Assembly: GCF_010183535.1 (NCBI RefSeq)
Contig: NC_071328.1
Coordinates: forward strand, 13,392,001 to 13,456,000
Origin: Caenorhabditis remanei
Taxonomy: Eukaryota; Nematoda; Chromadorea; Rhabditida; Rhabditidae
DNA: 64,000 nucleotides
Reading direction: 5' to 3'
Part shown: positions 1-64,000 of the stretch, piece by piece
Layout: each line of letters starts with the position of its first letter
How positions within the stretch are numbered: the first letter of the stretch is position 1
Position numbers and translations under genes: made by a program
The notes under the pieces: model-generated
Told to the model about the DNA's origin: nothing
What the model saw: only the letters and a program-made list of their open reading frames with translations
Databases searched by the model: none

Positions 1-80
1 AATAATGGAATGACGGAAGTCGGAAGTAAAATTCCGTATCCGGAAGTCGAAAGTCGGAAGCCGGAATTCCATGCAACTCT
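1..80. repeat. CCGGAAGTCGGAAGT-type simple/inverted repeat
   Basis: Iterated GGAAGTCGGAAG units ending in the phrase CATGCAACTCTG. The reverse complement of the same units appears at 2139-2471, and a short copy with the same GCAACTCTG ending lies at 51327-51390. This is a dispersed repeat family, not coding. Confidence 0.6.
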
Positions 81-357
81 GATCCACATCACACCTCATA
101 ACCGTCTCCGATCCTCAAATGCTCTCTCATCTTACAGTCTCACATGATGCCCTTCCAGTCCTGAAGCCGAAGTCTCCGCCCATCGAAGATCCGAGTATAA
201 ATATGATTTATGTATCCATTCTTGACTTCTTCTTCCCATCCTCATTCTTAACCTAATAAACCTATCTAAAACCACAAAAACCTCTACTGAATAAACATGT
301 TGTTTTGCACAATAAGCATTTATCAGAGTTAGAAATAAATATAATAATAAAAGGCAA

Positions 358-894
358 TTATTGTCCGAAATTTTTTTGGATTGTATACTCCATCGATTTC
401 AACATCATCTCCTTAAAGTTTTGTCCATCTGACAAGCAGCGAGAAACATGGCCAACCAGACGATTGTGACTGAATGCCGTCGATTTACACATGCAGCAGT
501 GGAACCTTTCGAACTCTTTCTTCAAAATTCTCCTTTTGCTGACTGAAAACCTCTATTTTTAATGTATTACACAAAAAGTATGTTACCTGGATCGTAGTAC
601 TCTAATTTAACCAACTCTCGACGAAGTTGCATATTCGCCAGTTCAGTGTTGTTGACTGACTCAGCTCCAGTTGCATTAGCTGGCGGAGCACGCTGAACAG
701 TAGTCTGAGATGTTCCTCTGACACTCTTTGGCGGCGTCAACGTAGTCGGCGCCGAAAAAAGTGGATACCCTTCCTCATCGAATGGTCTATGAGATTAAAA
801 CACTGTCAATAAGTTAGAACTTCATGATTTTTTAACCTTCGACATTTTAGGTTGAATTTGCAGTTGCGCGAGGAATTCGAAGAGTGGGGGGGCT
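358..894 (-). CDS. 3' end of a gene with a C2H2-like zinc cluster (partial)
   Basis: Three minus-strand exons join in one open frame: 894..837, 786..587 and 542..358, with consensus acceptors (TTTCAG, CTCATAG, TTTTCAG) and GT donors. Phases match: phase 2, then phase 1. The stop is TAA at 360..358. The last exon encodes a basic stretch followed by C-C-M-C, then H, then H and a final C (CCMCKSTAFSHNRLVGHVSRC), which looks like an atypical C2H2/C2HC finger. The middle exon is Pro/Thr-rich and low complexity. I do not recognise the family. The 5' exons are not resolved; possible coding around 960-1060 did not join in frame. Known: such fingers often bind DNA or protein. Inferred: a nuclear protein, with low certainty. 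Confidence 0.6.
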
Positions 895-1152
895 CTGAAA
901 CATGAAAAGCTACATAAAATTGAAAAATTCGGAGACAGAAAGTGAAAAAAAACTAAATTACCCTACTGCACCTACGATAAACGAAAATTCCTGTGGCCGT
1001 CGTCTCCTTCAGAAATTGAATCGGTAGATCAAAAATTGTCAACTTTTTTGCGAGTCTGTATTTGACAAATGAGACCGAAATTTCAACCAGCCTGGCTATC
1101 CCCGCCTTCGGCTGGTCTCTCCTCATTTACGTTGCAACCACCTCTCAACTGT

Positions 1153-1222
1153 GCCCGCATGGCTGAGTGGTCTAAAGCGGCGATCGCTGTTAAAAACAAC
1201 CCCGTTCGGTTTTGCCCACTGG
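1153..1222 (+). other. tRNA-like 5' half (A-box), probable pseudogene
   Basis: The sequence begins GCCCGCATGGCTGAGTGGTC, which matches the acceptor, D-arm and A-box layout of a Leu/Ser-type tRNA (TGGCTGAGTGG). The expected 3' acceptor strand TGCGGGC is absent downstream and the GTTCGG segment lacks a proper T-stem. Most likely a decayed tRNA or tRNA-derived sequence. It could also be chance. Confidence 0.3.
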
Positions 1223-1279
1223 CTCCGTTTTTGCTAGCTTTCTCTCGCGCCGACACAGATTTTCACCGTTTTTGATCTA

Positions 1280-2135
1280 TTTTCACTAATTTCCATAGTT
1301 AAGTAAATTGTGATGAAAAGAGCGAGAATAGATTAAAACATCTGTCGGTGCGAGGAAAACTCTGTGTCTCTCGCCGATACTCTATCGTGTGCGGTGGGGC
1401 GCGGTTGTAATGAATATGTTCGGCTAATAAAACCGTTGGGGATAGGTAGGGACCGCAATGAACGTGGGCGGAGTTATTCAATTTCATTGAACGCTAAAAC
1501 AGAAGGAAAACTTTTTACCCCTATGTAATCGAGTACGTAGAATTCAATGAACACACTTTCGTTTCACCCAAATTTTTAGTTTTCTCTGAAAAGTGAAAAA
1601 AACGTTTTGCTTCGAACAGGAAAATGTCACGTTGAGATCGTTTTGGGTCAGACTCGCATTGTTTTTTTTACTGTTTCTTGTAGTTCTTGATTCACATCTT
1701 TTTTTTCTCTTCGAATTATGAAGGGTTTTTTTCAATTTTCGTCTTGAAATCGGAATTCTTTCAATAAGGGAAATTGGAAATCACAAAAATTGAACTTTTG
1801 AATGGGTCAATTGAACATGACACACAGAAAATGCTTATTAAACTGTTAGTTTTAGCTAGTTTGATCAAGAAAGTTCACTTAGCAACCGGAAAAGTCGTCC
1901 ATCGCTCGGAAAGAATCGACAACGATCGAAAAAATGTCGGAAATCAATAATCTAACAGAAACTGTGCAGAAAGGTGAAAAAACACCGAAAGGGTCAAAAA
2001 TGAATAAATGAACACAGTAGAATTCAAGAAAACATGCATTTTTATTTTTATTTATCTGAAAAAATTGATGAATTGGGTTAGAATAAGAACAAAATTTGAA
2101 AAATTCATTTCTGAAGGAGACACGCATCCAAAAGA
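1280..2135. other. No gene seen
   Basis: AT-rich sequence with only short, low-complexity open frames on both strands. I see no splice-bounded coding exon or RNA gene here. Poly-T and poly-A runs are typical of Caenorhabditis intergenic DNA. Confidence 0.5.
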
Positions 2136-2138
2136 GTT

Positions 2139-2471
2139 GCATCGAATTCCGACTACCGACTTCCGAGTTCCGGACAAGGAATTTTACTTCCGACTTCCGT
2201 CATTCCATAACTGTGGAGTTTAGGAAGAATAAATTTTGCAGAAACACATGGAAAAACGGTCTAAAAGGACAGAAAACAGGCTTTTTTCAGCCAAAAACTA
2301 ATTTTTCACTGATTTTCGCTAATTTTATGATTTTTCTGTTGGAATTTTTGAAAATTTGGGAAGAAATCTAATTGCGACTTCCGACTTCCAACTTCCGACT
2401 TCCGGATAAGGAAAATTGCTTCCGACTTCCGACTTCCGTTTTAGAAAAAATCACTTCCATGCAACTCTGGC
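2139..2471. repeat. CCGACTTCCGACTTCC repeat block
   Basis: Two clusters of CCGACTTCC/CGACTTCCG units (about 2139-2205 and 2373-2455) flank an AT-rich spacer. They are the inverse orientation of the block at 1-80. The final CATGCAACTCTG phrase matches the end of the block at 1-80. Confidence 0.55.
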
Positions 2472-2521
2472 ATCCAACTCTTCACTTCCGGACCATTAAA
2501 GCTTCGGTTGTCAAGTGAAGC

Positions 2522-2647
2522 CTAGTCGTATCCCCGACCTCCTTCTTCATCAAAACGTGGCCACTGATTCAATCTACCGAAGCTCCACCGGATCACAGTG
2601 TGACCCGGTTCCCACTTCGGAGATAGAATGACAATGTGATGTTCCAC
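2522..2647 (-). CDS. Exon-like fragment, 41 codons plus stop
   Basis: A minus-strand open segment starts right after a consensus acceptor (TTTTCAG, reading from 2655 to 2648). It stays open for 41 codons and ends with TAG at 2524..2522. The peptide is not low complexity (it includes HHIVILSPKWEPGHTVIRW) and looks like a genuine terminal exon. No upstream partner exon was found before the divergent open segment at 2722. It may be the 3' end of a decayed gene or a captured exon. Family not recognised. Confidence 0.35.
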   Translation of the reverse strand: MEHHIVILSPKWEPGHTVIRWSFGRLNQWPRFDEEGGRGYD

Positions 2648-2721
2648 CTGAAAATAGATTAATGTGGTTAACAGATGTGATAGGGAATAATGAAATTTGA
2701 ATCACACCAAATACATTTCAG

Positions 2722-3006
2722 GAAGAACTGATGTTTATGAGACTCGGAAAAGCTCTTAATGATATCGATCCATCCACATTTCCTAAACTGACAACTCAGA
2801 AACACACTAAAAACAGCGGGGAGGAGATCATGAGAAACGTTGGAACTGTGGTTAGCAAAATGAAAAAAGCATTCGGAGACGACGCAAAAAGCACATTTTT
2901 CAACAACATTTTTTCAACAACATCAGTATATACTCAAGGGGACAATAAAAAATTCGCAAGGGGACAACAGTTTATACTCAAGGGGACATCAGTTTCAAAT
3001 AGGTAA
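2722..3006 (+). CDS. Exon-like fragment of unknown gene
   Basis: An open frame follows an acceptor (ACATTTCAG ending at 2721) and runs 94 codons to a stop. The first ~60 codons (about 2722-2900) look protein-like: Lys/Glu-rich, with VGTVVSKMKKAFGDDAK. The rest enters the GGGGACAACAG repeat, so the true exon may be shorter. No start, partner exon or recognisable domain was seen. Likely a gene remnant. Confidence 0.25.
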   Translation, partial: EELMFMRLGKALNDIDPSTFPKLTTQKHTKNSGEEIMRNVGTVVSKMKKAFGDDAKSTFFNNIFSTTSVYTQGDNKKFARGQQFILKGTSVSNR

Positions 3007-3195
3007 TGGCAAAGCTAGAAGGGAAAAAAAGAAGTTAACATAAAGTCAACTCGTTCTCCATGCTCAGATAGCTGACGTAATGATACACCTTTCAATGGTT
3101 GAAAAGAGATGATAATGTTTCTAGCTTTGTCATTACCCATTTGAGCACAAACTGTTGTCCCCTCGAATAAAAACTGATGTCCCCTTGAGAATTTT
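2930..3195. repeat. Local inverted duplication with CTCAAGGGGACA phrase
   Basis: The segment from about 2930 (ACTCAAGGGGAC...GGTAATGGCAAAGCTAG) is repeated in reverse complement at about 3118-3192 (CTAGCTTTGTCATTACCC...GTCCCCTTGAG). The GTCCCCTTGAG phrase recurs at about 4729, 4790 and 4848. Confidence 0.55.
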
Positions 3196-3199
3196 GTTG

Positions 3200-3500
3200 C
3201 GTTTGTGCGATCGAGCAGTTGGCGGTAAAAGTATGGAATCGCCCCCCCACTCCATTGTTGCCCCCCATCTGTCGGAATCACCCCCCAATCCATGTTAATT
3301 TTTGGATGGGGGTAAATTCCATACGATGAGGTAGTGGGGGGAAATTGTGTACTGCGAACAGTATATTTTGTCCCCCCACCAGTTGAAATGTGGGGCTTTT
3401 CCGAACTCTTCGGTATACTTCAACATTCGCCCCCCTAGTCGGTTTACAATCTCCCCCCACTAGATCTGTCTAGATTCCCCCCCCCCCCCCCCCCCTCCAC
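3200..3500. repeat. CCCCCCA / TGGGGGG-rich low-complexity block
   Basis: Many runs of six or more C or G sit in a repeated context (CCCCCCACT, TGGGGGGAAATT), ending in a long poly-C run at about 3477-3496. Related G-rich text recurs at 4300-4370. No gene is visible. The poly-C runs are places where assembly errors are likely. Confidence 0.6.
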
Positions 3501-4018
3501 GGGGCTGATTCTATACTCTAAGTTAAGGCAAGCTCCTGGGTGTTCCTGTTTTAAAGTATTCGCTACTTCCAGGGTGCTGAGCAAGCGGGTGCGTGCAGAG
3601 CAAGCTTCTAGGGATGATCAGCAAGTGGGGGGGGCTATTATAGAATCTAGATTCATTCCCTCTCTCCCAAGGGGGGCTGATTCTAGACTCTAGATTGAAG
3701 CAAGCACCAGGGCATCCCTGTTTTAAGGTGATCACTACTTTCAGGGTGCTGAGCAAGCTTCTAGAAGTGATCAGCTAGGCGGGGGGCTATTATAGAATCT
3801 AGATTCCCTCCCACTCTTTCACGGGGGCTGATTCTCGACTCTAAGTTAAAGCAAGCTCCTGGGTGTTCCTGTTTTAAGGTAAAAACTACTTCCAGGGTGC
3901 TGAGCAAGCGGGTGCGTGCAGAGCAAGCTTCTAGGGATGATCAGCTAGGTGGGGAGCTATTATAGACTCTAGATTCGCACCCCCTCTCCCACGGGGGCTG
4001 ATTTTAGACTCTAGGTTT
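3500..4018. repeat. Tandem repeat, ~160-170 bp unit, about three copies
   Basis: Unit starts are marked by CTGATTCTA(T/G)ACTCTA at about 3506, 3668, 3828 and 3998. Each unit holds GCAAGCTCCTGGGTGTTCC, TTCCAGGGTGCTGAGCAAG, TTCTAGGGATGATCAGC and GGGGCTATTATAGA(A)TCTAGATTC. The spacing of 160-170 bp is consistent. Minisatellite-like and non-coding. Confidence 0.75.
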
Positions 4019-4386
4019 ACCCCCCTCCCCCCCCCCAATTGTTCTTACGGTAGGACGCATTTGTACCTCATCGGCATTCAATTTCCATAGCATTCATTCA
4101 TCCACATTCGAGAAACGGGGCCATTTTCGAGTGACAGAGTGAAACCGGCGTCCGTATTGCTTTGGGTATTTTAAGAGAAATAACTTTCCTCAGATTGCGC
4201 GAAGGCAAAGTAAAGTAGAACAAGGGATAAGTTCACGTTGTCATAAAACCTTTTTTGATTTTGTGCTTTTACGCTAATATGAAAAAAAGGAAATAGGAAA
4301 GGGGGGGGGGGCAATTTCCTACTCTTCCAGTGGGGGGAAATTCCCGACATCGATGGGGGGAGAAAATATACTGTTACCCACGTGAA

Positions 4387-4716
4387 CTAGGGTGCTAGGC
4401 CAGGTTTCTATATCTCACGGATATAACATCTCTCCCTCTAACAGCGAAAGTCCACGGGTGCCACGTCATTCTGATGGAATTCTCTCCAATTGGCATCTGG
4501 TCCACTCATCATTCTTAACTCGTAACAATTTGGAATCCACACGTATCGTCCGGTCATCTCCGAGCATCCAAAACTGTTTCTCCATGGGTACATTGCAAAG
4601 CTGGGCTGTGGTGGGATTGGCAACGATGGTGTGCTACTTCCTTGTTGATTCCAGCCACAGCAGAGCACGTGAAGTAGGGTGCTAGGCCAGGTTTCTATAT
4701 CTCACGGATATAACAA
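4387..4716. repeat. ~45-bp direct repeat flanking a 250-bp segment
   Basis: The phrase CACGTGAA(C/G)TAGGGTGCTAGGCCAGGTTTCTATATCTCACGGATATAACA occurs at about 4380-4427 and again at about 4669-4715 with one mismatch. The enclosed ~240 bp have different composition (TCCACTCATC, GGAATTC). This could be a segmental tandem duplication or the remains of an element with short terminal direct repeats. Confidence 0.6.
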
Positions 4717-4868
4717 ATTTTTTATTGTCCCCTTGAGTATATACTAGTGACCCCCCCCCCCCCCCAAGTCCAAGAACTTAGTGTCCCTTTGAGACTTTGT
4801 CTCCTTGAGCATCATCTATGTACCCCCAAGAGTAAATGTCCCCATTGTCCCCTTGAGCATTGTACCCC

Positions 4869-5905
4869 CTGCTCAGGGAATTTTGGGCGATTTGCCCATC
4901 AATTGGGCAGGCTTGCCGCCACGATGGCGGCAAGGCCGCCCAAATTGAGGGCGAATTGCCCATTTTATGTTGTTTCTAGCGTGCGCTTCGCTTGCTCCTC
5001 TCGCCGCTCCCTGTTAATTTTAGTAAAAAAACATAAGAAAATTTATGGATTCAATCAGCATTTATTAATTTGTTCAAAAATACAAAATCAAAATCAAAAA
5101 TATGGATGTGAGAAGAGTTGGTGATCGAAGAAAGGGTTAGACGGGAACAAATTCTATCTGAGTAGTGGAGGGTACGGCGGGCAGTAGTGTGTTTCGACGT
5201 TTCATAATCACAAGGCGAGGGACCTGAAATGATATTTATAATAGTAGAATTCGCTAGTAGCAGCAGTGATCCTCGTCTTCGAAAAGATTTTGCTGTTTAT
5301 CATAACACTAGCAAGAGACTGTTTAGCAAAGGAGGAAGTCGAATCATGAGCTGCCGTCCCCATAAGACACCACTTACTTGAATGAGTCGAATCCGTGTGG
5401 CTAGCATCAGAAAGTCGAAGTGCCGACAGTCAAATCAGTAGCTGCCGTTAGAAGATCCGAATAGAGAATAGTTCATTTCCATCGAACAGTGTTCTGAAGT
5501 CTCAAATTATTTTATTGTGGATCAATCAGCTATTTCACTTACGAATATCTCCTTTACTCTCGAATCGCATCTTTTCCGGGACTTTAATAACATGCATTTG
5601 ATAGAATAGTGTATTTAAAACTAATAAATTAGAAAAATAATAAATAACGTGGCTGCAAATCTGATGATTTCCAGAGTGCAGTAGAGCGCATGTTTAAAAA
5701 GTGGGCGTATTGCCCTACAATTGGGCATCTTGCCCACTCCATCCTCGCTCACAATCCCACTCCTTCCACCTCACCCTCGCCCAACTCTTGCCCAACCCTC
5801 GCCCAGTGGGCAACCTGCCCAAAGTGAAGGCAATTCGCCGAAAATAGAGGCAAAATGCCGGCAAGGCGCGCAACCCTTGCCTAAAATTCCCTGAGTGGAG
5901 CATGA
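4869..5905. mobile_element. ~1-kb element with inverted ends rich in GGGCAA/TTGCCC
   Basis: The left end reads GCTCAGGGAATTTTGGGC and the right end, reverse complemented, reads ACTCAGGGAATTTTAGGC. Just inside each end are many GGGC(A/G)ATTTGCCC palindromes (4880-4965 and 5703-5885). The interior, about 4990-5690, is ordinary sequence and includes an exon-like piece at 5137-5223. Probably a non-autonomous DNA transposon or a foldback carrying host sequence. Target-site duplication not determined. Confidence 0.5.
5137..5223 (-). CDS. Terminal-exon-like fragment, 28 codons plus stop
   Basis: Minus strand: a TTTCAG acceptor at 5229..5224 is followed by an open segment of 28 codons ending in TAA at 5139..5137. 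The peptide is compact (VPRLVIMKRRN, then a Pro/Thr stretch). It lies inside the 1-kb inverted-end element, so it may be a captured gene fragment. No upstream exon was assigned. Confidence 0.3.
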   Translation of the reverse strand, partial: VPRLVIMKRRNTLLPAVPSTTQIEFVPV

Positions 5906-6041
5906 TCTAGTGTTTTGCTTATTTTGCTACTGTGGGAATAGGTGTATAATAAAGCTTTGATGCAGAGACCTTGATACGTGATACTTTATTTATTAACAAA
6001 ACAAAAACAATTAACAGCACAAACAATGAACAACACGAATA

Positions 6042-6388
6042 CAGTACCGGCCAAAAAATGCACTTTTTGCCTTTTTTGCAGTTGATACCTTTTCTGTACA
6101 AACGCTCCCAAGAGAGTTACATATCGATGAAGTAATTTCTCCCTGAAATCGACCCATTTCAATGCAAAATAGAGTGATTTTTGAGCTCTCCCCTTAAAAT
6201 GACCATAACTCTCTAGGGAGTGTCTGTACAGAAAAGTTGTCAACTACAAAAATGAAGCTATATTTTTGGTCTACCCGATCACATAAAAAGTTATTTGGTG
6301 GGACAATTAGTTTTACCATGACACACTCTTAAAGTTGGGTATTTTCAACTGAAAAATGCAAAATATGATATCTTTCTGGCCAGTACTG
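6042..6388. mobile_element. Tc/mariner-type MITE 1
   Basis: The left end is CAGTACCGGCCAAAAAATG after a TA dinucleotide (6040-6041). The right end, reverse complemented, is CAGTACTGGCCAGAAAG, followed by TA (6389-6390). TA duplication and a CAGT start are hallmarks of Tc1/mariner elements. The interior repeats TTTTCTGTACA / TGTACAGAAAA in inverted orientation. No coding capacity. Confidence 0.75.
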
Positions 6389-6598
6389 TAACAAGTCAAA
6401 CATTCCAAATGTTGCATTGATTTGAAAGTCTAACAGTAAGAATTTTCAGCAAAGTCCGGCCAGACGAGCATTCTGAACAATTTAGAGTTCGCGCCGTCAT
6501 CCAAAACAGTTGCCATGACGTCATCAATTGATCGTTTGATATCAAAGCCCCCTTTGATAGTATAAGTGTCGTCCATTTCGCTAAACAATACAGTATTA

Positions 6599-7054
6599 CA
6601 GTACTGGCCATAAAGAATGCGACACTTGTATGTAGTTTCAGTTAAAAAGGGTCAACTTTGTGAGTGTGTCACGGTCTCCCTGATAGTCCCACAATATTAA
6701 CTGTTGGTGGATTATACAGATCACAAGTAGAGCTTCATTTTTGTAGTTGACAACTTTTTTGTACAGGGCACATCTTAAGAAGTTACAGCCAGTCAATGTA
6801 AACATTTCAAAAATCTGACCTTTTAGCACTAAAAAGGACAACAATTGCGAGAAATTACTTTGTCGATATGTAACTTGCTAGGGAGTGCTTGTACAAAAAA
6901 GTTGTCAACTACAAAAATGGAGCTCTACTTGTGATCTGTATATGACATAAAAAACCGATATTGTGAGACTATCAGAGAGACCGTGTCACACTCACAAAGT
7001 TGACTCTTTTCAACTGAACTACTGCAAGTGTCGCATTCTTTATGGTCAGTACTT
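6599..7054. mobile_element. Tc/mariner-type palindromic MITE 2
   Basis: Nearly the whole 456 bp is an inverted repeat: CAGTACTGGCCATAAAGAATG at the left and CATTCTTTATGGTCAGTAC at the right, continuing inward through GTGAGACTATCAG-type sequence. Flanking TA at 6597-6598 and 7055-7056. Same termini as the element at 6042-6388. A related copy lies at 37875-38275. No transposase. Confidence 0.75.
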
Positions 7055-7080
7055 TACTTGTGTTAGATTTTCTACTCCAC

Positions 7081-8040
7081 TCACGTCTCATAATCTCTTC
7101 TCAGTTCCTTATCCCTCTTTGTGTAATCCGTACCATTTAACGTGGTTTCGTAATCAATCGATTGTTCCACACGAATATCTAAATTTTTTAATTCAAAACA
7201 TCCTCCACTCATCCAATGTTTCAAAAACAAATTGATATCCTTGTAAGTCAACGTTGAGTCTGCCAATAGAATACTTCTGCAGTTCATTGTCAATAAATGG
7301 TCCAGCTTAATCCAAAAACTAGGCTGCAGATAGAGGTCATCATTCATGAAATGAGTTATCTTCACAGGACAATACCCATCCGATGGTTTGACAACAAATG
7401 AGAATTCTCTTGCGTGTCGTGCCAACTTTTCTAACAAATACTCAAAGTCTTCATCGGTTCTCGGTGTAAACTCGCAATAGATCTCTTCTATCGATTTCTG
7501 TGTCTCCAACACCCAATCGATCGCCCGTCTATGGTCATTTTCCGCGTATTCATCTCCTAACATCACTTTGTAGATATCTCGATTAAACACTTCTCTAACA
7601 TATTTCCCGATTTCAAACAGCCCAACCATTCGATCTTTCCAATATGTTTTTAGGCAAGGCATCTGGTACAACATCCCCATTTCCACTGGAATTATCTCGA
7701 AGTTTCCGATTCTCACTGTAGCCAATGTCCTCTCCGGGAGTTCTGATGTCTCTAGTACTTGAACCAGCAAGCCAAAATATTCTTCATCGAAAAACTTTAC
7801 GTGATCTTTAACACCAAAACCCAAATCAAACTGAACATTTTTTGAAGGACCCCTGTAGGATACTGCAATGTTTTTTGATTTTCGAGAGGTCATGGAAATG
7901 TTGAATCTGGAAAAAAAGAAATCAATGGTGAAAAATAATAACAAAATAAATTATACTTACATCCCCGTTGGTCCAAAGTTATCAAAAACTTGTTTGAGAG
8001 GTACATAGGGGAGAGAGAAGAGATGGAAGACGGTTGACAT
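7081..8040 (-). CDS. F-box protein with F-box-associated (FBA_2-type) domain
   Basis: Two exons: 8040..7961 (ATG at 8040) and 7906..7081 (stop TGA), joined across a 54-bp intron with a GTAAGTA donor and TTTTTCCAG acceptor, phase 2. The product is ~301 residues. Residues 1-45 form an F-box (MSTVFHLFSLPYVPLKQVF then a SRKSKN motif). The C-terminal half carries the Caenorhabditis FBA signature (LTYKDINLFLKHWMSGG). Known: nematode F-box/FBA proteins are presumed substrate adaptors of SCF (Skp1-cullin) ubiquitin ligases, and the family expands and turns over quickly. The gene looks intact; it overlaps no other gene and has an inverted partial copy immediately upstream (8250-8432). The substrate cannot be inferred. 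Confidence 0.85.
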
Positions 8041-8249
8041 TGGGTGACACTGGGGGATGAATGAATGCATTAATAGAGAGAGAGAGTCATCTTGATAGCA
8101 ATCTTCTATGGGAACAACAAACAGTCCTTGGATTAGCAGACCTGCTCATTTGCACATCTGATGGTAATCCCTTTATGTCTTTTCACTCAGTCACACTCCG
8201 CCTTACTCGATGTCTACACCAATACGTAGTTTGACAGGAATAACCTATT

Positions 8250-8432
8250 TCCATAGACAAGCGATCGATTGGGTGTTGGATACACAGAAATCGATAGAAA
8301 AGATCTACTGCGAGTTCACACCGAGAACCGATGAAGACTTTGAATATTTGCTAGAAAAGTTGGCACGACACGCAAGAGAATTCTCATTTGTTGTCAAACC
8401 ATCGGATGGGTATTGTCCTGTGAAGACTCGAA
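8250..8432 (+). pseudogene. Inverted partial copy of the neighbouring F-box gene
   Basis: About 180 bp (CATAGACAAGCGATCGATTG to CCTGTGAAG) match the reverse complement of 7357-7540 inside the FBA exon with only about ten differences. The frame is open through the copy, but it has no F-box, no FBA C-terminus and no proper start. Divergence is low, so the copy is recent. Opposite orientation to its source makes a ~700-bp-spaced inverted repeat that could give hairpin RNA if transcribed across. Confidence 0.75.
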
Positions 8433-8576
8433 ATAAGCAAAACACTAGATGTATACGATTCAACACAAGTGAGCTTCCTTCTTTTTGTGTTGTTTTCTTT
8501 CTCTGTTTCGTACAATCATATAAAATACAAAACATTTGAATACTGTATGAATGGATAACACATATTGACGTCTGCA

Positions 8577-9143
8577 GACGGTCGTGGGGAATCTTTATTT
8601 CAATTTTCTTACTAGGGAAGGATCCCGAGTCGAGATGGAGTTACAGATCGAGATATATATCACTAGAACGGAAATTTCATGCTGATCTCAAATCTGTATT
8701 TTTGCTGAACGATCTCGTGAAAAAAATTATTTGCGTTTTTGTAACTTCTCAGTGCAAAAATGAGAGTTTTTTTCAGAAAATTTCAGACAAATTTTTTGTA
8801 ATTTTGTAAAAATATTTTTGAAAATTTACGAAACTCCACAAAACTTTTTCTGAAAATAAGTTCTGAAATCAAACTTTGCCAGAATTATCTTCACATCCGT
8901 ACTCATAAGTACAACACAAAATAAATTTGAAAAAATTAAGAAAAGCGTTAATTTTGGGAGGCTTGAAAATTCTCATTTTTGCACTGAGAAGATTCAAAAA
9001 CGCAAAAAACTTTTTTCACGAGATCGTTTAGCAAAATTGGAATACAGATTTGAAATCAACGCAAAATGTCCGTTCTAGTGATATATATCTCGATCTGTAA
9101 CTCCAACTCGACTCGGGATCCTAGTAAGAGCTCCCGGCCGTCT
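8577..9143. mobile_element. Foldback (long inverted repeat) element
   Basis: Left arm: GACGGTCGTGGGG then GGATCCCGAGTCGAGATGGAGTTACAG, ATATATATCACTAGAACGG and CGATCTCGTGAAAAAA. The right arm carries the same pieces in inverse order (TTTTTTCACGAGATCG, CCGTTCTAGTGATATATAT, CGACTCGGGATCC, GGCCGTC). Arms are roughly 200 bp around an AT-rich centre. The short open frame at 9066-9251 is part of the arm and not a gene. Confidence 0.75.
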
Positions 9144-9344
9144 TTGAGTTCCTCCGTGAATTCTGTAGCAGATGCATATCATCGTACCCTGTATGCCTCA
9201 AATTGCAATGTTTGTCTATTTGTTCCTCATGGAAGAAAGACGAATAAATAGTTGACCATGAATCATACAATTGTTGTTTATTGAAAAGTAAGAAAATATT
9301 TTGCAGGTGGAATTCAAACTACAAACTTTTTGCTTTGTTAAATA

Positions 9345-9375
9345 TTAGGTTGGTCCAAAATTTTCGTTCTTTTTG
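9345..9375. repeat. Solitary mariner-like terminus
   Basis: TATTAGGTTGGTCCAAAATTTTCG matches the well-known mariner-family terminal repeat pattern (TTAGGTTGGTNCAAAA). No opposite end or transposase was found nearby, so this is a remnant. Confidence 0.5.
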
Positions 9376-9467
9376 CATCTTTCCTCTTCCATTTCTAGAT
9401 GCTGTTACAATTTATCATTTCAAATTTTTCTGAAATCGAACGCGACCCAATCAGTGGCTATTCGGTC

Positions 9468-9594
9468 GGCACGCTTCTTACAACCGCGCTCTACCGAAAC
9501 CGAAGAAAATAGTGTTCGAAATTGAGAGACTCAGAGAAAAAGAGACAAGGGGATTTCGGTGGAGCGCAGTTGTAAAAACTGTGTCGAGCTAATA
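9468..9594. mobile_element. MITE family A, copy 1 (CACGCTTCTTACAACCGCGCTC)
   Basis: A ~125-bp palindromic element: GGCACGCTTCTTACAACCGC at one end and GTTGTAAAAACTGTGTCGAGC at the other, with a conserved core GAAAATTGTG(T/C)GCGAAATTGAGAGACGCAGAG. Other copies lie at 15565-15697, 30144-30262, 39793-39932, 45358-45482 and 46385-46530. Half copies are at about 16193-16225 and 40360-40395. Confidence 0.75.
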
Positions 9595-9598
9595 GTTC

Positions 9599-9873
9599 AC
9601 AGGGTCTCGGGATGAGTAGTGAAATCGAACGCGCTCCACGAGACATTGGCGGCAAATTCAAATTTTAATTTTTTTCAATTCGACTTTAAGCATTACGTTT
9701 TGATACGCAGCTTAATCGACCACGTGTTGAGCCGATTTATGTCAGTTTTTCTTTTCAAGATCAACTCTATTTAAAAAACAAACAAAATTTTTTTTTTGAA
9801 TTTCGCGCTAAATTTTTAGCTGATTTCAGCGGAGCGCGTTTATTTTCACTACTCATTCCGAGACTCTGTGTTT
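9599..9873. mobile_element. Palindromic MITE with GTCTCGGGATGAGTAGTGAAA ends
   Basis: The left end GGGTCTCGGGATGAGTAGTG and the right end CACTACTCATTCCGAGACTC are inverted copies, both followed inward by a CGCGCTCC / GGAGCGCG phrase. It abuts MITE family A copy 1. Non-coding. Confidence 0.6.
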
Positions 9874-10075
9874 TATTTAAATGTTCAAAAATAGATTATT
9901 TCAATTAAAAAAGTACTTGTATTTTTTCCCTAGCTTCCAAACCCAAATTTCAAAAAAAAACACCATTTTTCAGAAAAAAACTTTATTACGAAATATCCGT
10001 CTTTCGTGAAATCTCCCTGATAATATTTAGATACCATTATTCATTCGATTTCACAATTCCCTTCTTCTTTCCCCT

Positions 10076-10140
10076 CACAGTCTTTCAAAGTGATAATCCG
10101 CAACGGAGCGCGATTGCGCCGATTGCTGGCGCCTTACCCG
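10076..10140 (+). repeat. Left terminal inverted repeat of the transposon
   Basis: Starts CACAGTCTTTCAAAGTGATA and ends near GCTGGCGCCTTACCCG. It matches the element's right end (13555-13609) in about 25 of the first 27 bases, and the left end of the short element at 48415. Confidence 0.85.
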
Positions 10141-10798
10141 TTTTTATGAAAAAATGAAGTTTTTTTCAATTATTTCAAATTTAACCAATTTTCTTCGCAC
10201 CAAATGTAGTAACAATTCATAACAGACTGAAAACGGATCGAATAAATGTAAAAACGTAAAATTTGGTTGAGAAATTGCAGAGATGAATAAGTTTTTAAAA
10301 AATCAACTGAAAAATCAAGATTTTCAAGGTTTTCAGGCTATAAAAGTTGTTGGAAATGTCGATGCGTGTTCTAAAGAAGTAACAATTGTGCAGTTTTTGA
10401 CGGCGAACATTTCAAGACCAAAAACAAGTCACATCTCTCCGGAAAAAAAAAGTTGAAAGGAAAAGAATAACATTTTTTCGACAAATTTTTTTTTTTCGAA
10501 CGTTAAAAGAAGAAGGTTTTGAATAAAATAAGCTGAAATATTATCGAATTTGAAAGAGTTTAGTGCAAAAAGAGTGTTTGATATGTTCCATTGTTATTTC
10601 GAGATCTCTATAGGATTGCATTTCAATTACATACAACTGTTTCAGAGAAGACAGGGTTCAGTGAGACGGGAGGCGGCTGTTGGGTCAAGATTGTTAGAGA
10701 CAAGGTTGGTAAAGAGTGGAAAAAGCTAAGATTCGTAGTGGTAGATTCATAATGGAAATGGGAACATTAAGCTGACAAAGAGTAGGAAGATAGCAAAT

Positions 10799-13326
10799 AT
10801 GAGAAAAAATCATTTTAAAACAAGTACGATTCAGATGCCGAAACCGTCACCTCGTTCGAAAGCCGGCGCCAGCAACGTGAAAAAAAGAAAAGTTGAAACG
10901 GCAAACGTCGAATCTTTGCTCTGGAAATCAAAATTTGACACCCTGAATGAAGCACTGATAAAAGAACAAAAACTGAAAATAGATCTGCAAGAAACTCTCG
11001 AAAAATTGAGTGAAAAGCTACAAAAAAAAGATACCGAGTTGAACCATGAGTTCAAATCTCATTTGACAACAAAAAGAGAATTACAAGATGCATACGGAAA
11101 ATTATCTATATTAGAAATGAAAAACGATAATTTGATAAATGAGCTGAAAGAAGAGAAGAGAAAATCGATTTCATCGTCGCCATCAGGAGGCAAAATATTG
11201 AAGAAATACGCAGAAATTGGAAAACTGACGAAGAATGTTAGGTGTCAGCGAGTCGTTAGATTCATGGAAGAGCTAGTTGGTAAAGAAGACCTGGACCTCT
11301 TTGTCACTGATTTGGTATCTTTTTTTGATAGAAATCATGAATTTCAATTTCGATTGAAATTAACTCCTGAGGAAACATTTCATGTGGTTCTCCAATTCAA
11401 GTTGTCGGCTTCTGTTATGCAGGGATTAAAACATTTCTTATCTTCAAAGCTATCGTTCGATGTGTTTGCTTCACGATTGTCTGTTGATAGTATAAGGAAA
11501 AGATACGACCCTCGAAGCGACTACAGTATCGTGGCGACTATGTTGGAAAAGACAGTTTGCGGAAGGCTATTTCGGGTGCCAAAGACCGTAGTTGCATGTC
11601 TGAATGTGGAAAGTGTTTTGAGGAGAAGACTTGAATCTTTGGATGCTTTCTCCAATCTTGTTTTTGATAGTGGAACAAAGGAAGATATCGTGATTGCTGT
11701 AACGGGAGATAAAGGAGGAGAAGAGACAAAGTTATGTATTATCATTGAAAATTGTAGTAAGCCAAATAGCTCACACTCGTTGCTACTGTTAGGATGGTAC
11801 ACTGGAACAGACAACCATGATTCTCTGAAAGAGAATTTCGGAATTATTTTCGACAGTCTGAATAAATTGACATCGATTGAGTACTGTGAAAATGGAAAAA
11901 TCGTGAAACGTAAAGTTCGAATTAAAATGGTCGCAGACTGCAAATTTATCAGCTCAATTTACCAGCATCCCGGACAGTCGTGTTCCGATCCGTGTTTTAC
12001 ATGCAACATCAAGATTTGTAAATCAGGAAAAAATCGGGATACCATCGGATCTTTTGATTTTGCCACTTCAGGAGAAAGTCGCACATTGGAGCAGATGAGA
12101 ACCGATGGATGGAATCCATTATTGAATATTGAGCCATATGATGTTGAACCACCTCCATTACATATATTCATGGGTTTGGTAAAAGCCTACGTGGTCGATC
12201 CTCTTTTTGCATTATGTAACAAAGTAGATTTCAAATTTGGAGATTTGCCGGAATCTTCTAAAGAGCAACGGGAATATCTGAAAATGCTTAATGCTGAATT
12301 AGATGATTATACTCGTATTCTCATTGGATTGCAGGAAACAGAGAATCTCATGCTCGACGTCATTTCAGTTTACGAAAAAATGGAGAACAATATTACACCT
12401 ACCACTCCGTTTGTTTTTGGTTGCTCATCTCCACACTGCTGCTTCAATTACCTACATTCAAAGCATCAGAATCAAGATGTATTTCAGTGTTCAGAGTGCT
12501 CCCAAACATTTCACACCTCATGTGGAAACCTATTCTCACTGGAAGAATGCATGAATTCAACATCAGCTTTCACTTCTTGCTTTGATTGCAAATTGAATGT
12601 GAAACCCACTATCACTGAACGAAAAGATCATGTCGAAGATAGGCTGTTGTATGTCAGAAAGAGAATCGAATCAAATTCTAATTTGGTAATTACCGTTATG
12701 AAAGAAAAGGAAAAGTTGGAGGAAGAGCTTTTTGTTGGGAAGGGACCAACTAGACAAAAGTTGGAAAATGTACTGGTCTCAATCAAATGTGACCCTCGAG
12801 TTTATTACCAGCAAATGACGGGTAATCAGGTAGCTAAATACGTTAGAAGGCATGTCTAGATGTCTTTTTTTTACAGACCCGCCGAGTCCTGAACCCAGAA
12901 AACGCCACCAAAATCTTATCTGTTTTCCCCCCTTCTGTGGACGTGTCCGGATTCCGAAATATAATGACCACACTATCAGAAGGAATGGGATTTAGTAATA
13001 ACTGTACGAAATCCCAAGAAGAAATTGAAGCGATGGAGAATAATTTGGGGTTGCTCATAGAACAATTGAAAACACAACACCCCCATTTGAGCATAACTCC
13101 CAAGCTACATATATATTCTTCACATGTAATTCCTTTCGTTAAAAAAAATAATACTTGGGGGAGGTGTAGTGATCATTGCGTCGAGTCCCTCCACCCATTA
13201 TTCAATAACCTGTTAGTTCGGTATGCGTCCGTTCAGAATCCCGAATTTCGTGCATTATTGATGCTTCAGTATCACGCAAACTTGAATTTTCTATTTGACA
13301 AAGGGGTTTCCTGGGATCAAAATTGA
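10799..13326 (+). CDS. RAG1/Transib-superfamily DDE transposase
   Basis: Two exons, 10799..12829 and 12877..13326, joined by a 47-bp phase-0 intron (GTAGCT donor, TTTTTTTTACAG acceptor), give 826 residues. Residues ~40-135 are coiled coil after a basic N-terminus. The catalytic set is inferred from motif order: D304 (VTGDKGG), D380 (KMVADCKF) and E780 (SDHCVESLHPLF). The zinc set is C399-x2-C402 and H755-x4-H760. D380 to C399 (19) and H760 to E780 (20) match RAG1 D708-C727 and H942-E962 exactly. MTGNQTRRVL (~673-682) resembles the RAG1 MNGNFARKL segment. An extra Cys-rich PHD/RING-like insert lies at ~540-602 (CSECSQTFHTSC). Known: this family cuts DNA by nick-and-hairpin chemistry. No RAG2-like partner is visible. 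The frame is intact. The chosen ATG is the first in frame. Confidence 0.85.
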
Positions 13327-13554
13327 ATTCATTTATTTTCACTGCGTGTTTATGATTTTTAAGTTTTTTTTTAAATTAAAATTACTCTTATAATATAAAT
13401 TGTTTCTTATTGATCTAGATTTTTGCTTTTTACGATATAATTTTACAAAATTTCGTCCATTTTCAACAGAAAAATTCATAGCAAAAATCAATAATTCTCG
13501 CCGCGCAGGGAACAGCTCAAAAAGAGAGGGCGCAGACGATAGGAGAAATTTGTA

Positions 13555-13609
13555 ACGGGAAGCGCGCCAGCTATGTCTGTTGTGCGCATTATCACTTTGA
13601 ATGACTGTG
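13555..13609 (+). repeat. Right terminal inverted repeat of the transposon
   Basis: AACGGGAAGCGCGCCAGC ... GCGCATTATCACTTTGAATGACTGTG, the inverse of the left end. The identical sequence (GGGAAGCGCGCCAGCTATGT onward) closes the short element at 49159-49213. Confidence 0.85.
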
Positions 13610-13635
13610 CCCTTAAAATGAGTCATCTTTCCGTT

Positions 13636-13651
13636 AGTGTGACGTCACACT
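13636..13651. promoter_or_regulatory. Palindromic CRE/ATF-like site upstream of the EF-hand gene
   Basis: AGTGTGACGTCACACT is a perfect 16-bp palindrome containing the TGACGTCA core, about 220 bp before the EF-hand gene ATG and just outside the transposon end. It is followed by pyrimidine-rich TCTC repeats typical of worm promoters. The function is inferred only from the motif. Confidence 0.4.
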
Positions 13652-13872
13652 AATAACTGTTTTCATCTCCTCCTCTCGTCTCTGCGTCTCTTCATTCCAC
13701 ACACTCTCTCTCGCCCTCTTCAACTTCTCCCCGAATGTCTGCGTCTCTTCACTAAACACGCATCTCTCGCTTTCATTTTTATTTATATTTTCATTCAGAA
13801 CCGATGTTTGTTTCCCATTCTTTTTAGTTTTTCACTTTTCAAATATCAATTTTTCTGTGATTTTCAGAACGA

Positions 13873-16966
<3,094 letters not shown>

Positions 16967-17080
16967 CTTTTAAGAATAGAAAATTCCGAAATCCGAGACC
17001 ACCTTTTTGCACCTAACACCTAGATTTAATTCCCCTGATTTTTTATCGAAAAAATAATTTTTTTTTCTCAATTTTCAGGT

Positions 17081-17113
17081 AGCTCGAAGTGTGTTCAATC
17101 GCCTGGGTTGATT
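17081..17113 (+). other. Possible alternative last exon of the EF-hand gene
   Basis: After a TTTTTTTCTCAATTTTCAG acceptor the sequence stays open for ten codons and a TGA (17081..17113). Spliced from the GT within ACAATGGTC of exon 4, it would replace the FSLKM tail by a VARSVFNRLG tail. The main form ends in MVFSLKM like mammalian ALG-2, so this is only an option. Confidence 0.25.
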
Positions 17114-17279
17114 TGTGATTTCCGCGCCGATTCTTCTTCCAAAACCAATGCTCTCTCTTTCCTTTTCTTCGCATCATTTCTTCTTATTTTCCACTCGCTA
17201 TGTCCAAATTATCAATTCTTTTCTGTCACAATAAAATGCTTTTCTGTTTTTTATGAAGCAGTTTTCAGCTGATTTTTTG

Positions 17280-18245
17280 GTTGAAATTAGAGAAAAAGCG
17301 AGAAAAAATTACAGATATTTAAATTTTTCACCATTTTTTCAATTTTTGCGATGAAAATTGGTATTTCGAGAATTTTTTTCCGAAAAATCACCAGAAACTG
17401 CAAAAAAAAGCAATTTCAGCTCAAAACTTGCAAAAATCCGAATTCTGGCTGTCCAGACGGATGAAAACTGAAAAAAAAATCAATTGAAAACCAAATGTTG
17501 TAAATTTCACACAAAAACCGAGTTTTCAGTATAATTTTCATCGAAAAATGTCACTTTTGGCTAAAATTTGAATACATATGAGGGAACATACATTTTCAGT
17601 TAATTTTTTTGGCTGGAATTGAAGAATTCGCGAGAAAAAACTACAAAAATTTACATTTTTTCACCTAAAAACCAATTTTGCACAATTTTTCAAATTTTGC
17701 GATAAAAAATGCCGAAAATTTGGTATTTCGGGAAGTTTTTATCAGAAAAAGCATCTGAAGCTTCAAAAAAAAAACATTTTTACTGAGAAATTGCAAAAAT
17801 CCGATTCGAAACCAAGCATTTTTGTAAATTACGCACAAAAACCGAGTTTTCAGTATAATTTTCATCGAAAAATGCCGTTTTTTTGGCTCAAATCTTAAAA
17901 TCCTCGCTTTTTCAGATGATTTTGATATTAAAAATGAAAAAGGAAAGCTTCGTCGAAAATTCATCCCCTTCTATCTCTTCAAAGGGTTTTCCTCCAAAAT
18001 TCCCTCCTTTTTTCAATCTGAATCTGAAAAATTAACGGAATTATAGAGTAAATACGAGTCTTTTAAAATAGTTTTCCTCCAAGATTACCATTTTTCAGTC
18101 TTTTTTTCGACTTCCGAGCATTTTCCATTCTGATAATCTGAAAAATATCCGAAATTATCGAGTAAATACGAGTTTTTTCGAGTATCAATCAAAAAAGTGA
18201 GACGAATGGGGAAGTTAAAATGAAATCATAACACAATAAAAAGAG
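17280..18245. other. Intergenic, no gene seen
   Basis: AT-rich text between convergent genes (EF-hand gene and rpa-2), with repeated phrases such as CAAAAACCGAGTTTTCAGTATAATTTTCATCGAAAAATG (about 17513-17550 and 17835-17873). Those two ~200-bp blocks look like a diverged direct duplication. No exon or RNA gene was recognised. Confidence 0.5.
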
Positions 18246-18248
18246 CAT

Positions 18249-19821
18249 TTAGATGGCGGAGAAGCTCTCCTCGTCGGTAGTTGTGTAGGCGAGTCCCAAC
18301 TCGACGAGATCCCCGAGACATTGTCTCATCTTCTCCATATCTCTCTCGTTGACCTGCTCAGCAATCCATTGAATATTCGATCCCTCTTCACGAGCATCTC
18401 CATCGACAGCTCTCAGAATATCGAGAACTCGCTCTCTGAGTGTCACTTCTTGGGCCGCTTGTGGCTGATGACTTGGCGCCTGATAGATTCTCTCCTTATT
18501 GTCATTATGAGAGGAAGATTGTCCCTGTTGTTGTTGACCTCCACGGCTCTTCGGTGGAGCCAACATTCCCTGGAATCCACGAGAAGTGACTTCTGACTTC
18601 AGCTTATCGCTCATATTCTTCTGGAAGAAAAGACGGGCGGCCTCTGCTTCCAACTCGAAAATTGTGAAATCCTTGTCGTCGGTGACTGGAGTGATGTTGA
18701 ACAGCATGATGGCTGAAAAATAGAAAAATATGTCAAGTTTGAGGGATTTAGAGCGAGGAAAACTCGATTTTTCGTGGAAAAAGTACATTCTAGATAATTC
18801 CAGACTTGCAACGGGCCGGGCCGGGCCGGAATGAAAATTTCTAGGGCCCGGCCCGGAATTTTGCAAGTCTGGATAATTCCGCTGCGAAACTTCGAAACTT
18901 AAGGAGAAAATCGGTTTTCAAGCTAGAATGTTTCCGAACATTCTGCATTATGGGCGAAAAATCTTCAAAATTCGATGAAATACTTTATTTTCCAGAAAAA
19001 ACAGGAAATCTGGCTGAAATCCGAATGAAATTCCAGCTTTACCGGTAAAAACCCGGCATTTCAAATAAAAATTTCGGGGAAAATTGGTTTTTAAACTAGA
19101 AACCTTTGAATTTCCATGAAAATTCCGCATTTGTCAAAAAATATTGAGCGAAAAAGATTCAAAACTCGATAAAATACCTTATTTTCCAGCAAAAATCGAA
19201 AATCTGGCTGAAATTCGAGTGAAAACCTGACATTTCAGTTGAAAATTAAGGGAAAAACTATTTTTCTATAGGATTTTTCAGCCTTCCCAAAGCCATTTGC
19301 TCCTCAACTCACTATTGACTCCATCGAATCCCTTCAGCTTTCCGATCGCACGAACACGACTTCCCTCAACAATCGCCGAATGATCAGAAGCGGATCCCTC
19401 GTTCTCGTACTTCAATGCACGATACTCCATGGACTCGTTAGACGGATCACAGAGCTCATAGGTGAAAGTTGTGCCGTCTTGATGAATATCCTTGACAGTT
19501 CCGACGGTTAAAACCTGAAAAATGAAATAATAAATAAATTTTAAACAAAAACGAGGAATTACAGTTGCGAAACGGAAGTTTCCAATTACATATTTGTCGT
19601 CTTGAGACGAGAAATGCTCGTTGAGATTCGAAATTGTGACGGGCACTGGCAGACGGTCACCGAGAGTTGTGGCGCGGGAATCCTAAAATAAGCAGGTTTT
19701 ATTTTATGCTCAAATTGTTGAAAATTAAAAATAATACAGGTTTTCTATCGGTCATGAACGAGGACTCGCCGGCGGCCCATCCGTTTCCATTGTCTTGATC
19801 GACGGTAGTATCGCTCCACAT
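18249..19821 (-). CDS. rpa-2: Replication protein A 32-kDa subunit
   Basis: Four exons on the minus strand: 19821..19738, 19682..19563, 19514..19313 and 18712..18249. Phases are 0, 0 and 1, giving 289 residues. Residues 1-28 are the Ser/Asp-rich N-terminus. An OB-fold follows: RLPVPVTISNL, FRFATVLTVGTVKDI and VEGSRVRAIGKLKGFDG, about residues 30-150. A flexible Gln/Ser/Gly-rich linker comes next. The C-terminus (VTLRERVLDILRAV ... AYTTTDEESFSAI) is the RPA32 winged helix. Known: RPA32 is part of the heterotrimer that coats single-stranded DNA in replication and repair, and its winged helix binds repair proteins. A TTTCCAG acceptor sits 17 bases before the ATG, probably a trans-splice site. 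Intron 3 carries a 71-bp hAT-like MITE. Confidence 0.9.
18793..18879. mobile_element. 71-bp hAT-like MITE (GGCC family) with perfect 8-bp TSD
   Basis: The element is 18801-18871: CAGACTTGCAACGGGCCGGG at the left and AATTTTGCAAGTCTG at the right, a near-complete hairpin. It is flanked on both sides by GATAATTC (18793-18800 and 18872-18879). An 8-bp duplication and CAG start are typical of hAT elements. It sits in rpa-2 intron 3. Confidence 0.9.
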
Positions 19822-20666
19822 GGTTAGTAAAGTAGTTTCTGGAAACTTTATTAGAAAGACGCTGAAATTCTTGATTTTTTACAGAAAAAATGAGCAAAAA
19901 CGGTTGATTTTGAAGAAAACTAGAGAGGAAAATGACAAAAAATGAGTGAAAAAATTCGTTTAAAATCGCGATTTCGCGCGTGTACAACGGGGCGCACTTG
20001 CTATTTTTCGTTCAAAAAGGAAAAGTCACTGAATACACAAACAGGAACAGAGAAAACAATGCAAACAAGACATGAAAAAATTTAGAAAAAAATCAGAAAT
20101 TTTTTGAATTTAAAAAATTTGAAGAATATGCAGAAAACAAAAAATGGGAGAGCAAAGAAAAATAAAGGTTTAAAATACAGTAAGAAAAGAAGGCGCACAC
20201 CAAAAATTGTAAAATTGGTCTCGAAGCGATTACAGTACCTGGGCGATTTTTTATTCGACTAACGGCTTAAATTCTGGCGGGAATTTCTGAATTTTTGGTG
20301 TTGTTTTGATGTTTTATTGTTTTTTTCGGTTGGAAATTGTCAGTCTGGTTCATTCTGCTTCATTTTTCCAGTCGGTTCTTCAATTTTTACTTGGTTTTCA
20401 TCCGAAAATTGTTATTTTTAGGCCAAAATTTGTCTGGGACAGCCTAAAATTTGGATTTTCAGCTTTAAAAATTCAGTTTTTTGCTGAAATCTTTTCAAAA
20501 ATGCTGCTTTTAGCTTGCATATTCGCCCAGCAGGTTGCAATTTTTGGTCTAGTTTCCCTAAAATTCGTACTTTTTCACTCTAAAAATTGGTTTTTTTTCA
20601 CTCTCAATACAAAATTCTCCGTTTTCTCTCACTAATTCCATCCATCTCACCCAAAATCTTTCCAGG

Positions 20667-23362
20667 ATGCTTCCCAAACGTGTGGTCCTCGCCGCTCTCC
20701 TCGTCGCCTCTGTCTGTGCCCAATATGGTGTCACTGGTATGTACGAGAACCTTCCACTCGAGAGCACAACTCCAGAAGCTTCTGGTGACGGATCCGGCTC
20801 CGACACGCCTGTTTTCGTGGACACGGACTGTTCGGCGAAGGAAGATGGTCTCTATCCGATCGGTGGATGCTCGCCACAGTTTTTGACTTGTTCTGGAGGT
20901 AAATTTCAGCTAAAAGTGGCAAAAATTAACAATTTTTTTTCAGGAATCGCTAGAATCATGGACTGCCCAGCAAACCTGATCTACGACCACCGAATCGTCG
21001 CTTGTGAGTACTCGTACAACGTTCCAGAGTGCGGAGGAGTTCCACAGGACTACACATCGGCCTACGGTGCGTCTTCTGAAGCCACGACGACTCCAGCTGC
21101 TGACGTGACTGCTCCAGTCGACCCATATGTTCCAGTTGAGACCACCGCCAACCCATACGTTCGTGTCGTCACTGAGGCCACCACCGTGCCAGCTGAGGAC
21201 GTGCCAGTTCCAGTCGAGACTACCGCTAGCCCATACGAGCCGGTCACCGAGCCAGCTACGACCCCAGCCGAGGATGTGGAGACCTCTACAGTCCCATATT
21301 ATGCTCCAGGCGATGTTGAGACCACCACCACTCCAGCTGAAGACGTCACTGAGCCAACAACCGCTCCATACTACGCACCAGTCACCACTGAAGCCACCAC
21401 GACTCCGGCCGAAGATGTCACGGTTCCAGTTGAGACCACTGCTAGTCCATATGCTCCAATTGAGACCACCGCTGCCCCATACGTCGCTGAGACCACCACC
21501 ACTCCAGCTGAAGACGTCACTGAGCCAACAACCGCCCCATACTACGCACCAGTCACCACTGAAGCCACCACGACTCCAGCCGAAGATGTCACGGTTCCAG
21601 TTGAGACCACTGCTAGTCCATATGCTCCAGTAGACATCACAACTACCCCAGCTGCCGATGTGGAGACTACCACTGCTCCATACTACGCTCCAGTCGACGT
21701 TGAGACCACTACCGCTCCAGCTGACGACGTTCCAGTCCCAATTGAGACCACCGCTTCTCCATATGCTCCTGGTAACTTTCAGCTTAAAACTCTATTCTCA
21801 CCTATTTTTTTTCTTTTTCAGCTGATGACGTTCCAACTGACCGCACCTGTGGAGACAAAGAAGACGGATTCTACTCATTCGGACAGTGCAGCGACCACTA
21901 CATCGCCTGCTCCAACGGACGTACCATCCCAATGCAGTGTCCGGCTAAACTCGCGTTCGACGAGGCTCGTGTCATCTGTGACTACACTGAGAACGTGCCA
22001 GAGTGCCAAAATGCGTCTGGAAATGATGAGGGAAGTGGATCCGGTGACGAGTCGTCTGGATATGGATATGTTGCTCCAGTGACTGAGACCGCTGCTTACA
22101 ATGCTCCGACTACCCAGGCTTATGAGACCACCACTATCCCAGCTGAGGCTACCACTGAGGCTGTCTACACAACCACCGCCGCTGATGTTCCATCGACGAC
22201 CACAACTGGAGCCTATGAGACTACAACTGAGGCCTACACTACAACCACTCAAGCTGAGACCACAACTGGAGCCTATGAGACCACCACGATCCCAGAGGAG
22301 ACTACGACTACGGCAGCTGATGTCCCAAGCACCACCACTGAGGCCTATACAACCACCACTGCTCCAGCATATGAGACTACCACTCAAGTTGAGATCACAA
22401 CGACGGCTGCTGATGTTCCATCGACTACTCAAGCCTATGAGACCACCACAGTCCCAGAGGAGACTACAACTGATGCCTACACAACAACGACTCAGGCTGA
22501 AACCACCACCACAGCTGCTGATGTCCCATCGACGACGACTCAAGCCTATGAGACGACCACCGTCGCAGAGGAGACTACCACAACGGCCGCTGATGTCCCA
22601 TCGACCACCACCGAGGCTTACACAACCACCAGTGTTCCAGCTGAGACTACCACTGAGGCTGTCTACACAACTACCACTGCCGCCGATGTTCCATCGACCA
22701 CAGTTCCAGTTGAGACTACCACCGAGCAAGTCTACCAGACCACAACCGGTAAGGAATTCTATCAAAGTAAAATTTTAGATTTGGAAAAAAAGCAATATTT
22801 TCAGTTAAAATTTTAAAAAAAATCGAGTTTTCAGCCTATTTTATCCAGAAAATCCCAATTTTGTATGCTAAATCTGTAAAATTCGTTTTGAAAAAGCAAT
22901 ATTTTCAGTGAAAATTCTAGAAAAATCGGGGTTTCAGCCCATTTTATCTGTAAAATTTCTAATTTTATGCTAAATTTGTTAGATTCGTCCAAAAAACCAT
23001 TATTTTTAGACAAAATTCTTTTTTTTTTTAATCGGGCTTTCAGATCATTTAATCCGTAAAATCACTATTTTTATGCTAAATTTGGAAAATTCCTCAAAAA
23101 AAATAACATTTTCTGTTAAAATTCTAGAAAATTTGGGGTTTCAGCTTATTTTATCCGTAAAATTTCTACTTTTCCAGCCTCCATCCCGACCTGCATCGAA
23201 GGACCACACGTCATCGAGCCATGCTCCCAACACTACCGTAACTGTGTCAACGGACACGAGTCGGTCTTCATCTGCGAGTCGGGACTCTTCTTCTCACCGG
23301 AACACGGTCGTTGCACCACCGCCGATCAAATCGCCGAGTGTCATCAGCCAGTTGTCTACTAA
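20667..23362 (+). CDS. Secreted chitin-binding mucin-like protein (three peritrophin-A domains)
   Basis: Four exons: 20667..20898, 20944..21771, 21822..22748 and 23178..23362, all introns phase 1, giving 723 residues. Residues 1-18 are a signal peptide ([18 protein letters not shown]). Three six-Cys peritrophin-A/CBM14 domains lie at about 55-110, 362-416 and 668-718. Between them are long Thr/Pro repeats: ETTxxPAEDV and ASPYAP units (~115-350), then [16 protein letters not shown] units (~430-660). These are probable O-glycosylation tracts. Known: such proteins bind chitin in eggshell, cuticle or gut lining. An SGxG-type cluster after domain 2 ([11 protein letters not shown]) could carry chondroitin as in worm CPG proteins; that is inference. 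The domain-repeat array may vary in length between strains. Poly(A) signal at 23463. Confidence 0.85.
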
Positions 23363-23620
23363 TCGGGAAGCATCTACTTTTACTAACTACTAACTCATCG
23401 ATTACTCTGTAAATTTATTTATATAATGTGTCATATTTTGCGCACCCCCAACTCAATACTCGAATAAAACCCGGTGAATCTTGTACTCGATTGTTTCTCT
23501 CTTTTGCTGTAATTTTTTCTTCTAAGGTACACGCATTTATATTTTTCAGGCAATCTATACAAGAATTATACAATGGCAAGGAAGATATAATAATCGGTGT
23601 AAAAGGTGAGTAAATTATTT

Positions 23621-26600
23621 CTAGAATAATCCCGTCCGCTTTCTCGCTTCATTCTGTTTCCACGCCTTCTGCGCATAGAATTCGTCTCTTCCGATGCCGA
23701 ACGCCTTCTGGAAATCGTCGTCAGTCAGGTAACTCTCCAGACGTCTCATATCCATTCCAGCTGGCAGATTGGTTCGTTCTTTCAACTCAATCAGTGAAAA
23801 TGTCCGACATCTTTCCTTCAACAACTCCTTCGCGTCTCGACATTCCATCGGATTCTCCACCTCATCTGAATCTGTCCATTTCATGAAAAGTGCCTTGAAT
23901 TGCTCAGGCTCCGCCCCTTTATAGACGACTCTCGTCGGTCCTTGACGAGATTTCCAGTATTTTTCGACGAGTTTCAGAGAGAATGTCGTCACGATGTCTT
24001 CTGACCACAACCACAGCGCTTCACCGACATCAATCAGGATGGTTTCAGAGAGGATCTGCAAAAAATGGATTTTTTGGAGAATTTTGGGGGCGGGGCTTGT
24101 TTTTCATGTCGAAATTTGGATTTTGACGTTGAAAATTATGAAAATATCACATTTTGCGATAAAATTCGGGCTTTCAGCGCTGAAAATTCATTTTTAGTAA
24201 TTTTTTTTGGTTTTTGTTCGAAAAAATGCCAAAAATATTGGGCGGAGCCTAAGGAGGCTCAGTTTTTGAATGAAAAACCGAGTTTTAGCAGGAAATTTTC
24301 ATTTTTTGATATAAAAAACCTTTTGTTTTTGAATTTTCAGTCAAAAAATCACATTTTTTCGCGAAAAACCCAAAATTCAGGCTCCGCCCACAAAAAGATA
24401 TATTTTCGAAAGTGCGCTCCAAAGAGCAAGATAACGAATTTGCTTCGAGTGTGAAAACGCGCTCTGTTGCACTAGAAATTCGGAAAGAGGGTTTTTATCC
24501 ATGGAGCACGTTTTCACACTCACATCAAACTTGTTATCTTGCTCGTTAGAGCGCATTTTCGAAAATTTATTTCCTTTTTTGGGGCGGAGCCTGATTCTTG
24601 AGGTTTTAGGACTTTTCAAACCCAATTTTTGCGGAAAAATGTGATTTTTTGAGTAAAAATTCAAAAATATAGGGGTTTTTGTTGTCCAATGGAGCGCATT
24701 TCCACCATCCCTAAATACCTGTTGTGAAAAATTGAAAGCACACTCTGAATGTGCACTCAAGTGGTGCACCGGCTCCGCCTCATTCTCGAATATTCTCCAC
24801 ATTCGTGCCGCCCGTTTTCGCCCGTTCGACTGAATCCATCGCCTCGATTTTCGATCTCCTTCAACTTCTACCTGGGGGGCGGAGCCTCCGAGATGTGAGG
24901 CGTGGGCGAGCACAAAATGGACTTGTGCTGGCGTGCAGTTGGCGCCACAGATGATATGCGGCGTCGCGGTCTGCGTCGCGGTCGTCGCCAAAAAATCGAT
25001 ATAAGCCGAGTGTGAGCGTAGAGGAGCATCCAAATCATCAATTTCCCTGAGACTTGTCTCACGTAAATTTGCTCCGATTGCCACGTAGCGTCTAGCTGCT
25101 TTCCCACGGCTCACCCGAAATTTCCCGTCAAAAAGAGCCAAAAAGAGGGCGGGCTCATTGCCATCAGCGACTCGCACCCGCGGCGAGTTATCCCTATCAA
25201 TCTCCTTTATCCGTAGAGCGCACAAGCCGTGTTGTTTCGGCGTCGTGTGCTCGCCGAGCCAATAGAAAAAGGCGATACGGGTGCGGCCGGTCTCTCGTTC
25301 GGTTGTCTCGCCTGTTTTCAGACGACGGACTCCTGACTTCTGAATCCGATATTTCCATCGGAAGACGTAGCAGTGGGCGGAGTCAAAATGCTCCGAAAAA
25401 TCGATATTCTCAAGTGTCTCCCCTTGGAGAATCCATAGATCACGAGATTCACTGATGACGTCACGCAAGTTTCGATCGATTTCTTGGTCTTCTAGAATCA
25501 GAATCGGATCGAATTCTGGCTCCGAGAGCATTCTCTCGGCTAATCGCATAACGTCATCGTCTTCATTTGAGATTTTCACGTCTTCATACGTCTTCACATC
25601 TGGATTCGTTAATTTCTTGGAGTTGGAGAAAAGGGGTTTCGGTTTGCATGTGTTGACGAGCTCACGGGTTTCTGGCCAATCGGAAAACTTGGATTGGAAT
25701 AGGGTGTCCTGGAAAATGTTTGAATTTGAAATGGGAAGCAAGTGCGCTCTATTGACAACTTTTTGAATTTTTGCGATTTTCGGGCCAAAAATAGTAGGTA
25801 AAGAGACGCAGACAGCGAGAGAAAATTGGGGAAAGCAAGTGCGCTCTATTGACAAAATTTTGAAAAATTTGCGGTTTTTACGTGAATTTTTTCGATTTTT
25901 TAGTCAAAAATAGTGAAAATCTCATCGCCTGCATCTCTATCCCTCTCTGAGAGCTCAAGAGCTGAATTTTCTGAAAATATGATTAATCTGGTCAGAAATT
26001 TCCAGAAAAATTGAGATATTTCGGTCAAAATCGGCTGAAAATGAGGCTTTTCTCACTTTTTTCAGTGAAAATTTAGATTTTCGAAATTTTTACAATGAGT
26101 TGTCAATGGAGCGCGTTTGCAACCTCGTCTGTTTTAAATACACTCTTTGTCGAAAAGCTAGGAACTTTGTCCGATTTTTACCGAATTTTCTAGTTTTTGA
26201 CTAGTTTTTCGAGTTTTTCACTGAAAAATGTACTCAAAATGCGTTAAAATGTCATTTTGGACCGCAATTTCGAATAAAATTCGCGTAAAATTGGCAAAAA
26301 AACGGTCCCAAACTATTTCCAGAGAATTTTCTAGTTTTTTAGACTAATTTTTCGAGTTTTTCATTGGAAAATAGTACAGAAATGTTCAAAAAGCTCAATA
26401 AGCATTGAAATGTGATTTTTTTTCCAAAAATTTGTCCAAAATTCGCCTAAAAATCGAATTCTTGCAGAAAAATTCTATCAAAAAAGTCAAAAATTCACTG
26501 AAATTCTCAAACATTTCGGAAAAAATCACATTTTGATGAAGTAACGTACTATTTTTCCGTGAAAACTCCGAAAAATTATTTAAAAAACTAAAAAATTCGG

Positions 26601-29600
26601 TAAAAATAGGCGAAAATCCTTTTTCCGTTTTTCCGGTTGCAAACGCGCTCCACTGACAACTCAGAGACACTCTCCTCATCTGCGTCTCTCTTTTCAAGTT
26701 CTCAACGGAGTGCACTTACCAACACTCCCTGATGTATCTTCCTAAACAATGTCCATTCGGGCCGCCCATCTCTTTCCGACTCTTCCGTCTCTCCTAACAA
26801 GCTCCGCCCATTTTTAAGCACCGCCTTTTCCATAAGTTGTTTCGCGTATTCGACGGCGTAAGCAGTGCTAACTTTACTCGAATATCTGCCCGACCACACG
26901 TAGATTTCACTTCCAAAATCGAAAATCAATACTTCCGACGGCTTGAGGATACTGTAGCTGACGCGTTCCCGTCGGGAGCACACATGGGCGGTACGGTCAT
27001 TATCAGCGATACGGAGGACAAGGTTTAGTTTCGAAATTTGAGTTTCGAAAGGGTCGGTGTTCAGTGGAGCGTGATTGCTGCTTTGATTCTCTGAGGAGTA
27101 CAGTAGTTTCGAAAGTTGGCTCCGCCCACTTTGGGAACTTCGGGTTACTGTAGTCAGCGTAGAAGCGTGGCAATTTAAATCCGCTTTTCCCATGATTTGA
27201 ATCGCCAACTGTGCTGCTTTTGTCTTCTCGAGAATGTTGCTCGCGGAGCCCTCGTATTTCAGAAGATTCTCCTGACTGACGACAAGGAAACACGCCGATT
27301 CATGAAGTGACGTCATCGCGGGAGCCACGAGACGCACGTCGACATATTTGGAGCCACGAATTTGGATGAGCATCACTTGTGGGTATGGAGACACTTTCGT
27401 CGGCGTTTTCAGAAGACATTTGGCGTCTTTTAAAGCGGCAATCGCCTGTTCTTGAGTCTCCAATTTCTCTGGTTCCTGATCATCGTCAATCGGAGGAGCA
27501 GTGAGTTTGACGGTCGACAAATGGAGACGATCGTCGTGGAGATTCTCCGATTTGACGGCACGTTTACGGTTGGGAGCACGTGGACGGGTTACTGTTTTTA
27601 GGCTGAAAATATGTGGTTTTTCGGGGGTTTGAATTTGAAAAATTGAGGATTTGGATAAAAATTGTAAAGCGAAAATTTTTAGTTTTCTTGATAATTCTAT
27701 TCTAGAAAACATTCAAAACAAATTATGTTGCAAATGCGCTCCACTGACAACTAAAAAAATATTTGAATTCAAAAATTTCCATTAAATAGCGTCTAGGAAG
27801 GTCGTCTCAATTGAAAAATTTGGAAAATTTAAATTTTTCTCTAAAATTTGATAGTTGGACCATTTTCATTCAACAATTTTTGAGTTTTTGATAGAATTTT
27901 TCAGCATAAATTCTAATTTTAAGTGAATTTTGTTCAACATTTCGGTCAAAAACTACATTTTAACCCTTTTTGAGCAACTTTTTTAGTTTTTACCATTTCT
28001 GTACTATTTTTCCAGTGAAAAGCTCGAAAAATTAGTTAAAAAGTAGCGAAAATGAGCCAAAATTCGTTGTTTTTCGAGAAGAGTGTATTTAAATCAGATG
28101 AGGTTGCAAACACGCTCCACTGACAAGTCAGTGTCGAAAACCCAAATTTTTCACTGAAAAAATGAGAAAAATTTCATTTTCAGCCGATTTTGACCAGAAT
28201 CATCATATTTTCAGAAATCAACATGTGAAATCACGTAAAACCTCAAATTTGTTAATAGGGCGCACTTGTTTCATTTCAAATTCAAATTATTATTATTATT
28301 ATTTAAAAAAAAGAAATTTCTGATTTTGCGTATTTTGGAATCTCAGATAGGGGCCGAAATTTCGGACTATGTTTTAAAATTTTTAGAAAAACCGCGAATT
28401 TTCAGGTCAAAATTTCAAAGTTATCTGTTCTCTGGCCGAACTTTTCTTTCTGTGTTTCTAGGCCACGAAAAGTTCTTCCTTGTCTGTAATTCAAATTTTC
28501 TACTTTTTCTGGAAACTAACACAGGTGTCGCCTTCGCCGATATCACATCCAAATCGATTTCGATTCCTTCAGAACCATCAATTTTCGATGAACTCGTCGG
28601 ATTATTGCTGTTGAAGAACTTCTTGAGTCCACTAGTGATGTCGCATGCTGCAAAATTTTATAAAGTAGACTAATTACCCTCTAATTATCACTAATTAGTT
28701 ATAATTAGAGCTGTCATAACTAACGTTTCTCGATGACTGTAGAGACCGGTAGTGACTGTCGTTGTTGATTAATCGATTGATTTCGTTGAAAAATTGGAAG
28801 ATCCTGTAGAATGTTGGCACTTGTTCTTCGTTGTTGTTGTAAAGGGGGCGGAGTCTCACGTGTCGGACGACTTTTCCATTGTTCTGCGCTCTGGAATATT
28901 GAGAATTTTTCGTTGGTTTGTGATCTTAAGAATCTGATTTTTCAAGACGATTTTGAGTCAGACCTGTGTGTCTTGAATTCGATTATGATGAATATAGGCG
29001 TGAATCAGCGAAAAATCAGTCTTATTTTCGAAAAAAAAGGGTTTTTGGTTTACAAAAAAACCGGGTGCTTGGCGCCAAATTTCTAATTTGTTGAAGTTTT
29101 TTGAAGTTTTTTCGCGAAAAGTCAACATTTCGACTATAAAGTAGAAGAAATTCAAAAAATCGTCAATAATGTTCACATTTTCGATAAAAATTGAAAAAAA
29201 CAACTTTACAAAATTCTGTTAAATTGTACGGCTGGCGTACTTTTGACGCGTTTTTATCCAAATTTGCACATTTTGAGTATCGAAAATGCAATTCTAATGA
29301 AGTTATGGATGGCAGGCGCACCTTTGGCGCGTTTCAAGAAAATGGACACAGCCATCAATTAACGATTTCCGATCGAAAAATAAATAATTTTCCACTTTTT
29401 TTTCGTAAATTATAACCAAAATCAGCACCAAGAATTGATTTTTTTTTATTCTGTAAATTTTACAAATTAGTAGTAAAATTGGGGAAAAATCGAATTTTTC
29501 AGAGCGAAAATCAGTTTTTAAGACATTTTCGACTTATTTTCGTGTGAATTATCACTAAAACTTACAATTTTCAGCCCAAAAAACGAGTTTTTGATGAAAA

Positions 29601-32600
29601 TTCTAGATTTTGACCCATTTTCAACCCTATATTGTAATTTCCACATTTTTGAGTTGAAAATGGGTCAAAATCTATCAAAAATCTAAAATTGTTCACTAAA
29701 AATTCACTTTTTGGGCTGAAAATAACCTAAAAATTGCTTAAAAACCTGATTTTTTCTCTCAAAAATCCCCAAATTTCCCTCATAATCTTACATTACTCAA
29801 CGACGCCAATCGATCCTTGAGACTTCTCTCCGTCAGGACACTCGCCACGTCATCTAAATTCTTCTTCTTCTCATAATTCGTATTTCGTTGTATAAGTGAT
29901 TGTTGTAGTTGGGCGATCATTAAATGATCTGAAAATGGAATGAATATATATTATATATAGATATGAGATGCCATGAAAGGCAATAAACTGAACAAGTGTG
30001 TCAGAATGACAGTCGTCAAAAAGGGAAAAAAGGGGCGGGGCTTAGAGTGTAATGAAGGCGTCATGAGGGAGAGAGAGAGGTTTAGAGAAAAAAGAAATTA
30101 TCACAATTTAATTGGATAACGCAATCGCGCTCCATTGATAAACGACACACTTCTTACAACCGCGCTCTACCAAAACCTAAGAAAATTGTGTGCAAAATTG
30201 AGAGACGCAGAGAAAAAGAGACAAGGCATTTCGGTGGAGCGCACTTGTGAGAACTGTGCCGTAATGATAACATTATGACGGATTTCTCAATAGAGCGAAG
30301 TTGCAGACCTAGATTTTCTTATCGATAAAAAGTTCGGTAAGCAATCGCGCTCTGTTGAGAGATTCTTGAAATGCAGGAATTCCTCATCGGGGCGAAGTTA
30401 TATGTCTTTTGATTTTCTTATCGACGAAATACGCTTAATGTGAGCCTCAGACTGAAATTTTTACATTTTATCAATAGAGCACAATTGCACTATCCAAGCC
30501 GAAACTTGACTGGTTTATCAACAGAGCGCATTTGCGTATCCGAAAACGATTAAATTTGAAGGATTTTAGAGGGCCTACGCAATCGCGCTCTGTTGAGAAA
30601 ATCTCGCACTTTGAGATTTTCTCAACAGAGCGAGATTGCATAGGTCCTCTAAAATCCTTCGAATCTAGTCGTTTTCGGATACGCAAATGCGCTCTGTTGA
30701 TGAACCAGTTGAGTTGCGGCATTGGATAGTGCAATCGCGCTCTATTGATAAAATATGAAAATAGCAATTAAGCGAATTTCACCGATAACAAATCTAGGTC
30801 TGCAACTTCGCTCTAGTGAGAAAATCCTGGTTTCTCAACAGAGCGCGATTGCATACCAAATTCTAGAACCGTACAGAAACGACTAATTCGACCCGTCCTT
30901 TCACTCGAATTAGGACGGACGCCCAGTCAGTTTGTGACTTTTGGGGGAGGAAAAGGAAGAGAGAACAAAGAAAATGTAACTTTTCCTCGTTCCTTGTTGT
31001 CTTCGGGGCTTCTAGGTTCACTTTTTTCCTATTTAGGTGTCTAGGTAAGAGGAACTTTGTGTGAAAAGTTGTCTTCGAGACACGCTGAAACCACAATTTG
31101 ACTGGAGAGTCATTGATGGCCGAACTTTTGCAAAACCTCGGTCTTGTACTCGTCAGATTCGCCCTGGTGTGGATTTACGGTCGTAAATCAACAGACATAG
31201 GACAGCCAATCAAGACTTGAGATATAGACAGTGGAAATCTCAATCAGCGCTCCGAGTAGAACGGAATTACTGTATTTCTTATACCTACAGGAGTACGGCT
31301 TCCGTAAATCTACATACAGTAAGCTCCGTAAAACTACACCGATCTGCGTGATCTGTTTAAACCGACACTAATCGATAATCTGTCGATTTTTGAGTTCTGT
31401 CATTGGCTACCGTACTGCAGCTGCGTGAATATACACACCGTACTACGGTGACCGTAGTCATCGGCTTTGTGTCGATTTACGAACTCATTGGTACTCACTG
31501 GTATCCCGTAAATCTACACTTGGTTACAGAACGTGAAAGTACCGTACTCCTGTGTCGATTTACGAGTTTCGCGTAAATCCACAAGTGCCGTACTGCTGCG
31601 TAAATCTACACCCACAGTACCACGCTACGTATTGAGCAGATTCACGAGAATGGGCTACGTAGCTGCTCCGTAAATCTACACACCGTAGTCAGGTGTTGAT
31701 TTACGAACTCAGTGAATTTACAGTACTTACAGCATCTCGTAAATCTACACCGACTATCGTAGTAGGACACACCTGTTGTAAATCTACATACAGTATGCTC
31801 CGTAAATCTACACCGATTCATACTACTGCGTGCTAGCCGATTCTTGAGTTCTGTCAGTGGTTACCGTACTGCTCCGTAAATCTACACACCCTAGTCAGGT
31901 GTTGATTTACGAACTCAGTGAGTTGACAGTACTTATAGTATCTCGTAAATCTACACTGATGCGTCGATTTACCGTAGTAAAACTACCCCGTAAATCGACA
32001 CAAGACGTACGTAATCTGACACCTAATGGTGTCTAGACTGTACATATCTCCTGCCTCCGCTAAGAAATCCAATTCCTTCACTAATCCAAATAAATGTGTC
32101 TGGAGCTGGAGCACACAATGGAGCCGGAGCCGGAGCACCGAGACTTCATCGATTCAGGCAAAAAAGCGAATGACGAAACGCATTCTCTTTTTGTTTTTCT
32201 CCTCCTTCTTTTCCCACTTCAAGACAAAAAAAGAACGCTTTTTCATATTCTTTTTCCTCTGAATGACGTGTCAGTTTCCTCTCTCGAAACAACGATTATT
32301 CACGAATTGAGGAGGCAGAAAAAAACAAAAAGAAGAGGAATTTTTCAATGATTCCAACGGAATTCTAAGAAGAGGGGGGGGACAGAAGGGGACAAAGAAA
32401 ATGAGCAACACTTTTGGGAGCTGCTGGGAGTGACTCGAAGAAGAGGAAGAGAGGGAAAAGGGAGCACTAAAATTGGAAGAAATGAAAAAAGAAGAAGAGA
32501 GAGAATTGGAGATAGCAGTTGTTTCAATTCACACAGCTTCTCTTCTCTTCTTTTCACTCACACCAACGATCGTCTCAATGGAGCGCGTTTGTTGTGAAAA

Positions 32601-35600
32601 GCTCCTTTTGAAAAGGGGGCGGAGCTAGAGGGCAGGATTTTCTTTTTAGAAATCGCGTTCTATAGACAGGTTGATGGCCTAGCTTTTGCATTTTCTCGGC
32701 CACCAATCCTAGGTGAGCTCCGGGTGTGAAAATACGCTCTATCGAGTTTTCGGATTGAGCAACCGTCTCAATGGAGCGCGTTTGTTGTGAAAAGGAGGCG
32801 GAGCTTGAGAGCGCGATTTTCTAGAAATTGCGTACTCGTCAAGGTAATTTGCGCCAAATACAAACTTTTTCGAATTTTTTGAAAAATTTTGAAGTTTTTC
32901 GCGAAAAAGTGAAATTTTATTCACGTTTTCGATGAAAAACTAAAAATTTTTGAAAAAATTGGTTCATTTTATGAAGTCGGGCTTTGATTTTGTGGGCGTG
33001 GCTTGAATTACAGTCTCTACTGCTCCATTCCGTTAAAATAGGTTGGTGACCTAGCTTTTGCACTTTCTCGGCCAATCCGAGCGGTATGAAAATGCGCTCT
33101 ATCGATGATGTAAAGCAAATTGATGACCGAGGAAATGCGAAAGTTAGGCCACCAAATGGGGAAATTCGTCCATTTTCAGGGTTTTTGGCAAAAAACTGAT
33201 TCTTTGAATATCGGTGGCCGAGAAAATGCAAAAGTTAGGCCACCGTCACTTCCCAGAAACGAAAAACTTGTAATTCTACAATTTCCCAATGATTTCTGAT
33301 ATCGTGGCCTAAGTTTCGCAATTTCTCAGTCATGTCAAAATCGTCAAAATCGCCGTTCGTGTGGATTTACGTCGTAAATCGACAAACATTGGATATAACT
33401 TTCGATATAAATCTGACAGCTATGAAAATGCGCTCTTCTGCTAAAAACACATTTTTAGCGTCCACAACAGAGCGCGTTTGCAGTGTCAAAACTGATATGA
33501 ACTTGGTGGCCGAAGATTTAGAGTTCGGCCACCGTCACTATTAGCGGATTTTCACAATAGAGCGCATTTAAGCAGTTACGCTTCGCTTATCAGGACTCTC
33601 TGTCAGAATTTCCAAGAAATAGTGGGGTGGCGGACTAGGAAAATCTCGGCCATCATACTGAGCATATTTCCAACAGAAAGTGCAATAGAGCGCACTTGAA
33701 CCTCCAGAGCCGAGGGGAATTCTAGGCCACCGACTTTCCCACCGGATTTTCAGATGGCCTAGGAAATACTCGGCCATCAGCCTATTTCCGGCGGAAAGTG
33801 CAATAGAGCGCACTTGAGCCTCTAGAGCCGAGGGGAGTTCTAGGCCACCGACTTTCCCGACGGATTTTCTGGTGGCCTAGGAAAAGCTCGGCCATCATAC
33901 TGACTTTCAGCCTAATTTCAGATTTCCAGATGGGAAAGTGCAATAGAGCGCACTTGAACCTCATCTACATCATGATGATGCAGTACACTCGAGTATAGAG
34001 CCGGTTCTCCTCTCTCCCAGAATTTCGGAAATGCGATATATACATACGTGTGTATGTGTACATGTTCCCCATGGTTTGGTAACAATAGAAGGGGGGATAC
34101 CACCACCTGCTGCTCAAATATTGCCAAACTTCTCTCTATTATTGTGGCGGCGGAGAGGCGAATGAATGAGGAGAAGAAGAGGAAACATTTCTCACGGGAT
34201 GGACACCACGTCAATGATCACTCTTCTTCTTTTTTTTTCAAGGCCATTCTAGGTGTGGTCATGTTCATTATTTTGAGTACGTGTGTACGAGTAGTACGTT
34301 GAAAAATTGGATGATGATGAGGTTAGAGAGGAGGAGGAGAAAAGTTGGAATTTCTCGATTTTTCCAGAAAACTTCCTTTTTTTAGTTTTAGTGGGGAATT
34401 TCAGGTTTTTGAGACATTTTCAGCTTTTTTTTTGTGTCCAAAAAACGAGTTTTTGGTGGAAAATTCGAGATTTTTGGTAGATTTTCACTGATTTCCAGCT
34501 CTAAATAGTTAGTTCTAGAGTATTATGACCGTAATCTAGGCGAAGTTTGACCTAGTGAACTATACGGAATCGGGTTAAAGAGCTTATTTCCCTTCAAAAT
34601 GAATATTTTGAGCTGAAAAATATACCAAAATGTAGATCTCAGCGAGTTCGTTGTCACTAACATAAAACGGTCGGGTTAGAATTCATCGTTGTAGTTACAG
34701 ATTTTCGAAATTTTTCGAAAATCAAAAATTCGCAAATTGTGTCGTATCTCTGTCAATTTTGAGGCTAACCGCGCGAGTGTTATATTTTTGAATTCAGCGC
34801 GTCGAGACCTTTCAGAAAAGTATAATCATGACCTATTTTGAAAAATTGTCGAATTTCACTTATCCTATGCGCCTTTAAATGGGAAATTTCGTGGTGGTAC
34901 CCAACTCCGGGCATGATTATACTTTTCTGAAAGGTCTCGACGCGCTGAATTCAAAAATTTAGCTTTCATGCAGCTAGTCTCAAAACTGACCGAGATACGA
35001 CACAATTTGGGAACAATTGATTTTCGAAAATTTTCGAAAATCTGTAACTTTTTGAATATTTAACCGATTTTTAACCCCACCTAATGAATCATAAGCCAAC
35101 ATTGATTATATCAGAGACATAGAACTCGCCGAGATCTACATTTTGGAATACTTTTCAGCTCATAATATTCATTTTGAAGCGAGTTACGCTCCGGCCCGTT
35201 TTATTCCGATTGTTCACTAGGAGTACGGTGGTCCTAGATTACGGTCATGATACTCTAGAACTAACAATTTGAAACATTTAAGGATGAACCGAATTTCAGT
35301 CAATTTTCTGGGAAAAAATCGAAAAATTCCAACTTTCCAACTAATTTTGACAAGTTTTGTGGATTCTTCTGGAAATTAAAATTACACGAAGAAATATTAT
35401 AATATTCGTTTTCAGCTGACCGAGAGCTTTCAGAAAAGTATAATCATGCCTATGTTCTGAGCGAAGTGGGTCCCACCACGAGATTACGGTATGCGCCTTT
35501 AAACGGGCGTACTGTAGTTTTCGTGGTGAGACACAATTTGCTCAGAATCAAGGCATGATTATACTTTTCTGAACGGTCTCGATGAGCTGAACACGAATAT

Positions 35601-38600
35601 TATAATATTTCTTCGTGAAATTTTAATTTACAGGAGAATCCACCAAACTATAAGACCGAAAACTGTCATAGCCTTCGAATTCATAAAAAGCGAGTGAATT
35701 GACCTATCCAAAGAACGAAAGGACACACACCGACTAATCCAGAAGAAGCCGTCCGGTTTATCTGATGGATATCTCCAGAAAATCAGACAGAGAGAGAATG
35801 GAAATGTTGCATTATACGACGGAAATCTCTATCTCCTCCCCATATTTTCCGTTTCTTCTCGCTCGTTGATTTTGAAATTGAAATTTCACTTCCAAAATCA
35901 TCGGAAACAGATGACAAAATGAGGTTATTGTCGGAATTATCGGAGAGAGAGAGAGAGCGGATGGAGGAGAGAGACGCAGAGAAGCGAGAGGAGGACCGGT
36001 AGAAATGGAAATTGGGTGAAAATAGGTGGTGGTAAACGGGGGGAAAGTGGAAGATAAGGAGAGATAAGAATCTGGAAGGGAAAATATTAAAAATGGGAAA
36101 AATATGACCATTCCAAAAAAATCGGTCTGAAAACTCGAAAAATCGTAATTTTACTGAAATTTTTTGGAAATTTTCCGTTTTTTTCTCCCAATTTTTGCTC
36201 AAAAACGCTTAAAATTACTGTAAAACACCCAAAATTATCAAAAAATCCGTTAGAAGCATGATGTTTAATATGGTGGCCTAGAAACCCAAATTCGAAGAAA
36301 ACTAGTCCTCGGTCCTGAAAATACCGTTTTTTGGCGATTTTTATGAAAATTTTGAATCAATTTGAAATTTTCGCAATTGCAAGAGAAAAATTCAGAATTT
36401 TTCGAGGGAAACTGTCAAGAAAACTCCAAAAATGAAAAATTTCCTTTGGTGGCCTAGGAACCCAAATCCGGAGAAAATATGACGGTCAGACTGTAGTTTT
36501 ATTCGATTCTGATTGAAATTATCTAAAAATCGTGAAAAAAAAACTAGAAAAAAATGACAAAAATCGATCAAAAACGTCCGTTGTTCAGATGTGGCCTAGA
36601 AACCCAAATCTGCCAAAAAACTAGTCCCTCAAATGGAGAAATTGAAGCATTGTCTCAAATTTCGATGAAAAACTCAAAAAATCGCTTGAAAAATCGGAAA
36701 ATTTCACTAAAATCGGACAAAAACGTCAACTTTTGAGTTGCTGGCCTAGAATCCCAAAATATGGAGAAAGCTAGTCCCCGAGAGGAAAAATAGGACGGAA
36801 AACCCCGGAAATCGGTTAAAATGTGATAAAAAGTTAGAAAAATTATAGGAAATCAATAATTCTCGAGCTGATCTCAGTTTTCGAATGAAAAAACTCATTT
36901 TGGTGGAAGAGTTTTCCCGCCCGCGCGGTCGTGTAGTCCTCTCGGACAAGATTTTCGCTCAATTTCTCGTTTTTTTTCACACTTTCTAGTTTTTTTTCGT
37001 AGTTTTTTCATCTATAACGAAAAAAACACGGGAATTTTTTGGAAAAAGTGAAAACACGAGAAATCGAGCAAAAAATCTTTCTAGGGAACGGGTAAAAGTT
37101 TAAAAGTTTCTTAAAATTGCCTAAAATATCGGAATCTGCAATTTGATGAAGGTGAAGCATAAAATGAGATTTTTTCAGAGGAAAATCTTCCATTTTCCAG
37201 TCGGTGGCCTAGAAACACAAATTCTACGAAAACTAGTCCTCGGTCGTGAAAAATTCGATTTCTCGGCAATTTTTTAAAATGAGGTTAAAATTTTGGGATT
37301 TTCGAAAATTTCGCTATTTCCTATGTACAAATTCACTAAATTTCGTACTAATTCTACTGAAAATTCTACAGAAAACTATCTTCTTTTTTCTCGGAATTTC
37401 GAGCTTTTTCAGCCAAAAACTAACTAGTGAGATCCGCTCAAAATTTTTTATATTTTAATGAATTTCTATGAAAATTCATCAATTTTCGCCCTAATTCTCC
37501 TTAAAACGTGCCATTTCTCTCTCTGTCTTCCGTCCGTAATTTCAATAATCAAACACACTTCTTCCCCTTTTCTCCGGGCGACACCTGCGCATAGTGTCAT
37601 ACAGAAACAGATAGAGGAAGGAGGTGGGAGGGGGAATGAAGACGGCAACAATAATATTGTTAGGTGAAGAAAACGACAGAAAATTGAGAGAGAAGGGAAA
37701 GAAGGAGATGAATTGTTTGCTGCCCGGGGAAACGGAAAGAACAGAGAAAAGAGATGATGACCATAGAATGACCAATGGCTCGTGGGAAAAAGACATAAAA
37801 ACTACAGTATTACCTTTTCGCCAGTGAACGAGGTGTGGGTCTCGTTGCGACTACCATACATTTAAAATTTGTTATGCAGTACTAGCCATAACACATGTAG
37901 TTTTTAGTTGAAAATGGTCATCTTTGTGAGTGTGAGACGGCCTCCCTGATAGTCTCACAATATTGATTGTTCATGAATTGTATAGATCACAAATAGAGCT
38001 TTCTGTTTGTAGTTGACAACTTTTTCCTACAGGCACATCCAAAAAAGTTATCAATCGTCAAAGTAATTTCTCGCAATTGTTGCCCTTTTTTTAGTGCTAA
38101 AAGGTCAGATTTTTGAGCTGTCTGTAACTTCTCAGGATGTGCCCTGTACAAAAAAGTTGTCAACTACAAAAATGTAGCTCTGCTTGTGATCTACACACTC
38201 CATGAACAATCAATATTGTGAGACTATCAGGGAGGCCGTGCCACTGAATATTCGACAGTATGTACATACTATATAAATTCGAATGTTCCATTCTTGTCCA
38301 TAGAGCGCGACTGCATTGGTAGTTTTCAGAAGAAGTTTGGATAACTGGGGCATCTCATACGCGTTCTGAACCGGTACTTTCTGATAAAATGTAACCAGAA
38401 CGCGTCTCGGGCACGCCAGATAACCAAAATTTTCGAATTTCAGAATAAAAACGGGTCTGAAATCACTCCTAAAACCGCGCCAACGACACGCCAGTTTGCT
38501 GAAAATATCAAAAATCGTGTTGAAAACGCGTCCAAGGTGCGCCAGTCATACGGAATCACGAATCTCAAAGTCAAAACGAAGCCAAAATACCCGAATTGTA

Positions 38601-41600
38601 GAGAAAACGCGTCAAAGGCACGCCAGAAACAAAAAATTAGCAAAACTCAGATACTGAGCGCGTCAAAGGTGCGCCAGCCACATAAAACTTGCGAATCTCA
38701 AAGTCAAAACGACGCCAAAATACCCAAATTGTGAAGAGAACGCGCCAAAGGCACGCCAGACACCTCAAATTTTGATTTCAAAGTGCTTAAAACGACCGAT
38801 TTTCATTCAAAAATTGAGATTTTCCATTAAGAAAACGCGTCAAAGGCACGCCAGAAACTTTTTTTTTTAGGGCCAGGCGAGGCCGCGAGTATGCTGAAAT
38901 CGCTTTTTCTCTAGATTTCACACCGGAAACTCAGATTTCTATCGAATTTTCCACACAAAACAAGTGTGAAAAATCGTGTTTTTTCCGTTTCTTTTCAAAA
39001 ACTCAATGTGTAAAGAAAAGAGCAGAGACAATACAATCGGGAGGAGCCATCTCTACCGGAGGAGTCGGAGAAGAAGAAGAAGAAGACAGATAGATAAACT
39101 GTTTGACCAGAGGAGAGAGACTGGCACAGTGAGTGATGAACATACGGAACTCTCTCTGTCGTTTTAGAAAAAAGAGGGAGAAGATTCTCATGGTGAGAAG
39201 AAAAAGGGGGAAAGATGCTCTGGTCACTTGAGAAGATCTTAGATTGTGATAATATAATCTTTGAGATGTGTGAAATTGTGATCTATTGATCTTGTTGTAT
39301 AGGAACGCCTACGTGAAACCCTAGTCACGTGCCCCGGTTATTCTAAGTATTCATTTCCCATAGAATTCAGTTCTTAATAAAGTAAAGAGCAGACTTGCAA
39401 CGGGCCGGGCCGGGCCGGAATGAAAATTTCCAGGGCCCGGCCCGGTCGGCCCGGAAGTTCAGTACTGAAAAAAATTCAAATTTTTTTTTCGAAAATTTCC
39501 CGATTTTTTTTGAAAAATATTTCTTAAAAACAATTTTTTGTAGGTTTCGAAGATTTTTGAAAAATATACTTGAGGAAAAATATGAAAAATTTTCAGAAAA
39601 TAAATTTTTGGACAAAAAATTGTAGTGAAAAAAGTTCAAAAATTCAAATCCGGGCCGACCGGGCCGGGCCGGGCCGGCGGGCCGGCCCGGAATCTTGCAA
39701 GTCTGGTAAAGAGTAAAGAACCACGTGTAATCGTCTCTCTCTCCTATAGCAAGGTAGCTATACAATAGATCTGTTGATCACATACAATAGTATTAGCTCG
39801 GCACAGTTTTTACAACTGCGCTCCACCGAAATACCCTTGAAAAATGTCACTTTTTCTCTGCGTCTCTCAATTTCGCACACAATTTTCTTCGGTTTCGGTA
39901 GAGCGCGGTTGTGAGAAGCGGGCCGTGCTAATAAGTGATTTTTTGCGATTTTTGAGCTAAAAACAGTGAGAACCTCGTCGTCTGCGTCTCTCCCTCTCTC
40001 TGAGAGCTCAGGAGTTGAATTTGGCACGCTAATTTCAGAAAAATCGAGATATTTCGGTTTAAAATCGGCTGAAAATAACTTTTTTTCTTCTTTTTTTTAG
40101 TTAAAAATGTACTATTTAATGAAATTTTTGAATTCAAACATTTTTTGAGTTGTCAATGGAGCGCGTTTCCAACCTCATCTGTTTTAAACACACTCTTCTC
40201 GAAAAACATAGAAATTTGGATTTTTTAAACCGAATTTTAGTTTTTTGACGAATTTTCCAAAATTTTCACTCAAAAATTCACCTAAAAAGCATAAAAATGT
40301 GATTTGTGACCGCAATTTTGAACAAAATTCGCGTAAAATTAGCAAAAAAAACGGTCGGGTTCGATAGAGCGCGGTTATAAGAAGCGTGCCATGCTGAAAA
40401 TAGATTGTTTTCAGCACGAAATGACCGACTTTGAGACTGACCGTACCACTTTAAACAGATTTTAACGGAAACTTGAAATTTCAGGGTTATTTCGGAGGAA
40501 TTTGAGAATATGTTTCAAAATGTGTAAAATTGAATATTCTTATCATAATACTCAAAAACCCTGAAAAACCCGCCAAAGCGCGAATTTTCGGCCCAAAAAT
40601 GGTCGAAATTGCATAGCGATCAGTGCTGGCCGAACTTTTTGTTTTTGTGTTTCTAGGCCACAGAAAGTTCTTCCATCCGTCTGTTTCGTCATTATTGGGC
40701 ATGGAAGAAGTTTCCATGGCCTAGAAACACAAATTGAGAAAAACTAGCGAAACTCAGCCAAAATTACAAATTTTTATGGAATTTCAAGCTTAAAATTATG
40801 TTTTTTTAGTCATTTTACAGAGGAAAGAGCCAAAACTATTTAAAAAAAAACAAATATTTACACGATTTTTTTGTCCAAAATCTTTTTTCAAGCTGAAAAT
40901 GGGTTATACAAAAAATGGGAATGACTTTCCGCAATTTTGGCTCGAAAATTCTAAATTCACAAAGCAAGAATCAATTTTCAGACATTATCAGTAAAAATAT
41001 CTCAAAAATTGGTTGAAAATCATGATTGGTGGCCTAGAATTCCGAAACAAGAGAAAACTAGTCCCTCAAATAGAAATAGCAATTTTCTTGGGTTTTTAGT
41101 GAAATTTCTAAAAAAAAATTTTTGGTTTTTTATCAAAAAATTGAAAAAAAATCCGTTATAAATCTCCAAAATTGACAGATTTTTTGCAATTTTTCGCTGT
41201 AAAAATGCAAAATTTTTCTGTTTTTCAACGATTTTTCTCACTTTCTAACACTAATAACAATAAGAATAGTGGGGGACTTGTCCTACTTATTCATAATTTT
41301 CTCAAGAATGTTTTCGAAGAAGATTTGAATTGAAAACACTCGAGAATACTAGACAAAACTACTTGAGACACATCTTTCTTGACTTTTCCAGAGAGAAGAA
41401 AGTGCGCTCTATTGATAATCTCTTTAGTTGATTGGCTAATTAGTCAATTAGCAATGGGGCGCGGTTGCAAAAGAGAAGATGAAGGAAAAACAGTAATAAA
41501 CTTGACCACTTGACCTCAAAAACTTTGGTCTTTTTTCTCTTTTTTCTGCGCAATTAAGTGGGTTTCGAGATAATTATAGAAGAGAAAAAACTAGTTTAGA

Positions 41601-41756
41601 CCACATTAAAACGAAAATTTTGAAAAAAAATCTTACCAGAAAAGCCCGCGTCGAATTCCTCGTGGAGCAGAATGATTGGCGAGTTGAAGGGAGACGGGAT
41701 GTCTGGAAAATTCATTATTTTTTCATTTTTCACCCGAAAACTATAAAAAACTTACG
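23621..41756 (-). CDS. viln-1: Villin/supervillin-type gelsolin-repeat protein, viln-1 orthologue (5' end unresolved)
   Basis: Exons in transcript order: (probable, upstream limit ~41830)..41756, 41702..41637, 29928..29792, 28890..28725, 28647..28521, 27602..26720, 25708..24719 and 24055..23621 (stop TAG). All junction phases agree. About 935 residues are secure. The first exons are Ser/Gln/Pro-rich linker (QQQRRTSANILQDLPIFQ). Residues from exon 27602 onward hold gelsolin-like repeats (LIFDFGSEIYVWSGRYS; IAFFYWLGEHTT; ILIDVGEALWLWSED). The C-terminus is a villin headpiece (LTDDDFQKAFGIGRDEF ... KRTGLF). Known: the family binds and bundles or caps actin filaments. It corresponds to C. elegans viln-1 (C10H11.1). 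The intron between 41637 and 29928 is ~11.7 kb. More 5' exons probably lie upstream of 41.8 kb. Confidence 0.8.
24230..24610. repeat. Inverted GGCGGAGCCT / hairpin segment in a viln-1 intron
   Basis: TTGGGCGGAGCCTAAG near 24240 and CTCCGCCC near 24380, then an inverted pair around 24405-24470 versus 24495-24565 (GAAAGTGCGCTCCAAAGAGCAAGATAAC / GTTATCTTGCTCGTTAGAGCGCATTTTCG). This is a ~160-bp hairpin element with GTGTGAAAACGCGCTC inside. Non-coding. Confidence 0.55.
30144..30262. mobile_element. MITE family A, copy 3
   Basis: CACACTTCTTACAACCGCGC ... GAGCGCACTTGTGAGAACTGTGCC around the shared core GAGAGACGCAGAGAAAAAGA. Confidence 0.7.
30293..30862. mobile_element. Large palindrome built from GAGCGCGATTGC units
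   Basis: Left: AGAGCGAAGTTGCAGACCTAG, GCAATCGCGCTCTGTTGAG. Right: CTAGGTCTGCAACTTCGCTC, CTCAACAGAGCGCGATTGC. The centre is near 30600 (TCTCGCACTTTGAGATTTTC). Both strands encode near-identical 65-98-residue open frames only because of the symmetry. Foldback element. Confidence 0.7.
31140..32015. repeat. Dense cluster of CGTAAATC(T/G)ACAC / GTCGATTTACG motifs
   Basis: Twenty or so copies of CGTAAATCTACAC or its reverse, often as palindromes (TTTACGGTCGTAAAT), with longer local duplications (CATACAGTA(A/T)GCTCCGTAAA at 31312 and 31790; ACACCGTAGTCAGGTGTTGATTTACG at 31680 and 31888). Single copies are at 33365 and 43895. Non-coding. Confidence 0.75.
32575..33960. repeat. Field of GGAGCGCGTTTG and GGCCGAG/GGCCTAG motifs
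   Basis: Repeated CTCAATGGAGCGCGTTTGTTG (32575, 32762), GCGCTCTATCGA, TGGCCTAGCTTTTGCATTTTCTCGGCCACC and three ~115-bp tandem units at 33615-33960 (GAAAGTGCAATAGAGCGCACTTGA(A/G)CCTC, GGGGA(A/G)TTCTAGGCCACCGACTTTCCC). No gene. Confidence 0.65.
34503..35275. mobile_element. ~770-bp foldback element
   Basis: The left arm TTAGTTCTAGAGTATTATGACCGTAATCTAGG is the inverse of the right arm CCTAGATTACGGTCATGATACTCTAGAACTAA. Inner matching pieces include AATGTAGATCTC(A)GCGAGTTC and AGACCTTTCAGAAAAGTATAATCATG. Related but interrupted copies lie at 51480-52115 and 52130-52790. Confidence 0.8.
35385..35645. mobile_element. Second foldback sharing the AAGTATAATCATG core
   Basis: Left TTAAAATTACACGAAGAAATATTATAATATTCG, right CGAATATTATAATATTTCTTCGTGAAATTTTAAT; inside, TTTCAGAAAAGTATAATCATGCC and its inverse. 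The inner core is shared with the adjacent foldback, so they are related. Confidence 0.75.
36265..37245. repeat. GTGGCCTAGAAACCCAAAT...GAAAACTAGTCC repeat field
   Basis: At least five copies about 140-460 bp apart (36271, 36450, 36590, 36741, 37201) of a ~40-bp phrase: (G)TGGCCTAGAA(A/T)CCCAAA, then AGAAAACTAGTCC. More copies are at 41030, 42462, 42652 and 42848; inverse forms (TTTCTAGGCCA) are at 28458, 40652, 45882 and 63771. A short dispersed motif family. Confidence 0.65.
37872..38275. mobile_element. Tc/mariner-type palindromic MITE 3 (decayed ends)
   Basis: Left GCAGTACTAGCCATAACACATG ... GTCTCACAATATTGATTGTTCATG, right inverse CATGAACAATCAATATTGTGAGACTATCAGGGAGGCCGTG. The interior matches MITE 2 at 6599-7054. 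The right terminus is eroded. Confidence 0.65.
38395..38865. repeat. Array of AACGCGTCAAAGGCACGCCAG motifs
   Basis: Seven copies of (A)ACGCG(T/C)C(A)AAGG(C/T)(A/G)CGCCAG at about 38400, 38475, 38524, 38605, 38658, 38737 and 38832, all in one orientation, spaced 50-95 bp. The inverse form (CTGGCGTGCCTTTGGCGCG) fills let-502 introns at 53370-53610 and 55105-55930. Confidence 0.7.
39382..39713. mobile_element. 316-bp hAT-like MITE (GGCC family) with perfect 8-bp TSD
   Basis: The element 39390-39705 begins CAGACTTGCAACGGGCCGGG and ends GGAATCTTGCAAGTCTG. It is flanked on both sides by GTAAAGAG (39382-39389 and 39706-39713). Almost identical to the copy at 60384-60704. Confidence 0.9.
39793..39932. 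mobile_element. MITE family A, copy 4
   Basis: TTAGCTCGGCACAGTTTTTACAACTGCGCTCC ... GAGCGCGGTTGTGAGAAGCGGGCCGTGCTAA. The clean TTAGC..GCTAA-type termini suggest the element ends lie here. Confidence 0.75.
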
Positions 41757-43049
41757 AAAATTCGAGTGAAATTGGTTAAATCGAGAGAATAATTTTGAAA
41801 TTTTCCGCTTGGCGCCGTCGACTGACGTCACTGGGCGGCAAACGCGCTCTATTGAGAAGCATTCATTTTTTGAAATTAAAAAGTTCTGCAGATTTTCAGA
41901 CGGAGTTTTTCTTTGTTTTTTGGCGTTTTTTTATTGAATTTTTTTGTAAAAATTCGAAATTAGGAATCGTAGGTGGTTTTGTTAATAGTTTTTGGCTATT
42001 TATTCCTCGGTTTGCCCATTTTTCAGACCGATTTTCAGTTTTTGGTCAGGAAAGTTGGTTTTCTGTGGATTTTTCAATTTTTAACGATTTTAGCTTAGAA
42101 AATAGAGAATCAACACTGTTCGTTGTTTAATCTACAGTAAATCTCTCCTTAAAAACAGTTTTTAGGTTTTTTTGCTCGAAATGAGGTTGATTACCTTTAA
42201 ATCTTCAAGAATGCGCTCAAATCAGTCGGATTTTTATCAAATTTTGAGAGAATTCACTGGAAAAGCTGAGAAAAAGCTATAATTTTCAGTAATTTTTCGA
42301 AAAATTTGAGTTTTTAGTCTTTTGTCGATAGAATCTCGAATTTTTTCGATTTTTCAGACGAAAAACTTTTTCTCCCAATTTTCGCTCAAAAAGGTCTAAA
42401 GTTACTGTAAAACTCCAAAAACTATTAAAAAATCCGTTAAAAAACCCATGAATTTCAATATGGTGGCCTAGAAACCCAATTTCGAAAAAAAAACTAGTCC
42501 CCTTTCGTGAAAAATCCGATTTCTCAGCGAATTTTATGAATATTGAATGAAAAACTCGGCAACTTTGAAATTTACCCGATTTTAGAGCAAAATTCAGAAC
42601 TTTTTGGAGGAAACTTCGAGGAAAATCCGTTAAAAGCCATATTTTTCAATATGGTGGCCTAGAATTCCAAACTGGGAGAAAACTAGTCCCTCAATCGAAA
42701 ATATGTGTTTTTAAACAGTTTTCCGATTGTTTTGAAGTAATTTTTCGTCGAGAGCAGACAAGTTTTGAAGTTTCTGATCAAAAAACGAATTTTTCTCAGT
42801 GGAAATTTGGATTTTGTAACTGAGACATTCTATGAAAACCGGAAAAATCCATGACCTAGAAATCCCAAAAAAGCAATAAAACTAGTCCCCGATGAGAAAA
42901 GTTGAGTTTACTCACTTTTTTTCCACTTCAAAATGTTTTTTTGACCCTTTTTCCCGAATTTCAGTTCAAAAATCCCCTTTTTTCTATAACATAGAAGCTT
43001 GCAAACTCCAATTTCAACTCAAAACCGATTCCAATCTGAACACTGTATT

Positions 43050-43420
43050 CTCGAAATTCTCCCCCCAAAACAGTGAGAAGAGGAGCCGAAATGTCAACAA
43101 AACGAGCAACCCATCAATCGCTTGTTTTTGTTGTTTGTTACTCCGTCTCCCGCGCGTCTCCATCCTTCCAATACAGTATGGAATGGACAGTGCATCCCCC
43201 ATCGGGTGACAAGCCGTGTATACCGAACACCTTGTCGGTGGTCACTCTCTCTCTCTCACTCTCTGTGCTTCCCACTTGACGCCTTGGCGGTTTGCACACT
43301 TTCGGGCTTTCTCACTCGAGAGGCGCTGACCATCCGCATTTTTTTACACCTGTCGTTAGGCGAGGTTTTTGACCAACTGAACTTGCGATCTTCTTTTTCG
43401 GTGTGGTCTTGTTAGGCGGT
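43050..43420. other. GC-richer island, possible promoter/5' region
   Basis: Between repeats lies an island with CGCGCGTCTCC, CTCTCTCTCTC and GCGTCTCC tracts, little repeat content and no convincing exon. It lies between viln-1 and let-502 and may belong to the viln-1 start region. Open frames on both strands overlap, so coding cannot be called. Confidence 0.3.
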
Positions 43421-43489
43421 TCTAGTTTGGACCAGTGTCTTTTTGACTTCGTATTGGTTCTAAACCGTACCAGTTTCAAATCCGACCGG

Positions 43490-43900
43490 TTTTGAGCCGG
43501 GGGCGGTTTAAACTCTCGAGCTTGGATTCATCCGAACCGTCGGCTCTACTACTTTTGATTCTAAACCGTACCAGTTTCGAAACGGACTGAGCTCAGCTCG
43601 ATTCCATTTTGTAACTATTTCGAAACGGGCGGTATTGATTCGGACCGCTTTTAGGTCATGCAGTTCTGAACCGAAATAGTCAAACTGCCTAGAATTGAAA
43701 AAAAAACCAGACCATAGGCATTCTATTGACTTGAAGCTTTTGGTCTTACTGGAAGCCATCATGAGAGTTTTTTTTCGAGTGACCGAGAAATTCGTCACTT
43801 AATTTTTCTAGACCATCTTTGTGTCTTATGCCAGTTACACTCATGGCTCTGTTTTCTTGAAGGTTCCGTTTCTAGAGCTTCTATTTTACGAGATTTACGC
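43490..43900. repeat. AAACCGTACCAGTTTCGAAACGG-type repeat block
   Basis: Iterated CTAAACCGTACCAGTTTC (about 43460, 43562) and CGAAACGG(A/G)C / GGACCG phrases. The minus-strand open frame across it is repeat-derived. Confidence 0.45.
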
Positions 43901-43921
43901 CGTAAATCTACACTAATATCG

Positions 43922-44525
43922 GATGCGTTGATTGGATTCTGGAATTTTCGGATTCTGGAATTCTCGGATTTCTCGCATTCTCGACTTCCAGGATTCCCGG
44001 ATTCTCGGATTCTTTTATTCTCTGATTCTTGGGTTCTCTGATTCTGGAATTCTCGGATTCAGATTCTGGGATTTCCAGATTCTTGGAATCTCGGATTCTC
44101 GAATTCCCGGATATCTCGCATTCTGGAATTCTCATATTCTGGAATTCTCGGATTCAGATTCTGGGATTTCCAGATTCTTGGAATTCTCGGATCCTCGGAC
44201 CCTCGGATTTTGGATTTCTCGGATTCTTGGGTTCTCGGATTCTCAGATTCTCGGATCCTCGGATTCTCGGATTCTCTGATTCTTGGATCCTTGGATTCTC
44301 GGATTCTGGAATTTTCGAATTCTGGAATTTTCGAATTCTGGAATTTTCGGATTCTGGAATTCTCGGATTCCTGGATTCTCTGATTCTCGGATTGTCGGAT
44401 TCTCGGATCCTCGGATTCTCGAATTTTTATATTCTGGAATTCTCGGATTCTCAGATTTTTAGATTCTTGGCCTCTCTGGTTCTCGGGTTCTGGAATTTTC
44501 GGATTTTTGGATTCTCGGATACCTC
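43922..44525. repeat. GGATTCTCGGATTCTGGAATTC minisatellite, ~600 bp
   Basis: Over sixty tandem/interspersed 8-11-bp units (GGATTCTC, GGATTCTGGAATTCTC). Both strands stay open for 115-268 codons with SRILGFSDSGIL-type or reverse repeats. That is expected for an 8-11-bp unit lacking stop codons, so I do not call a gene. Confidence 0.85.
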
Positions 44526-44529
44526 CCAA

Positions 44530-45010
44530 CTTTCCCAGAGAATCAATTTTTATCACTCTGAGCGTCCTACCATAAGGAAGTTCATCCCCCCTCTCTCCTC
44601 ATCTTCACACACTCATTCAATTTCGAGAAAATGGATCGAAATGTGTGTATTATTCGAAATGTTAAACGACCTCTTCTTCTCCTTCGTTTTGCGCATAGAG
44701 ATTCATTTTCTCTGCCGTCTCTCCACCAATCACCACACTCTCTCGTCGAACATCTCCGCCACATTAGGCACTATTTCTCCAAGTTTCATATCTCCTCCCC
44801 GCGAGAATTCTCTCTCTCTCTCTCTGAAGACGTAACGAACGTCTTCAGTACACCTTCTCTCATTCGAATAACCGTTTGGAGTATTCAAGGGAAGAGAAGA
44901 AATTCCTTTTGGTGTTGTTGTTGTTCACAACACATTTTGGCGTAATCGCCCCGACGGCATCTTCGGATCTCCTTTCTCCGTTTACGGTGTTCCGGATGCT
45001 TTCCTTTCAA
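44530..45010. other. Pyrimidine-rich island, possible promoter
   Basis: CCTCTCTCCTCATC, CTCTCTCTCTCTCTCTGAAGACG and CGTCTCTCCACC tracts resemble Caenorhabditis promoter/5' UTR sequence. It is followed by an inverted GAAGACGTAACGAACGTCTTC hairpin at 44826-44846. No exon resolved. Confidence 0.35.
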
Positions 45011-45357
45011 AGATAAAGATGAGAATTCGTTCGATTTTCGAGAGTATTTCAATTTGTATAATTTGGCGTTTTGACGTGGATTTTTTAGTTCAAAAAGTTG
45101 ATTTTCTGGCTGAAACTTTAGTCAAATAGCATCATTTTCTCATTTTTTTTGAACTCGTCTAGCTAGATTCTTGTCATTTTTGTTTAAAAAAAAAAGCTGA
45201 AGAATTCCGCAATTTCATGTTTCTTCTTCTTATGATTCTCGAAAGCTTTAGTATACGCTCAATTCTAACAAATTTTGAGTGTTTATATTGAGATTCGGCG
45301 ATAATTAGGTAATTAGTGACCTTGAAATGGAGTCAGTTTCAGTTTTACATCGGTTTT

Positions 45358-45482
45358 ATTAGGTCGACACAGTTTTTACAACTGCGCTCCACCGAAATGC
45401 TCTTGAAAAATGTCTCTTTTTCTCGGAATCTCTCAATTTCGCACACTATTTTCTTCGGTTTCGATAGAGCGCGGTTGTATTT
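45358..45482. mobile_element. MITE family A, copy 5
   Basis: GGTCGACACAGTTTTTACAACTGCGCTCC ... GATAGAGCGCGGTTGTA, with core GAATCTCTCAATTTCGCACAC. Confidence 0.7.
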
Positions 45483-46384
45483 TTTTTTGAAATTTTGAAA
45501 GCCTGACCCTGCCTGAAGGCGCGACTTCAAAAATATACTTAATCAGGCTTTTTTTTTCAATTTTTCATGGAAAATGTGACCACTTATGACTATTTTTCAG
45601 AATTTCTTCTAATTCTGACTGATAGTCGAAAATTTGACTTTTTTGCGAAAAAATTTAAAAAATTTTAAAAAATTAAAAAATTAGACTTTCGCGCCAATTT
45701 GCCCGAGCCTTGACAACTATGTTTCAGGTTGATTTATAGAATATGTTGTAAAATGTGTAAAATTGAAATTCTTATCATTATACTCAAAAACCCTGAAAAA
45801 CTCCTCAAGACGCGAGTTTCAACCCGAAAATGGTCGAAATTGCATAGTGATCAGTGCTGGCCGAACTTTTCTCAATTTGTGTTTCTAGGCCATGGGAAAG
45901 TTCTTCCACGCTTTTCTTCAATTTCAACTTGGGTAGATTTTTTAAATGAATTTTGAAAACCTGACCCAGCCTGAAGGCGTGACATCAAAAATCAGGCTTT
46001 TTTGGACATTTTTTTTTACAATTTTTATTGAAAATGTGAACATTCTCGATGATTTTTCAGAGTTTCTTCTAATTCTGAATCATTGAAAATGTGATTTTTT
46101 TTGCAAAAAAAAAACAATTCAAAATTTTGAATTTTGGATTTTGGCGCTAATTATCCGGGCCTTAACTTTGCTTACGAGTTTGGTGGCAAGTATGCGGAAA
46201 TTTCAATTTTCTACGAAAGTATTATTGTCAAAAAAATAAAGTTTCGACAAGGATTTTCAAAAAAAAATTCGCGCGCTGAAACGCGCAAGCGCATAAAGTT
46301 CTGGGCGGAGCTTAAACTGCAAGTGGCGCGGTTCTTAATTTGGAAAAAACAACTGGAATTAGAACCGCGCCGCTTATTTAAGCT

Positions 46385-46530
46385 TGCAATAGCTCTGCAC
46401 AGTTCTAACAACTGCGCTCCACCGAATTGCCGTTGAAATGTCTCTTTCTTTCTGCGTCTCTCAATTTCTCACTCAATTTTCTTCGGTTTCGATAGAGCGC
46501 GGTTGTAAGAAGCGTGCCGTGCTAGTAAAA
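46385..46530. mobile_element. MITE family A, copy 6
   Basis: TAGCTCTGCACAGTTCTAACAACTGC ... GGTTGTAAGAAGCGTGCCGTGCTA; same core as the other copies. Confidence 0.75.
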
Positions 46531-46539
46531 CCTAGAAAC

Positions 46540-47997
46540 TTCAATTTTCTACGAAAGTATACAAAACGCCAGAAGACAAATGTTCCTTTGTCGAACATCT
46601 GCTCTTTACCATTTTTAAAATATTTTTTTGAAAATAAGAAAGTGCTCATAATTAAACCGATAAATGTTATACAATTAATAAAAAAAGAGTGTAAAAGCAA
46701 TAAAGAAATGTAGCAGGTGTGAGTATTACTCATACAAAAAGCACACATCGTTCTTTTCTTCTCCGTTGTCCGTCCACTACCATCTGGACAGCACACACAC
46801 TTGTTTCCTTCTTCCCCATACAGTCTGCGTCTCTCTCTCTCCACTCTCTCGTCTCCACCTGTCTATTTGAATTTTGGCGCTATCGGGCGCTGCGCAGCAT
46901 GTCGATTGGGTTGTCCGGTTGTGAGTGTTCCCTCCGAATTGGCCGCCACCGGTAGCCTTCTCTCTGTTTTGTTATTCAGTGGATTCTGAATTACTTGACG
47001 GCGAGCGACTTCACTTACTATATATATATATGAAATTATAGCTAATTGACTATATATAGTTCTGGAACTATTTGAAGAAATGAAAAAACAAATAGAAGCG
47101 AAACGGAAAGATTTTCCGTTTTTTTGACAGAAATTTCCTGCTTTCCCTTGTATTGACTTTCTGTTGCCTGTTGACTTTTGTCACTTTTCTTCCTTTTTCT
47201 CAAATGACTCATCTCTTTTTCTCCTTTTCCGGAGGTCATGTGTGGAAGAAGTTTTCCGCGGTCGCAGTACCCCCTTTTTATGGTATTCCGCGTGTGGAAA
47301 TTTCTTTTTTTGTTGGTTTTTTTCGTCGTTTTTTCCGGCAGTTTCCCATTTTTTAACTGTTTTTCTCAAAAAAGTGTTACTTTTGGCGCCAAAAAGTACA
47401 GTTTTCGTTGTTTTCGAACTGCCAAACCTTCTGTTTCGCATTTATGAAAGTTTTCTTCGGTTTCTGTGAATAAAATGAGGTTTTTCTTTAGGATTGTCAT
47501 TTTAAGCCGATTTTTCAATAAAAAATAGCATTTTTAATCTGAAAAATCACATTTTCAGCCTATTTTCGAGCTAAAAAGCGCCGAAGTTTGACCAAAAATT
47601 GAGTTCCGAGCATCTGGATAGACAAATGGATAGACAGACTAAGAAATCCGGAAAAAACAGATGCATAAATGGACATTTCCGATAGCTTTGTCAGAATTTC
47701 TATAATTTTCGGGATTTTGTTAAAAAAATTAAGGTTTTCATGGTTAAAATCTCTGAAATTCTGAACTTTTACCGAGATTACAAGTTTCGTATTTTTCATG
47801 AGTTTCTAATTAAAATTTGTCTGAAAATGTCAATTATTCAATATAAAACTTTTTTTTTTGCGAAAGTGCTCACAAACATCAATTTCTGGACTTTCCAAGT
47901 TTCTGATCGTGTTTTCTCAGAAAGTTTGAGAAATTTATGCAGAATCTCTCAATTTCACATGATTACAATTAAATTTTGCCAGAAAATTGATTTTTTC
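46540..47997. other. Intergenic, no gene seen
   Basis: Contains a pyrimidine-rich, GC-richer island at about 46720-47010 (GTCTCTCTCTCTCCACTCTC, then CCGGTTGTGAGTGTTCC) and a TATATATATATATG run near 47020. The rest is AT-rich filler with TGGATAGACAAATGGATAGACAGAC at about 47615. No exon was recognised. Confidence 0.45.
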
Positions 47998-48306
47998 CAT
48001 AGTTATCAATGCCCGGCAAGACCCGAAGGCCCAGGCCGGGCCGGGCCGGTAGACAATTTTCTAACGGCCCGGCACGGCCCAAAGGCCCGACTTCAAAAAT
48101 GACCCTTTTTTTCCAATTTTTTTTTCGAAATTTGTTCAATTTTTCATAGAAAATGTGGCCATTTTTAACTATTTTTCAGAATTTCTTCTGATTCTAAATG
48201 GAAGGCGAAAATTTGACTTTTTCGCGAAAATATTCAAAAAATTTGTGAACATTTGAAAATTTGACTTTCGCGCCAATGCCCGGACCTTGACAACTATGAT
48301 TTTTTC
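47990..48306. mobile_element. hAT-like MITE, CATAGTT family, perfect 8-bp TSD
   Basis: The element 47998-48298 starts CATAGTTATCAATGCCCGG and ends CCGGACCTTGACAACTATG. Flanks are ATTTTTTC on both sides (47990-47997 and 48299-48306). Right ends with the same CCTTGACAACTATG appear at about 45705-45722 and 59809-59823. Confidence 0.85.
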
Positions 48307-48409
48307 CACTTTCAGCATTTTTGTTTAAAAAAATCCTAACTCCCATCTATAAACCATGTTTTTGCCATTTTCATAAGAATTTTGAAACTATTTGTTTTTT
48401 CCTCCTCTC

Positions 48410-49218
48410 AGCTGCACAGTCCTTCAAAGTGATAATCCGCGACAGAGCGCGATTGCGACGATCGCTGGCGCGATTCTCGTTTTTCAGCTTAAAACCGATT
48501 ATACACCGATTTCTCGAAATTTCAGCATTTTCGCTGGTTCAAAAGTAGTAACAAATGTTCTGCGGACAAAAATACATCGTTTAAGTGTAACCTTCTCTCA
48601 CATTGTCGAAAAATAAGAGAGTTGAAAGACTTTTAAGAAAATCAACTAAAAAAAACCATTTTTTGCCATTTTCAGAAGAAATACGAAAAATTGGAGCGAT
48701 TTCATTTGTTCTCGTTAAGTAACATTTATGAAGATGACTGTTGCGAACATTTTAAGCCTAAATACGTGTTATAATATTCAGAACTGGAATTATTGAATCA
48801 ATTTTTAAGTTCAACTTTTTTCAAAAAATTCAGTTTTTTGTTAATTTTTCGGTCTAGAAGTACTTGAAAGGATTCAAAATAGCATAACGGCAACTGGAAA
48901 TACTTAATTAGCAGGAGAAATGCACTTTTTATTGAAAATTCGAGAGTTTTTTGTTTCTCAAAAAAAAAATAAAACTGACTTTTTGGCGTTGAAAAGCGGT
49001 ATATCATGGTTTGATGGGCACCTATTCACTTCTACGCCTTTTTTTTCGACGAATTCACTCGTTTTATCATAGAACTCGGCAATTTTGCTCGCATGCTCAA
49101 TTAATTGAATTTCGGGTTACTGTAGAATTTAAAGGGAGGCGACACAAAACTTTAAAAAACGGGAAGCGCGCCAGCTATGTCTGTTGTGCGCATTATCACT
49201 TTGAATGACTGTGAGCTG
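48410..49218. mobile_element. Non-autonomous relative of the RAG1/Transib-like transposon
   Basis: The element 48415-49213 (799 bp) starts CACAGTCCTTCAAAGTGATA and ends GCGCATTATCACTTTGAATG ACTGTG, the same termini as the 3.5-kb element. It is flanked by a perfect 5-bp duplication AGCTG (48410-48414 and 49214-49218). The inner ~60 bp at the left (AGAGCGCGATTGCGACGATCGCTGGCGC) and GGGAAGCGCGCCAGCTATGT at the right are shared. Diverged stretches near 48640-48780 also resemble 10290-10430. No transposase gene, so it would depend on the enzyme of the full element. Confidence 0.9.
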
Positions 49219-49219
49219 T

Positions 49220-50760
49220 TATGAAATTCTTCAAAAAATGATAAGAATTGTGCCCCCCGCAATTGTCTCTCTCTTCGCGTGTCCTCTGATCATTTTCAGT
49301 TTTTTGATACCATGTGATACCTCAATTTGCTCCAATTCCCACAGAGTCCCACAGACACTCTGAAAATCCATCCGCCGCCGCCCCCGAAATCGAAAAATTC
49401 CAATCGAATGACAACGTTTTTTGTCTTCTTTTCATTCTCATGCTTGACTGAAAAAGAAAAAGAAAACAACATTCTTTCTCACTCCATTCTCCTTCTTTTT
49501 GATAGAGAAATGCTCCCTTTTTTTGGAATTTTCAAGAAAATTGAAGGTTTTCAGTCGAATAATATATCATTTTCTGCGAGATTATCAAATTTTAGACTAA
49601 ATTTAGGCTAAAATTAGTGAAATTAGTTATTTTTCGCCTGAAAACTCTCTGTTGCAACAATTTTAAATATGTTAGTTTTCGAGTTTTTGGCTTTGAGACG
49701 TCCCGGAGCCGATTTCTAGACGGAAAATCGGATTTTTCGCATTTTTCAATGGAAAACACCGATTTTAAGCTGTTTTCTCAAAAAAAATCGGGGTTTTTTC
49801 CCATTTTTTAAGGGAAAATCCGATTTTTTTCAGAATTGAGGGTTTTCTACATTTATATTTGATTCAAATCAAGCTCTTTTTCCTGGTTTTCTGCCGAATA
49901 GCTTAAAAATGACAAGTTTCGTCTTTATAGGTTAAAAACTCAAATTAATTTCAGCACATTTCAAACCGAAAAGTGCCTAATAAGTGCAAAATTTCCTTGA
50001 AAATACTTATAAAACTGTCAGTTTTCATATACTTTTGAATTGAATTCCGTTCCTTTTGCTAATTTTCCATCGAAAAACTGAGTATTTTGAGGCAAATTAT
50101 AGAATTTTCAACTAAATATTGATGAAATCACACATTCTTCCGTGTTTTTGAGCATGGAAATACTAATTTTGCCTATTTTAATCGATTTCTCTTTTTTCTG
50201 AGCTGAAAATGCATCGGTTGGACACGTTTGTCACCAATATTTTGTGAATTAGCCAAAAAATTCATCAAAAATAACATTTTTTCTTCATATTCGAGTTGGA
50301 AGAAACCACCATTTTCCGCAGAATTTTTGTTAAAGTTTGTCTTTTTTCACTCAAAATCTGTCAAAATTGGAAGCTTTCGTATAAAAGTGTCGAAAATAGG
50401 AACAATTTTAACATTCCAAACCAAAACGCGCCAAATTTCGTGATAAATTTATCAAAAATAACATTTTTCGTCCAATTTTGAGCTGAAAATCATGAAAAGT
50501 TATAAAAATACCTCTATATTCACATTATTATGAAAGAAACCACCATTTTTCGCAGAATTTTTTGTTAAATTTAGCTTTTTTCACTCAAAATCTGTCAAAT
50601 TTGCAAATTTTTCAAAAATTTTCCCGTTTGTTTCCTTTTTCTGAGAAAAATTTTCTCAACTTTTTCTGTCTATAAATCACTGTTTCTCTTTTTTTCCGTT
50701 TCATGAATCGCTTTATTATCTTTTAATTATCTAATTTCTGCAATTTCATATTTATTTTCA
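49220..50760. other. Upstream region of let-502, no gene seen
   Basis: AT-rich, with a GCCGCCGCCCCCG island at 49370-49385 near TCTCTCTCTTCGCGTGTCC. A TTTATTTTCAG acceptor ends at 50761, 104 bases before the let-502 ATG, so the first let-502 leader exon or an SL trans-splice site may lie here. Confidence 0.4.
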
Positions 50761-50864
50761 GAAGACCAACACAACAACAAAAACACTCAAAAGCAGACAG
50801 CTCTTGTCCCCGTCGTTTTTGCCTGAATACGATCTGCATTGGCGGACGGCGGAAAGCTCACAAA

Positions 50865-63635
<12,771 letters not shown>

Positions 63636-63859
63636 GTGAGTTTTTGGAAGGTTTCAGATGAAATGTTGGTGAAAAAATGAACAAAATTCATGATTATCAG
63701 AGCAAATTTCTGTTAAAAATCATTGAAAATTAACAAAATTGATCACTGCTGACCGCATTTTTCGTTGTTGTGTTTCTAGGCCACAGATAGTTCTTCCACG
63801 TCCTCTCTGGTGAATTTTACCTTGTTTTAGAAAAAGAAAAAAGAATGCAAAAAAGATTT

Positions 63860-63937
63860 ACGCACTGGGGGGATCGAACCCCGGTTGGTCGAAGTGGGAC
63901 ATGTTCTGTCGAAATTTCCACTCGGCCAATTGGACCC
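63860..63937 (-). pseudogene. tRNA-like pseudogene (Leu/Ser type)
   Basis: Minus strand: TTGGCCGAGTGG (A box, D arm) followed ~45 bases later by GGGGTTCGATCCCC (T arm and B box) and AGTGCG. Both internal pol III promoter boxes fit, but the 5' acceptor strand (GTCCAAT) does not pair with the 3' strand and no standard 7-base anticodon loop forms. A decayed tRNA or tRNA-derived repeat in a let-502 intron. Confidence 0.5.
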
Positions 63938-64000
63938 TTTTTTCAGAATATTGAAAAATTGTGTTTTTCAGAGGTTTTAGTGGTTTCTAAGTGTTTTGAG

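Follow-up and report, generated by a model that had tools for sequence, protein, structure and literature searches.

A complete DUF1280 (Chapaev-type) DNA transposon with a predicted RAG1-type core and an internal PHD-type finger in Caenorhabditis remanei

The window analysed here, a stretch of 64,000 nucleotides of Caenorhabditis remanei DNA, holds a complete DNA transposon at positions 10076-13609, with CACAGTC...GACTGTG inverted ends and one two-exon gene. We read it as a transposon that moves by cut and paste and belongs to the DUF1280 lineage, a Chapaev-type branch of the RAG1/Transib group (probability about 0.9). It is a real and complete element of a described lineage rather than a new Transib. 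This kind of element and its link to RAG1 are already known, the relation between DUF1280 and RAG1 having been proposed earlier. What sets the element apart from known Chapaev elements is the length of its target duplications together with a PHD-type finger inside the core. The anatomy, the family, the copies, the duplications, one empty site and the predicted fold of relatives were all obtained by computation.

The element was delimited with an inverted-repeat search, which found a pair of 27-nt terminal inverted repeats (93% complementary), the left one at 10076-10102 (plus strand, starting CACAGTC) and the right one at 13583-13609 (minus strand, ending GACTGTG). Both are common to the non-autonomous copies. 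The inverted ends starting CACAGTC that the initial annotation had described were thereby recovered, and the CAC...GTG terminal inverted repeats that are a criterion for Chapaev are present. The target duplication of this copy is either exact over 4 bp (CCCT at 10072-10075 and 13610-13613) or 5 bp long with one mismatch (CCCCT at 10071-10075, CCCTT at 13610-13614). The annotation had given the longer version; 5 bp is indeed usual for the family, as judged by other copies, but the window copy is exact only over 4 bp.

Joining 10799-12829 (exon 1, 677 codons) to 12877-13326 (exon 2, 149 codons and stop) gave a protein of 826 amino acids, across a predicted 47-bp GT...AG intron (12830-12876); these and all other features of the gene are on the plus strand. 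The splice is supported by the relatives P0002 and L059, whose frames continue uninterrupted across the junction, and the single intact spliced gene of 826 codons can be retained. CRE_11467 (P0001), an annotated protein of C. remanei, shows 98% identity to the window protein over 79% of the query. Its C-terminus, VAKYVRRHV, is the same as that of the unspliced frame of the window gene, and it therefore ends without the exon that holds H755, H760 and E780.

The catalytic and zinc residues named in the initial annotation were all found in the translation, with the spacings that it gave (19 from D to C, 5 from H to H and 20 from H to E). The predicted catalytic residues are D304 (11708-11710) and D380 (11936-11938), both invariant in alignments A2, A3 and A4, and E780 (13183-13185). 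The zinc motifs are C399-x2-C402 (C(2)C, 11993-12004), located by translation and a profile alignment, and H755-x4-H760 (H(4)H, 13108-13125), which like E780 was located by translation and profile alignments. In the AlphaFold model of P0002 the equivalent of D304 is D313, which is predicted to lie on the first strand of the RNase H fold. The first cysteine of the window protein is residue 149. An N-terminal coiled coil, also noted earlier, is predicted at about residues 40-125 (10916-11173), a position transferred from helix 12-132 of the P0002 model.

The window protein belongs to the Pfam family DUF1280 (PF06918), with 263.7 bits against a cut-off of 25 (E = 1.7e-78); the match covers residues 144-360 (11228-11878) and includes D304. 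In the accessible text of Majorek et al. 2014, DUF1280 corresponds to Chapaev transposases and falls in one clade with RAG1 (PMC3985635). Kapitonov and Koonin 2015, in the accessible part, include Chapaev in the Transib superfamily, as a clade that is only distant kin of the other Transibs, and name C. elegans in a tree legend (PMC4411706). Excerpts of other papers report expression of Chapaev-1 in C. elegans embryos (PMC6873666), Chapaev-2 of C. elegans as a piRNA target (PMC7917558) and counts of DUF1280 domains in Hydra as well (PMC7642931). Since DUF1280 is equated with Chapaev in print and Chapaev was already known in C. elegans, the window element belongs to a kind on record in worms and is no textbook Transib. 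The RAG1/Transib-like identity assigned at first was right as to the RAG1-type core, which profiles and the relatives' predicted folds indicate, but too narrow for a DUF1280/Chapaev protein, and Transib proper went beyond the evidence.

With Chapaev elements, including Chapaev-1 and Chapaev-2 of C. elegans, the element has in common the DUF1280 protein, the CAC...GTG ends and the motifs C(2)C, LH and H(4)H, which an excerpt of PMC4079192 names for Chapaev transposases and which are all in the window protein (LH being L454-H455 at 12158-12163). It differs in its duplications, mostly 5 bp in the window family, whereas those of Chapaev are generally 3-4 bp according to the same excerpt. No counterpart of the Chapa and RING domains of Chapaev groups, as described in the accessible part of PMC4411706, can be seen in the window protein, where the N-terminus is the predicted coiled coil.

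The link to RAG1 needs profiles or folds, as the window sequence alone does not reach RAG1: searched against PDB sequences at E up to 10, the window protein found no RAG1, and three PHD-finger chains instead. The folds were compared with AlphaFold models of two relatives, P0002 and P0010, rather than of the window protein itself, and in Foldseek these models matched RAG1, RAG1L and HzTransib far above the rest. In one model search RAG1 and RAG1L were followed by HzTransib, and in another RAG1L and HzTransib were tied. The whole-chain superpositions were loose (rmsd 14-20) and the RAG1 and RAG1L rows had 13-16% identity. Among the lower rows were the P element, Hermes and ISCth4, and also coiled-coil proteins, which aligned with the stalk region only; a family's absence from these lists does not speak against it. 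Profile comparisons agreed with the RAG1 link, and RAG1L 6b40 was the best PDB sequence match of profile A2. HzTransib was absent among the best 60 of 66 and the best 60 of 73 profile-search rows. Together, the profile comparisons and the predicted folds of the relatives indicate that the RAG1 link is real and consists in a RAG1-type catalytic core.

The profile and structure check against RAG1 that the initial annotation had proposed thus came out in favour as far as profiles and relatives' models reach RAG1, but the first Asp (D304) was placed against RAG1 D600 in no sequence alignment. D380 and the two cysteines of C(2)C line up with RAG1 in one profile alignment only (hhalign). A global hhalign run and the first half of another profile alignment were out of register and were left unused for single residues. 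The element shares with RAG1 and RAG1L (ProtoRAG) the core fold, as predicted for the relatives, the spacings of zinc ligands and catalytic residues, the CACAGT ends and the 5-bp duplications, a length which RAG-like elements and Transib also have according to the accessible text of PMC7204232. It differs in being without a partner gene and in carrying the PHD-type finger within the core, whereas theirs is in a separate protein.

A search of the 130-Mb genome gave 66 matches, the window element counted in. One more full copy (L009) was found on contig C5, with 17 mismatches and one gap in comparison to the window copy, and many of the matches were short copies keeping the ends alone. One such non-autonomous copy, of 799 bp, lies in the same window as the full element (L018, 48415-49213, plus strand) and has the duplication AGCTG on both sides. 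Twenty-nine short copies were taken; five of these (L069-L073) were counted as one insertion because they share flanks, leaving 25 independent copies. Exact duplications were 5 bp long in 19 of the 25 and 4 bp long in four, and two had none. Among 600 mismatched flank pairs used as a control, none matched over 5 bp, two over 4 bp and three over 3 bp.

The search for empty sites, also suggested by the initial annotation, yielded one, belonging to short copies. At this paralogous site, which carries no insertion and is identical at 200 of 202 bases, CCGCG stands once, in comparison to twice in the short copies, which confirms one 5-bp case. For the window copy the search returned two partial matches besides the two flanks of the copy itself, and no paralogous empty site. 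The family thus makes mostly 5-bp target duplications, the length that is a criterion for Transib, as seen in the 25 short copies and at the empty site, with the window copy itself ambiguous and the second full copy exact over 3 bp. L025 and L026 are short copies from separate sites that share 100% identity. The near-identical full copy, the identical short copies and the duplications show that the element moved recently. These are signs of recent activity, not proof of present activity, so that of the earlier wording "active or recently active" the second half stands.

Ends were also searched for at other DUF1280 loci of the same genome. Ends with duplications were found at three of five longer loci, with 5 bp at L060 (CAATG) and L062 (CGGTG) and 6 bp at L063 (ATTATG), but not at L059 and L061. 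The register at L062 is less sure because the duplication resembles the end of the element. Thirty short loci, most of them too short for both ends, gave one candidate pair (L045), without a duplication.

The Cys-rich, PHD-like insert of the initial annotation is a PHD-type finger with C4HC3 ligands (C542, C547, C564, C567, H572, C575, C594, C597; 12422-12589), the eight ligands of which are invariant in alignments A3 and A4 (nine proteins each, partly shared). Its first ligand pair is spaced C-x4-C; the usual spacing of this pair in PHD fingers is x2. The pattern of the later six ligands was present in 15 of 15 proteins (P0001-P0011, the window protein, L059, L062 and L063), P0001 and the window protein being nearly the same. 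Profile A2 matched the PHD fingers of KMT2D (E = 2.9e-4). The Pfam PHD model (PF00628, cut-off 24) was reached in P0010 (24.0) and P0011 (24.3), stayed below the cut-off in P0004, P0005, P0008 (22.5) and P0009 (18.5), and did not appear among the Pfam matches of the window protein at E up to 1. In the model of P0002 (pLDDT at the finger about 79-90) and in that of P0010 (about 43-54), the finger is predicted to sit between two long helices inside the core. The two helices of this predicted stalk would correspond to about residues 487-530 (12257-12388) and 605-645 (12611-12733) of the window protein, based on helices 496-539 and 614-654 of P0002.

A Trp two residues before the zinc His is a mark of PHD fingers that read H3K4me3 or methyl-lysine. 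This W-x-H was found in four of the 15 proteins (P0008-P0011). The Trp was absent in P0006, in the window protein, which has a Thr at this position, and in the other worm proteins, and as judged from sequence it is therefore unlikely that the worm DUF1280 proteins are ordinary H3K4me3 readers. An N-terminal RING-like pattern was seen in two of the 15 (P0006 and P0010), some of the others being maybe incomplete at the N-terminus. P0006 and P0010 carry a RING-like N-terminus, a DUF1280 core and a PHD-type finger in one chain.

No description of a PHD finger in a Chapaev transposase was found in the literature searched, which had Repbase and most subscription papers outside its scope, and the accessible text of Kapitonov and Koonin 2015 mentions the PHD finger of RAG2 only (PMC4411706). 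The titles and abstracts of a wider set of papers had nothing on the matter either. The duplication length or the finger may already stand in Repbase reports or subscription papers. In our opinion the in-core finger and the mostly 5-bp duplications make a variant deserving follow-up.

Several other readings were weighed. A textbook Transib element would have CAC termini, mostly 5-bp duplications and the RAG1/Transib fold, and in all of these (the fold in the relatives' models) the window element is like HzTransib. However, it differs from HzTransib in sequence family, being DUF1280 with the LH motif, in its internal PHD-type insert and in its coiled coil. The Foldseek order also speaks against a Transib, apart from the one tie, and HzTransib did not show among the best 60 of 66 and the best 60 of 73 profile rows. 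We consider this reading unlikely. Duplication length becomes a weaker criterion for Chapaev as against Transib. Even less probable is a RAG-like (RAGL/ProtoRAG) element reduced by the loss of RAG2L. The best PDB match of profile A2 being RAG1L would agree with it, but the protein is a DUF1280 member, and the element has no convergent RAG2L gene and no second large ORF, the largest beyond the frames of the two exons being 140 aa on the minus strand. A figure legend in the accessible part of PMC7204232, moreover, lists Nematoda among the groups without RAG-like sequences. This reading was set aside.

The group named CMCT reportedly belongs to a Kojima-type nomenclature. An excerpt of PMC12730594 places EnSpm, Mirage, Chapaev and Transib in it and gives their duplications as 2 to 5 bp. 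The C(2)C and H(3-4)H motifs and mostly CA...TG termini that, according to the same excerpt, CACTA and Mirage elements have in common with Chapaev and Transib would also allow a CACTA or Mirage element. In Pfam, however, the window protein is DUF1280, and at E up to 1 it matched no RAG1 model, no DUF1258 and no Transposase_21, the last two being the Mirage and CACTA-like models in the accessible text of PMC3985635. With mostly 5-bp duplications in addition, we find this reading very improbable and set it aside. Domestication of such a transposon as a host gene would agree with the intact open frame, but the ends, the duplications, the second near-identical copy and the many short copies make this just as improbable, and it was likewise dropped.

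In the chemistry of RAG1 and Transib, the paired ends are nicked 5' of CAC, a hairpin forms on the flank, and strand transfer follows with a 5-bp stagger. From the fold, the residues and the duplications we infer a comparable course for the Chapaev-type element. A transposase dimer would bind the CACAGTC ends, and the RNase H site formed by D304, D380 and E780 would nick and cut the ends of the element. Hairpins would be left on the flanks, like with RAG1 and Transib, and insertion would occur with a stagger of 5 bp, sometimes 4 bp. The short copies were presumably moved in trans by the same transposase, because only the ends are shared. What the PHD-type finger on its predicted helical stalk meets at the target is probably chromatin or another protein, though this is a guess.

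A bolder idea is that DUF1280 transposases do in one protein what RAG1 and RAG2 do together. They would combine a RAG1-fold core and RAG-type 5-bp insertions with a histone-reading PHD finger of their own on an in-core stalk (some relatives adding a RING). The choice of targets by chromatin state, for which vertebrates use RAG2, would then be built into the transposase, and the reading pocket would have been altered in the Caenorhabditis copies. We hold this tentatively and think it rather doubtful. The element also suggests something that can be tested: evolution may have combined a PHD finger with a RAG1-type core on more than one occasion, in trans in the form of RAG2 and in cis in the present lineage. 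It is moreover an open-framed, recently mobile transposon with a predicted RAG1 fold, found in a genus amenable to genetics and accompanied by short copies that could serve directly as substrates.

Relatives were searched for with A2, which gave three proteins, one of them new, among the 7994 candidates sharing most words, and with P0006, which gave four new proteins among 7996 such candidates. Named Chapaev and Transib transposases were compared via PDB entries only. In viral contigs scanned with A4, none of 144 pattern-matching stretches encoded a relative. At L061 (G000:C2:17517800-17523400) long inverted copies of an apparent host gene segment flank the DUF1280 gene; no clear transposon ends were seen there, and the inverted duplication of flanking sequence dominates. 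Upstream of the transposon in the window, a foldback-like inverted repeat was found at 9600-9868, with 38-nt arms that are 87% complementary and 193 nt apart. Downstream, ORF pieces at 14873-16970 resemble an EF-hand host gene, of a penta-EF-hand-like kind, with several introns.
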